Part shown: positions 1 to 64,000 of the stretch, piece after piece
How the letters are laid out: each line of letters opens with the position of its first letter
How positions within the stretch are numbered: the first letter of the stretch is position 1
Assembly: GCA_004565275.1 (NCBI GenBank)
Contig: SDOX01000093.1
Span: 1 to 64,000 of the forward strand
Source of the DNA: Nannochloropsis salina CCMP1776
Lineage: Eukaryota; Sar; Eustigmatophyceae; Eustigmatales; Monodopsidaceae
Length of the DNA: 64,000 nucleotides
Direction: 5' to 3'
The notes under the pieces: model-generated
Databases searched by the model: none
What the model was told of the DNA's origin: nothing
What the model saw: the letters and a program-made list of their open reading frames with translations, nothing else
Program-made: the position numbers and the translations under genes

Positions 1-167
1 CTAACCCTAACCCTAACCCTAACCCTAACCCTAACCCTAACCCTAACCCTAACCCTAACCCTAACCCTAACCCTAACCCTAACCCTAACCCTAACCCTAA
101 CCCTAACCCTAACCCTAACCCTAACCCTAACCCTAACCCTAACCCTAACCCTAACCCTAACCCTAAC
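1..167. repeat. Telomere, (CCCTAA)n
   Basis: About 28 perfect tandem copies of CCCTAA run from the first base to position 167. At a left chromosome end the 5' strand is expected to be the C-rich one, and it is. This is the TTAGGG telomere type, found in many stramenopiles, animals and fungi. The array stops abruptly at unique sequence, with no degenerate subtelomeric repeats between it and the first gene. Confidence 0.97.
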
Positions 168-263
168 AGGAACAAGGTGGATTTTTGTTTAGATGTCCTC
201 GAACGATGCTTATGAAGCGGTCGAATCGTATGAATGGCGGAGGGGGATGCAAAAAAGACATTT

Positions 264-1820
264 TTATCGGGAAACTCCCTTACACCGGAAGACGCATACC
301 TCAGAGTCGATTGTGGCTTGAAAGTCATCCTTCTTTTGATCTCGAATGTAGGCCAACCTTCCAATCGCTCTCACAAAATCGTCGAGGTTATCTTCGAGTT
401 CACGTGATATTTCGTCGATAACGCCCTTGTCCTTTGCAGCATCATACCTTGCAAGGCCCTTTTTGACAGCATCTTGAATCTCTAAAGGCGAAATTCCAAC
501 AGCTCCAACAGCAGAACTGGGAGGATCAAAAAAAAGACTCGAAATGAGAATTCCTAAGGATCCGACAATGGTAAGAGCTATACCAACCGGGGGAAAAGCG
601 GTCCCTACGACAAAGGCTCCGGCAAGTAGGATGTTGGACACGCCTTCAATGATCGTGCTTGCATCACAGGATTTTCCTGTGCATTCTTTAATCAGAGTTG
701 CCATAGACCGCATCGTGTCTGCCGCTCCTTTGAGGTAATCTTTCGATTCAACACCACCTACCAGTTTCCCCTCACCATCTTTTACTCTCCAGACTCTCTC
801 ATATGTTCGGAATCCTCTGGATTGTGGAGTACTAGTAGGAAGGGGACCTCTCTCCACTGTCTGTGCCGTTGTTTCAAGGATGTTGGCTGTTTCCGCCGGG
901 GTATTTGTAGCGGTCATAAAACTTTCACCGACATTTCCATCGTCGTCTCCAAACGCGGGATCGATGAAAAGAGAGCAGTGCTCGTACATTACCGATGCAT
1001 TACCGAGGGGATCAGCTCCTCGGAAAAAGCGCGAGAGCGGGGAGGTGGCTTCCTGCTCAGATGACTGACCGAGCTCATAGACAACAAGGGTGGAGTTGTC
1101 CTCCTGCAAGATGATTTGATGCGACGAAAGGAGGACAGATATAAGGGGCCCTTCAAATGTCTTCTCCGACTGATTGTTGTAAACATTGAACGTGAAGGCC
1201 GCGTTGGGCTTCTCGACGGGGAAGAACTCGTCAAAAAGATATCCGACAAAATAGCTTGTGGGCCATACTGTGGCCTGCTCTAAGGGCATCTCTGTAAAAG
1301 CATAGGTTTCTGCATCCATATCGGTGGTGCGAAGGTAGTATCGTCCCGCTGCCCTTTCTAAAGTGCAGTGTTGCGCCATCTGAATGAAGAGAAGTCTTGG
1401 GGTGTCCAAGGCGTCCTGGGTTTCTTGCAGGCGAGCTTCGCACTCTTGAAGCTGTTTTTTGAGCTTTCTCTTGCTGATCCACCTGCGATTTCGCGGTTTT
1501 CGAAACAAATCGCGCTGCAGGAAACGATCCTCGCGTGTTGCATTCAGCGTAGTTTCCTGAGAGGCCGTCACACTGGAGCCCATAGATTTCTCATGCTTGG
1601 CAAAACCGTCATGAGGAGAGGAGCCACGACGGACTCCACAGCTTTTTCCACAGCGCTTTCCGCTGGAGACTACGAATTCTTGCAATCGGCTGCGGAGCCC
1701 ATGCTTGTCACGAAAGCCCGATAATCGTCGCACGCTTGAAAGTCTTGTGGTTTGAGCCTCTATGTGCAACGCTAGCGCGGCTAAGATAATCAAGCCCAAT
1801 TTGAAGGAGAAAGATGGCAT
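264..1820 (-). CDS. Secreted or membrane protein with hydrophobic hairpin, subtelomeric
   Basis: One open frame of 518 codons is read toward the telomere; its stop lies about 100 bases from the repeats. It starts with a signal peptide (hydrophobic core LGLIILAALALH, likely cut after HIEA). A basic, probably helical stretch follows around residues 110-140. Residues about 150-290 resemble an unnamed domain I recall from secreted proteins of algae and bacteria, with the pattern FTE.P...A..T..FV...D..F, then PNAA, then a VxVLxS strand and VVYEL.QS; that match is from memory. A Gly/Ala-rich hydrophobic hairpin lies at about residues 395-435 (AGAFVVGTAFPPVGIALT). The tail is charged and helical, with two late cysteines. 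Such hairpins occur in membrane-inserting proteins, but I do not assign a function. No family name recognised; the reading frame looks whole. Confidence 0.7.
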   Translation of the reverse strand: MPSFSFKLGLIILAALALHIEAQTTRLSSVRRLSGFRDKHGLRSRLQEFVVSSGKRCGKSCGVRRGSSPHDGFAKHEKSMGSSVTASQETTLNATREDRFLQRDLFRKPRNRRWISKRKLKKQLQECEARLQETQDALDTPRLLFIQMAQHCTLERAAGRYYLRTTDMDAETYAFTEMPLEQATVWPTSYFVGYLFDEFFPVEKPNAAFTFNVYNNQSEKTFEGPLISVLLSSHQIILQEDNSTLVVYELGQSSEQEATSPLSRFFRGADPLGNASVMYEHCSLFIDPAFGDDDGNVGESFMTATNTPAETANILETTAQTVERGPLPTSTPQSRGFRTYERVWRVKDGEGKLVGGVESKDYLKGAADTMRSMATLIKECTGKSCDASTIIEGVSNILLAGAFVVGTAFPPVGIALTIVGSLGILISSLFFDPPSSAVGAVGISPLEIQDAVKKGLARYDAAKDKGVIDEISRELEDNLDDFVRAIGRLAYIRDQKKDDFQATIDSEVCVFRCKGVSR

Positions 1821-2723
1821 ATTCCTCTGTTCTGTATGGCAAAGAGGAGTGTAGGTTGGAAGACTCAGAAGGATGTAAACACTTACGTAGAAGGTTCATA
1901 TAGAAGGTTCATATGCCAACGCGAGTGATGGCGACTGATATGATACGAATGTCTTCGCATAGGAACAAGATCGTACTCGCTCTCTCCCTAGAACATGGAA
2001 TGTGCCGTGCAAAGTCTTAGTCGGGTGCTCTGGCATTAAGTTAAATTGACAACAAGCCAAGGACCAAACCGATCTTGATATCAGCACTTTGGAAGCCAAC
2101 ATAAGCTACCCAAATTCATTCAAAACATAGACTTGAATTAGCTTGAGCATGGAAGATAGTTTCTTGCTTAGAAAGAGGTGCAAACCCAAGAAAAAGGTAC
2201 GCAAACAGTCTTACACCTTCGTGAGGTCTCAATGACTGCGACCACAGATTCGTCCGTGTCATGAGTGTATTTCGAGGAGTTTTCCCGAATATGAGCGAGA
2301 AAAGGTGAATATTCATGCAGTATGAGATGTTTCTTGATTCTGAATGCCCTCGGTGAGTTCTCTGTGCAGGTGAGTTTGACCGGATTTCAGTGAAATATAC
2401 CACATTCTAATGAGTCGCGCAAAAGCTTTCTTGAAAGCAATTCTCTGACCCTGTGGTAAATTTACGATTAAAGGTGATAGAAGCAATATGGCTTCGACGA
2501 CAGCTGAAAACGCTACAACTTGAACAAGTCTCTGAGCAAGGAACCTGAGGGTTGTCAGATTCAGTTCTGCGATTGCAAGAGGAATGGGATATTTTTAGTA
2601 GAATCTTAATGCAATTAAAATCTCCGACTCTAGGCAATTTGCACTTGATGCAATGCTCCAACTTCAGGCGAATCGCGGGAAACATCTCTGTGAGGGACCT
2701 GGGAGTGAAAGTTTCTGTTAGGG
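1821..2723. other. Intergenic region, no gene seen
   Basis: Moderately AT-rich sequence. Short open frames exist on both strands, but none has a recognisable domain, a signal peptide or a believable splice structure. A single telomere-like unit (GTTAGGGTTA) lies at about 2717-2727, overlapping the end of the next gene. Confidence 0.5.
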
Positions 2724-3281
2724 TTACGTAGGACTGATTGAGGGAGCTAGAGTTGGCGCGCAATTTGCGGCTTTTTTGAGTTTCAAGTATCGCACTTTTA
2801 CGGTGGCGGGGTTGACCAGCGGCGTCATACACAAGGCCTCCGTAGCATTTAGTAGGTAAGCGAAAGCATTCACCGCTAACGTTTCGCGTGCGCACTCGCT
2901 AGCCATTACCTTGACGCGAAAGCGGCAGTTCCCCCCCTTGCGTCTGGGGAAAGCGATGTTGCGCCAGTAGATAGCAGTCATTCCATTGGTATCCTCAACG
3001 ATTTGCGGCGGAGTATAGGGCTTTGAAGACGGACGCATTGCTGTTCACTCTACCAACAAGCCATTGGGGAGATTCAATTGGAAGTCCAGATTCTCAACGG
3101 GATCTTTGCTCTTGAGCATGACGGTAATCTTGGCCCGGCCCTTGCCTGCCACAACCCCGAGCTTAGCATTCGGCCTAACTTTGGCCTTGAGAAAAACCCG
3201 AGGACATTCTTGAGTGACGGTGGTGAGAATGGTTGCAAAGCCCAGGAGGGCGACGAGGACAATAGTAGAGAACTTTGTCAT
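2724..3281 (-). pseudogene. Small secreted protein with DUF11-like fold, in-frame TGA
   Basis: The first ATG with a good signal peptide (MTKFSTIVLVALLGFATIL) is at 3281. Mature sequence follows from about residue 25 (ECPRVFLKAKV). The frame runs 79 codons, meets a TGA at about 3045-3047, then continues open in the same frame for over 100 codons to 2724. Both sides read as one domain: ITVMLKS, LPNGL, then YWRNIAF and RFRVKVMAS, resembling the conserved-repeat (DUF11) pattern of cell-surface proteins. The C-terminus is APTLAPSISPT, a Pro/Ser/Thr linker typical of stramenopile extracellular proteins. I see no GT/AG pair that neatly removes the TGA. It may be a recent pseudogene, a sequencing error or a readthrough gene. 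The linker suggests that more sequence once followed. Confidence 0.5.
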
Positions 3282-4427
3282 GTGTAAGTGCTTAAATCTA
3301 TGCTCGTATAAACGCGCCTGGAGTGGTTGGGAAGCTGGTGACAGGTCGACCTGTAAGAAAATGCGCAAACATCAGCCCAAAGTGTACATAAATTATGGTT
3401 CATGTTGCCATTTACAGTGCTTAATTAGAATTTGCAAGGTCTGGTACACGACAAAAATATGTCAAGAATCTCTGTGTCACTTAGTTCCGGTGGTGTCCAC
3501 GAGAGTCAGGCCAGGATGTCCTCAGCAGCCCATCATGTCAGGAAATCTAGGGGCTGTTGCTAAAGACCTCATGGGCAGACCTCAACTGAACAATATGGCA
3601 TACAAATGAGCAAATAATGGCACGGCAGTCCACAGATATTATTGTGCAAGAATAGGTTGCATTCGTGGGAGGGACGACATGTGAGACATAGCCGTTGCAA
3701 GAGGCGCCCATGTTCATGGGTGGTGGCTTGGGCACACGAAATCCCCGCAGGGAGTCGATTTGCATATGTGTGCGTGAACGAAATTCCTCCTTTAAGTAGT
3801 ACAGTACCATACGTATACAAACATTTCTTTCAATCCTCTAGGCAGCAGGCGTCGCTTCCGTCCCATGCGTTACGAGCCTTCCGTGCCAAATAATCTAGCG
3901 TTCGAACTTCATGACCAGTACTCCCACCGTGGGGCCCCCGACCGTTAGCGAGTCGGCCGTTTCAGCAACCGGCTGGGGCTTGGTGTCCATCTGCCTGCGC
4001 TATGGCGTACCATTCACATGGAAAAGGCAGATAATAATGAAATGAAGATGAGGATGAATACTACGTCTAAGGTACTCAGCAATCCTGACGTAGGGCGCGA
4101 AGACGTCGTCGGCTCACGTCACACGCCTGACCCTTACTCGCACACACACATTCTCTATACACTCGGACTCACACACCCGAAACCACACTACATATAAGCA
4201 CACACTGCACCCGTTCTCACGCATACTCAGAATGAAACTATACTCACATACGTTTTACACTATCCGTTAGGCTCACAGGCACTCACACATCATATTGGGT
4301 ATACCTCACCACGATCAGTTCCTGCGAATGCCTGCCGTTTTTCGAAAATAACCAAAAATCCGTTCCGGGAAATCGGCCCGCCAACAATCACTGCCCAGTT
4401 TAATTTCTTCTTCTATTAGTTTCAAAT
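3282..4427. other. Intergenic region with CA-rich stretch
   Basis: No convincing gene. Small minus-strand frames near 3550-3820 have no domain or signal. From about 4130 to 4290 the sequence is rich in CACAC and CTCACAC, a degenerate CA-type simple repeat. The start of the secreted-protein gene and the 3' end of the eIF2B epsilon gene flank the interval. Confidence 0.5.
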
Positions 4428-7226
4428 TCACTCTGAATCGCTTGTGCCTCCATCACTGCTGGTGCTGTCATCCGCTTCATATTCCCGCACCCATTTCACA
4501 AACTTTTGCGTCCGTGCTTCTCTGAACAACTTACTCCTCTCGTCCGAAGAATCGTCGTCATTGTAGGCGTCTGCCCATGCGACAGCTATCGCTGGAGAAA
4601 GTAAACCTTCGTTGACATAAGTGAGCAACCCGAGTCCAAAAATGTCATACAGAAGGCGTGATGCACCAGCCTGATCTCCCATCCCTTTCGACTCTAAAGC
4701 ATAAGCTTCTGTAGCCTCCAACAAAGCCTCTTCCACTTCCTCTTCTTGATTTAGGGCGACTAAAAGCGGTTTCCAGTGTTGAAGCTGTGTAGCGATATTT
4801 GAAATCGCCGCCTGCTCGGACAACCTCGGCTGAGCGGCGACTGGCTTTGAATCCCGGACTCCTGAGGGATCCGTGTCGACTCCTGACACGCGCCCCCGAG
4901 CATAAATCTGCTCCCCTACTTTCAAGGTGGGGCGTGAAAGGGAGGAGTCTTTCTCAGCGTGGCGACACACGGCGTCAGGGTCCAAGGCCAGGTCCAGCAA
5001 GGCGGGAACCACGGCACGCATCACGGCTGCATAGGAACGGTTTTGGGCAAATTTAAATGATTTGATCTCCAGCAACAGGTTGGAGATCGCGTGTCGCGAG
5101 GCAAAGCCGGATATAATCATGTCCCGCACCACCTCTGCAAAATCGTCATCAGACGTAGCATTCGCAGCTGCTTCTCCGGTAAATCCTCCCAGCCCAACCC
5201 CATACACAGCGCCGGCAGTCCCTCGCTCCGTATCTACTCCTGCCAGGCCCCTGGCCAGTGCCGAGGAGAAATCCGTCAGGCCAGACTCCGGACCCCGTTT
5301 CCCCCCGTCTTCATCTATACAAATGCCTTCCTCCTCCTCTTCCTCTTCGTCCAGAACTTCCCACCGCTGCCTCCGTTCCTCGTCCGCGTCAATGGCCCCG
5401 ATGCTCTGCGCGCGAACATCCAGCATTGAGACTCTCTCGCCATCGAAGCAGGGCATCCAAGGACGTCCGATCCCATCAACACCGACACAACCGGGGTCGG
5501 TGACATTGTCCGCCCCCGTTTCCCTCTCGGTTGACAGGCCTCCTGGTCCGCCTCGACTCTCTATTCGCTTGGCGGGGGAGGCCAAGACAGATAAAGCCGT
5601 GCCCACCACACCGTCCCTCTCTACGCCTCCTTCTTCCTCCCAGGAGCTCACAGGCGTTGCTGTGAGACGTGAGAATGGCGGTAACTCCACTCCCTTGCCC
5701 ACCACTACCCCATAGGACAGCAGCGAGCCCCGTCCCACGCGCGCGCCCGCCCTCACCACCACGCCGTCACTCAATATGCTGCTCTCCACGACTGCCCCGT
5801 CCTCCACCACCACGTCCTGCCAGAGGTGCGAGTCCGAGATGTGCACGCTGGACCCTACCTTGACACGCCGGCCTAGCACGCTCTGAGAGAGCACCGAACC
5901 CGCCCCAATACTGGTACCTCGCCCGAGCATGACGCTTTCACTGACCGTGGCAAAACGAGAGACATGCACGCTCGCCCCGCCAGCGTCTTCCTCCTCACGA
6001 TAAAGCCAGCGCTTGTGGTACCGATAGGAGGTGGGCTCGCCGGCATGGAAGTGGTTGGTCTCAGGCACGCTCGGGTACAGCCACCTGTGGAGGAGGTCCT
6101 GAGAGACAGCGTGATAGACATGGGGGTCGTGTATCCGCGCCGCGTACTCGTGCGGGAGCGTCACGTGCGAGTAGACTTTATTACCCATCTCTCGGCTCTC
6201 CACCTCGTGGCGGAGAAAGCGGCCCATGTCCTGATAGTCCCAGTTGTCCGAGAAGGCGACCAGGACCTCGGGCGAGCAGACGTAGATATGGCAGTCCATC
6301 AGATCGCTCCGGAGCACGATCTCCGGGTGTCCCTCCTCTTTGAAGAGATCCAGCTCCACGTCCACCCCGCTCTCCTCGCCCTCGTCGTCCTGGTACAGCA
6401 CAAGCTGGGCGGTCTCAGCGTCCAGGCCCACGACCAGGTCCTCCCGCCGAGCGTGCACGGCCGCGTCGTACCCGACCTTAGACAGTACCACAGTGCAGAT
6501 GGAGAGGCTGTTCTCAGCCCTACGCCGCTTGTGCGCGGCCACCACGCCCGCCAGGTCCACGGTCGCGACCACGTCGCCACTGATGAGGACGAAGGGGTTG
6601 GAGCGGACCAGGCCTAGGGTGTCCATCTCCCGTAGCGCGTCCCCCGTGCCCATGCATTTGGCTGAAGAGATGCACCGGAGACCAACTACAGTGGACCACT
6701 TCGACCGGCTTATGTAGTCTTGCACATCCTCCTTTTTGTTGACACAAAATATAAAAACTTCCTGAAGACGAGGGGCGGTCGTAAAGAAATATGGATTCAG
6801 CGCCTCGATTTTGAAGTTCTTGTCCCATTTTCCAGAGCCACTACGATTCACAGCACACATGCTCTCAATGACTTACTCGAAAAGAGACAAAGACGCAATT
6901 TCCTGTAGGATTCTTGGCTCTCCATCTCCTTCTAACTCCTCCCCTTCCCCCTACTATACCTGCACTCCGGCCGCCACGAGAAATTCCATCACGTAGTCGA
7001 GCATGGGCATATTTAAGAGAGGCAAGAGGACTTTCGGTTTATCGAGCGAGCACGGCCGGAAGCTTCCAGTGAAGGAATCTGTTCGGTGGTACGGCGTGCT
7101 GGTAAGTAGGCAGTCGCGAGGAAACCCTCTCCTACCGGATCCCACACGCTTACCTGCCAAAACAATTGCCTGCAGCCGATCTTCCTCCTTCTGGACTTCG
7201 CCACTGGTGATACTACCACCCTTCAT
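4428..7226 (-). CDS. EIF2B5: eIF2B epsilon, catalytic GEF subunit
   Basis: This subunit exchanges GDP for GTP on translation initiation factor eIF2. I read three exons: 7226-7154, 7078-6960 and 6761-4428. The introns are 7153-7079 (GTAAGC..CAG) and 6959-6762 (GTATAG..CAG), and they join in phase to give about 841 residues. The join makes QAIVLA-DSFTGSF, then KVLLPLLNMPMLDY, then EVFIFC, matching the usual N-terminus (QAVLVADSF..LLPL.N..LIDY..EFL). Domain order: a nucleotidyltransferase-like fold (about residues 18-270), left-handed beta-helix hexapeptide repeats (about 340-430), an acidic linker, and a C-terminal W2/eIF5C HEAT domain with the acidic-aromatic end KFVKWVREYEADD. The family is usually about 700-750 residues; the excess lies in the linker. 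The gene is head to head with SMG1. Identity is secure; the start is the first ATG of exon 1. Confidence 0.93.
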
Positions 7227-7857
7227 AGCTCCCTGTATGGATGATAAGCATGGGCACGCGTAAGCTTGCTCGTATGTTTTTGCAAGAATTGTGGAGGAGG
7301 AGCCAGGTCGCCCCTCGTTGCCCCGCTCGCCGTAATATCATCACTTTGGCCCCGCGTGTCGAATGCCAATTCCTTTACGCATGAGTGACCGATGCACCGT
7401 GTGGCCCGGTCTCACGCATGCGTGTTGAGTTCGTGACTTTCAATTACTGATTTGAGTGCTTGTAGCTTTATAAGATTCTAGCTTTGCTGGGAGCTTGTGC
7501 AGTTCAACGGCTCACAATGGGATGCTTGCATGTATACTCCTAATAACTTCGTGGGTACTCCGTCTTCTTTATTCACAGCCATTGCTCTACGTGCAAGACA
7601 TTACGTCTCACCATAAGGATGTTGTGCAGACCTGCATCATTTCTGAAGACTTGCCGGCTTCAAAAGGAAAAGCATAGTAGTGCCACTACCTCGCGGCCTA
7701 CCGCGCTAGCATTAGCACACCCTGCGTCCTCTTTTTTACCCAGTCATCCTCATTGAGGCTTGTTGAGATGGATTTGGCGCTTTCAAAGTCATTATGTGGC
7801 CTCCGCCAATTTTTCAGCCCGTTTCGGTTCGAAAGAAACAGGTAGCCAGCACTGCCA
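7227..7857. promoter_or_regulatory. Divergent promoter region between EIF2B5 and SMG1
   Basis: About 630 bases separate the two divergent start codons, so both promoters and both 5' leaders must lie here or extend into it. I see no clear TATA box or tandem motif. Short open frames on both strands look accidental. A 5' leader intron for SMG1 is possible but not resolvable by eye. Confidence 0.45.
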
Positions 7858-10800
7858 ATGCCGCGCTTGCCGTCCCGTCGGGCCCCCCGGGAGAAGGAGG
7901 ACTCCACGCTCCCCTCCACAGCCCCGCCACTGCTCTACGATCCAGCCTCCGGCAACCTTGTTACACCCTTTGCGGCAAATTCGCGAACTGCGTCTTCCGA
8001 CCGCCGCAGTGACAACCGGGATCGGAACCGACATGGGTCACCCAGACCGGCCCCGGAGGCGTCCTCTCACCCGGCCGGCTCCACGCGGCGCTCCTCGTCT
8101 CACTCCGGTCGACAGCGCTCGCGACAGGAAGATAGGCAACTTTTGCGAGAGGAACAGAGACAGCACCCGCGACAGGAACACGCGAATGAGCAAGAGGGGC
8201 GACGAGGGGGAAGGTGGCCCTTGCAATTGCGGGGAGTCTTGGTGCAAGCTGAGAGCGAGTTGGACTCAAGGGCCGTGGGGATCTACCTGGATCGCGCCCT
8301 CGAATTGATCGAATCGCATGCTCAGCGCGCAAAGACGGAGCGCGATGCAAGGAAGACCGGAGCGGCAGCCGAGGGCACCCGGGCTCTGGTCGACAGCTGC
8401 GTCCGCCTGGTGCGCCCGGAGGGTGAGGCAACGTCGCTGGGAGTCGACTTGGTGGGCGTCGTGGTCCCTGTCCTCCGGCGGGTGGGAGACTCACCGAATT
8501 CCTGCCTTTCGGCGGCCTTGGACGCTCGCTTCGCGGAAGTTGTCAAGGCATTGCTGGCCTGGGCGCGAGAAGCCGCGGGGGAGGCGGTGGGGGCCCGCCT
8601 GGCCGTGGAGGAGGCCCTTCAGGCCTGGGGCGTGGGTAGCGGCGACCTCTCGCTCTGGGGGCGACACCTGCCCTTGGCCAGGTCCCTCCTCCAGGACATC
8701 TTGGAGGAGTTGCAAGGGCTGGGGTCCGAGGAGCCGGCCGTTCCCGGGGGGGGGAAGGAGCCCAGGGCGGACATCGAACAGGCGGGGGGGGAAGGGCGCG
8801 TGCGAAGGCTGGTGCGCTTGTTCGGCCTGTTGGTGGGCTGCTTGCCCGCGGGGGCGGCTTTCCAGGGGGCCACGGGGCTGAGCGAGTCGCAAAGGCAGGT
8901 CAGCGCCTTGGGAGGGGAATTTTCCCAGCCCTCGCCCTTGCACCTGGGCAGCCTTGTGCTCGGGTTCCTCCATTTCCTCTGCGTCTCGGTCCTGCCTGCC
9001 GCCCTGTGCCGGACCCCGTCCTCGACCACACCCTCCTCCTCCTCTCACGCTGTGCATGACGAGAGGGACGGCCCGATTTTCTTGATGCACTGCGTGCTCA
9101 AGCTGGCTGAGGCCCTCTTTCCTCTCTCTGGTGCTCCTGCTCCCTCCGCCCATGACGCGGCCTCTTCCCCGGACGCTGCCTACTTTCTCCTTGACGTGTA
9201 CCGGTACGGCGCTCACATTTGCCTTGGGGGCGGCGGGACAGGCGGGTCGTGGCCCCCCCACTGGATCGAGAGCGGGCTCACGGCACACCTGCACCTCCTC
9301 ACGCGTCTCTTACCCTCTCCCGGCGTTGGGCCCTCCCCCTCAGCGCTTGGCCCTGCCTTGTCGCATTTGGTGCGGTTGGATGGGAGCACGTTGCGAGCCA
9401 TTCTGGGCTTGGAGCATCCGACACGGGCACTGTCGCCTCCTCCGCCCCAGAGAGGTCTCCTCCCCGCCTTCCTCATGTCCTCCTCCTTGATTCTTTGGAG
9501 GGAGAAGCTGGCGTTAGAGTCTCCCTCTCTCCCCCCGCCCCCCACACCTGTGGCCCCGTCTGTCTCACAGACGCTGTGGGCGCGCACTCTGGGTGAGCTG
9601 GCGCTGCGGGAATCCGGAGGAGACGAAGAGCCGGGTGGGCAAGGGGACTCCGGAGCCTTGGACCTGTACGCTTGGCTGGCCTCGGAAGTGGAGGGAGGGC
9701 GGTGTCATGGCCAGCCGAAGGGGCACAGGGAGGAGGTTCTTCTCCTGAACTTGAGCGCTTTGAGCGCGGCTGTGGCGGTGGCGTGCCCGCGGCATATCGA
9801 GGAAAGGGTTGAGGGAAAGGGAGAGGGCGGAAGGCCCTTGGCCAAGGCACAGGCGCGGGCGGGAGCGGCCGGTTGCCGGGCGTTGCAGGCCCTGGGATTC
9901 CTGCCCTCCGACCCTGACCCTCTTGTCCATGCTCAGGCATCGAGGTCTCTTCCTGCCCCCTCCCCGGCCTTGCAGGCTGCCGCGATAGACTTGGCATCAC
10001 GCTTGCTCCGGTCCCTCCCTTCGTCGCGGACGGTCGACTTGTTGACGCGTCTTCTAAAACAGGCGGTCCCGACGGCCCTGATGTCCCTTCGCTCTCCGTC
10101 TTCTCCCGCGGCGGGCACTTCTCCGGCCACTCGTGCCTTGCGGGCTATCGATGAGGCCCTGGGGGATCTTCTGAAAGCCGCCTCGGGCCCTGGCTCTGGG
10201 CCCTTTTCTGGCACCTGCCTCTCACGCGCTGTCGCGACCCGGCTGCTTCAAGGCGCCCTTGGCCTGCTCGCCCGCTCCTCTCCCTTTGCAGACTTTACCC
10301 CTCTGGTGGATGAAGAACTCGAAGGGTCCGACGAGGTGGGCGTCGCCCTGGGAAAGCATCGCGGACTCGCTCTCTCCTTGATCGGAAAAATTCTCCGCCT
10401 CCTGCCCCCGCCTGCCCGCACTCTTGCACACTCGCCCTCTCCCTCCTCTTCCTCTGACAGCGACCACTACGAAGCCCAGTCGACTGTCCTACTACTTCAG
10501 GAGGCTCGCACGCTCCTTGTTCATGCCCTTCGAGATCCCATTCCTGCCATTCGTCCGCAGGCCTTGCAGACGCTCGCGCTTTTCCAGCTCTTGGTGGACG
10601 ACCACTGCCTTCAATATGCTCCCCCCTGCGGGTCTGAGGCTGTAGGGGACGTGCTCTTGCTGCAAGTCGAGCCGGCTGCGTCTGCCTGCAGCCCCTTCCA
10701 ACGTACACCTGAATTCGTGCGGCGGCTATTTGACTACCTGACTGGTGTCGGAGGGGAGCACCCGGAGGCTGACCGCGAGGTAATTCAAGGCAGGGAGAAA

Positions 10801-13800
10801 GGAAGAGCACAGCGCGCCAGACAGACAAGATCAGCTTCGAGCGAAGCTCTCTCACGTGCTCGAAAAAGAAGCAGTGGCCATACAAGCGCGGCAAAGGGGG
10901 GGATGGCGGGCTCAGGGAAAGGAGGAGAAGGTGGCGGGGATCCGGCGGATGACGAGCCCCTTTTCCAGTGGCTGCGCTCACTCTGCCTGGATGCCATGAC
11001 CGGTGTTCTTCGAATCCCTTCGTTTGCTGACACGGCAGCTGATGAGGCCTCGCACTCCTTGGCTGTGAGCTTGCTTGAGACCTGCCTGGGACAAGCGGAT
11101 GACGGAGTGCTGAAAAGCTCCTGGAGGGGGGATAATGTCGCCATCTGGGGCAACCGTTCAAGTTCGTCCTCGCTCTCGAACCTAGTACAACGATCAGAGC
11201 ATCCTATGATTCGGGCTGCCCGCCGTCTTCGAGCGCAGGCCGGCCGGAGCCTCCGCTCTCCCGCTCTGTGGGCTGTATGGGAGCTGGCGCGGCTGCTGGT
11301 TTGGGGGCGTCTCAAGACGCACGTTGGGGGCCCGGGGGCCACGTTTGCGACTCTGGAAAGAGCAATGGCCAAGATTCAAATGGAATTAATGCAGGACAAG
11401 AAAAAGGATGGAGCGCTATTGCGTCGAGCGGACTTACTGGTGACATTTTTAGGGGCCTTTGAGCGGCACATCGCCAATGTCGTGGAGGGCTCTGAAGGCA
11501 GAGATGTCGGCAGCCAGTATTTGGCTCGGAAAATGCAAAGTCACATCACGAATACAGAAGAGAACAGAGGAGATGGGGAAGGCTCACAAGCGTCAGAACG
11601 GTACGGAAATTGCGCACGAGATGTCCCATGTCAGGTGCAGGGAGCCAAGCTCGTCGGGGGCGCGGAGCGAACAGAGCCGGGGGGACAGTGCGAGTACCCT
11701 TCCTCTGTCCGCGTCGCCCTTCCCCCGCCTTCCAAAAAGACGGAGGCCTTTTTCTTGGCAAACAAGCGCGTGTGCTGGGACTGGCTGGCGCGTGTGCGGC
11801 CCATGCTCGTACGTGTGTCTCTCTATTTGGAGGGTTGCCAGGAGCAAGGCGTCGAGTATGCCTTCAAGCGGCTGGTAGATCTTGCATCCGCGATGAAGCA
11901 GAGGGGTCCAAAGTCCTCTCCTATCACGACCCCCTTCCCTTCCGTACCTCTCTCGGTCTCGCCCATCTCGTTCCAGGACGTGGAGGAGCTCTCAGTGGAG
12001 GTGGCGGTCGCGGTGGCTGAGCACTTTCAGGAAAGCGGTGTGGAAATGCTGCAAGGGCTTGAGAGGTGGCTGGCCGCCCTCCAACGCTCCAACTCGTGCC
12101 CTTCCTCATCATCATCTTCTACAGCTCTTGCTCAAACATCTTCTCTTGTTTGGCTTCAAGGACTGCAGCTTATGGCCCAAGGCCGCTACGAGGACGCGCT
12201 GCATCAATGGATAGGCGGTGTCTTCTTCCACGAGGGTTTCAACACCCTCCTGAGAGCCTTTACATCCAGCTCTCTCTCCCAGAGTCAAGTATCGCAGGCG
12301 AAGGACATGAAACCTTCGATAGTTGTCACAGCGCCCGTAGAAGCGCAGGCGTCATTGACTGCAGGTCTTCTTTTGCAGCAGGCACAGACTCCGGCGGTTT
12401 TGCAGACAATCATGGACCGGAGCGTTTTGTGCTACTGCCGCCTGGGGGACTGGCGGGGCCTTGGATTTTTCCTGCAAGCAGTACAGGCTCTGCACGTGGT
12501 GCTCTCGGCGATGGTGGGGGAAGAAGTTGAGGCAGAAGGGGTATTATCGGCCATGCAAGAGTGTGGTTGCAATGCTGACGGGATGAAGGGAGGGGAAAGC
12601 GATGACAGGGAGGGAAAAAAGGGGAAGCGTGTGATTGAGGAAAGGGGCAGACTCCAGGATGGAGAAGAAGCCTTCCTAGAGGATGATCGAGTTAAAAGAG
12701 ACGCCGTGGAGAAGGCCGAAAAGATACCTTCTTGGGTGCTTTCCGCGCTTGTTCCTCGGGTGGAATCGGCGTGGATTCAGACATGGATGCGTGTCGATGA
12801 CCGAGGCTGGTCACTTCTATCTGCACAGGCTCAGTGGGGCGAAACAGGCCTTGACGCTTACGAAACAGTCGATTTTGGGGAAAGTTCAACGAGGGAAGCA
12901 TTGATATGCAAAGAAGGTACCCCCTTGCTTCCCACGTCTACGCGACGGCCGCTCCTTTCTGCTCAGGGGTGGATGGAAGTCTTCTCTTTCTTGCAGCAAC
13001 ACCGCCAGAGCTCGTCTGGCTTTTTTCGTTGCCCATCACCGCCAAAACTTGCGTCGGAAATGGCCCTTGCTACATGTCTTGACGAGACCCTGGAGTTGCT
13101 TATGGACGAAAGCCACCACACCCATGCAGATGCATTGCGGGCGATCGCCACCCAGACGCCTCGCCTCCTAGAAGGGCTTACTGCTCCTCTCGCCGTGCCC
13201 TCTGCTCCTCCTTCGGCCTTCAACTCCCTTTCGTACACACTGTACGCGAATTCTGGCCACCTGTCTTCGCCATTACTGACTGATATTGCCTGCTCGTCGA
13301 CATTCTCTTCAGTCTTGCGGCGGGAGGGAGAAGATGGCTCGGAAATCATTAGCAGCCGTCGTCCCCCAAGTGCATTCTCTTGGCTTCTCTCATCACCTCA
13401 AACTGTCACATCATCCCCTGATCTTTCCTCCTCACTTTCCCACTCCTTCGTGTTCCCATCCTCAACGGTTGCGAAATACTGCCGGTGTGATAATGTGAGC
13501 GGTAATTCCTGGCTGTATCTGCACCGAACAGCGCTCGTCCTAAAAGCAGTCACGCGCCTTCATGAGCAAGGTCCCTCAGCTTGTTCCTCTGCACATTCAA
13601 TGTCACAGACAAGAGTGGAAGATACAAGTTACGATCTCACCCTTGACCTAGCTCGAATCAGAACAGCCTGGTTGCATGCCGCCCGTCGAGAACGCAACGT
13701 ACGACTGTGCAAGGAGCTTATTCAGCAGCTCGTGTCCCCAACGTCCTCATCTTTGTCTCCCTCTTCTCTTGATTGGTTTTTGAGGGTGCGTTATGAAGAG

Positions 13801-16800
13801 GTGCAAGTCAATTTCCTGGAGACCAAGGGCATTCATCAGCTTGGTGCCTGCATTGCCTCTTTGCTGGCCATAGCCTCGGCGTTGCTATTATCCGAACCGG
13901 GTTTAGCGTCTTTATCGTCAATACGTGACCCACTTGCCCCTAGTTCTCAGGTCCAGCTGGAGGGTTGGGAAGGGAGCGGCACGCGAATGGGCAAAAGTAG
14001 CTGTAGCACTGACTGGCTGAGACTGGCAAAGGACTCCGAGTTGAGTGGATTGGCGAAGTTGCTCTTCTCAGGCGAAGAAACCCGTGACCGTGGCAAAACG
14101 GAAAAGATGCGGCGACATTGGGGCTACAGATGTTTAGTGCGGGCATCGCAGTGGCTACAGCAGTATCATGACCAGCACCGATATCCTTCGCCATGTGCGC
14201 GCTTTCCTTTTCCTGGTCCGTCTTCAGCTTTGCAGCAGCGGATCAATAAACCATGGCCTGCTCCTTCTTTAGAAGCAAACTCTTCCTCGAACACCGCTCA
14301 TTTCAGTTTGCCTTTCGATACTCCATCTGAGTCCGTTTTCTCTCGTTATCCTCCCGAAACGCAGCAGCCGGGACCAGCAAGATCTCATCCTTTATGTAAT
14401 AGTTCCCCGCCCTGGTTTTCAACGCTTCTTTTCACACACGCCAATAGCAATGCCGAGGAGCTTGCTGGACGATGCCTGGAGCTTGCTGCACAAGTAGTAA
14501 GCCCCAAAAGTAGGCAGGGGGGCAAAGCGTGGAGGTTGTGGGGTGATTGGTTGTATCGCAGAGCCAAAGCTCTGAGCAGCAACCAAACGATACATGATAA
14601 TGCAAGGGACCCACAGCAATTGGAGCGCCAGAAGCAAATTCAGCTTAAAGCGTGGAAAACCCATCAGAACTCGATGCTCGACCTTGTACAGCTGTCGGAG
14701 GAATTAATTAAGTATGAGAATCCGGAGGGAAACCCATCGCTTGCAACACGCGAGGCTGTGCAGGCGCTGCTGATGGAAACAGTTTTGTCTGAGGAGAGGG
14801 AGGAAGACGGGCTGGACGAGGAAGGAATCTTGTCGGTCTCAGCGGTCAAAAAAGCTGGGTGTGATCGTGGGGGAAACAATGCAGCCTTGATAGCGCGCCT
14901 GCGTGAAGCCATACGACGCTTACGACGGGAGCGAGGAGAGGCTCGTGTCCAGGCTCTAGAGGGATCAGTGGATGCGTACTGCCGGTACTTACAGTTCGGG
15001 GAAAATTCTTGTGCGGGCCTAGGAGACAGTGGATACTCAGCGCTTCGTGCTCTCTCAGCACTACGCATCTTGAAGATGCTCGCACGTCTTCCCTCGGCAG
15101 CATTACTACCCTCGGCTTTAATGGGTGCTCAATTAGAATCGAACACCTGCAGTTCCTCCCTCCTCCACCGTTCACTGACTGCGATGCCTCTGAATCCTTG
15201 GCAAGCTCTGATGCCGCAACTGCTGACACGGCTGGCAATCTTTCCAGAAGCCTCCTTCCAGTCGCTGCTCCCACTATTCGAGCGTCTGGTAGCATCTTCC
15301 CCCCAAGAGATTGCTTGGACACTAACTGTTGGCTGCGCAGAGCTAGAGAGGTCGAGGACATCTCAATCGTTTGCACCTTTACCGATTTCTGTCAGTACAC
15401 CTGTTCTTAAGCAAACCAAAGACATGGCAGTGAGTCTCGCTCGCGCGCGTTGGCTCTTTCTGAAAAGTTTTCTACAAGAAAGGCATCCTGACCTCATTCA
15501 GGATGTTACGGTCTTCACGGAAGCTTTGACTTCGCTCGGTCAGCTATGGGATGAGCGCTGGCTTGTATACGTGAGCGAGCGTTGGCACGTAAAGGGGCTG
15601 CAGGGGCGCTTACGAAGCTTGAGTCGGGAGGGAGAGCGTTTGGCGCGAAATCCGATGCTGCCAGAGTCCGAGAAAGGTCGCATTGTCTGCGAGAGGTATG
15701 CGGCGATGCTGTTGCCACTCTTTGTCGAGGCACAGACTCTTGCGGGCGAAACAGGCTGCGGTATGGTCGATGACAAAGACGGGCACAAAGATTTCTCAGC
15801 TTCCCCGGATGCCTTGTCGTCTGGTCACCCCAGTGCCCTCGAAGTGCCTTCGTCTTCACCTCATAACTGTGCCTTTGCCAAAAAGTGGCGTCCCCGTGTG
15901 AAGGAGGTACTCGCTCTGCTCCACTCCGCTCCAGATACGGCTGCGGCCATGGACCCGATGTCCCACGTCTGGCCTGTCTTAGAGATGTTTAAACGTGATA
16001 TTATTACGGCTGTTGCAGGGGAGGAAGGAAGGAGTAGAAAGAAAAGTGGAACGGATGTTGAACCGGGACCTACCGCTCAGCATCAAGGCCAGCAGCTCAG
16101 AGCCGAAGCGGTGACTCCACAATTGCTCTCCCTTCTTACGAAAGGGAAGTTGCAGCATCTAGAGATGCCTGGCACCACACGTCCGACTTTTTTTGACCAA
16201 AGCCGGGGGAGAGGAGCGGCTGTGCAAATGGTCGGGATTGGGGGGCATGGTATTATCACTGTGCTCAAGACCAAGACCCGGCCAAAGAAGCTCAGCCTGC
16301 TAGGCTCGGACGGGAGGGAGTATACCTATCTGCTGAAGGGTCGCGATGATCTGCGATTGGATGAGCGACTCATGCAGCTGCTGGTGACCGTCAATGGTGT
16401 CCTCCATGCCCGTGCACAGACGCCACGCGGGTACACACGGACGGAGAAATGTGCGCTCGGGAGCGCTGTGGTGAGAGGCCTTCGCGCTCGACACTATGCG
16501 GTCCTGCCGCTCTCGGCGTCGGCCGGGCTGGTACAGTGGGTGGGGGGCACCACGCCCCTCTTTAGCTTGTACAAGAGTTGGAGACTTCGTGCCGTGAGGG
16601 GCGAGAGGCTTCTGCTCGAATCAAAACAGCAGATTCAACAGGCGATACACCAGCGAGAGAAACAGCAACAGCAGCAAGTGGTACAGGCACAAGAGGAGGA
16701 CAGCTCCATTGACATAGGAAAGCGAGGAAAACGGAAGAAAACGACAGCAGAGCGTCGCGAACGCCGCAAGCGGCAGCAGGATCGAGAGCGTCGACGGAGG

Positions 16801-19800
16801 CTCGGTGAAAAGGAAGTGGAGAGAGAAATTAGTAGCGAGAGGGTCAGGAAGCCATTACTCTGGGCCCCTCCTGCCAGTTTCGAGGAGCTGGAAAAAGGAG
16901 CGCGACGACAAAAGGGAGGGGCTGCGAAGACGAAGGAAGATTCATCGTCCTCTGGTGGATCTGAGACGTTGCCCGAGCCAAGTGTTGAAGATAAGTCTGA
17001 CAGCGTCAAGACAAGCTCAAGGGAGCGCAGCTTCCATGTCAGCGAGTCACGGGGAAATAGGGGCCAGCATAGAGAAGAGGAGAAGGAAGAAGAGGCCAGG
17101 GACGACGAGGACGAAAATGAGGAAGAAGACGATCTAGAAAGTGCTCCAGCGGCCTTATTCTACGCAGAGCTGGTTCCCGAGCTGGCTAGACAGGGATTGG
17201 ATCTGAGATCTACTGCTGCCGCCCATCGAGGTGAATGGCCGCACTCAGTCCTGCGCACAGTGTATGATCGTTTGGTGGCTCGATCTCCACGCCATCTGTT
17301 GGAGGAAGAGTTGGTGGCAGGCTCATTAGGCGCCGAAGATTTGTGGCAGCGACGGCAAGTCCTGGCACGCTCCCTCGCCGTCATGTCCGTTCTCGGGGCC
17401 GTGCTTGGCTTGGGTGACCGGCATCTGAACAACCTCTTGTGGGACGGACGGCGAGCTGAGCTTTTGCACATCGACTACACGGTCTGCTTCGACCGGGGCC
17501 TGCGCTTGCGGGTTCCCGAGGTGGTGCCCTTCCGTCTGACGCCTGTCTTGGTTGCGGCCCTGGGGCCTCTGGGTGTGGACAGCGGGGCGTTTGTGAATGG
17601 GATGGAGACCGTGCTGCGAGGTTTGCGAGGGCATAAAGAGCTGCTATTCTCAGTGCTCGAGACTTTGGTGCACGATCCACTTGTGAACTGGGAGGACATT
17701 TTGGGGGTAAGAGGTAATGGAGGAGGCGGCAGAGGGCACCAGGGGCCGAAACAATTGCATCAGCACGCCTTGGACGCCATCGTCACTTTAAAGCTTGTCG
17801 CTTTGCGAGTTGGGGAGACGCGGACATTGCTCCGGGACCGAGTCCTGCAAATTAAAAAGGGGCTCGCTGCCCTTCAGGCTCTTTTGAACCGCGTTCGAAA
17901 CGCCCGGGAAGGCTGGGTCGCAGAAGAAAATGAGATCTTTCGTTCACAACCTGCTTTGAGAGACTCCAAACTGCATGTTGAGGGCACCATGCTGGGACAG
18001 AAGCGTGCTGACCTAGCGGGGAGGCTCGTGTCATTGCAGATCCAGGCGGAAGACCAGGGCCGATCAGCTCTCGTCCTCGATGCCTCTCGTCGAGACCTAG
18101 ATAAAGCACTCCATAAAGCAGCGGCACAGCTGAAACGGAGGTGGGAATATCAAGTATGGGCGGTGCAGCAGGTGCTTTGGAAGGGACAGGATAGGGCGAT
18201 TGATGGGAAGGAAGGAAAAGGGCTGGGCAGAGAAGTTGACGGGGTTAGACTACGTAGTGAGGACGGACGCTTGGTTGAGAAGGTGAGCAGCTCATTGCGG
18301 ATCAACATTCAACGCATCCTCTTACCCGCCGATGGGTCGACCAAAGAAGCAGGCTATGAGCTTGAGAGAGACGAAGGCGATCCGTTCTCCATTGCTCCTG
18401 GGCTTCTGGGCCGGGGTCTGCAGCCGCAGTATTGCCTTTTAAGCAGGGGAGCCTCAAGCCTGCTTCCACCACCAGTCGGTAAAGAAGAGTGCGCCTACCA
18501 CGACAAATTTGTCAAGGCCTGTCAATCCGAGGACTCTCGATTGGGTAAGTATTTGCGTGACTTGGAGACAGCCCTCGAGCGGGTCCTTGAGCCAATGCGC
18601 GCTTATTCCAGCATCGTTCGCGACACCTTAAGTATCGATCCCGACGAGTACGTTGGGAGGAGCCTTACTAGAAGATGGTTGAGGGTGGTGGGGGGTCAAC
18701 AAGAGCGCATGCGGCTCCTGAACGCCTTGTCGTCCGCGATGGAGTCCTCTGCCGCGGCCGATAGCGGAGGCGGGGACGGGGGCATTCTCCCTTGTGGTCC
18801 GTCTATTGCAGGTTGGGCGATGGTCGAGGCAGGGCCTGAAGAGGCATTGGAGGAGGTATGGCCGGCATGGCAGCGGCCTAGGGCAGGCATGAAGGCGAAC
18901 GAGGGACGTCTTCGTCGCGCAGAGGCCGATACAGCTCGGGCTGATAATCTCCAGGGGGCGCTGCGCGTGGCAGTGGAGCGGCGTGAGGCCCTAATGATTG
19001 AGGAAAGCTGCCATAGAGAATCAGAAGGGCGGGGAATCTCATTCGATGCACGGAATTGTCAAGAGCAGCAGGAAAAAGATCTGGAGGCAGCTAAAGACAG
19101 GCTCAAAGTGGCGGTGCGGGCCCTTTGTAAGGCGAGCAATTTGGCCCCGATATCGGCGGGCAAGCGCAATCATGCTCGGCTGCATCAAGTATACGAGCAG
19201 CGTGCCATGCATCGCTTCTTGCTGGAAAGGGTTGTGTCGCCCCTTGACTCAACGTGGGGATGGATGAGAAGCCTAGAGAATTTCGAAGTGGAAGTTGCCT
19301 CTACTCCTTCCAACGGTGTCGTCGATCGACGCGCCGGGCTCGTGAAGGAAATACAGCGGCGACTCTGGCATCTTGAGGTACTCATCAAGGATGTGCTTGT
19401 TCCTGGGATCGGGCGGGTGGAGGAAGATATCAAACGAGGAAATACGGGCGAGCGACTGACGGCCTTGCGGACAGAGACTTTGGCAACGCTCCAACGCGTG
19501 TACAGCCTGGCGGGAAAAAATGAGATTCAAGCCTTAGTGGGCGCTTTGTCTCGACAGGAAAGAGGAGGGGAAAATTGCACCGCCCAAGGACAAGTGATAG
19601 AAAAAGAAAAAGAGCAAGCGAGCTCTTTGGCGGAAGTTACCGCGGATGCAAAGCTTTTGTACGAAGCGTGGCAGGGAGGGAAGGAAATAGTGCTCGATGC
19701 GGTTGGCAAGCGAGCGCAACAGCTTGTTGGGAGTGAGCTGGCTGGGGACGCGGACTCTCTGGCCGCCTCTTTTTCATCTCTCTCCCTCATCGATACACTT

Positions 19801-22494
19801 TCCCTCCAAGCGTCTACACGCGAAACCTGGACAGCGTGGCGAAAGCAGGTGGAGGACCTGGAGGCTGCGTGCAAAGCAATCCTTGCTTCCCTCAGTGTCT
19901 CCACCTTGCCTCTGCGCCGTCTGGGGATGTTTGTGGAAGGGATCTTCGATCGTTTGGAGAAGGCGGATTTTTTGTCGCAAGCCTTGCGCCCTCCCCCGCT
20001 CTCGGCCGCCGCGCGGTCGGATTTTGTGGTCGAGGGCGTGCAAGGCGTGCCCGAGTACTGGCCCTGGCTGGGCGAAGGGACGGCCACCAGTGTGCTGCAG
20101 CTTGAGCGAATTCTAACGATTTCACAGGTGATGACAGTGTGGATGCACCAAGAGGAAAGACGTGGGGAAACTGGAGAGAGGGGGGAGATAGACTCGAGCC
20201 ATGCCAGGGCACAGGGCGCGCGAACTGAGTGGAGAGTGGCAGCCCTGGACAGGCTCTTGGCCGACAGCATGCAGCGTCTGCTGAGCATAGCCGTGGGCGT
20301 GCCGGTGCGCCTAGCGACCCGCAGCCTTGTGGACCGCGTGATGCGAGTGCTGGGAGTGTCCGCACCAGACTTGCTGGAACGCGTGGCGTCGACCAGGGAG
20401 GTAGAAGAGGTCGCGGCACCTCACTTGGTGGAAGTGAGTCCCCGTATACGGTGGAAAAGCTGGATCGGCGCCTTTGATGCTTCTGCTTCGTCCCAAGCCA
20501 CTACAGCCGCCACACAGGATGTTGGTAGCGCCAGTGCACCTTATTCTGAGGCATGCCAGGCATTGGCGACAGTGTCTGAACTGGTGCAATCGCTGGCCGT
20601 GCTGGAAGCCTCATCGTTGGCTGCGGCCGAAGCGATGAGGAAAGCGGAAGAGATGGAATCGACGCTTGCTCGCTCCCTCACATGCTTAGAGTGGGACTTG
20701 GACGGCGACTTCCAGGTGTTGGCCGCCGCAAAAAGTGTGGGCGTGACGGTTCTGGGTGCAGAGGGTTTGCCCGCCTCTTCCGCAATCTACGTGCCGCACA
20801 CTCCTCCTTCTCAGCGTAGGAGTTTCTTGTTGCAGTGCCTCGCTGGCGCGGTGGTAACTCTGGCGCAGGTCTTATCCGTGGAGCGATCTGATCTGTGGGC
20901 CCAAGCGGAGGAAGAGCGAGGGGCAGAGAAGGCCCCTGAAGGCTTCCTGGCACCTTCCGCCAATGGCTCGGATAATTTTCCTCCACCTTCCTTTGCCTCG
21001 TCCTTTTTCTTAAACGCGCGTCCTGCGTCGCGAGACGAGAGTTTCAGGCGCCTTGACGCATGGCTGAAGCGGAAGCAGGATCTGATGCGCCTCGCCCGGG
21101 GCAACAAAGGCTCGACAAAGTCCGGGGGCCGCTTCCTATCCTCGGAGGAGGCGCTGGTCGAATGGGACTCGAAGACCAAGGCCCTCGTATCCTGCGTAGA
21201 GGCGGCGAACACGGGGGCCCGGGCCATCCTCTTGGCGGCCGAGGGGGTCTTGGATTTTGAGCGATCGCGCGTTGACATGCGGGGCGTGGAGCCCGGCACG
21301 GACTCGCAGGACGCAGCGCTTTGGGCCCTCGTTTCCCATCACCAAGGCGCCTTGGCGCCCGTGATTGAGAAGCGCAAAGCCCAGGCTAGCTGTTTGCGTG
21401 AGATGGGCCGGGCCAAAGCAGACATGGCGGTCTTGGAAAGAGAGGCGAACGCGGTGGACCGGCGGAAGGTGGAGATGGGAGAGAAACGCCGTGCTTGGAT
21501 GGAAGAGGAACACGTAATCCAGGCAGACGTCAGAACAAGCCTGCGTCGATTGGCGGCGGAGCTCCGCGATCTCCCGTCTTCCTGCTTGAGCTCCCCTCCC
21601 ACACACGCCGACCCCTCCCCCCTCCCATCCGCCCAGGAGCCCTCGTCTCGCACATGGTCCTCCTCGACGGGTTCGGCGGGCGCTCGCCTCCTGGACGTTG
21701 GGATGCTGAAATCCATCGTCCGGGCCACGCAGGCCTCGACCTCCGCAGCCTCGCGTGAAGCCTCCGTCCTGCTTCGGCGCGTGCATGAGGACGCGCTCTT
21801 CCTCCTCCGGTCCACGCAGGCCCTAGAGGCCGAGGCGAGAGCACTGGCTTTCTTGCTGGAATCGTCCTGCATCGCGCCCGGAGACGGCCAGAAAGACAAG
21901 AGCGGACGTGGCGGCAGGTCGAATCAGCAGGGACCGCCCGTCGATGAGCTCAGGGGGCCTGAGGCGTGGGCGGCGGCGCTGGAGTCTCTCCTGGAGGGCG
22001 TTGAGAGCATGGGGGTTGAGGACCATGTGCTTGGCCTCGCCGGGAAGTTTGGTGCATACTTGGAAGAACTGGAAGACTTGGCAGAGGATGTCAACGACGC
22101 AGCGAAGGTAGCAGTGGCAAAAAATGGGGAGGGGTCCGAGACGGAGGACTCTGTCTCGGAGCCTGAAGAAGAGGAGGAGGACAAGGAGATTGGTGGGAAG
22201 GGTCAGGAGAAAACCTACAAAATAAGGTGTGACAGGAGGAATGAAGAATTGAAGACAGGCGAACATTTGCCAATGTACGATGTCCCTGACACGGAAAGAG
22301 AGCATCCATCCCCCGCCGCATTGGGGGCTTTGAGGAAAGTTAAATCCAAGATAGAGGGGCGTTCAGTGGGCAACAACGCCGATGAACCTCGCAAAGCGTT
22401 AGAAATTAGGCAGCAAGTGGACAAATGGATACGGGAGGCCACCGATCCAGATCGCTTATGCGTGCTCTTTGAAGGGTGGATGCCTTTTGTTTGA
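7858..22494 (+). CDS. SMG1: SMG1-like PI3K-related kinase, giant single exon
   Basis: SMG1 phosphorylates UPF1 in nonsense-mediated mRNA decay. One frame of 4878 codons has no intron that I can see. A helical HEAT/FAT-type region fills most of residues 100-2700. The kinase domain starts near 2800 with KTRPKKLSLLGSDG, then LDERLMQLL, HYAVLPLSASAGLVQWV and TPLFSLYKSW; these match human SMG1 closely. The catalytic loop GLGDRHLNN is near 3184 and the metal-binding HIDY near 3204. VPFRLT and DPLVNWE follow. A long helical insertion of about 1500 residues separates kinase and FATC, as in animal SMG1. The last 30 residues are a FATC domain ending in LFEGWMPFV. A highly charged Gln/Arg/Lys/Glu segment (about 2920-3100) is inserted between the kinase lobes. 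Human SMG1 has about 3660 residues, so this one is large. The first 100 residues are low complexity, so the true start could be a later ATG. Confidence 0.93.
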   Translation: MPRLPSRRAPREKEDSTLPSTAPPLLYDPASGNLVTPFAANSRTASSDRRSDNRDRNRHGSPRPAPEASSHPAGSTRRSSSHSGRQRSRQEDRQLLREEQRQHPRQEHANEQEGRRGGRWPLQLRGVLVQAESELDSRAVGIYLDRALELIESHAQRAKTERDARKTGAAAEGTRALVDSCVRLVRPEGEATSLGVDLVGVVVPVLRRVGDSPNSCLSAALDARFAEVVKALLAWAREAAGEAVGARLAVEEALQAWGVGSGDLSLWGRHLPLARSLLQDILEELQGLGSEEPAVPGGGKEPRADIEQAGGEGRVRRLVRLFGLLVGCLPAGAAFQGATGLSESQRQVSALGGEFSQPSPLHLGSLVLGFLHFLCVSVLPAALCRTPSSTTPSSSSHAVHDERDGPIFLMHCVLKLAEALFPLSGAPAPSAHDAASSPDAAYFLLDVYRYGAHICLGGGGTGGSWPPHWIESGLTAHLHLLTRLLPSPGVGPSPSALGPALSHLVRLDGSTLRAILGLEHPTRALSPPPPQRGLLPAFLMSSSLILWREKLALESPSLPPPPTPVAPSVSQTLWARTLGELALRESGGDEEPGGQGDSGALDLYAWLASEVEGGRCHGQPKGHREEVLLLNLSALSAAVAVACPRHIEERVEGKGEGGRPLAKAQARAGAAGCRALQALGFLPSDPDPLVHAQASRSLPAPSPALQAAAIDLASRLLRSLPSSRTVDLLTRLLKQAVPTALMSLRSPSSPAAGTSPATRALRAIDEALGDLLKAASGPGSGPFSGTCLSRAVATRLLQGALGLLARSSPFADFTPLVDEELEGSDEVGVALGKHRGLALSLIGKILRLLPPPARTLAHSPSPSSSSDSDHYEAQSTVLLLQEARTLLVHALRDPIPAIRPQALQTLALFQLLVDDHCLQYAPPCGSEAVGDVLLLQVEPAASACSPFQRTPEFVRRLFDYLTGVGGEHPEADREVIQGREKGRAQRARQTRSASSEALSRARKRSSGHTSAAKGGMAGSGKGGEGGGDPADDEPLFQWLRSLCLDAMTGVLRIPSFADTAADEASHSLAVSLLETCLGQADDGVLKSSWRGDNVAIWGNRSSSSSLSNLVQRSEHPMIRAARRLRAQAGRSLRSPALWAVWELARLLVWGRLKTHVGGPGATFATLERAMAKIQMELMQDKKKDGALLRRADLLVTFLGAFERHIANVVEGSEGRDVGSQYLARKMQSHITNTEENRGDGEGSQASERYGNCARDVPCQVQGAKLVGGAERTEPGGQCEYPSSVRVALPPPSKKTEAFFLANKRVCWDWLARVRPMLVRVSLYLEGCQEQGVEYAFKRLVDLASAMKQRGPKSSPITTPFPSVPLSVSPISFQDVEELSVEVAVAVAEHFQESGVEMLQGLERWLAALQRSNSCPSSSSSSTALAQTSSLVWLQGLQLMAQGRYEDALHQWIGGVFFHEGFNTLLRAFTSSSLSQSQVSQAKDMKPSIVVTAPVEAQASLTAGLLLQQAQTPAVLQTIMDRSVLCYCRLGDWRGLGFFLQAVQALHVVLSAMVGEEVEAEGVLSAMQECGCNADGMKGGESDDREGKKGKRVIEERGRLQDGEEAFLEDDRVKRDAVEKAEKIPSWVLSALVPRVESAWIQTWMRVDDRGWSLLSAQAQWGETGLDAYETVDFGESSTREALICKEGTPLLPTSTRRPLLSAQGWMEVFSFLQQHRQSSSGFFRCPSPPKLASEMALATCLDETLELLMDESHHTHADALRAIATQTPRLLEGLTAPLAVPSAPPSAFNSLSYTLYANSGHLSSPLLTDIACSSTFSSVLRREGEDGSEIISSRRPPSAFSWLLSSPQTVTSSPDLSSSLSHSFVFPSSTVAKYCRCDNVSGNSWLYLHRTALVLKAVTRLHEQGPSACSSAHSMSQTRVEDTSYDLTLDLARIRTAWLHAARRERNVRLCKELIQQLVSPTSSSLSPSSLDWFLRVRYEEVQVNFLETKGIHQLGACIASLLAIASALLLSEPGLASLSSIRDPLAPSSQVQLEGWEGSGTRMGKSSCSTDWLRLAKDSELSGLAKLLFSGEETRDRGKTEKMRRHWGYRCLVRASQWLQQYHDQHRYPSPCARFPFPGPSSALQQRINKPWPAPSLEANSSSNTAHFSLPFDTPSESVFSRYPPETQQPGPARSHPLCNSSPPWFSTLLFTHANSNAEELAGRCLELAAQVVSPKSRQGGKAWRLWGDWLYRRAKALSSNQTIHDNARDPQQLERQKQIQLKAWKTHQNSMLDLVQLSEELIKYENPEGNPSLATREAVQALLMETVLSEEREEDGLDEEGILSVSAVKKAGCDRGGNNAALIARLREAIRRLRRERGEARVQALEGSVDAYCRYLQFGENSCAGLGDSGYSALRALSALRILKMLARLPSAALLPSALMGAQLESNTCSSSLLHRSLTAMPLNPWQALMPQLLTRLAIFPEASFQSLLPLFERLVASSPQEIAWTLTVGCAELERSRTSQSFAPLPISVSTPVLKQTKDMAVSLARARWLFLKSFLQERHPDLIQDVTVFTEALTSLGQLWDERWLVYVSERWHVKGLQGRLRSLSREGERLARNPMLPESEKGRIVCERYAAMLLPLFVEAQTLAGETGCGMVDDKDGHKDFSASPDALSSGHPSALEVPSSSPHNCAFAKKWRPRVKEVLALLHSAPDTAAAMDPMSHVWPVLEMFKRDIITAVAGEEGRSRKKSGTDVEPGPTAQHQGQQLRAEAVTPQLLSLLTKGKLQHLEMPGTTRPTFFDQSRGRGAAVQMVGIGGHGIITVLKTKTRPKKLSLLGSDGREYTYLLKGRDDLRLDERLMQLLVTVNGVLHARAQTPRGYTRTEKCALGSAVVRGLRARHYAVLPLSASAGLVQWVGGTTPLFSLYKSWRLRAVRGERLLLESKQQIQQAIHQREKQQQQQVVQAQEEDSSIDIGKRGKRKKTTAERRERRKRQQDRERRRRLGEKEVEREISSERVRKPLLWAPPASFEELEKGARRQKGGAAKTKEDSSSSGGSETLPEPSVEDKSDSVKTSSRERSFHVSESRGNRGQHREEEKEEEARDDEDENEEEDDLESAPAALFYAELVPELARQGLDLRSTAAAHRGEWPHSVLRTVYDRLVARSPRHLLEEELVAGSLGAEDLWQRRQVLARSLAVMSVLGAVLGLGDRHLNNLLWDGRRAELLHIDYTVCFDRGLRLRVPEVVPFRLTPVLVAALGPLGVDSGAFVNGMETVLRGLRGHKELLFSVLETLVHDPLVNWEDILGVRGNGGGGRGHQGPKQLHQHALDAIVTLKLVALRVGETRTLLRDRVLQIKKGLAALQALLNRVRNAREGWVAEENEIFRSQPALRDSKLHVEGTMLGQKRADLAGRLVSLQIQAEDQGRSALVLDASRRDLDKALHKAAAQLKRRWEYQVWAVQQVLWKGQDRAIDGKEGKGLGREVDGVRLRSEDGRLVEKVSSSLRINIQRILLPADGSTKEAGYELERDEGDPFSIAPGLLGRGLQPQYCLLSRGASSLLPPPVGKEECAYHDKFVKACQSEDSRLGKYLRDLETALERVLEPMRAYSSIVRDTLSIDPDEYVGRSLTRRWLRVVGGQQERMRLLNALSSAMESSAAADSGGGDGGILPCGPSIAGWAMVEAGPEEALEEVWPAWQRPRAGMKANEGRLRRAEADTARADNLQGALRVAVERREALMIEESCHRESEGRGISFDARNCQEQQEKDLEAAKDRLKVAVRALCKASNLAPISAGKRNHARLHQVYEQRAMHRFLLERVVSPLDSTWGWMRSLENFEVEVASTPSNGVVDRRAGLVKEIQRRLWHLEVLIKDVLVPGIGRVEEDIKRGNTGERLTALRTETLATLQRVYSLAGKNEIQALVGALSRQERGGENCTAQGQVIEKEKEQASSLAEVTADAKLLYEAWQGGKEIVLDAVGKRAQQLVGSELAGDADSLAASFSSLSLIDTLSLQASTRETWTAWRKQVEDLEAACKAILASLSVSTLPLRRLGMFVEGIFDRLEKADFLSQALRPPPLSAAARSDFVVEGVQGVPEYWPWLGEGTATSVLQLERILTISQVMTVWMHQEERRGETGERGEIDSSHARAQGARTEWRVAALDRLLADSMQRLLSIAVGVPVRLATRSLVDRVMRVLGVSAPDLLERVASTREVEEVAAPHLVEVSPRIRWKSWIGAFDASASSQATTAATQDVGSASAPYSEACQALATVSELVQSLAVLEASSLAAAEAMRKAEEMESTLARSLTCLEWDLDGDFQVLAAAKSVGVTVLGAEGLPASSAIYVPHTPPSQRRSFLLQCLAGAVVTLAQVLSVERSDLWAQAEEERGAEKAPEGFLAPSANGSDNFPPPSFASSFFLNARPASRDESFRRLDAWLKRKQDLMRLARGNKGSTKSGGRFLSSEEALVEWDSKTKALVSCVEAANTGARAILLAAEGVLDFERSRVDMRGVEPGTDSQDAALWALVSHHQGALAPVIEKRKAQASCLREMGRAKADMAVLEREANAVDRRKVEMGEKRRAWMEEEHVIQADVRTSLRRLAAELRDLPSSCLSSPPTHADPSPLPSAQEPSSRTWSSSTGSAGARLLDVGMLKSIVRATQASTSAASREASVLLRRVHEDALFLLRSTQALEAEARALAFLLESSCIAPGDGQKDKSGRGGRSNQQGPPVDELRGPEAWAAALESLLEGVESMGVEDHVLGLAGKFGAYLEELEDLAEDVNDAAKVAVAKNGEGSETEDSVSEPEEEEEDKEIGGKGQEKTYKIRCDRRNEELKTGEHLPMYDVPDTEREHPSPAALGALRKVKSKIEGRSVGNNADEPRKALEIRQQVDKWIREATDPDRLCVLFEGWMPFV

Positions 22495-22977
22495 GGATGT
22501 CGTGTAACTATCATGATAAAAGAAGTATAGACCAGAAAGATGCGTCATGAAAGGTTTCAGTTGACCCCCAAAATGACATGTTTTCCCCTTTTTTACAATG
22601 TGCATTCGAGTTGGGGGCGTATTTGAACCAAGAAATAGATTTTTTGCCCCCACGAATGCAATCGACCTCCTCCCCCCCCTGTACAACTTGTATTCTAGGC
22701 CGTTAGGGAGAACAAGAACAACGATTGCCGCCTATCCTGCGGCCCTCCATGTTTTGAAGTGAACTGCTGGGCTGCACACAACGCCGTCGAGAAGTGTCGT
22801 CGTTCTACCTTCCTGGCTTAGCCTCTTCGCCCCATTTTTGTCTTCACATTTTAGATTCATTGTGTTCGCAGTCTCGCCGAAGGCGCACAACAACCTCAAA
22901 AGTCTGTTTGCCTGCTGAGCTCGCCGGCCTCGCTCTTTCTGAGCACTTTTGAAGACCAAAAGGCCCATCAGAACCCA
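22495..22977. other. Intergenic region between SMG1 and GDSL esterase
   Basis: Holds the SMG1 3' region and the promoter of the next same-strand gene. It contains homopolymer runs of C, T and A but no domain-bearing frame and no clear terminator or promoter motif. Confidence 0.5.
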
Positions 22978-24027
22978 ATGTCAAGAAGCTCCCATCCCCA
23001 TCAGGTGCTCCTTTCTTCCATTTACAAGTCCTTTAGTTCCCTCTATGGCCCAAGCCACATTCGTGCAGGCGTCAGCACCAGGCGGGAGCAGTGGTCTTTG
23101 TGTATGGGGTTGGTCCTAGGCATAGGCCTTGCCACAATATTCAATGCCTTCCTGCTCCATACGGCAGAGTCCCGGCGCCCAGACCCACATGCATCGTCAT
23201 CTTTGACTTCGTCGTTCCTTCCCCGCGCAATTCGCTCCTTCTTCTCTCTCCCCTTTCCCTCGTCAACAAGATCTACTGTCCCCACCACGGGCGTGTCAGG
23301 AAAACGGCCCAAGATTCTTCTGTTCGGTGACAGCTTGACGCAGCGTGGCTTCGAAGGTCCTGGACAAGGGTGGGCTGCCGGCCTTGCCCACGCCTACGGC
23401 CGTCGGGCCGACATCGTGAACCGGGGGTTCTCAGGTTACACGACGAAATGGTGCGCTTTGATGGCCCCCATGCTTTTCCCTGCCGGGGACCCCGCTTGGG
23501 AAGTGCCGGCGCTGGCCATTGTCTTTTTGGGTGCCAACGACGCTGCCTTACCTAGTCGGGAGCAACACGTGCCAGTGCATGAGTATGAACAGCACCTGCG
23601 TCGCATTGTCAGCCACCTGCAAGGACGACGGCGGGAGGATGGGTCGACGACACGCGTCCTCCTTCTCACGCCCCCGCCCGTGGACGAGGCGCGGTGGGAG
23701 GCGCATTGCCGTGGCCGAGGCCGACCTCTGGATCGGAAGAATGAGGTGACGCGGCTGTATGCCAGAGCGAGCAAAGGGGTGGCGAGGGAGATGCAAGTTC
23801 CGGTGGTCGACTTGTGGAGAAGGCTGGGGGGGAGGAATCCGGAGGCGGTCGCACCAAACCTGGGCGACGGCTTGCACCTGTCCGCGCAGGGCAGTATCCT
23901 GGTCTATGAGGCTGTCTTGACAGCCATCGAGGAAAATTACCCGGATTTGGCACCTTCCCAGTTGCCGATGCAGGCGCCCGAGCACTTTGAATTGACGAGT
24001 CAGACTGAGAGCATCGAGGTGAACTAG
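22978..24027 (+). CDS. GDSL/SGNH esterase, IAH1-like, membrane-anchored
   Basis: A 349-codon intronless gene for an SGNH-fold hydrolase, closest in pattern to isoamyl acetate-hydrolysing esterases (IAH1). Block I is KILLFGDSLTQRG, with Ser119 as the likely nucleophile. Block II glycine is in NRGFSGY, block III asparagine in FLGANDAA (Asn187), and block V is GDGLHLS with Asp297 and His300. All four catalytic blocks are present. Unlike classic cytosolic IAH1, it has about 110 extra N-terminal residues, including a hydrophobic segment at about 41-60 (MGLVLGIGLATIFNAFLL). That predicts a type II anchor in the secretory system. The likely reaction is hydrolysis of short-chain acyl esters; the substrate is unknown. 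It converges with the minus-strand MYND gene, with 262 bases between the stops. Confidence 0.88.
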   Translation: MSRSSHPHQVLLSSIYKSFSSLYGPSHIRAGVSTRREQWSLCMGLVLGIGLATIFNAFLLHTAESRRPDPHASSSLTSSFLPRAIRSFFSLPFPSSTRSTVPTTGVSGKRPKILLFGDSLTQRGFEGPGQGWAAGLAHAYGRRADIVNRGFSGYTTKWCALMAPMLFPAGDPAWEVPALAIVFLGANDAALPSREQHVPVHEYEQHLRRIVSHLQGRRREDGSTTRVLLLTPPPVDEARWEAHCRGRGRPLDRKNEVTRLYARASKGVAREMQVPVVDLWRRLGGRNPEAVAPNLGDGLHLSAQGSILVYEAVLTAIEENYPDLAPSQLPMQAPEHFELTSQTESIEVN

Positions 24028-24289
24028 AAGGACGGCTGTAAGCGACGAATGTGAATAGGAATAATGAAATTAAAATGCCAAACAATGTGTTACGGAGGAA
24101 GCTGCTCACCTGAGTGAGAATCGCGTGCAATTACAAGTAGTGATTTCTTCACTTCATTTCAACTTTGCGTCGCAAACATGTTTTTGTAATGTTTCGCGCA
24201 TGCATTCAGGCAGAGCATTGGACAATTACACTCTGCCTTTTTGGTTTTGCATTAAATTTCAATCGTACAGCTAAAAGACTAAGGGGAAA

Positions 24290-26676
24290 TCATCCATTGG
24301 CCGAGACAGCCTCCGAGGACACGGCAGCGCAGGGTCCCATTGGCGCGCGCAGAGCCTGGTCTTGGGTGCGGTGACGTTTGTGAGGGGGCACACCCCTCGC
24401 GAGCGTGAGCCTCTCCATGTCTTGGTCGATACTGGACGTCATGCCGCAGCCACCGTCTTCCAGTTTGGGCGGGGAAGCGAGAGGCCGGGGCCGGGCTGCG
24501 CCTAGGAGGGCGGCAATAGTCAGGTCTTTGCGAGGGCGTGGCGCTGGAGCCTGCAACACCACCTTGCCTTTCCCCGCCTCAAGCCTGCCCTCGCCCTCCG
24601 ACCTGGGGATATCCAGGTTTCGACAGGGCTCTGGAGACCTTGAGGATGAAATCGAGTGGCTCGGCGCCTGCTCGGGCGCTTGTGGAGAACGAAGCACCGG
24701 GAGCGAAGCTTGCTGGGGAGATGTGCGAGAGGCTGGGAGCGCAGGGTTGGGCTCCTTGTAGTTGTGGTAAAAGCGACCGCACATGGCCCACCAAGACTCT
24801 TCCGGCAACAGCCAGACGTTCTCGAGACCTCGCATGTTCAAAAGAGAGGCGGAGCGGGGCAAGGGCGGGGACGAAGAAGAGCGCTCTTTCCCCCCCTCCC
24901 TCCCTGCCCGCCGGGCCCTTTCTGCCTCTACTTCGGCCGCAGCCTCCTCCACCCCACCTTCACCCGCCGCGCGCAAGGCGGTTGCTAGGTAAACACGCAG
25001 GCTGCGAAAATGCAGAGGGGCCGCATTCTGAAGACACGTGCGACAGAGCGCCAGGGCCTCTCGAGCTGCTGCTGGTTCGATCGATTCACTCGAGCCACTC
25101 AGCGGGGAGAGAAGCAAGTCCGCCAGCCGAAAGCTCGCTGTGGCTACGAGAGCTTCCATCTGCCACGACGCGTCGAAGAAGACCACAGGAGAGGAGGGGG
25201 ATGAGGAGGGAGAGGGAGGGGGAGAGGGCATGGGGGAGCATGGAGGAGAGGTCGAGGGCGAAGAATTGAAGGAAGTGGAGGAGGTGGAAACAGAGGAGGG
25301 CCTTGGTTTTCGACGAATTTCCCTAGCGTCGTTGAGTAGCAACAGGGCTTGGCGGAAGACGACCGCAACGTGGGCTGCGGCCTCGCCCTGGTCCCTGAAA
25401 GCCCGGTCCCAGCAGGCGCCCAGGTCGTAGTACTTCAGCTGGGTGTAGTAGAGCCACAAGTAGGCCTTGATCAAAGGTGCCGCCATCGGAGACGCGTCAA
25501 GGAGGGGTAAGTAGGTCTCAAGCAACGCTATGGCCTGGGGCCGCTGTTTTAGGGACGTGAGCAAGCGCCCAGCAATGACAAGCAAGCGGACAGTCCAAGT
25601 GGGAACATGGAGTGCGGCCTCCTGATACGAAGTCAAGGCTTCCAGGATGGATTTGGCGACTGCTTTCTGCTTGACGCGGCTCTCTTCATAACCAGAGCAC
25701 AGCTGCGCATGAACTGTCAGGGCTTTCAAGTACATGCGGGCGGCAACCGAATTTGTGGAGGGCGAGGAAGAAGGAGACGAGCACCCAGGCCTACTTTGTT
25801 TCTGTTTTCGCCGAAGATGTTCAATGCTGCCCTTTGCCAGAATGCTAAGCGTCTTAAGACCGTCCAACGCGGGGTCTGGTAGATGGATTTTGTCCAGAGT
25901 GCGCACTGTCGCTCGAGGTTCAAGAAAACGGAAAGCGGCGGGGGCAGAGGAAGCAGCAAAGGCCGCGCGGCCCATCTCCAGCAACCAAGCGTCTACGGCC
26001 TGAGTTGTGAGTCCTTGACCACACATTTCGCTACCAGAAAACTGTTCAGATGAGTGGCATGGGTAGGAATCGCATTTGTAATTGCGACCATCTTGCATTT
26101 CGGACGCCTTGAGACGTTGTTGCTCTTCAATCGCCTGGACAAAATTTTGCAAGCCTAAAAAGGCCAAAGAGGAGCACTCTTGTTGATGCTTAGCTATCCA
26201 ATCCTTTTGCTGACAGTCTTTTCCTGAGAATTATAAAAACCATGTATCCAAGAAACGGAAGAAGGATGAGACATTGCTCTTCGGGGCTGTCAGAAACCGG
26301 ACCTAAAGTTCGCAAAAGAGACTACAAGAAAGAATCCCGCGACAAGGAACGACGCCATTAAGATATCGAGTATGTACGTACCACAATAGAGCGTTGACAA
26401 GCACCAGGAGCATGCTGCCAGGGTCGGACTATTTTTTTTGCAGTAACTGCATGCTAAGCCGTCAGCAGGTGCTTGTTGCAGATCGTGAAAGACGTGGCGT
26501 AGAGCAGAGCGCTCTTTCCGGCCAGAGCAACCATTCTGCCGATGATTACTTTCCGGAATCATCCTGTGTGCGTGTTTCAAAGCGTATAGATCATTAGAAG
26601 GCGCAAATACGACACAAGGGGGAATGCCCGGTGTGAGTGAGTGCAAAGCGTCTGGGGCGATAAGTGAGCACGCCAT
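24290..26676 (-). CDS. MYND zinc-finger protein with helical-repeat-like body
   Basis: Two exons were joined by eye: 26676-26382 and 26223-24290. The intron is 26381-26224 (GTACGT..TCAG), phase 1. Only the join completes the MYND finger: CSYC (76, 79), CSWC (89, 92), YC (98), then GKDCQQKDWIAKHQQEC with Cys102, His111 and Cys115. MYND fingers usually mediate protein contacts, often in chromatin or SET-domain proteins; no SET domain is evident here. The remaining 600 residues are Ala/Leu-rich with repeated helix pairs (RLLVIAGRLL, IKAYLWLYYTQLKYYDLG) that could be TPR-like, broken by Ser/Pro-rich linkers. The C-terminus is disordered. About 742 residues from the ATG at 26676. That frame stays open upstream to about 26757 and an acceptor exists near 26577, so the 5' end is uncertain. 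Function unknown. Confidence 0.72.
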
Positions 26677-27504
26677 GTCGTGAGTGGAAAGAAACTTCCC
26701 AGAAATGTCCCGCTTGACGCAAGGAACATTGAATAGGGACGTGGATATTGATTACATTGACATGATCCCCTTCCCGAAAGCCCATTTGCAGCATGATGTT
26801 CACTACATCGCTGCATTCGGGACATAGATGATAGAGAGACAATGTTTACACGGTCGTACAAAAGCTGGCCGATTCATTTTTTCCCATGAGATTTCAAAAT
26901 TTTCAAATTTTCAGACGGCCCGAAGGTTCTGTCGGCGAAACTTATAGGTTTCTGGTGGCTACTAGTATCAATCATCAAAGCGTACGCCTCTTGTGCTTTT
27001 TTAAACATGCTATTTTATCAATGAATGTGGCTGATGACGGGATCAGGCTTCGTGTGGCCTGCTATATAACCGTGGAGAAGTCCAGAGATATCGAGGTAAA
27101 ACCCTCACCCATGTTCGCCGCCTCTTCAAAGTGCACTAATACGTATACAATATGGCATCAGCTAAATCAAATTCTAAGATACATTCCTTCCAATCTTTGA
27201 TCAACCTTCAAATCTCTAAATCTTTGTTCAAGAATTATTTTGGTCAATGAAAGCATCAAAAAAAAAAAGAAGAAAACGACTTGGTGAAACGAAAACAGCG
27301 CACGGCGAGTACACAGGCTTATTATACCTTACACCTCAGACTGAGCTGCAAGACGATGATTTTTCGTCTCTCCTTTCTTTCTTGATGCTGGAAACAAATG
27401 AAAAGACATTGACGGGCGGCCAGAATGTCCACTTATTGGATAATTAAATTCGATATTCAAATGAATTATGTTCCAAATGTACTATAATTTCGCGCACAGG
27501 GCAT
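26677..27504. other. AT-rich intergenic region, possible 5' exon
   Basis: Low GC compared with flanking genes. A minus-strand frame at 26594-26842 (starting MSLYHLCPECSD) reads like protein and might be an upstream exon of the MYND gene, but I found no phase-compatible donor. Nothing is recognisable from 26880 to 27500, apart from an A-run near 27260. Confidence 0.4.
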
Positions 27505-29463
27505 CTATACACAGCTTCCTACAACGTACGAAGAAAAGGCGCTACGTTCACTGCTTTCCATCACACGTCCCGTGGATGGGGCCGGAGTGAGAGAGGATGG
27601 AACAGGGGCCGGAGGCAGAGGGGTAGTGCGCTCACCGTACATGGAGGCGTCTCCGAACAGGCACCGGTTATCGTCAGAAGCAGAAAGGGTGTGATACAAA
27701 AGAGCTTCTGCACCATCCTGGCCATCTCCGTCATCACTTGCCTGCTGCGTGGAAGCGCATATCGACCCGGCACCCGTGGCCCAGCATGAAGGGCGGGAAA
27801 AGTAATGGGAACGTGGGTAGGGCGCGGTGCTGCATTGCTGCTGATGCCGCCACGTGCATAGACCCTCCAGCTCGTTTAAGGCCTGTGGAAGGAAATTTCG
27901 ATTCACATAAGGAAAAGGTGCGAGAGAGCGACCGAACGGGCGCGTAAAGGGGGATTTGAATGGGCACGACCGGAGCTATGCGCCCGCGGACCAGTGGGCG
28001 TCGTATCTTGCATGCCACTGAAGCCCCTTGGCATCTTCAGGCGGTGCCATGCGTTCATCCTACAACCCTCACGGCAGCCAATTGAGCATTCGTTCTCTCG
28101 CTTCGTTACACCTTCTCTGCACCGCTCTCCCTTGCTCTTCTACGCACCCACCTGTACCATACAGACGCCTAGAATAGCGTATATCACAGCGATCAGGCTC
28201 GTGTTGTTCATGCGGACGTCAGTGCAGACCTATATGATAAAATTACGAGGCAGGGACCGATCAGGTGAAACGAGGGGCCTCACAATTAAGTTCCTGAGAA
28301 ATATGACAACGATGTATCTTTTTATGCCTTATTTCAGGCTACCTTGTCCCTCAACCCCAATATCTCCTCGCCTCCACCTCATCTTGCCTTGAAGACATCC
28401 CCCTCCGTGGCGTCGGTCGTGACCCGGCCCTCCAAGAGACAGTAGGTTCGCAGCGTTACCACACGAGCGACAAGGGCGGGTACCGCCAAGGCCAGACAAA
28501 GGAAGGAAAAGAGGCGAAGGCACACCACGCGGCGCCAGAAAGGGAGGGGTGGATGCTGCTTGCTAAGGGAAAGGGAGGGGAGGGACGGGGAGTTTGAATG
28601 GAAGGGTAGGAGAGGAGGAGGGAGGTGAGACTTGTCTAGGGTGCTGTAGGGCGGAATTCTACCTTTACAGTGTCTGGGCGAGCCCTAGAGCATACCTACG
28701 TCAGCGCCTCAGCCGAGGCCTGCCCGTGGGCTGACAGGCCCTGGGGCCCTCCCTGATCCCTCGCCGTCCTCATAACCCCAAGCCTCAACCCGACGCATCG
28801 GTATTACCTTGTGAAGAACCAGAGTCCGGCCAAGACGTGCAGGGTGATTGGGAGCAGGTAGAAGAAAGAGGAGGGGTCGAAGTCGCTGGCTGCGTGCTGC
28901 GAGAAGCACACGGGGATATATTGGGGGAAAGAGGAATAATGAAAGTGACATTGACGGCCGAGTTACATTTCTGTGTGCGCATAAAGACGACAAGCACCCT
29001 AGGGTTAGCACGGCATGGACGTTCTCGTTCTTCTCGTGCATACGGAACATTCCACTCGCATGCCTACTTGTCTGTGGCATTATTCCTGTAAAACCTCATT
29101 TCTAACACATCCCATACAATGTCACATTGTCGTACGCACCATCTCAGACCCTCCGAGCACACCCGGCCAAATCCAGCTCCAGATATCAAGGAGAAGGATG
29201 CCTGCCGTACATAACGCCAAAGTCCTGTAGAAAAGAGGAGTATTGACAAGAAAGTAAGCGTTTCTGAGCATAGTGCATGCTGGCGATGTATTACGTGAGA
29301 AACAATGCACAAATTGTACATCAGCTTCGTTTAATCGTTTTGACACCTTCAGTCACTTTCTGCCTTTCCCCCCTCACCATTTCATCATCTCTTACCTCAA
29401 AAGTCGTGTCTCCTCCGCCTCAGTCACTGCCATGTATGAGACTTTCTTTTGCCGCAACGGCAT
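27505..29463 (-). CDS. Predicted three-helix membrane protein, five exons
   Basis: Built from splice sites in continuous phase: 29463-29396, 29224-29140, 28896-28808, 28562-28388 and 27882-27505, giving 264 residues. It starts MPLRQKKVSYMAVTEAEETR. Three hydrophobic segments follow: TLALCTAGILLLDIWSWIW, FFYLLPITLHVLAGLWFF and VVCLRLFSFLCLALAVPALV. The C-terminal half is soluble, with several cysteines and a Ser/Thr/Pro-rich end. Intron 4 has a GC donor (AAG|GCAAGA); the other donors are GTAAGA, GTGCGT and GTAATA. I recognise no family. Each exon alone is short, so the model rests on five matching phases and on the hydrophobic segments. Part of intron 1, exon 2 and part of intron 2 are duplicated in inverted orientation at 30647-30912. 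Confidence 0.6.
29100..29356 (-). repeat. Inverted duplication, parent copy
   Basis: This stretch covers the end of intron 1, exon 2 and the start of intron 2 of the membrane-protein gene. It is repeated in opposite orientation at 30647-30912 with most bases identical by eye, including the polypyrimidine tract and acceptor. Confidence 0.85.
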
Positions 29464-30039
29464 ACTAGAGGGAGGGCACGTATCCATACGTCTGACTTTG
29501 CAAAATTAGATCACATTGTTATTTTTACGACTGGCGCCTTGATAAAATGATGAAAATCGCCCCCAGGCACTGAAACATGACATCCCTCTGATGGCCTCAT
29601 CACACCAGACTGCCAACTCCAGAAACCAGAGCGGATTGACTATGCCAAGGTACTGCACATCCTTACGAATATTGTCGCATTTCTCAGATTTTTCATAAAT
29701 TGCACTGATGGTCGTACGGGCACTGGTATGCTCGGCATTGCACTCGACGGGGCCATATTTGAATTAGTCGCACCGCCTTGAATACAAGCGTTCAAATTGA
29801 CACTTTTTGCAATGTGGTATCTATCTTGCACGTCTGCCACAGACTTGCCCTACAACACCGTAATCAGACTCGGAAAGCCCCTAAGGAATAGATTGTAGGG
29901 GGAATAGGCCCCGAAGGCAGCACTGGATGCTCCACCACATCCAGGTCTGCCTCGACGTACGCCACGAGGATGGATATTTCGCGCGCGCCATTAACGTCCC
30001 GATCGCCTTTTCACGACGACCGACAATTGATTTTTTTTT
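29464..30039. other. Gene-poor accessory sequence
   Basis: No supported gene. Short frames near 29640-29840 lack any domain. It separates the membrane-protein gene from the first Fanzor-like relic. Confidence 0.45.
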
Positions 30040-30535
30040 GGAGAGAAACGGAACACAAATTCAAGCATGATCTTCCCTTTGCCTACAAAATATTGGAAGA
30101 AAGGACAATACTTTCCTACTTTTCTGAAACATGAAGGGATTTAAACCTCTCCCCGCCCAGCTAGAATGCGATTCTACGATTGTCAAGACACGAACCAACG
30201 AGTACTTCGCATGTATCCCCACCACTCGCACAGAGCCCATTCCAGTTCCATGCGGATATGAAGGAGTACGCATTGCGTTGGACCCTGGTATGCGCATATT
30301 TCTGACTGGGTACGACCCCGCGGGGAACATATTGGAAATCGCCAAGGGAGGCGTGGATACGGTGTTTAAGATGTGTTACCGTGTCGACCGCATTATGAGC
30401 AAGATTACCAAAGCCAAGAACCATAGGCAGAGGTACAATCGACAGCGTGCGGCTTGTCGGGCGAGAACAAAACTGCATTCCTGACCTCCATGCCAAGACC
30501 GCCAATTACCTTTGTGAGAGCTACAAGTAGTGGGA
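30040..30535 (+). mobile_element. Decayed Fanzor/TnpB-like fragment, copy 1
   Basis: The 117-codon frame at 30131-30484 carries the start of a RuvC-like nuclease core: VRIALDPGMRIFLTGYDP, with the conserved first catalytic Asp in ALDPG. A helical stretch follows (RVDRIMSKITKAKNHRQRY). The next conserved part (PDLHAKTANYLCESYK) lies just downstream in another frame, so the copy is broken. Upstream bases 30040-30130 match the N-terminal part of the other copies in yet another frame. TnpB/Fanzor proteins are RNA-guided nucleases of IS607/IS605-type elements, known from protists and algae. The zinc finger and the later RuvC motifs are missing here. Confidence 0.72.
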
Positions 30536-30646
30536 GAAGGTGAGCATCATGCGCGCCGTTGCTGCAAATTTGCGAGTTTCCCTCCTGACCAGGTGTTGGG
30601 TCGTGGATTTGGGCAATAATTAGCTTGTAGCTCCCACAAAGAGAGT

Positions 30647-30912
30647 GACTGAAGATGTCGAAACGACTAAGAATAAACGAAGCTGATGTACAATTTGTGC
30701 ATTGTTTCTGATGTAATACATCGCCAGTATGCAGTATGCTCAGAAACGCTTACTTTCTTCAATACTCCTCTTTTCTACAGGACTTTGGCGTTATGTACGG
30801 CAGGCATCCTTCTCCATGATATCTGAAGCTGGATTTAGCCGGGTGTGCTCGGAGGGTCTGAAATGATGCGTACGAAATTGTGACATTGTATGGGATATGT
30901 AAGAAGTCTTAG
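30647..30912 (+). repeat. Inverted duplication, decayed copy of membrane-protein exon 2
   Basis: Matches the reverse complement of 29100-29356. The exon part keeps TLALCTAGILL but two Trp codons have become stops, so it is a non-coding remnant. Most exon differences are G to A on this strand. The copy sits between Fanzor-like relics 1 and 2. Confidence 0.85.
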
Positions 30913-31029
30913 GCACAAGACAAAGTATATCATTAGGTTTGTAGTGCGAGAAATCAATACTACATGACCCCGAGCCCCGTACATGACGTGCCGTTGCCTT
31001 CCTTTGGCTACCCGAAGCGGGCTTCTCGT

Positions 31030-31400
31030 CGAAATAGGAAAGGTTGCTCGACCTCCGTCCCGAACCTCCTTGCTAGCTTGTGGTTACGCGTACCCACAAG
31101 TAGCGGTAGCTACAAGCAATGAAAAGCGTTACTCAGTAGCTTGTATTAGTAGGCTTTTTTAGTCGTCCTGAAACTCCTTTCCGTCTCCTCTTGCTACTAA
31201 ATGTAGGACCAGCGGCGCTACCACTCGGTACCTACTGTTAAGTGCGCTTTTCCAGTCGTCCCGAACCTCCTTTCTACCCACTATTCCCAGTGGCTACCCC
31301 TCAGTACCTAGTATTGTTGCGCTTTTTCTATTTTTAGTATTGCTATGACTCCCTGTAGCAACCACACCGTTCACCTTCTTCGGCGACTTCTAATACTGCC
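31030..31400. repeat. Degenerate tandem repeats, about 80-100 base units
   Basis: About three to four imperfect units share the phrase GTCGTCC(C/T)GAA(C)CTCCTTTC, then a TAC-rich stretch ending GGTACCTA..GT, then TGCGCTTTTTC. The unit is seen near 31040, 31155, 31245 and 31320. The array lies directly upstream of Fanzor-like relic 2 and could be part of that element's end. No coding frame crosses it. Confidence 0.55.
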
Positions 31401-31419
31401 CTTTTAAACACAGATTTCT

Positions 31420-32395
31420 ATGGACAACGTTTCTTTAAATTTGGTGACAATGACAACTAACCAGACCAAAAGGAAAACGTCGCCTAAGCCCGAGTCAGCT
31501 CTTCGCATCAGAAAGAAGACATTGAAAGGCAAATCCAAGACCTCCGCTACAGCTACCCTTCTCATCGCTCCATCAGCGAAATTGGATCAGGCCTCAGCGT
31601 CTAGCGCCGGCGACTGCAAACCCTTTTGGACCTCGTCTTGAAACGAGCTGTCGAAGAATTTGTAATTGCCTTCCGTGACAGGCTCTGTCGCTTCGCGTTT
31701 AAGTGACTCGAGTCCATCTTCCACAGCCATTAAGTGCGACTCGTGGTTCACGGCGGAGAAGAAGAGTGTGGAGCCGAGAACGAGCTTGCCAAGGACCTTT
31801 TGTCGGTCGTCCACTTCTTCGTTGCCCGCAACAACGGCAGGCGATCAGCAGGAAACCGGAAAAACGACAACTACGGGATGTGCACAAAGAAGGATGCGGT
31901 GACGAGGCCAATGAAGCCTAAGCTCGACACCACCCAACAAATCACATTATCCAGATGGTGTGGGGTGTACAGATGGACATATAATGAGTGTGTTCGTCTG
32001 CGCAGGACTAACGCCGTGACGTATCTTGGGAAGGTGAAGACCACCAGGGAACTCCGATCGCACGTGGCCAATGGGACATGCCCTGTCATGATAGAGCGTC
32101 CCTGGATGTTTCAAGTCTCCTTCCGACGTCCGGGATGGCGCGATCATCGAGTTCGTCAAGAATCTCAAGGCAGGGACAGATAAGGTCAAATCCAACCCCT
32201 CCTTCCGCTTCCGGATGGATTTCAAACGGAAAACAGATTCAAATATAAACATCCCTTCGCTATTTAACAATTGAAGAGCGGACAATACTATCCTACTTTT
32301 TTTACAGGAACTTGAAGGGGTATGAACCTCTGCCCGCCCAGCTTGAATGCGCTTCTAAAATAATCAAGACTCGAACCAACGAACAACGGGATACA
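31420..32395 (+). mobile_element. Decayed Fanzor/TnpB-like element, copy 2 (N-terminal part)
   Basis: A Lys/Ser/Thr-rich N-terminus (31420-31641) is followed in another frame by the typical N-terminal helical domain of OrfB/TnpB proteins: TTQQITLSRWCGVYRWTYNE, then YLGKVKTTRELRSHV (about 31920-32070). Further on, again shifted, come RDGAIIEFVKNLKAG and NPSFRFRMDFKRKTDS, matching the Fanzor region before RuvC. Several frame breaks and stops make it non-functional. The sequence stops matching at about 32395, where an inverted copy begins. No serine-recombinase (IS607 TnpA) frame is visible nearby. Confidence 0.75.
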
Positions 32396-32453
32396 TGCGA
32401 AGTACTCCTTGGTTCGTGTCTAGACAATTTTAGAAGCGCATTCAAGCTGGGCG
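32337..32453. repeat. Near-palindrome at the junction of two inverted relics
   Basis: The left arm at about 32337-32382 and the right arm at about 32408-32453 are reverse complements of each other with few differences (core GCCCAGCTTGAATGCGCTTC). A loop of about 25 bases separates them. The arms are the same segment of copies 2 and 3 meeting head to head, and could form a long hairpin. Confidence 0.8.
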
Positions 32454-32800
32454 TGGAGAGACGGGTGGAAGGCCACCGCCCGCACGGCCATGGAATTGTA
32501 TTTGAACGTCTTGTAGGGGAGAGAGGACAGGTCCAGGTCTTCATATCCCTTCAAGTTTCCTGTGAAAAAAAGTAGAATACTATTGTCCGGTCATCCAATA
32601 TTTTTTTCGCAAAGGGAAGCTTATGCTTGAATCTGTTTTCAGTTTGAAATCCACCCGGAAGCGGAAGGAGGGGTTGGATTTGACCTTTCTATTCCTGCCT
32701 TGAGATTCGTGACAAACTCGATGATCGCGCCATCCCGAACGTCGGAGGAGGGGGGCACTTTGTTTCTCCCCTCCTAGGCGCTGCATAGTCCCCGAAAAAG
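32400..32800 (-). mobile_element. Decayed Fanzor/TnpB-like fragment, copy 3, inverted
   Basis: Read on the minus strand from about 32780: VKSNPSFRFRVDFKLKTDSS, then YWMTGQ, then a part giving DLDLSSLPYKTFKYNSMAVR and finally HAQLECASKIV, in changing frames. It lies opposite to copy 2 and overlaps it in the palindrome. It lacks the N-terminal helical domain and the whole RuvC core. Clearly a relic. Confidence 0.72.
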
Positions 32801-33258
32801 AGTCCGGTCCGAGTAGGACAAGATGTACCTTTGATGGGGTGTGTCATTGGTAAGTGCGTTCATTTCGCGAATTATTTCCGTCGTTCATAGCAAGCGCCGG
32901 TTCCCTTTCCTTGCTTGAGGGTCGCGGCTTTGCCGCGGGTGGGGGCGTGCCAAATATTGTATCCCCCCTCGGATAAAGACAGCCAGGACTGAGAACAGTC
33001 ACATTCCTACCGGACATCATATATCATGCTTACATACTTGTCACCTTTTGTAATGGGAACGTATGCTTATTATTGGTATTGCGCGCACATGGGATCGGCA
33101 AGAGGGGGGACTGACTTGTTCTTCTACCCTTGGTTATCGATGATGATCATCATGATGCTGATGCGATCACTCACTCTATGCTCGTGGAGTAAAAAATACC
33201 ATCACATGCTTACTTACTCATGCTCCTACTTCTTGCGATTGCTTAAGCGGCATTTAAA
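32801..33258. other. Intergenic region with small hairpin
   Basis: Contains a GC hairpin at about 32927-32941 (CGCGGC-TTT-GCCGCG). A plus-strand frame at 33026-33361 has hydrophobic runs but no domain, and it overlaps the next gene's first exon out of frame. The next gene's promoter should lie here. Confidence 0.45.
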
Positions 33259-35204
33259 ATGGCCAATCCTGAGGTCTGGACACGGAGTGGGAGTGGCGGC
33301 GGCCTCCGAGGTCATTCCGATGCAAGCCCAGACTGGGGTAAGGAAGAGAGGGTTCTGCTAGGCAATTGCCAACAGAGTCAGGAGATGGGTGGGTCAGGAA
33401 TTGGCTCCGGGAGTGAAATTAGCGTGATTGCTTGACGGTATGGGAACTCGTGGCCGCTTTGCTTCGGGGGCTGACTCCTCAACAAGCGCCTAGCGAATAT
33501 AGGAGGGGGTAAAGGGTCCTCGTCGATGCCCGACCGAGTAGATATGGAGCCCTTTCCACGCTGAAAGATCATTTTAGAGATGCATAGCAAGTCGCCCTGG
33601 CGCCATAGCTCCACCGTGCTCAACACCCTTCGTCCCTCTCCCTCTCTCATCCCTCCCTTCCTCTTCCTGGCCCCTCAGCGCCCGGGGCGCCGGTACCTTT
33701 CCAAGAGCGCATCCGCATCCCTCGCGCTTGGCAGCCTGGGGAGGCAAAGTCGGAGAACGACAGCGACAACGAAGAGGACCGGCCAGCGGCTAGTACGAGC
33801 AAAGGTAGGGGCCAATGCGAGGACAGGTGTGGAGATGAGGGCGCTGTTGCCGCGGGCCTGGTTGTATTTTTGCTGGGTCAAGATCTTGTCGGTCATCCCC
33901 ATCTTCCGTTTTCGTGGCTTCTCCTGCAAAAGGTGTCTCGCGAGGACAAAGCCCCTTTCGTTTCCATCACCCCGCCCTCCCTCCCTCGCTTCCCCCCAGG
34001 CAAAAGCGGCGACCGGCGAGGTGGCTATAAATGCGGTCGCTGTGGGCAACCCAAGAAGGGACACGTTTGCACGAACAAGCCTCGGCTGCGGGCGGCATGT
34101 GCGTAGAGGGGGAGGAAGGAAGGAAGGAAGGGAGGGAGGGAGGGAGGGAGGGAGAGAGGCGAGGCTTGAAGGCGTTTATTTTGAGCTGCTTCGAGTTGTC
34201 CCTTGATAGTTTTCCTTCATCCTTTCCCTACCTGCGTCATGTCGTCCCCCTCTCTCGCCAGTCGTCGAGACCACGGAGGTGGAGATTCAGGCAGAGAGGG
34301 ACGCAGAGATGGTGCTCCGGCGCCTGGATACCAAGCTTCAAGGTGAGACAAGGTCCGGAAGGGGGACGAACGGGCACAGACATGTTCTTAATGCATGAGT
34401 CGGTCGAAGATGGAGACAAAGCGAGGGGGAATTTTGGCTCGCGGCTCCGATGTCCGAATACCTGGGCCCCGCGCTTGAGCCCCCCCCTGGCCCTGACCTG
34501 TGTCGATGCCACCCCTCCCGTTCCTTCATCACCTCCTCCTCTCCCTCCATCTTCCGTTCATTACAACGGTCGCCCGTCAAATGTCTCTTGCTCGGGTTCT
34601 TTCCCTCTCCCCACATGCTCTCTTTTATTTTTGGCTTGACCCAGGATACCCGGAGAGCTACGGACTGACATTTCGATGGGCCCCCTCGGCGGCCTCTCTG
34701 TACGCGGCGCAGCAACAGCAGCAAGAAGAACAGCAGCAACATTGTGACCAGCGGCAGCCACAAATAGCAAGCCAACAGTTACAGCAACAACAGCAGCAGC
34801 CCCTACATGAAAGAGCGCACTTGCTCGCGACTCCATCTACAATCTTTTCGCAACAGCAGCAAACTGAACATTTATCACCGATGCAGGCGGGAGGAGCTTG
34901 CGCTATGGAGTGTCTGTCATCCTCAGATTACTCGCATCAGGTGCAGCAGATACAGGACCATGGACCGGTGCAGCAACAACAGTCATTAGAGCCTCCTCAC
35001 AGCCATCGAGGACGAGGGAGAGCACCTCCCGCGGTAGTTACAGGAGGAAGGGACAGCGGGTCAGGACACACCGGGGGGAGCCTAGTCCCCCCGTTCTCAC
35101 AAGCACCGCGTGATGGGCAGCAAGTGTATTATCCGCTACCGGGGGGCGTTGGGGTCGCCGGCGAGCCGAGTCAGACCGAGCAGCACCCGCATCAGCATTA
35201 CTGA
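33259..35204 (+). CDS. Zinc-knuckle-like protein with Gln-rich tail
   Basis: Five exons fit in phase: 33259-33337, 33679-33804, 34000-34098, 34262-34342 and 34645-35204, giving 314 residues. The start ATG is in a good context (AAAATGG). Order: a Gly/Ser-rich start (MANPEVWTRSGSGGG), an acidic stretch (SENDSDNEEDRP), then a Cys/His motif YKCGRCGQPKKGHVC (C-x2-C-x6-H-x-C) encoded by exon 3. A helical piece (FVETTEVEIQAERDAEMVL) follows. The last exon begins GYPESYGLTFRW and turns into a poly-Gln region with His and Pro. The Cys/His motif resembles small zinc knuckles of nucleic-acid-binding proteins. Gln-rich tails are common in transcription regulators, so a nuclear role is plausible but inferred. 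No family name recognised. Intron 3 starts with GGAAGG/GGGA repeats. Confidence 0.68.
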
Positions 35205-35764
35205 CGAAAGGAAATCTATGTGAATAGAGTAATGTAATATCGGTTGACCAACGACGATTGCCCGGCATGATATGAAGTTAAATGCGAGAAGACCCTGTTT
35301 AAAACAGAAAACTTAGCAGAATACGATTTTGAATCTGACACCTGCCTCAAATTATTCCTTTTGTGTGGAGTATACCTGAAGAAATGGGACGGCTACCGGA
35401 ACTGATAAACAAGGTAACCTGTTCCAGTGCATCTCACGACTTCGTGCTGCCTCGAGCCAGGAGGTTACTTGATGTCTAAGCGAGCCCACGCTTTTTGTGC
35501 ACGCCTGTGTTGCAGCACTCTCCACGTGCCGACCCATTCTGAGGGCATGCAATCATTGAAAGGGGAGATATGGTGGTGTCGAACGCATTGTAGGGGAAAA
35601 GACACACAAGTTGTGAGGACTCCAGGAAGCAAGCCTGAGGTGCGAGCGACAAGATCTAGATTCCACCAACCTGTCACTTCCCTGTATTCCTCCCTTATCC
35701 ATACTCCTTCAAAATTTTCTCACAAGTACAGCAAGGATATATAAGTATTGGCAAGCTAAACATC
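35205..35764. other. Intergenic region before the chalcone-isomerase-like gene
   Basis: No supported gene. Short frames on both strands lack domains. It should contain the promoter of the next gene; I see no distinctive element. Confidence 0.5.
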
Positions 35765-36867
35765 ATGGCCCGGTCTTGCATTTTTCGTCTGGCATTGTTT
35801 TGTGCCATCCTCCTTTGCCTCTCAGATGGTACGTCCCAGAGACTGCTAGGTGCCCGGGCCTAAATTTTTTGTTTTCTCTGTGGGCCATCATGTACCCAAG
35901 CGTGATAGATAATTGTCAATTTTTAAAATATGCAGATGGACCGTATAAATGCTGGTAATGTGATTTTCTTGATGCCCAAGTATATGTACTGATACCCCCA
36001 GAAACCTCGGCTTCGCACCCGATCGGTCCGCACCATGTTTGCGATTTAGACAAAAGTTCAAGTCTCACATATTTTAACTTATCTTCTTACTTCAGTATAT
36101 GGAAAAACTTCGAACGACATATGCGAGGTGAAAGGGAAGGAGGTAGTCGACAAGGTCACCGGGCTAGTCTTCCCGATGCACCGTATTCTTCCTCACGGGG
36201 GCAGAGGCCGCGAGCTCAGTCTCCTGGGGGTTGGTCCTCGGCGGAAGAACCTCTTCGTTGTAGAGGTCAATGTGTATGCTGTGGGGCTGTACTTGGAAAC
36301 TTCCCAGCTGAGCCGGCTCAAAGCCTTTCGAGGCAAGAGCTCGGAGGCCTTGGCCAAGGAGGCGAAATACTACGCCACCTTGATGAAAGAAGGGTCCGGC
36401 TTGAATCGCGCCCTCTACCTGACTTTCGCGAGGACCGTCCCGGCAGGGAAAATCGTGGAGGCGCTTGCGGCGGTGGACGGCGTCAAGAAGGAGGTGATGG
36501 CTGACTTCAAGAAATCGCTGCTTACAGCCATAGGCTCTTCACTCAAGGAGAAAGAGACGTTGACACTGGCATGGACGGTAAGGAAGACGTGTCGAGAAAG
36601 CCGGGAAGGGCTCGCACGTAAGATCTTGATTGATGAATTCTTTTTGAGCTGCCCCCTTCTCTCTTTATTCATCCTTTCTCTTCGAATTCTCCTCTCACAT
36701 TCCAGCCGGACGACCGATTGTCTCTCTTTGTACGAGACAAGCCTGTCAAAACATTTCCAAGCCTGGAGCTTGCTCGAGGTATCTTCAACCTCTACCTTGG
36801 AGAGAAACCTATCTCTCCCGAGGCCAAAAAGGGCTTTGCTGCTGTGGCCCCCCAACACATAAATTAG
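35765..36867 (+). CDS. Chalcone-isomerase-like protein with signal peptide
   Basis: Three exons in phase: 35765-35828, 36096-36577 and 36706-36867, giving 235 residues. Exon 1 encodes a clear signal peptide (RLALFCAILLCLS). The body shows the CHI fold pattern: an early GLVFP, then VGPRRKNLFVVEVNVYAVGLY, LYLTFARTVPAGKIVEAL, and near the end F.SLELARGIFNLYLGEKPIS with PEAKK. That matches the chalcone isomerase / fatty-acid-binding CHI-like family. Such proteins outside plants usually lack enzymatic chalcone isomerase activity; some bind fatty acids in plastids. The signal peptide implies entry to the ER, either for secretion or for onward plastid import; there is no obvious ASAFAP-type motif. 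The substrate is unknown. Confidence 0.8.
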
Positions 36868-37829
36868 CCGGACAAATGTTGAATGAGGGATGAAAGGGAA
36901 CGACGCAATGGAGAGAGATGCTTCACAAAGGCACATGAAGTGCAAAGTTCGGAGCTGTACGTCATGCTTGCTCGTCTGGGGCACTAAACGGAGAGGTCTG
37001 AACCTCCTCGGAACAAGTGGTTACTCCTGACCAAAACCGCCCGAAAGCAAAGTTATGCGAGTCACAGTGGGTATTTTTATGTTGAATGCGTTTCAAACAC
37101 TTTGTCTTGACCGGAAAGAAAGAATTTCATAGGGGAGGGAGGGAACAACTCGTTTTTATGGCTCGGCTCGGTTCAGCGAGGAGAGGAGGTCGTGTTGCCC
37201 CTCTTAAACATGTTTTTTAAAGGAACTTAGTGCAGGACATAGGGGGCGAGTAAGCGAGTAACAGCGTCTATTCACAGCATTGATTTCCATAGACAGCGGC
37301 GAAATCTGCATGTCAAGGACGAAAGACCATCGTTGTAATTTTGCATGACCTCCTCATTTCCACTAGAATGGAGTGCCATGATGAGACAGGGCTTTCTCGC
37401 GCGAGCATCAGGTTCCCCTGAAGTCCTTTGCTGGCCAATTTGAAGCCATGTATAGCCATGTTTTGAAATTTGCCTTGTGTGGGTCGCGCGGTGGTCGCAG
37501 TGTCGGTGGCTCAGGGCATTATTTGTCCCCCTCCACGTGTCCGATACGTTTTCGCATCTCGCCCATGGTCACAAGCGATTTTGCTCGTGACATTTCAGTT
37601 GGAGATTTCCCTTTCAGACCTGCCCTCATTCAACCTGTCACTTGTCCCTGTTTCGGCCCAGCAAAAAGACCGACATGCGATGAGGTGAATCAGTCACGAC
37701 ATTGTCCGCTTCAGGACCCCGCACAACATTCATTTCGTGCCCTACGCCCTCAACAGACCCTACCCTACAGCGACCTCCCTCCCTTCGCGCCCGTTCCGCT
37801 CGGCTACAAGTACGGACAAGCAGGGAGGC
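36868..37829. other. Intergenic region upstream of the antiporter gene
   Basis: No supported gene. The antiporter frame is open upstream to about 37737, but the first ATG is at 37830; a 5' leader exon could be present. Nothing else is recognisable. Confidence 0.45.
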
Positions 37830-40800
37830 ATGGAGCCCACTGCGGGGGTCGTAGCAGCGTCCGCAGGTGCGACAACGCCAGCGGATGTGTTTGGGGCGCT
37901 TGGGATTGGAGGACCACCAATTGAGGCGGCGATGGCCTTCCACCGTTGGCTCCAAGGGGAAGAGGCGGGATTGGACGAGCCCAGGCCACGCAGCAGCTCC
38001 ATATACTTCCAACCGGAGGGAGGGATCATGTCGGGGCATGGCGTGCTGGAGGATACTCTGTCGTTGTTCATGGTGCAGGTGAGGCGGGGAAAGGATGGGG
38101 AGGGAGTGGGCTTCTCTGTTACGATCCTACTGACCCTCCTCTCGGATTCGGTGGGGCTTCCCAGGCGGTCATCATCATCACAGTGACACGCTTGCTCTCT
38201 TTGGGCACCAAATGCCTGAAGCAGCCGCGCGTCATCATGGAGGTGGTGGGGGGCATCCTCCTGGGTGCGTGACAGGAAGCAGGGCTGGGAGGGAGGGAGA
38301 AGGGAGAGAGAGAGGGAGGGAGGAAGGGAGGGGGGGAGGAAGGGACGGTGGCGGTGGACACCCATCTCCCTGACACGGCTGACCCCATCTCCCCCCCCTC
38401 CACTCCAGGTCCGTCTGCCCTCGGACATATCCCCGGGTATCTTGACACGGTTTTCCCGAGCCAGTCCCTCGGATACCTAGCGCTGGTCGCCAACATCGGC
38501 CTCGTCCTCTACCTCTTCCTCGTCGGCGTTGAGCTGGACCCCGAGGTGCCTAGTCCCGCGGATCGGGGGAAGGGAGCGGCCTGGGGGGGAGGGGCAGGAT
38601 CCCACGGTGACTCTGACCCCCCGCTTCTCTCTCCTTTCCTTGTACTCCGCGCGCCTTCTTCCAGGTCCTCCGTCGCAACGGGCACAAAGCGGTCTCGATC
38701 GCCGTGGTTGGGATCGCCATCCCCTTCGGCATGGGCTGCCTCATCTCCCCCCTCCTCTTCAACAAGCTCCTCATCAAGGAGCCCGGGTAAGCGGGGAGGA
38801 TGGAAGCGGGGGCAGAAAGGAGAAGGGAGCAGGCTCCTCCCAGTCGGATGATGCTAGTCGGCCTTTCTCGGCAATTTTCGTTGATTCGTGTCTTTTCCCG
38901 GGCCCAACCGTCGCCGTGTGGGCCCCTGGTTTGCGTGACTTGAGGCGCCCAAGTCCTCCCTTTCCACGTCCGACACCCCCCATCGCTCTCTCGCGTGCTC
39001 CCCCCCCCTGATCTCACACTCGCCCGCTCGATCTGCCGCTTTCCGCGCTCGCCACCTTGACAAGGACCCGTCGCCTCGCTCAAGCACCCTCTTTCCCTTT
39101 CTCCCTCCCTCCCCTCTCGTCGTCCCCACAGGTACGAAGGCGCCGCCTACAGCTCCTTCCTCGTCTTTGTGGGCGTGGCCATGTCTATCACCGCCTTCCC
39201 CGTTCTCGCCCGCATCCTCCTGGAGTCCAAGCTCATCCTCTCCACGGCCGGTGCGCCCCCCCTCCCTCTCGATTTGGAAATCTGCGCTCGGACTTTGCGT
39301 CGACCCGGATCGGCCACCCTCGCTTTCGAGCCCTAAGCCCCTCCCTCCCTCCCTCCCTCCCTCCCTCCCTCCCTCCCTCTAGGCGTCATGACCATGGGGG
39401 CCGCGGCTCTGAACGACGCGATCGCCTGGTGCTTGCTGGTCTTGGCGCTTTCCATCGTCCACTCTGGGGAGAATAAACTGACAGCTCTCTATGTCTTCCT
39501 CGCCATCGCGGCCTACGCCACTTGTGAGGGAGGGAGGGAGGGAGGGAGGGAGGGAGGAAGAGAAGGAGGGAGGTAGAGAGGTAGAGGCGGGGGGGAAAGA
39601 GAGCGGACGGGGAGGACTGCCTCCTTCCTTTTGTGCCCGTCATGCCATAGGGTCGGTCCATCTCTCGCCCTATCCGCCTCTCACCCCCCTCCCTCCCCAC
39701 CTTCTCTTTCCCCCCCGCCCCTGCCTCCCTCCCCATCGCCTTCTCCAATTTCCTCCAGTCCTTTTTGTCGTGATTCGGCCCGGCCTTCAAGGAGTCGTCC
39801 GATGGGTGGAAATGACAGGTATGCCTCTTCCCTCCCTCCCTCCCTCCCTCCCTCCCTCCCTCCCTCCCTCCCTCTCTCCCTCCCTTCTTCGGTCCCTTGC
39901 CTGACCGTGAGGATTCTCCCCATTCAAAAGCCTCCACTGTTCATTAACAAACCCCTCAAACCCCTCTTTCCCCCCCTCTCACCCTCCCTGCCTTCCCCTT
40001 CCCCTTCCCCTCCTCTCCTCCTTGTCCCTGGTCAGGCTCCTCCTCCCTCCGCTCCCTCCTCTTCGCCCTCCTCATCTGCTGCATCTTCCTCTCCGCCTGG
40101 ATCACTGCCTTCCTCGGGGTAGGGGGGCAGAGTTCAGGAAGGGAGGGAGGAAGGGAGGGAGGAAGGGAGGGAGGAAGGGAGGGAGGAAGGGAGGGAGGGA
40201 TATGTGGAGCGTCGAAAGTGAGCAGTAACCGCTCGGGGCTCAGCGTCCTCATGCCTTCGTGACCCTCCCTCCCTCCCTCCCTCCCTCCCTCCTTCTTTAG
40301 GTGCACGCCATCTTCGGCTCGTTCCTAGTGGGGATGATCATGCCCCGGGACGGCAAGTTCACGCTGCACATGTGCGAGAAGATCGACGACCTGGTCAGCA
40401 ACATCTTCCTGCCCCTCTACTTCGCCTTGTCGGGTACGGAGCACTGGGAGTGCGGGAGGGAGGACGGGAGGGAGGGACGGGGGAAAGCGGACAAGGCCGC
40501 AAGGGGTCATGCTTCCTCTCTCTGTCCTTTAGGTTCATCCCCCGCACGGTCCCCCCCCCCTTCCCCTTCCCCTCCCTCAGGCCTCAAGACGGACGTGGGC
40601 TCCATCAGCCACGCCATCGGGGGGGCGATGCTCCTCCTCGTCATCCTGGTGGCCACCGCCGGGAAGTTCATCGGTTGCGCAGGTACCCCCCCTTCCCTGG
40701 CTGTGGACCTCCTTGCCTGCTCACGTCGGTCTCCCGGACCGTGCCTGCGGGCTCAGACCTCCCTCCATTCTCATCCTGTGCTCGGGCGAGACGCCTTCCC

Positions 40801-43800
40801 TCCCCATCCTCACTTCCAGCGTGTCCCCAGGCCCTCCTATCTCGAGGGTCATCTCCCCCGTCCCTGCTTATCGATTCACAAAGAACATCCCTCAGCCTGA
40901 TCGCACACTCCTTACTGGATACTCCCCCCTCTTCCCTTCCCCCCCCCGACCTCGCTGATCGCCGTCCACGGATCGCCCTCCCATGCCACCCCTAGGTCCT
41001 TCCCCCCCTCCTCACCCCCCCCCCCTTTCCCTACCCTCGCCCTCCTTCACCCTCTTCGCCTCCGTAGGCACGGCGCGTCTAAACGGCATTCCCTGGCGGG
41101 AGTCCTGCGTGATCGGCGTCTTGATGAACACGAGGTAAGGCCGAAGGGGATGGGAGGTAGGTAGGTAGGTAGGTAGGTAGGTAGGTAGGTAGGTAGGTAG
41201 GTAGGTAGGTAGGTAGGTAGGGAGGTCTCTTTCCTGAGCCGGGAGGGAGGTCGGTCTTTTTCCTGGACCCTCCTACTCCTTGCTTGTGTCACCCGCCTTC
41301 GCGTTACAAGCGATCCAGCCACCATCAATTCCAGTTTCCCTCCCACGGGACTATCTCCCCCCACCCCCACCACCCTTAAACCAACCCTCATCCCCCGTCC
41401 TTACCCTCCCTCCCTCGGCCCCTCATCCCCCGCAGGGGCCTCGTCGAGCTCATCGTCCTCAATCTTGGCCTTCAGGCAAAGATCTTGGACGTGGAAATCT
41501 TTACCATCATGGTCATGATGGCCCTCATTACCGTGCGTGGCCACTCCCTCCCTCCCTCCCTCCCTCTTCCCCTCCCTCCCTAGCTTTCTTACTTTTTCCC
41601 TGTCCCCTGATTAACGATTCGGATGCATAATCCCATACGAATATTTCATGATATATGTCCTCATACGCGAATACAATGAGCTGATTTTCAACTTCGAGTC
41701 TTTTCCCGCCTTCCCTCCCTCGCTTCCTCCCCCCTTCCCTCTCTCCCTCCCACCCTCCCTCTCTCCCTCCCACCCTCCCTCGTTCCAGACATGCATCACC
41801 AGCCCCGTCGTCGAATTCATCTACCCGCCCAGCCTGCGCTTGCAAGCTTCGATGGACTCCCTCAAGGTTGGAACCGGGAGGAGGGAGGAAGGGAGGGAGG
41901 AGGGGAAGGAGGGGTGAAGGAAGGGAAGGAGGGAGCGAAGACGGGCTGGGTGGGGGCGCCCGAACTCAATACCACATCTCTCTCTTCCGCACGGCAGGCC
42001 ATGGGGGCGGTGGTCACTCCGGGAGGGACGGCAGTCACCGAGGAGGGCGTGGTGATCGAAAACGATATGGGTGCGGCACATCCCACCCTCCCTCCCTCCC
42101 TCCTCCCGCCCTGTCCCCCCCGCCTTCTCGCTACCTTCTTGTCCCTCCCGACCCGCACTCACCTCCTACCCGTCTCCCTCTCCCTCCCCTCCCTCCGTCG
42201 GTCCCTCAGTCGAGCCCACCCCCCGTACTCACGTCCAGGGCGAAGGCTCTTTCCAAGCGGCCTTGTCGGCGGAGGAGGGGGAAAGGCGGCCCATGGTCGA
42301 GACGACAGGAGGGGGCGGTGAGCACTGCCCTTCCTTCCTCCCTCCCTCCCTCCCTCCCTCCCTCCCTCCCTCCCTCCCTCCCTCCCTCCCTCCCTCAGCC
42401 TCCTCCTCCTTGGATCGCCTCATTCGCGCGGGTCGCCCTCCTTCTTGACCCCTCTCCCTCCCCTTCCCTTCCCCTTCCTCCCTGCCCTCCTCTTTCCCAG
42501 TCACGGGGTGGCTGCAGCGCCAGCGCGCCAAGGGCGTGGTCGGCCGAGGCCTGATGATGATAAAGAGGCCCACTCCCTCCGCACAGCGGCTCAAGGAATC
42601 GCTCATGAGTCGGTGCGCTTCGGACCCTCCTCTCTCCCCTCCTTCCTCCGCGCAGTAGCCTTCCCTCCCCGCGTGCCCCCCTTCTCTTGCCCTCCCTATC
42701 CATCCCTTTGCGGCCTCATCTTCCCCCTCCCACCCTCCCTCCCTTCTTCCCTCCCTCCCTCCCTCTCCAGTACTTGGCGCGTAGGCGTCGTCATCGAACG
42801 GATGAAGGACCTGCCCGAGACCATGTCCCTCCTCTACCTCTTCGCACCCATCTACAGCAACAATAGCCAGGTACCTCTCCTTTCCTCCCTTCCTCCCTGC
42901 CTCTGCCCCTATCTCTCCCTCCTTCCCTCCGTCCACCAGGCCCTTCGTCGCGTCCGCTCTCTCCTTCCATGTCCACACGCATTTTTTCGGCTCGAACCCG
43001 TTCCCCTCCCTCCCTCCCTCCCTCCCTCCCTCCCTCCTTCGTAGATGGACGTGACGGCTATGCACTTCATGGAGACAGAGCTCAACTTCAACGACGTCAT
43101 GATCGCCTCCCACCCCGAGAAGGTGCCTGGGCGGGAGTTTGGGCGAAGGAGAGAGGGAAGGGGAGGGAGGGAGGGAGGGAAGAAAGGAGGGAGCATCCTA
43201 CCCGTTCGCCTCAAGCTCCTCTCACGGCGCGAGACACCTCCCCCTCCCTCCCTCCCTCCCTCCCTCCCTCCCTCCCTCCCTCCCTCCCTCCCTCCCTCCG
43301 TCTTCCTCCCTCTCTTCCTCCCGCCCTCCCTCCTCCCCAGCTCTCCTCCCCCCGCCCGTGGCCTCAGCAGCAGCGGCCTCGCGAGCCACATGCACTCGAA
43401 CAGCAACAGCCTCGGGAAGGGGAGTAGGCCCCCTCGGATCCCCCTCCATCTCGCCCATAACCTCCGGTGCGTCTCTCCCTCCCTCCCCAGTCTCGGAGCT
43501 TTTTCCTCTCCTTCTCCCGCGTCTTCCCCGACTCCTCCTGTCAAATCCCTCTTCTTTGGTTTTCGGCCCCACCATGGGACACCACTAGCCTTGTCCCCCT
43601 TTACCCCAAACCCAAGGGAATCAGTCTCTGCGCCTCACACTTCCCCCAGCGGTCCTTCCCCGAAAGAAAGACTCGCACTGCCCTCCTTCTCCCCCTTCCT
43701 TTTCACGCTCGCCCTCTCATCTCACTGCCCGCTCGTCCGCCCCTCTCCTCCCCTCCCCCTGGGCGATGATGCCCCGCCCGCCATGTTTTTTTCCCTGACG

Positions 43801-45282
43801 CGACTTTCCTTCCCCCTTCTTCCTTCTCCACAGCTCGCCCTCTCCTGCCGTGGCCGAAGAGAGCGCGGGGAGCGGAGGGCGGGACCGTCATCACAGCTAT
43901 GCTTCTTACTCCCCGACGGCGGCGGTTTTGCGCGGGGTGGCCGATAAAGTGCAGCGTTTCGGAGAGGGCGTCAGGTACGGAGGGCGGGAGGGAGAGGGAG
44001 AGGAAACGTGGAGGGTAAGGGATCGGCTTCTCTGTTTAAGGAGGGGGTGATGCTGGAGGGGTGGGAGGCGCGGTGGGAGGAGGAGGAGGAGATGGCGAGG
44101 GGTTGTCTTTGTTCACGTTTCTTCCTCGTTTTCCCTCCTGATGCAGGAACTCGACGCTTTCGCGCAATTTTTCCTCAAACAAGCTCCACAAAGATGGAGC
44201 CGAGGCCCGGGAGAGGGAAGGAGGGAGGGAGAGCAGCACGAGTCGGGCCGACCGACGCGACAGCAGCAACGTCCATCCGGGGAGCACGTCCTCCCTGAAC
44301 GCCTTGCCATCTCTAGACTCCCACCACCACAAGCATCACAAGGGTATATCCGCAGCTTGTTCCTCCTTTCCCTTCCTCCCTTCCTTCCTTCCCTCCCGTT
44401 TCTTCCACCTGCCCCTGGCTTCTTGCGACCTGAGCCTCTCCTCTTCTCCTTGACAGGCGTCCAGGAGTTCGGCGTGATCGGGGAAGAGTTGTACTCCCGG
44501 ATGGACATCGAGGCCTTTCTGATGATCGTGCGCGGATTCCAGCCCGCAGGTGCGCGGGCGGAAGGAAGGGGGGGCGAGTACCAAGTCGCCTGGGGCAGGG
44601 CGTGGGCGGGTTGGAGACAAGAGCAGTGGAGTGTTCGCTGGGGCGCATTCTAGGGACTGACAGCAATTCCCTTCCTGCCCTTTTCCCTCCGTCCCCTCCC
44701 TTCTCCCTCCTTCCCTCCTTCGTTTTGCCCTCCCCCACAGAACCCGCCACCACGAGCACTAGCAGTGTCAAACTTGAGAGGCCCACAGCATTGCGCGCCG
44801 CTGCTGCCGCTGCGGTCGCTTCCTCCAAAACAGTCCCTCCAGCCCTGGGGCTAGGGGGAGGCGGAGGAGGATTGGAGGGAGGGAGGGAGGGGGGAAGGGA
44901 GGCAGGGAGCAGCCTTCCACCCTTGTCCAAGGCTACCTTTCAGCCACCGTCCCCAATGTGAGTGCAAGGAAGAGTAGGAGGGAGGGCGAGGAGGGAGGCG
45001 TCGAGCGTGAAAGCTTGCAGGAATACACCGGGTCTAAGATTGTTCCCTCTTCTCACGGACAGGCCCACGGCCTTATCCGTGAAAATCCGGAGTGTGGTGG
45101 CATCCGAGGAGGGAAAGGCGGGGGGAGGGAAAGAGGAGTCGAAAGGGACGGGAACTGCCGGTGGCCCCGAGACCGTGCTGGCGAGAAGAAGAAGAGAGGA
45201 AGATGGAGAGACGGAGGTCAGGCGGGGACCAGGCGGCGTGCGTGATGGGATCAATGGGGCGGGCCACGAAGGGAGGTTGTGA
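37830..45282 (+). CDS. CPA2-type cation/H+ antiporter (CHX/KefB-like), 24 exons
   Basis: Membrane exchanger of monovalent cations for protons. Exons: 37830-38078, 38165-38264, 38409-38545, 38665-38786, 39132-39250, 39383-39523, 39759-39818, 40036-40118, 40301-40433, 40581-40682, 41068-41134, 41436-41532, 41789-41866, 41998-42070, 42210-42317, 42501-42612, 42771-42870, 43045-43122, 43341-43466, 43834-43974, 44147-44343, 44457-44549, 44741-44957 and 45063-45282. Landmarks: TRLLSLGTKCLKQPRVIMEV, VVGGILLGPSALG, LYLFLVGVELDP, SITAFPVLARIL, the ion-site region MGAAALNDAIAWCLL, GSFLVGMIMPR and NTRGLVELIVLNLG. A cytosolic tail ends with EFGVIGEELYS. Exons 1-18 (653 codons) and 19-24 are each in phase, but the junction 18/19 is not. 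The sequence expected there (VLF-GGPD to DLFIVG of CHX proteins) is absent and lies at 50074-50864. With it, the protein would be 1119 residues. Confidence 0.85.
41155..41222. repeat. (TAGG)n microsatellite in antiporter intron 11
   Basis: About 16 near-perfect copies of TAGG follow the donor of intron 11. A shorter TAGG run occurs at about 48820-48842 in the neighbouring gene. Confidence 0.95.
43123..43340 (+). other. Suspicious antiporter intron, phase-breaking junction
   Basis: The interval starts with a donor (AAG|GTGCCT) and ends with an acceptor (CCCCAG), with a GGGA tract and then a long CCCT tract between. Splicing it joins phase 0 to an exon whose open frame needs phase 2. In the joined frame a TAG appears about 28 codons later. 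The four exons at 50074-50864 enter at phase 0 and leave at phase 2, so they fit exactly here. The likely join point lies within the repeat tracts. Confidence 0.7.
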
Positions 45283-46482
45283 TTTGTCGGCGACGGAGTA
45301 GATTCGGGATGGGGGGTACGAGGGTATGGCTCAGGGCAGCGACTGGTACCGAAAAACGCTGAGTGCCAGTCACAAGGGCGTGGTGAGGGCCATAGCAATA
45401 GAGACAGGGTAGTAGCCTGCAGGCGTATGGTCGCGCGCGTGCGAGGGTCGGACAAGGAGCTTCATGGGACCGTAACATGTGCTAGAAGCCTAATGCCTCT
45501 TTCGGCGCGGACACGTAGGCACCGGAATGCGGGTAAATGCGAAGCATCCTAAGGCTACATGGCACTTTTAGATGTCGCTCGCATACGAGAAATAGAGGGA
45601 AGTTTTAGTGGAAATATATTCTTGTGCGGAGGGGGAAAGGGGTACAGCAGCCAGTGTGTCGGTGGTCGACAGTTCGTAAATTTTGCTTTCACATGACTCA
45701 AGGATAAAATCAATTGACCTTGCCAACACGTGCGTGGTGGGGGAAAATCGGGTGCCGTGGCCCTCCATGGATGGTACTGGGTGTTTGTGTATACTTCCAA
45801 TCCTTTCGGATAGGTCACATTAAAAGCAGAGGGGCGCGTTAAAGAGGGAAATAGTACACGGCATGACTGACCTTTCTTTCTTCAAGCAAAACAATCGCTT
45901 CAAATGCTTTCCACGTATCGCTTGTTGTCCATCCACTATCTTCCTTTCCCTGCCTTCTCGTGACCTAAATCGTTTTCTCGCCCTCCTAGAGGGGGCGCAA
46001 GCTTTGGCTCTCTTCTGTCTTTCATTTCAACCTTCTTCAATTACCTGTGCGAGTCTTTGCTGCGAGTCTGGTCATCATATGCATCGGTGCAGCCTCCGTT
46101 CTCATCAGTTTCCGTCCCCGCTCACCCACTCGTCTGCCCTACTCTATCCATGCCGCTCGTCTCCTCCTCTATATGAAAGGGAATCTACCAAGGCCGCAGT
46201 ACCTCTTGCTACACATTAAGACGTGAAGAAATATAGCAATCCTTGAAAGCAGAGCACAATTTCGTGCATAAAATCCCGATACGGCAGAAAGTACGTTTTG
46301 TCGAGTAGAGACTTTCAAATGCTAAAAAAAATCCTCTCAAATGCTACGTTTCTATCTAACATTCCTCTCAAATTGCAGGTGTGGGCAAAGCTCGGGTGTG
46401 ATGCCGCACCAAAATGGCGGAATTGGCCACCTGTGAAGAATCATACGAGACAAAGCGTCAAACAAGGATACCCTCTACCCCT
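45283..46482. other. Intergenic region between convergent genes
   Basis: Lies between the 3' end of the antiporter gene (+) and the 3' end of the F-box/LRR gene (-). Several short frames on both strands have no domain, signal or splice support. No RNA gene recognised. Confidence 0.5.
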
Positions 46483-49400
46483 TCACCTTCTCTCTTTCAT
46501 TTCCTCCTCCCCCTTCCTCGTCCCTTCCCCTCTGACCTTAAGGCGGTTCTCGGTGTCGGCGTCCAGGATCTCGCCTTCGTCCAATATAGCCAGCATGCGC
46601 AGGCGTGGCAGGCTTTGCGAAGCCTGAGTGATCCGGTGTGGGAGAGAGAGGTAAGAGGGCTCAGGCCATGTGACGTGCCCGATCCATGAGCGCTGTCCTC
46701 AGGGAAGCCATCCGTCCCTCGCTCCTCCGAGCTTCGACGCGAAAAAAGCGACGCCCCTACCTCCCAAAGAAGGCTGGTTCCAATCCTCATACATGTGGAC
46801 TCGTCTCCTCTCATCACACGCCTCTCCCTACGCCCTATCGTTGGCCTATCCTTGGCGGCTTGCACTACTACTGCGTCTCTCATTCTCTCCGATTTACCTG
46901 CAAGAGGAGCGCCTGTACGGTCTCCAGCTGTCTCTCTTCATCCTTTCCATGCGTCAGAGAGACGTAGAGGTGCCGGAGGGTGCCCAAGGGAGGAGAGGTA
47001 GGGGTGGTGGCCGGGAAGGAGGAAGAAGGGGAGGGGGGAGGAGCTCGGAGGCTGAGAATTTTGAGGACAGAGCCCAGGCCACCGGCCCCGATGTGCGTGT
47101 TGCGGACATCCAGACGCCTGTGATTGCGTGGTTGGATGGTGAGGCGGGGGGGAGATATTGGGGAAGGGAAGGGCGCATCCTGTGGGAGGGAAAGCAGCAC
47201 AGGGAACAATGGGACCACATCGTTTCCCCGCCCGCCCCTCCTCCTCTCCCTCCATCCCCTACCGAAGCGCGGGCATGACCCTGTGCTTGACGAGTGAGGT
47301 GAGGAGTTGACTGGCCCCAAAGGGGGAGAGCCGGTTTCCGTGCAGATTCAGGGTCTGAAGGCGGGGAAAGAGGGGGCCTACGGACGAGGAAGGGGGGGAG
47401 GGCGAGGCGCGAGCGGCCCCGATGCGCCTACGATGTCGTGGGTGATTCGAAGCAAGGGGGGAAGCGCGCAAATTGATTTTTAGACGCAGATTTAGATTGA
47501 AGCTAGTCCGCGGACGAAACGTTTCGTGGGCGTCATAGACGCCCTCCCTCCCTCCCTCCCTCCCTCCCTCCCTCCCTCCCTCCCTCCCTACCTGAGCGCC
47601 TGCATGGCCGGCCACCCCACACAATTGAAGTTGTAAATCAAGCTTTCGCTCTCGTTTCCAAGTGAGAGATGGACGAGAGAGGGGAGGCAGCGTGCATACA
47701 GCAGGTCCTCGAAGTCTGCGGAGGTGACGCCTGAGGGAGGGAAGGTGGGAGGGTTGGAAGGAGGGAGGGAGGGAAGGAAAGAGATGAGGTTGGACGACGT
47801 GAATGTGACGCGATGATTGCAAGAGAAAGACAGGACACAATTTTCAGCCTCGCGCACAAAGCGACCTCGTTCTCTTCCACCCATCAGTCCCCTTCCCCGT
47901 TCCCTCCCTCATTCCCTCTCTCCCCGCCTGTCCTCCTTACCCGTATTCCTCAAAGAGAGGTCTTCCAAGCGGGCTAGGACTCCGCCCTTCCTGATTCCTT
48001 CCTCCAGCAGCACCCGCAGAAGCTCGAGGCGCCCGGAGCGGGAGTGAGGGAAGAGGGAGGGCGAAGAGGAGAGGTCGTTCAGGTGGAAAGTTCGTAAGGA
48101 AGGGAAGGCGCCTGGGGGGTAAGCAAGAGGGGAGGAGGAGGGGAAGGAGGGAGGGAGGGAGAGGCGGATGGAAGATGGAAGCGTGACTCATACCGAAAGG
48201 AAGGGGTGTATGAAAAGGGGAATAGAAAGGAGGGACGCAAAATCAGAGCAACAGATGATGTGAAGGATACAAAAGAGCTGGTGAAGCGCAAATGGGAGCA
48301 TATCCCTCCCATCTTTCCGCCCTCCCTCCCTCCCTCCCTACCTACCTTCCTTAAGCATGTGCGCCAGTTCCATGAGCTGAGGCATGAGTTCGTCTCCGTT
48401 CAAGCGGCCCAGGCGAAGGTGTCGCATCTAGGGAGGGAGGAAGGGGGGGAGGAAGGGAGGGAGGATGGGAGGGAGGGCGGGAGGGAGGGCGGGAGGGCGG
48501 GGAGCGTGGAGGGGAATCGAAAATTTTATGGGGGGGCAACGTCCTGTGGCAACAAAGAGAGCCTGCACGCGTCCTTTCTTCTTGTTTCCATCCCATCCAT
48601 GACCTTCCTCTTTCTCTCCTCCACCTCCTTGCCCTCCGGTCCCTCCCTCCGCCCCTACCTCCGAGCCCCTCGCCCTCAGCATTTTGTTCATGGCGGCGAA
48701 GGAGAGTGGGGAGAGGAACTCGCCCACGGCCAGGGAGGAGAGGGAGGACGAGGAGGCGAGCGCGTCGAAGACGGGGCTGGGGGGGGGGCAGGGAAGGAGG
48801 GAGGGAGGGAGGGAGGTAAGTAGGTAGGTAGGTAGGTAGGTAGGAGAGGAAAAAGAAGGGTTGGCCTCCTAGATGAATGACAAGTCGAGGTCAAATGGTC
48901 CATGGGACAGCAGGAAAAAGAAGAGAAAAACAATGCGATGAGCTCTCCATCCCTTCCTTTCCTCCTATCCCCCCGCTCCTTCCATTCTTCCTCTTTCCCC
49001 TTCCCCCTGCACCCCCCTCCCTCCCTCCCTCCCTCCCTCCCTCTACCCACCTCAAGGCATCTGTCTGGATCCAGACCATCTCTGAGACGGGAACCTCCTC
49101 CCCCGCCCCGACCTCGAAGCGAAGCTCCTCGGGCAAGAGGGCCAGGTGGACGAGGGAGCGGAGGTGTCCGTGCTGGAGGAGGGAGAGAGGGAGGGAGGGA
49201 GGAAGGGAGGAAGGAGAGGAAGGGAGGGAGGAAGCTGAGGACGTCGTCTCGATGTGGCCTTCCAAGGGAAACAAGTCGATTGCAATCAAAACCCCTCCCT
49301 CCCTCCTTCCTTCCCTCCCCCCCTCCCTCCCCCTTTCCTCTCCCCCCTACCGCAATAGCAGCGGCGAGGGGACCTCCTTCCACCTCTTGCTCTGCTTCCT

Positions 49401-52133
49401 CCGCCGTCGGTCGGAAGAGGAGCCGAAGGGTGAGGTGCTGAAGGCGATGAGGACGACTGGAGGGAGGAAGGGAGGGAAGGAGGAAGGGAGAAAGGGAGGG
49501 AGGGAGGGAGAGAGGGAGAGAGAGAGGGCGTGAGTGAGTGATGGAGGGGGAGAGATGATGAAAGGCGGAGAATGCGTGAAGGGAGGATAAAGAGCACAGG
49601 GACTGATACGGGTACATGCCGCACGCAAGCAACAAGCTAGGTCGAGAGAAGAAACAAGGCAGGAAAAGCGCCCGGAAAAAGAGCCTAATCAGCTTTCCCC
49701 CAACAAATAGGGAGCCAGACGAGAGGCGCTCTCCACCACGCACCACGCCCGCAGCCCGTGCCCCACCACCCCCAGCGCCTTCAAGTCAAGGGAGGCGTCC
49801 AGACGCTCCAAATAAGGCCAGGGTTGGGTGGCCATCGCGGAAGCAAGGAGAGGGGCGGTGCCCTCGGCGGAGAGCCTGGCATGGAGGGAAAGAGGGGGGA
49901 ACAGGGGAAGGTGGCAGGGGAAGTCTCTACATGTCAGAGGTCAAGCCACGTGGTTTCGACCGAAAACCAGCTTCCCAGTCCAACGTCCCCTCCCTCCCTC
50001 CCTCCCTCCCTCCCTCCCTCCCTCCCTTCCTCCCTCCCTCCCTCCCTCCCTCCCTCCCGCCTCCCCCCCCCAGGTCCTCGTGGTCCTCTCCGGGTGCCCC
50101 TCGGACGGAGATTGCGTCGCCCTCACCTCCCGCTTCGCCCTCCACTCCCTCGTCAACATCACCATCATGCTCACGCCAGCTGCCCAGGTAGGGAGGGAAG
50201 GAGGGCGGGAGGGGAGGGGAGGAGGGGCGCAGGAGGCAGGAAGCACTTGGTGACGCCATCGCGCCTTTTTCGCTGATCCTGTCCTGTCGTCCCGGCGTGT
50301 CTCAGGAACAAGCCGATCGATACGCCGACTTCTTCGCAGACGTCGGTCCCAAAGGCCGCTTCCACAACGTGAACTTGCTCAGGTAGCGGGGGAGGGAGGC
50401 AGGGAGGGGAGGGAGGGAGGGAGGGAGGGCTCGTCGATTTGTGTGCTTGTGCTTGGCTTATCGTCAGCCTGGTCCCTGCCTACTGCAGGCTGGAGCCGGT
50501 TGAGCAGGAGACGGGCTTGGAGCGGACGCACGAGATGCTCATGAAGGACATATTGACAGAGGCCTCAAAGAAGGGTAAGGAGGGAGGGAGGGAGGGAGGG
50601 AGGGAGGGAGGGAGGAAATGGAGAAGGACTGGCGAGAGATAAGGAAAGGGCTCTTGTTCCCAACAGACGCGGACCCAGCCTCTTGTTCCCTCATCCCTTC
50701 CCTCCTTTCTCCCCCCCCCCCCCTCTCCCGGTAGGAGAGTTCGCCTATGACCTGATTGTAGTGGGTTACCTGCCCTCTGTCTGGGAGAACGAGCGAAGCA
50801 GCTCCAATTTTCTGGGGACAGCGGCCGGGAGCAACGTGAGCAGCGCTGCTCCATCCCGTAGCAGGTGAGGAATGGGGGGAGGAAGGGAGGGAGGGATGGG
50901 AAAGGAATGGAGGAAGGGGAGGGGAAAAGAAGAAGATGAAAGAGGAGCTTGGATAGATGTCTTCGACCTCCTGATGTCGAATGAGGTTTCCATTTCATAC
51001 CCTCGATCTCACACTGCTTCTCCTTNNNNNNNNNNNNNNNNNNNNNNNNNNNNNNNNNNNNNNNNNNNNNNNNNNNNNNNNNNNNNNNNNNNNNNNNNNN
51101 NNNNNNNNNNNNNNNNNNNNNNNNNAAAAAGATCCCTTTCTTTTCCTCTCCCGTGGTCATCGCTTACCAGGCTACAAACGTTCGTTCCTGGGCGCCCCAT
51201 GCCCCTTCCTTCCTCCCTTCCTCCCCCCCTTCCTCCCCCCCTCCCTCCCTTGTCTCGGACCGGGACGCCCAAGCATTTCGAATCCTCCACCCGCCCGGCC
51301 AGGGAGGAGGGAGGGGAGGGAGTGGGGAAAAGGGCGGTAGGAGAGAAGATTCGACAGGTCTGGACGTAGGCCCGGTAGGAAGATTTGGCGCGAAAGTTCG
51401 GGGACGTCGCGGCCAGGGCCTCCGTCTGGGTGGAGGGAGGGGTCCAGGGCGCGCGTGAATCCCTCCGAGGCACCTCGCATATACCCTCTATTCCTCGCTT
51501 ACCCTCCCCTTTGGCCACCCTCCGGGACGTATCCACCCTCCCTCCCGCCCTCCCTTCCGCCCTCCCTCCCCCCGCTCTCGCACCTCTTGCGCCCCTAGAA
51601 AGCTGATCACTTCCGAGAGCACGTTCAGATTCAAACTCTCCAGTAGTGTAGCAGCGGGGTCGCTGTGTCGTAGAGGGGAAGAGCGTATTCAGGAAGGGAT
51701 AAAACGGAGGGGAAGAAGGTGGGGAGGGAGGGAGGGAGGGAAGGAGAGGGGGAGGGAGGGAATACCTGTGCGAAGTTGCTGGTATCACTCGTCCCCTCAA
51801 CGCGGTTCCCGTCATCCTCCTGACCGCACGCTTCGCGCCAGCGCGTCGGCACTTGACCCCTCCGGACGCCTTCTTCTGCCGGGTATCCTTTCCCGGACAC
51901 GGAGGTACCAGGGAAGTGGACAGGCCCCGCCCAGAAACCGCCCCGTCGCGTCCTCCTCCTCCTCCTCCCAAGTTGCCTCCTCCCTCCGCACCTCTTCCGC
52001 TCGAACCCCCACTCGAGGCCCCTCCTTCTTCTCCCTCGCTGCCATTGCATCCGCCGCGTTTGACCCGCTTGCTGTGCGATGTGGGTAGGCTCACGTGGTA
52101 CATCCGACGTTTCCCGTTCCGAAGCCGGGGCAT
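46483..52133 (-). CDS. F-box / leucine-rich-repeat protein, interrupted by a gap
   Basis: N-terminal exons 52133-51766, 51662-51584 and 51425-51168 encode a basic, Gly-rich start and an F-box-like motif (LNLNVLSEVISFLGAQE, then TEALAATSPNFRAKSSYRAY). Ten further exons are in perfect phase with each other: 49875-49744, 49456-49351, 49172-49051, 48776-48659, 48427-48346, 48111-47941, 47730-47592, 47427-47263, 47117-46898 and 46623-46483. They encode LRRs of the ribonuclease-inhibitor kind: LQHLTLRLL, HLRSLVHLALL, MRHLRLGRL, LQTLNLHGNRLSPFGASQLL and LDVRNTHIGAGGL. F-box/LRR proteins usually select substrates for SCF ubiquitin ligases. The N-terminal part ends at phase 0, but the first LRR exon needs phase 2. 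So at least one exon is missing between 49876 and 51167, where a 100-N gap and opposite-strand antiporter exons lie. That the two parts are one gene is inferred from strand, order and domain logic. Confidence 0.68.
49987..50058. repeat. CCCT tract at the left edge of the displaced exon block
   Basis: A near-perfect CCCT array of about 70 bases directly precedes the first displaced antiporter exon. Similar tracts lie in the antiporter intron at about 43240-43300, which makes a repeat-mediated join possible. Confidence 0.9.
50074..50864 (+). CDS. Displaced antiporter exons (cytosolic domain piece)
   Basis: Four plus-strand exons in phase: 50074-50187, 50306-50382, 50489-50574 and 50735-50864, 407 coding bases. 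They encode VLVVLSGCPSDGDCVAL, ADRYADFFADVGPKGRFHN, a helical piece (ERTHEMLMKDILTEASKK) and GEFAYDLIVVGYLPSVWENE. These correspond to the CHX-family tail segments VLFFGGPDDREALA and YDLFIVGRGHG..W.E, which normally sit just before ELG.IGDLLAS. The antiporter at 37830-45282 lacks exactly this piece but keeps both flanks. Entry phase 0 and exit phase 2 restore its reading frame. There is no start codon, transmembrane part or stop here, so it is not a gene by itself. A second, truncated paralogue is the alternative. Confidence 0.8.
51026..51125. other. Assembly gap of 100 N
   Basis: Exactly 100 unknown bases, a size often used for gaps of unknown length. It lies 160 bases right of the displaced antiporter exons and inside the F-box/LRR gene. 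Confidence 0.99.
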
Positions 52134-55100
52134 GCCTGTCTTTTTCGATCACTATCCAAGGGAGGTCGGGTCAGTGGGTCAGTCTCTTTCTATGTGTGAT
52201 CATGCATGAGCTTGTGCGGAGCGGGCCCTATGCAAGCTATTTCTTGTCCTCCATCTCCCTCGCTCGCAGCCCTCTTTTCCCGACAAACCACAAAGACAAC
52301 TATAAATGCACGTCCCGCCAAATAAGGTGCTTCCCTAGCTACGGCGGTTGAAATTTGGCCAATGGTTTTCAAATTTTGATACCTTTCTAATGAGAACCGT
52401 GACAAGGGCGAAGAGACAGGCCCGCCTGCCGTCTCCTCGAGTGCGATCAGTCCCGAAGGTGGGATCAGACAAGTCCTCCGAAAGCTGAAAAGACCCAAGT
52501 ATGCCTGTATGTGTATGTAATTTGGCTTTTTATTCCGTGAAGATACCAACAGGCGGGATACTGCCTGCACGCTGGACAAATCCTCCCACAATGCGCAAAG
52601 AGTGGTGCCCTCCACGACGACACATCATCGTCCGGCTCCGTAATGAGACTTCCAAAGGCCAATTTTACACACTCTTGTCCTTCTTAGGGCATACAGCTCC
52701 CTTTATTTGTTTCATAGATAAGTGATTCATGAAATATATGGTGCATTTAAGTGATTGTTGTCTTATAACAAAGGCGATTAGATGGAGAATCCCGCCCCTT
52801 GCCCAAGCCCAGCTCTCTCTGGGTCTGTCGATGCGTTTTGACCCTAAACAACACCGCCAACGACCACAAAGTGTATCACAGATCAAGAAACCCACAGAAA
52901 TGGGTATCTCACACAAGAACGACTAGTTGTTGAGGCGTGGAAAGTTCGCCGTGATGCGATCGTAGGTAGCTGAGGCCTTGATGGGAGCCTGAACCTCTTC
53001 AAACCCTTGAAAATAAAAAGAGGAAAAAGGCTCCGGCCGATCGTTCTCGTGAGGGTCTGGGGGCATTCAAAAAAATCTCACAACTTATTCAACAATTATT
53101 ATTTCTCCCATAGAATGATATGTATTTATTCATAAAAATTTTGCGCATCGAATTCTGAAATTTTTGTTACGGGCAAACGCATATTCATAATTATTTTGGC
53201 TTCCCTTACAGGCGCGTGTTTGCTCTATTTTTTTTTCCTCAAGTGTTCGTCGTCTTGCACACGACGCCTCGCCCACCGTCTCTCTTTTCTCGTTCAAGAC
53301 CGATTCACTTCTACCATGAACATCAAATCAATTCACTTAATTCAATAGATAAGAAGTTAACGTACAAATACTAGGGAGTTCTACGGATTTTGATGGTTTC
53401 TGCGCTGTGCATTATGGTGTTGTATCCACCTGATCTATGAGGAAATTTGAATTCCTAAACTGCTGTCGCGATAAACGGTTTTTCAGCAGACCCCGTCCTG
53501 ATAGCTTTCCCTTTGCACATCATCTTTGTGAACAACATAGCTCAAGCGCACGGTAACTACCACTCTCGTAGATGAAGAATGATTAGATAAAATAAAAAAC
53601 AGTGGGAGAGGACTTCTTATGCCCTTATAGACTACGAAAAGCGCGTTACATTTTCTGGTTGAAATGAAGTTCCACTTCGAGCTATCATCCAAGCTAAAGC
53701 CTTAGAGACGACTAGCTTTTTACCGATTCATTCTTGCATTAATAGAAAGAATAGAATAGAAATCATTTGATATTACATGCATTGGATTGACGACACTTGG
53801 TCTGCTACAACCTCTTGGATGGTGTTTTGGATGCGGATGTTTACCATTTGTTCTTGTGAAATGGCTTCTGATAAAATGGCAAAGGAATGAACAGGACTTA
53901 GCATACAAAAAATTGCGAGTAAAGAATATCGATCGGCGAATAGGACTTAGTCAGACTGAAACAATACGGTGAAGAGCGTAAGTAGGAGTTCATACGTTAC
54001 ATCGAGCAACAATTATCCGTGAAAAATCACTTAGTCATTCGGAGGCGGACCTAGGTAGTACTTTCAGAGTAGGGACCTACCCTTTCACGATTATTCGATA
54101 AGTGAAAGAGAAAAGAAACTATGAAACAAAAGCTATCAGACTCTTAAAAGCTTGATATGAAAGCGGCAACGAATTCAATAAACATATTGTGCTGGACAGG
54201 GTCACCAAATAAAGTCATCCAAGGGCATGGTATCGACGAGAGTGAACAAGGCAATCCAGATGAGGCAACAACTGTAATGGCCCGGTGCCGCAATGCATAG
54301 AGTAAGATTACTCCATTCTTGAATGCTACCTTGTTTCATATCATTTCAAAAACGTGCCAACAATGAACTCATGGTGTATTATGTAATCTGAAGGAGGGTT
54401 GAGAGCGGGCGAGCACACGTACGTCTCACTTTTTCCTTCTAATTCTCTTTCATATTTCTGTCAATTTCTGGATCAGTGTACATTTGAAAAACAATATCTG
54501 TCAGAAACTTGTGCTAAGGGTATCAAATAGCACTTCAGACAGCATCCATGGGTAAAACTTAAGCGGACTGGCGCTTGTCTCCCCGTCAAACAAAATTTTG
54601 ATAAGAAGCTAGTGAATTCCTCTTATCTTAAGACAAGCTCACAAAACGTACCCAGAATCAAAATATCTCAGGTTGCACAAGATGTTTCGTACACCTTGAG
54701 AATTCAAAAAAGAAATAATCCAACATTTCTGGTTATTTATGTGGAATGCCCCTTTAGTAGGGCTTGGGGTCCGTTCCGATCTTCATGCCGCCTGCTTCGC
54801 GCCAAAAATTCTTCCTCTAAAGACTGTGCTCGTGCATCGTCATCAGCGTTCCATGGCAGTGACTGCGTAACAATAACCAGCCTGCCGGGCGGCTGGCGCA
54901 CAACATGTACCGCTGTAGACGGAAATAACTGCTTGGTCTCAAGGTCGCCACAGTGGGGAGCTAGACTCTGGGAGCTGGATCAGGACGATTATACTATCAA
55001 GCACAAGATGTCCTTGGAGTCGTCGCTGAGTCGTACCTCTCATCCCGCTTGGGCAACATGATTAAATTAACCCTTCTAACCTAGAATGTGCCGCCTTTAA

Positions 55101-55182
55101 TGACACTGCACAGGCAATAGTACCTGAAGCTAAATTCACTTGCATACCGAGTTTTTAGTAAAGGGACAGCACCAGCATCTGC
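52134..55182. other. Long AT-rich gene-poor region
   Basis: Three kilobases of low GC with many A and T runs. Open frames of 60-150 codons (for example 54612-55061) show no domain, and codon use differs from the GC-rich genes on either side. I see no transposon termini, tRNA or clear repeat. It may be old transposon debris or a regulatory or centromere-like AT island; nothing in the sequence decides. Confidence 0.5.
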
Positions 55183-57635
55183 ATGTTTCCAGTACCCCGT
55201 AGAAGAGGCGTGAGTGCCTTCCCCGTCCTATCCTTCTCCCTCCTTCTCGTCGTCTTCCAGAGTGGCCATGTAGCCCAGGCCTTCTTTACGCAGCCATTAT
55301 TCTCTTCGTCGACGAGCTCTTTCTGGACCGGGGCCAGGAAAGAGGTGAGTACCCCGGCCCTTCTGACAGTGACATACATTGGCACGCCTCCGACCTCCTC
55401 CCTCTTCCCCCTCCCATGCCCCTTTCCAGTCCCTGCACGCCAGCTCCTCGGACGTAACCACCACCAGCTCCTCTTCCTCCTCCTCCTCCGTCAATGTCGC
55501 CGCCTCCAGCCCCACGCCCCCCTCCACACCCGCGCTTAACCCCTACGTGAGCGCAAGCCGGACGACCGGTAGGATTTGCATCACAGAGCCTTCCCCCTTG
55601 CCGCCTTGACCCCCACCTCACCCGCCTCCCTCCCTCTCTCGCTCGTACCCAAGGCTCTGGACTCTCGCAACCGCTGGACCCCATCGGACGCATCGACGCT
55701 AGCCCCCAGGCTCTCTTGGACTGGGTGAAGGCGGGCCGGTGAGGCCGGGAGCGGGCTTGAGGGGGGAAAGGGAAGCTAGGACGACGGGGGGGAGGGATGG
55801 AAATAACCTTGTTCGACTCCGTGGCCCCCCGCTTATTTTGGCTTTTCTTTTTTCCCATTTTCTCTTTTCTCCCTCCCTCCCTCCTTCCCCTCCCTGTGTG
55901 ACGCGGCAGTGGGGAGCTCCACGAAGGTGTGGCTTTCACCCATGCCCCGTCCTCGGACGCAGAGGTGGAGGGCGAGGGCGGGACGGAGGCAGGGACTGAG
56001 GAGCTGGCCGGGTGGACGCTGCAGACTCAGGCTCCAGTACAGGCGGGCACCGTGCTGGTCTCCATCCCCAACGTGTTGACACTCTCACCTACCCGGAGAA
56101 AGTTCAAGCTGCCCACGGGAGCGGCCGCGATGCAGGTGGGAGGGAACCAGGGAGAGAGGGAGGGAAGGAGGGAGGGAGGGGAGGCGCGTGGGGTCTTTCT
56201 GGACGGCGCCTGAGATGCCTGTCTTGGTGTGGTGCTCATACTCCCTCCCTCCCTCCCTCCCTCCCTCCCTCCCTCCCTCCCTCGTTTACCCCCAAAGGGG
56301 CATCGCCACCACCCTTCTACGCCGCCTTCCCACGAGCCTCACAGAGGACTGGAAGCTTCTGACGGGCGAGTCGCTCCACGTCGGCCACGACGAGACCAGC
56401 CGGACGGTAGGACCTCGTCCCTCCCCCCCCCCGCCCCTCGTTCCCTCCCTCCCTCCCCCCTCGCCCTCGTTCCCTCCCTCCCTCCCTCCCTCCCATCCCC
56501 CTCCTTTTCCTCAGTTCCTGGTCCTTTGTCACGATCCTTGTCAATAGTCTGATCGGAACAAGATCGGAACAAGACAATCGCCTTCCTCCCTGACTCTTCT
56601 CCCTCCCTCGTCCCGCTTTCCCACCCTCCCTCCCTCCCGCCCTCCCTTCCTCCCTTCCTCCCTCCCTCCCTCCCTCAGGTCCTTTTCCGGCCCCTCCCGG
56701 AGTCGGACGAGTCCCGAGACGAGCTGATGGAGACCGTGACCACCGACGACAGTGTCGTGAAGGAGTACAACCCCTACAGAGAAGCAGAGCTGATGGGTGA
56801 GGCCAGCCTTTCCTCCCTTCCTCCCTCTCTCTCGCCCTCCTTCCATCCCCTGCAGTGCATTGCCGGCGCCTGTCGAAGGCTCGCCGAGTATTGAGTCATT
56901 CCCTTTACTCACCACCCGTCCTCCCTCCCGCCCTCCTTCCCTCACTCAGAACGTCGGGAGATCGTGATATCTTACATGGGCGGGAACATGAATCGAAGCA
57001 TGCGAGAGATCCTCAAGTTCCGGATCGCGCAGAAGAAGGTGGGGAGGAAGGGGGAGGGAGAAAGGGAGGGAGGGAAGGAGGGAGGGAGGGAGGGAGGGAG
57101 GGAGGGAGGGAGGGAGGGAGGGAGGGAGGGAGGGAGGGAGTGGTGGGTCGCAAGCCACGCAAAGGAGAGGATAGAGAGGGAGGCAACAAGATGGAAACAC
57201 TCAGCCGCGCGTTTTTGGCACGTCACAGATATTGTATCAAGTCATATCCGATATTTGCCACACCATGTACGGTCTTGGCCTCGGTAAGTTCCCTGTTTTA
57301 CCTCTTTGTCCTCTCGTGCTTTCCTGTCGTGGTTTCTGCCCCTTCCCTCTTCCTTGGGAGTGTCTTTTCTCTCCCTTTCACTCTGTTTTGCCTCCCTCAG
57401 CTATGATCCCCGCGACCGACTGAAAACCGCTTTTTGTCTATCTCCCTGGGCTCATCCCCCCCCTCCTCCAGTTCAATCTGTGAACGACATGGAGGAGCTA
57501 GAGGAGGAGCGTCAGATCGCGCAGACGCCGGAAGAGAGTTCGAGACCACTCACGTCCTCGGGCGGGGGGGCCCGATCTTTGGATTCGATCCTCGCCTGGG
57601 CGAGCAAGACGTTTGGAGAAGATGCAGGGCTGTAA
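55183..57635 (+). CDS. Plastid-targeted-type protein, weakly SET-like N-part
   Basis: Exons: 55183-55344, 55430-55568, 55654-55738, 55910-56135, 56298-56406, 56679-56796, 56950-57038, 57229-57283 and 57472-57635, about 382 codons. The N-terminus is a signal peptide (FPVLSFSLLLVVF) ending GHVAQAFF. The Phe after Ala resembles the ASAFAP plastid signal of red-lineage algae, and a Ser/Thr-rich transit-like stretch follows. The next part (ALLDWVKAG, then GWTLQTQAPVQAGTVLVSIP) recalls the start of SETD3/Rubisco-LSMT SET domains, but no catalytic SET motif follows. The C-terminal part is acidic and helical (EIVISYMGGNMNRSMREIL, ILYQVISDICHTMYGLG). Exons 1-4 and 5-9 are each in phase, but the join 4/5 is off by one, across a GGGA/CCCT intron. 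A small exon may be missing. Family not recognised. Confidence 0.6.
57063..57140. repeat. (GGGA)n tract after a donor site
   Basis: About 18 copies of GGGA, one with an extra A, shortly after the donor of intron 7 of the plastid-type gene. It is one of the longest of the donor-side G-rich tracts in this region. Confidence 0.95.
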
Positions 57636-58940
57636 GAGAGGGGAGAGGGAGGGAGTAGGGAGGGGGGTTATAAATATGCAATCCGGACGGAGGTGCGTGT
57701 GCAAGCATTGGACATAGCCGCGTTTGTGGTTCGAGAACGATGTGACAGGGCACCGGCACAGAGGGGTGAGAGAGAAGAGGTGAACGAATAGGATAGAGGG
57801 ACGCGAGTAAGAAGGAGCGAGGTGCCGTAACGATAGGAACTGAGCAAGTTGGAAAGAAATGACCCTCAGGTTTGAGGGGGTAAGGCCTCTTGGGTGTATG
57901 TTGATGTCGAGGCTTGCTTTTGATTTCACGTGGCTCAGTGCCGATCATGCCGTACTTGCTTGTTTCGACTGCCGCACCGCCATATCGCATGGCGAGCAGC
58001 CCATGCTCTCTTATGCCGCGCGAGTATCGCCTGCAAGCCTCAGGACCGGGGGACTCAGCTTCCTCCCTCTACTCCTGGTGCCTGTACCTCGTATCCACAG
58101 GCCCCTGGATCAGGTCGGACTGGTCAACCGCACGCGACCCTTACATTCCTAAGGTCACTTCAAGCTCCCTGCACCCGGGAGGTGCCTTCACTTTGTCAGT
58201 CAGAGGATCACTTACTTGGGGGGAAACAGCCGTAAGGGCCTGGTCTCACCGTCATGGGCCTTGCCAGACACGTCGTTGTCGGTTCACTCTCTCTTGGGAG
58301 GCTTCCTTGATGTCTCCGTGGGAGGCCAGGAGGGCGGGGAGGCCTTGGCATACACAGGTGCATGACGAGTCTCTCCCACCCGCTGAACAACCTACCTGTT
58401 CATGCCGGGCACGGGCGTTTTTCCTCTCTTTTGCTCCTACCTACCTAGATCGAGGGGCGTCCCGATGGGAGGATGAGGCTTTTAACGCTCTTTTTTAGGG
58501 TCGATGAAGGCCGTCCGCCATCCTGGCTCTTCATCAGTGAAGAGGAGGAGCGACGTGCCTCTACCTACACGAGAGTGAGGCGGAGGGAGGGGCCCAAAAG
58601 ACCGATCCTCCCGCATTCAGGACCTCATGTCTCGCAAACCTCATCCTTTCCCTCGGTATCGCTCTCACTCGATCCCTTCTTTTGAAGGTTCTGACTCAAA
58701 AGTCATTCTTTCGTCCCTCTTTCTCTCTCCCCTCCCACACGCATCCACGCAGTCATGCACTCAATCTCACTCGTACACACCAACACATACATCTCTTTCC
58801 ACCATCGCCGTCCACTCGCTCGACAAGACGCGACACCTTCCCCTCCTCCTCCGCCAGAAAGGAGCCTCACCATCTCTTGCTTCCTCACTTTTTTCGCGCA
58901 ATATATGTCTTCTGTCAGTGTCGCGTCCAAGTCGTTCTGC
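57636..58940. other. Intergenic region between convergent genes
   Basis: A 194-codon plus-strand frame (57914-58498) is present but has no domain, no signal and an odd Trp/Ser/Pro composition. Overlapping frames in other phases look no better. I do not call a gene. The 3' regions of both flanking genes lie here. Confidence 0.45.
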
Positions 58941-61736
58941 TCAGTAGCAAGGTACTGCCTCGCCGTGGGGGCCATGCCAGCCAAAGAGCGTCTCCTTCAC
59001 GCGGTCTGCCACCCCTTCCTCCCCCTCCTTCTCCCCCTCCTCCTCCCCCTCCTCCTCCCCCTCCTCCTCCCCCTCCTCCTCCCCCTCCTCCTCCCCCTCC
59101 TCCTCCCCTTCCTCTTCCTCCTCCTCCTCCTCCACCTCCCCCCACACGGGCCCCAGCTCACTTTCTACCCCAAGCCAAGCCCCGTTTTGCTTCCTATCCT
59201 CCACCTCTTCCTCCCCGCCCTCCCTTGCATCCTCGGCCCATGTCCTCCCGTGCGCCGGGCGGTAGAGATGGGCCAGGCGAGCCAGAGGGCTGTGGATGAC
59301 CGTGGAGGCCTCTGAGAGCGTGGGGGAGGGGGAGAGAGACGACAGAGGGGACAAGGAGAAGGGCAATGGAGAGCCCATGCCTGCCAACGGCTCTCTCTCC
59401 AGCCGCCCTTCCTCGAGAAGCACCCTGACCTCCGTCGAGCCCTCCAGCCCTTCTTCCCTCCCAGCCTTTTTTTCCACTGCCCACGTGTGCAAGCTGTCCG
59501 CGTCTCCTAGCTTTGTCTTGGGGCGTTCCCGCCCGTCCTCCCTCCCGTCCTCTCCCCCTCCCTCTCCCCCCCTGCCAGGACCTGAACCTGCCCTGGCCTC
59601 CCACTCGGAGAAGACAGGGTTCAGGCCGAAAAAATCCTCCTCGTCCAGGTCTTCCGGTGTCATGCTGGGGATGGGGGTGAGAAAGCGACGCGGGAGGGGG
59701 GCTGGCTCGAGCAGAAACTTGTTTGTACCGTAGTGAGGGGGCCGAGGGGGTTTAAGCGGCGGGGTTTGTAGCGTAAAGCGCGAGGCGGTGGTCGCATCGA
59801 AGACCGTCGACGTCACTCGCTCCGTGCGCCGTGTGGCCGGTCTCTGTGATGTTTCACGGTCGTCGAAGAAACCGTCCAGCCGAGCTTTGAGGGGCGGAGC
59901 TTTGAGCGTCGGAGCCTGTAGCTTGAAAAGCGAGGCGGTGGTCGCATCGAAGACCGTCGACGTCACTCGCTCCGTGCGCCGTGTGGCCGGTCTCTGTGAT
60001 GTGTCATGGTCGTCGAAGAAACCGTCCAGCCGAGCTTTGAGCGTCGGAGCCTGTAGCTTGAAAAGCGAGGCGGTGGTCGCATCGAAGACCGTCGACGTCC
60101 TTCTCTCACGGCGCGAAATTGCAGGCATTGCATGCGATAAAACGTTGGCTTCCTCCTGATCGAGAGAGGGTACCCCTCCACTGCCTTCCCCTACCAGGCC
60201 TGCCACGCCTTGAGGTGTTTTTTCCTCCCCGACCGCAAACGACAGCAAAGACGGCCCCAGGGGCGGGCGCCGCCTGCATGGAGGGGCCTGGAGGAGGGGC
60301 ACCTCCGGCAGCCAATACTCCCTATAGGGCGGCAGGATCAATGCTGTCTGCCCCGGGAGGTTGTGCCATGGCGCGGGTGGCCTCTTGCTCTCTTTCCCGT
60401 CCACTTCCCCTTCCTCCTCCGAGTCCTCCTCTGCCCTCAAATCTTCTTCCTCTTCCTCCTTGATAGTGAACAGGGGCCCGCGGGAGATGCTCAAAGATAG
60501 GGACTCGGTGTGGATGGCGCGTCGACGCCCCCCCGATTCAGAGCGGAAGCGTTCCTCGTCGTCCTCCACCCATACCTCGCCTCCCTCTTGCGACCCTTCC
60601 TCCTCGGTGCCTAGTTCTGGCAGAGGCGCTTGTGAGACGGACCGTGAGCGTTGCCGTTCCCATGGCCCTCGGGCCCCTCTTTCCTCTTCATCCTCCACCC
60701 CCGTGTCTTCCTCCTCTTCCTCCGCTCCGAGTGCTACCTCCACCGGCATGGTTTCCGCCTGCCCTTTCCCTCCAATTGTTTCCATGCCCGCCGTGCTTTT
60801 TTCTTCTTTCTCCAATTCGAGTGCTTCCTCCACAGCATTTTCTTCTTCTTCTCCTTCCCTTTCCTCCACCCCCATGGCTTCCTCTTCTCCTTCCATTGCA
60901 TAAAAAGCTTCCTTTCCCCCTCCGAGTGTATCCTCCATCGCTGGCATTGGATTCTCAGCTTCAAGCCTCGCTGTCTTCTCCTCGCTCTCATTTTCCTTCC
61001 GTTCTTCCCCCACCCCATCCCCTTCCACTCGTACTTCGATCGGGTTTGATTCTTGCGTCTGGGCTCTCGACTTCTTCCTTCCACGTCCAGATAACGTGGC
61101 AAAAGTCAATCCGGGTAGGCGAGGGAAGGCCAAGAGCTTCCCTGGACGAGGGTGGGAAATCTGGGGAAGGCGGAGGGCACGACCCACGGAGGGAACACGA
61201 AAGGGGAGACAAGAGGGCATTGGTACATCGGTCTCCACGCTCTGCCTGGTCATCGATGATTTTTGGTGCTGTTTGGTAGGTTGCTGCTCGAGGGAATTTT
61301 GACAGGGGGAGGTGTGTCCGACTCGGCTTGTTGCTTCTGCATTCGAGGCCATTTCCACGGTTGACACGGGGATAAACCACGAAGGCTCCATTGTCTCTTC
61401 CATCATTTGGATAGTGGACGAATTTTTCCGTGTTAAGAAAACGAGCTGCACTTGCGACGAGGAATGCCGAAGTTCCTCTACCTCGCGCCATACGCCACGA
61501 CTTTCCTCCTCTCGTATCCTCCGTCTCCACCACTCAAATGATGATGGTTTTTGCGGTATATGTACCGACATACTGGTAATTTTATGACAAAGGAGTAATT
61601 GTGCTATGAAATAAAGCAGACCTGCCAGAAGAAATGGGGCATTATCCTTGTCCCGCAACGAATTTACGATGGAAAAGACAATCATGCCATGCCAAAGGAT
61701 GGATCCTTTGACGCCAGCTCTCCAGCAGCACCTCAT
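58941..61736 (-). CDS. Acidic, mostly disordered protein with tandem repeats
   Basis: One frame of 931 codons. The N-terminus has hydrophobic runs (MIVFSIVN and PFLLAGLLYFIAQLLLC) that could be one or two membrane helices, but the start may lie at a later Met (for example MSVHIPQK). The middle is very acidic with Glu-runs. Then come three tandem repeats built on TSTVFDATTASLFKLQAP, LKARLDGFFDD and SQRPATRRTE (59.78-60.11 kb). After them is a Pro-rich stretch with a conserved-looking motif (TPIPSMTPEDLDEEDFFGL), then more acidic sequence and an EEEG array coded by CTCCCC-type DNA repeats. The repeat motif (a short Phe/Leu core between basic ends) could be a binding motif copied for avidity. 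No family recognised. The long open frame in repetitive DNA supports coding, with moderate confidence. Confidence 0.6.
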   Translation of the reverse strand: MRCCWRAGVKGSILWHGMIVFSIVNSLRDKDNAPFLLAGLLYFIAQLLLCHKITSMSVHIPQKPSSFEWWRRRIREEESRGVWREVEELRHSSSQVQLVFLTRKNSSTIQMMEETMEPSWFIPVSTVEMASNAEATSRVGHTSPCQNSLEQQPTKQHQKSSMTRQSVETDVPMPSCLPFRVPSVGRALRLPQISHPRPGKLLAFPRLPGLTFATLSGRGRKKSRAQTQESNPIEVRVEGDGVGEERKENESEEKTARLEAENPMPAMEDTLGGGKEAFYAMEGEEEAMGVEEREGEEEENAVEEALELEKEEKSTAGMETIGGKGQAETMPVEVALGAEEEEEDTGVEDEEERGARGPWERQRSRSVSQAPLPELGTEEEGSQEGGEVWVEDDEERFRSESGGRRRAIHTESLSLSISRGPLFTIKEEEEEDLRAEEDSEEEGEVDGKESKRPPAPWHNLPGQTALILPPYREYWLPEVPLLQAPPCRRRPPLGPSLLSFAVGEEKTPQGVAGLVGEGSGGVPSLDQEEANVLSHAMPAISRRERRTSTVFDATTASLFKLQAPTLKARLDGFFDDHDTSQRPATRRTERVTSTVFDATTASLFKLQAPTLKAPPLKARLDGFFDDRETSQRPATRRTERVTSTVFDATTASRFTLQTPPLKPPRPPHYGTNKFLLEPAPLPRRFLTPIPSMTPEDLDEEDFFGLNPVFSEWEARAGSGPGRGGEGGGEDGREDGRERPKTKLGDADSLHTWAVEKKAGREEGLEGSTEVRVLLEEGRLEREPLAGMGSPLPFSLSPLSSLSPSPTLSEASTVIHSPLARLAHLYRPAHGRTWAEDAREGGEEEVEDRKQNGAWLGVESELGPVWGEVEEEEEEEEGEEEGEEEGEEEGEEEGEEEGEEEGEKEGEEGVADRVKETLFGWHGPHGEAVPCY
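59014..59134. repeat. 12-base CTCCCCCTCCTC-type array
   Basis: About eight to ten 12-base units code for EEEG repeats on the minus strand near the C-terminus of the acidic protein. The array keeps the frame open in several phases and is prone to length change. Confidence 0.9.
59781..60110 (-). repeat. Coding tandem repeat, units of about 135-150 bases
   Basis: Two full units and one partial one are almost identical at DNA level (shared core GGTGGTCGCATCGAAGACCG). One unit carries an extra 15 bases coding for APPLK. The near-identity indicates recent duplication or gene conversion. Confidence 0.88.
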
Positions 61737-62827
61737 GCAAGCTATTTCAGGTACTAACAGGGCCGTTTGACCACCTTTGAATTAGTGATGATAGGAGTAG
61801 AGAGGGATAGAAGGATGTCCAGTCAGGAGACCAAAGCTTGAGAAGACATAAAATTATTGTCATAACAAACCAGCTCATAGCGTATTCAAAATACAGTACA
61901 AATTACACCCTTAAATCCACCATTTCACCAACAGTATTCCAATACTTTGGAATTTATGGTATTTTAGGTTGAGATGGTGCATTTAATTCTAGGTGTCAAA
62001 TTATCGCTCCCAAGGCAAGTCAAGGCAGGCGTCACTCTCCACACTTATATAAATGCATCGATCTATCGAGAGCGATGCATGCATTCAACAGATTATTCTC
62101 ATAATTTTAAAAAAGACAAAAACATGCTTGGATTACAGGACGACAGAAATGGATATTAAAATGGGCCACATGGGAAAAAAGGATAGGTAACTTTAAAAAC
62201 GCCAGTTGAAGATTCAAAAATTCAAACTGGCAGCGAGGGACGGCGAGTTGGCGTAATAAACTACAACTTTCCTGCGTGGCGCATGAGCTTCAAGAGCGTT
62301 CTTTTGATAGAGCTAGTATATGGTATACTTGTCTTCGTATAAAATCTCCATAAATATGGGATTTGTTTCCAATCGCAGCAAGGCCAGATATTTAGTGGTT
62401 CAACCAAGTCTGGACCTGCGTTTTGAAAATTTTAGCCGACACGTACGTAATATTAAAGAACAAGCGAGACATATGGCGAGTCTTTCATGGAAAGAAATGT
62501 GTAACGAACGGATTTATGACAAACTTATACTCTTCGAGTATTCTCTTTCGGATTTATTTGAAAAATTAATGCGGAATATGCCGGCTCTCTTAAAAATTGT
62601 ATTATGTTTAATAACATAATCTATTTGTCCGGTCCAAGGAAAATACTCACGAAATGATTTCTGCTCAAATCTTCACAGTTTATTCTTCAAAGATTATTTC
62701 GTTGTTAAAGCAATCAAGTTAGTCACTTCCTTGAAGACTCTCTCCATCGTAATGGCAGTCTTTCAGAAATCTTCTGGTTTGGTCAACGCACCCCGCGCTA
62801 TCCTTCCGTCCTTATGCTTCTCTCGCT
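61737..62827. other. AT-rich intergenic region
   Basis: Low GC. A plus-strand frame at 62320-62619 (99 codons) has no recognisable domain. The acidic-protein promoter and the 3' region of the transporter gene lie here. No RNA gene seen. Confidence 0.5.
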
Positions 62828-63791
62828 TTAATGACCGCTATTTTTTTCATCCGCTTGAATATACCGCCGGAGGAAGGGGGTCAGGAAAGAGCCAATGATA
62901 AGCTGCGAGGGGTGAATGAAAAGGAGTGGAGCCGTGTAGAGGGCAAGGGAGGGAGAGGCTTCGAAGATGGTCTGCGATCAAGGAAGAAAGGAATAAAGAA
63001 AGATTCGGGAAAGCGAGGAAAGAGGGAAGGAGTAAGTGAGGATGTGTCAGCGTGATTTTGGACAAAAGAAATTTAGATAAACAGCGAGGAACAATAGAAA
63101 GCGCAGAGTGACAGTGCGGGGTCGAAAGAGGTCAGGAAAAAAGAGGGGGGCAAATTAATGAGCAAATTGGATTTAGATTGTACTAACCCTCATCAATGGC
63201 ATCCCGAACGCCAAGGTCTTCTGACTACCCACAAACATTGCTGCAACCTGTGTTACAATTGCAATCGTGACATCGATGAATTGGCGCGTTTCTTGTTCAC
63301 GGCCTGCACCCGGTGAACATTGGTCCATATGTCCCTCCCTCCCTCCCTCCCTCATTCCCTCCCTCCCTCCTCCCCTCCCCGCTGTTCTCTCTGTCGATCA
63401 TCCCTACCTGCTCGTCCCTGCGTCCAGTGATCATACTAGCCACGAGAAACATCAAAAGAAGGGAGAATAGGTGGAAAGCCGGCACTGCCGTGGCCACTCC
63501 GAACAAATCCCGCCCCGACACGGCCAGACCTAGAGAAAGGGCGGGAAAGCGGAAGGAAGGGAGAGAAAAGGGGAGGCACGAGGTGGACGAAATGAGGGTG
63601 GAAATCGGAATAAATTGCGTCTGCTAATGCGGCTTTTCACAAAGGAGGGGAACAGTCGTCGACAAAGATCCCGGAAAGGGCATGCGAAAAGGAAACGAGA
63701 GGGATAAAACCCATGGAGGCCGCTACCTTCCAGAAAGCTTTGACAGAAGGTGGTGTAGATCACGGAGACGAGAATTCCTTCCGTCACGAGC
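62828..63791 (-). CDS. SBF-like (SLC10A7-type) membrane transporter, 3' exons
   Basis: The 3' part of a gene that enters from the right. Exons in phase: 63791-63727, 63529-63437, 63303-63188 and 62971-62828. They encode VTEGILVSVIYTTFCQSFLE, then GLAVSGRDLFG and AFHLFSLLLMFLVAS, then REQETRQFIDVTIAIVTQVA followed by GSQKTLAFGMPLMR, and finally LALYTAPLLFIHPSQLIIGS with LTPFLRRYI and a stop at 62828. Family marks are the YTTFC motif, the (T/S)QKTLAFGxPL motif and the final PLL..HP.Q...G..L.P helix, as in SLC10A7 and bacterial SBF-like proteins. SLC10A7 affects cellular calcium and Golgi glycosylation in animals; the role here is unknown. The second exon ends at the donor A|GTATGA; the later donor after GRRDEQ breaks phase. 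I found no further exon between 63792 and the window end. Confidence 0.82.
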
Positions 63792-64000
63792 CTGAGGGAA
63801 AGGAGCGAGGAAGATAGAAGTTGAGCTCACCCGCACGGACACCCAACATCGATTTGGTCAAGGAAACTCTGTCACGAATCCTCCCCGATATAAACGCTCT
63901 CATTTGAAAGCACGCTTGGGACGAAAATGTAGAAGCCCGCATATCTGCGGGGGCTTTAGGTATCTGCTACCTACTTGAGAGGGAGTTTGGAGGAGGGACG

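Follow-up and report, generated by a model that had tools for sequence, protein, structure and literature searches.

What does it mean when an algal gene reads in phase through 18 exons and again to its stop codon, is out of frame at the junction between the two parts, and can be repaired with exons that lie inside a neighbouring gene on the opposite strand? The question is posed by a CPA2 antiporter gene in the 64,000-nucleotide stretch of Nannochloropsis salina CCMP1776 contig SDOX01000093.1 analysed here (the window). The window opens with a telomere repeat of the TTAGGG type at positions 1-167, and TTAGGG telomeres have been reported in eustigmatophytes including Microchloropsis gaditana (PMC8570151). 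A light-harvesting protein of the genome matches VCPI-2, a chain of a solved photosystem (8zo9), from end to end of that chain (E 2.9e-136). The name VCP points to Nannochloropsis, and the source was taken to be an alga resembling Nannochloropsis or Microchloropsis. An earlier note, made from the letters of this DNA and a list of its open reading frames, had proposed that a block of four antiporter exons was displaced there, most likely by a repeat-driven misassembly, and that restoring the block gives an unbroken coding sequence of 3360 bases. We rebuilt antiporter exons 1-18 one by one and obtained 1959 nt with an exit phase of 0. Their transmembrane domain matched Pfam Na_H_Exchanger (PF00999, E 2.2e-54, profile 3-369 of 375). 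All four block exons are bounded by AG and GT, and the exon coordinates, splice borders and phases on which the proposal was built were reproduced throughout (exon 18 exit 0; block entry 0, exit 2). Joined directly, positions 43122 and 43341 are indeed out of frame, with a stop 28 codons past the junction; with the block inserted between exons 1-18 and exons 23-28, the coding sequence runs over the expected 3360 nt (1959 + 407 + 994 nt) with no internal stop. Only one of the AGs between 43290 and 43470 restores the frame without the block, and the exon would then begin at 43420; this in-frame acceptor ruled out the frame break as a self-sufficient proof. The gene as assembled (37830-45282) has at least 28 exons, and the mean reported for N. 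oceanica genes is 2.87 (PMC6610115). The features of the locus are collected in Table 1.

Table 1 Features of the antiporter locus and of its paralog (positions are those of the window unless a contig is named)
Feature	Position	Strand	Remarks
CPA2 antiporter exons 1-18, transmembrane domain and start of cytosolic tail	37830..43122	+	653 codons, exit phase 0
Suspect junction intron	43123..43340	+	out-of-frame junction; conserved tail absent here
CCCT tract, proposed collapse point	43242..43337	+	perfect run 43242-43299, 58 bases
Antiporter exons 23-28 to stop codon	43341..45282	+	994 nt, entry phase 2
LRR-like gene hosting the block	46400..52133	-	limits and frames by eye; phases disagree across block and gap
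CCCT tract left of block, proposed false join	49988..50069	+	perfect runs of 40 then 30 bases
Displaced antiporter tail exons (50074-50187, 50306-50382, 50489-50574, 50735-50864)	50074..50864	+	407 nt, entry phase 0, exit phase 2
Intron start that should lead towards exon 23, ended by gap	50865..51025	+	GT donor at 50865
100-N gap	51026..51125	.	sole N run in the 64-kb window
Second CPA2 antiporter (paralog)	C47:25179-29922 (L036:1679-6422)		same genome; 52% identity over transmembrane region

Whether the block belongs to an antiporter tail at all was not settled by standard domain models. Pfam found no tail domain in the block or in the joined protein, CHX17_2nd and CHX17_C being unmatched. 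Searches of the genome with these two models gave no match in the window; CHX17_C produced a weak match on contig C52 (E 0.47), and CHX17_2nd matched nothing anywhere, controls included. We therefore built a tail profile of our own. A scan of bacterial genomes returned 194 stretches with 159 relatives. The top 80 of these were retained; 77 of these 80 loci had an open frame of at least 250 aa with the motif, and the 21 of the 77 with at least 330 residues beyond the motif supplied the long CPA2 antiporter tails of the profile. An earlier contig scan had matched 103 stretches and yielded no relatives. Against the 21-sequence profile the block scored 10.8 bits at positions 240-292, the highest of 2000 shuffled blocks reaching 4.7, and the tail of the C47 paralog matched at the same place (positions 232-275). 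When all 1727 open reading frames of at least 20 aa in the window were compared with this profile, the frame carrying block exon 1 was outscored by one frame alone, that of a transmembrane exon, but its E for the whole window was no better than 0.41. BLASTP of the block against the paralog tail gave no significant match. These comparisons suggest, with modest support, that the block is probably antiporter tail.

A second profile was made of eight tails picked by the author: seven belonged to the set of 21, and the eighth was shorter. It gave the block 12.5 bits (highest of 2000 shuffles, 10.2). A construct of exons 17-18, block residues 1-112 and exon 26, with the linker removed, gave one match at 209-334 with 19.5 bits; the control construct without exon 26 scored 16.7 bits, and the natural tail with its linker 13.9. 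When exon 26 was shuffled within the construct, 0 of 2000 shuffles reached 19.5 and 2 of 2000 reached 22.5, the full score. Under the 21-sequence profile, adding exon 26 behind the block gave no gain beyond chance, as 991 of 2000 shuffles scored as high. Taken singly, the pieces were weakly placed by the eight-sequence profile, with higher-scoring shuffles for exons 17-18 (32 of 2000), exon 26 (13 of 2000) and the middle segment of the paralog tail (14 of 2000). By one of the two profiles, then, the block probably comes before exon 26 (44457-44549) in the tail, and the tail domain probably ends in that exon.

The left side of the block fits less well. Between the TAMHF position of exon 18 and the beginning of the block segment, all 21 bacterial tails hold 80-137 residues (the six lowest values, 80-81, may be alignment losses) and the C47 paralog has 126, counted from a MAFFT alignment; the window model has 22. 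Thus, about 58-115 residues (175-345 coding bases) are probably absent even with the block restored, as judged from homologous tails and from a placement of the exon 18 end made by eye and weak alignment. An alternative MAFFT placement shifts the exon 18 end to a later part of the tail, so that about 35 residues would be missing by comparison with one bacterial tail; since exon 18 is a single exon without interruption, this placement was not adopted. Another MAFFT alignment misplaced exons 16-18. The claim that the family position of the block suits the junction was not confirmed on the left side. Nor was the implication that the gene is complete once the block is added sustained, and the 3360-nt frame was rejected as a complete coding sequence, since a middle tail segment present in the bacterial tails and in the paralog is lacking. 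It follows that the phase 0-0 match between 43122 and 50074 carries little weight; the two sites are probably not spliced directly to each other in the natural gene, and the match is either fortuitous or reflects missing exons that total a multiple of three.

The missing middle was sought in several ways. None of the 1727 window open reading frames matched that part of the 21-sequence profile. With the paralog piece as query, a genome search of low power recovered the paralog and one weak match on C14 (E 0.99). A bacterial piece, in a search also of low power, recovered nothing; this search was uninformative because even the paralog was missed. Separately, viral contigs gave two weak matches, helped by the search pattern: one of 33% identity over query residues 10-72, the other of 36% over 23-67.

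We also looked for the block, and for the sequence around it, elsewhere in the 26.5-Mb, 103-contig genome. A DNA search returned the block itself and short repeat-like matches, and no second copy; 40 of 188 candidates were scored, the remaining listed matches being short and repeat-like. In the protein search, 4 of 4 matches were the exons of the block itself. No correctly ordered copy on another contig was found in the genome searches, and queries for overlapping unplaced contigs (43040-43241 and 51126-51510) returned only the window itself and short matches to repeat-rich parts.

Each of the two junctions has a perfect CCCT run of at least 40 bases (58 and 40). The tract reported on the left of the block was found at 49988-50069, and the N gap lies on the right, 161 bases from the block end, where 160 had been given. 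Perfect CCCT runs of at least 40 bases also occur in 3 of the 25 other antiporter introns, making the coincidence at the junctions, in a comparison drawn after the fact, suggestive and no more. The genome holds 985 exact matches to a 40-base CCCT run, overlapping ones counted, and the adjacency of block and tracts was dismissed as strong evidence because such tracts are so common. As a separate observation on the introns of this gene (38079-50734), perfect AGGG runs of at least 12 bases occur in 6 of the 25 non-junction introns, always in the first half, and CCCT runs of at least 12 bases in the second half of 6 of the 25 and the first half of 5. The intron 40119-40300 holds runs of both kinds, so that the two ends of this intron could pair.

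The opposite-strand gene that hosts the block also looks broken, in agreement with the statement that it is incomplete there. Its best-looking donor (51168) is in phase 0 and the next acceptor (49875) needs phase 2, the frame being assigned by eye; one of the nine GT sites in that host exon, at 51406, would fit the acceptor. Pfam found no F-box at E <= 1 in the host exons joined by eye and a weak LRR_4 match (E 1e-4, 22.9 bits against a cut-off of 27), so that of the former F-box/LRR label the LRR part is weakly retained and the F-box part is not. In the surroundings, a plus-strand coding stretch at 36100-36870 is presumably chalcone-isomerase-like, by a resemblance seen by eye, and the start of a plus-strand gene at 55200-56410 resembles, by eye, that of a SET-domain methyltransferase.

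A repeat-driven misassembly at the CCCT tracts is, on the sequence evidence, very probably the explanation of this locus, and here the interpretation of the earlier note stands, apart from its assumption that the block completes the gene. The observations comprise the exons and their frame, the search that found no second block, the homology of the tail and its missing middle, and the presence of tracts and gap; from them we infer that a collapse, a false join and a loss took place, and what the true order is. In the real order, exon 18 would be followed by the missing exon or exons (about 58-115 residues), the four block exons and exon 23 within a single gene, with a predicted full coding sequence of about 3.5-3.7 kb. 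In this gene, whose introns contain CCCT/GGGA tracts, the assembler would have merged two long CCCT tracts in neighbouring introns, so that exon 18 runs into exon 23 through 43242-43337, and the intron 43123-43340 would probably be chimeric, beginning as intron 18 and ending as the intron preceding exon 23. The sequence between the merged tracts would have been left over and part of it lost; the leftover piece, from the block to 51025, would have been joined through the tract at 49988-50069 to the neighbouring opposite-strand gene and closed off by the 100-N scaffold gap. A single assembly failure of this kind accounts for all the observations, and the absence of a further tail piece from the window is expected if sequence was lost. 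In its favour, the frame is unbroken only with the block, no second copy of the block was found, the block matches the tail, the displaced piece ends 161 bases before the sole N run, and the host gene is out of phase there. Against it stand the weakness of CCCT nearness as evidence, given the abundance of such tracts in the genome, the failure to find a correctly ordered copy or, in low-power searches, the missing piece, and the modest sequence support for the tail, Pfam finding no tail domain in the block and BLASTP no significant match to the paralog tail. Precedents for both elements have been described: the simplest estimate for Chlamydomonas is that 26% of intronic N gaps (104 of 393 informative) hide exons (PMC4938644), and simple repeats are given as a main cause of breaks in assemblies of one bird genome (PMC7757076).

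Recombination between CCCT tracts might instead have cut the tail middle out of the antiporter, perhaps as a circle, which then inserted at a CCCT tract of the neighbouring gene, damaging both. The presence of CCCT tracts at the 43-kb junction and at the left border of the block is in keeping with such an event, as is the telomere at the start of the window, since the chromosome ends of the related algae Monodopsis and Vischeria are rich in simple repeats (PMC8570151). A rearrangement of this kind would, however, have to break two genes at once and yet spare the splice sites and frame of the block, and its right border would happen to be hidden exactly by the only gap of the window; we consider it unlikely. 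Slightly less likely still is its specific form, in which recombination between intronic CCCT tracts excised the antiporter middle as a circle that was reinserted at a CCCT tract in the opposite-strand gene. If this were true, a circle opened at the 49988 tract would leave the exons missing from the tail within the N gap, on the right of the block and permuted, and intronic tetranucleotide tracts would be active exon movers, with exon movement driven by simple repeats.

It is very doubtful that the block comes from a second antiporter, as a fragment of it, and that the 37.8-45.3 kb gene is a natural short-tailed variant. The existence of the C47 paralog means that the antiporter family is not single copy, and the in-frame acceptor at 43420 would leave the gene readable without the block. 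Exon 26, however, resembles the end of the tail domain begun by the block (eight-sequence profile only), and the protein search of the genome found no other part of a gene owning the block. An intact second antiporter in place was ruled out because the opposite-strand gene occupies the upstream side of the block, where upstream antiporter exons would be expected to overlap opposite-strand exons. That the assembly is correct and separate transcripts are joined by trans-splicing appears highly improbable. The splice sites and phases of the block would fit; another tail segment would, however, need yet another, unseen locus, and the missing middle segment weakens trans-splicing of exactly these pieces as it favours an assembly failure. 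Spliced-leader splicing, moreover, adds a 5' leader and not internal exons, which counts against this reading. In its favour, splicing of that type is reported in the related algae Monodopsis and Vischeria (PMC8570151). With misassembly as the preferred explanation, two genes here are probably wrong in the assembly. As an artefact, the locus warns that, at the repeat-rich ends of this alga's chromosomes, CCCT tracts can cause gene models to lose exons or exchange them; such errors can be recognised without reads when a gene is compared with a paralog from the same genome and with a profile of the tail.

Like the CPA2 cation/proton antiporters of the CHX/KHA1 type, the window gene has an Na_H_Exchanger domain and a long cytosolic tail with a segment that matches long-tailed bacterial relatives; unlike them, as assembled it is devoid of the tail middle and leaves CHX17_2nd and CHX17_C unmatched. 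Its closest comparison within the genome, the C47 paralog, shares 52% transmembrane identity and has a tail segment at the same profile place as the block. The paralog differs in having about eight exons by eye, as against at least 28 in the window gene, in possessing the middle tail segment, in introns that by eye contain no long CCCT tracts, and in a tail that BLASTP does not significantly match to the block. The nearest parallel for the error itself is offered by the gap-hidden exons described in Chlamydomonas (PMC4938644), where repeat-rich algal introns likewise lose exons to gaps and gene models skip conserved segments; at the locus described here, some of the missing exons would have been assembled in the wrong place and not merely left out.
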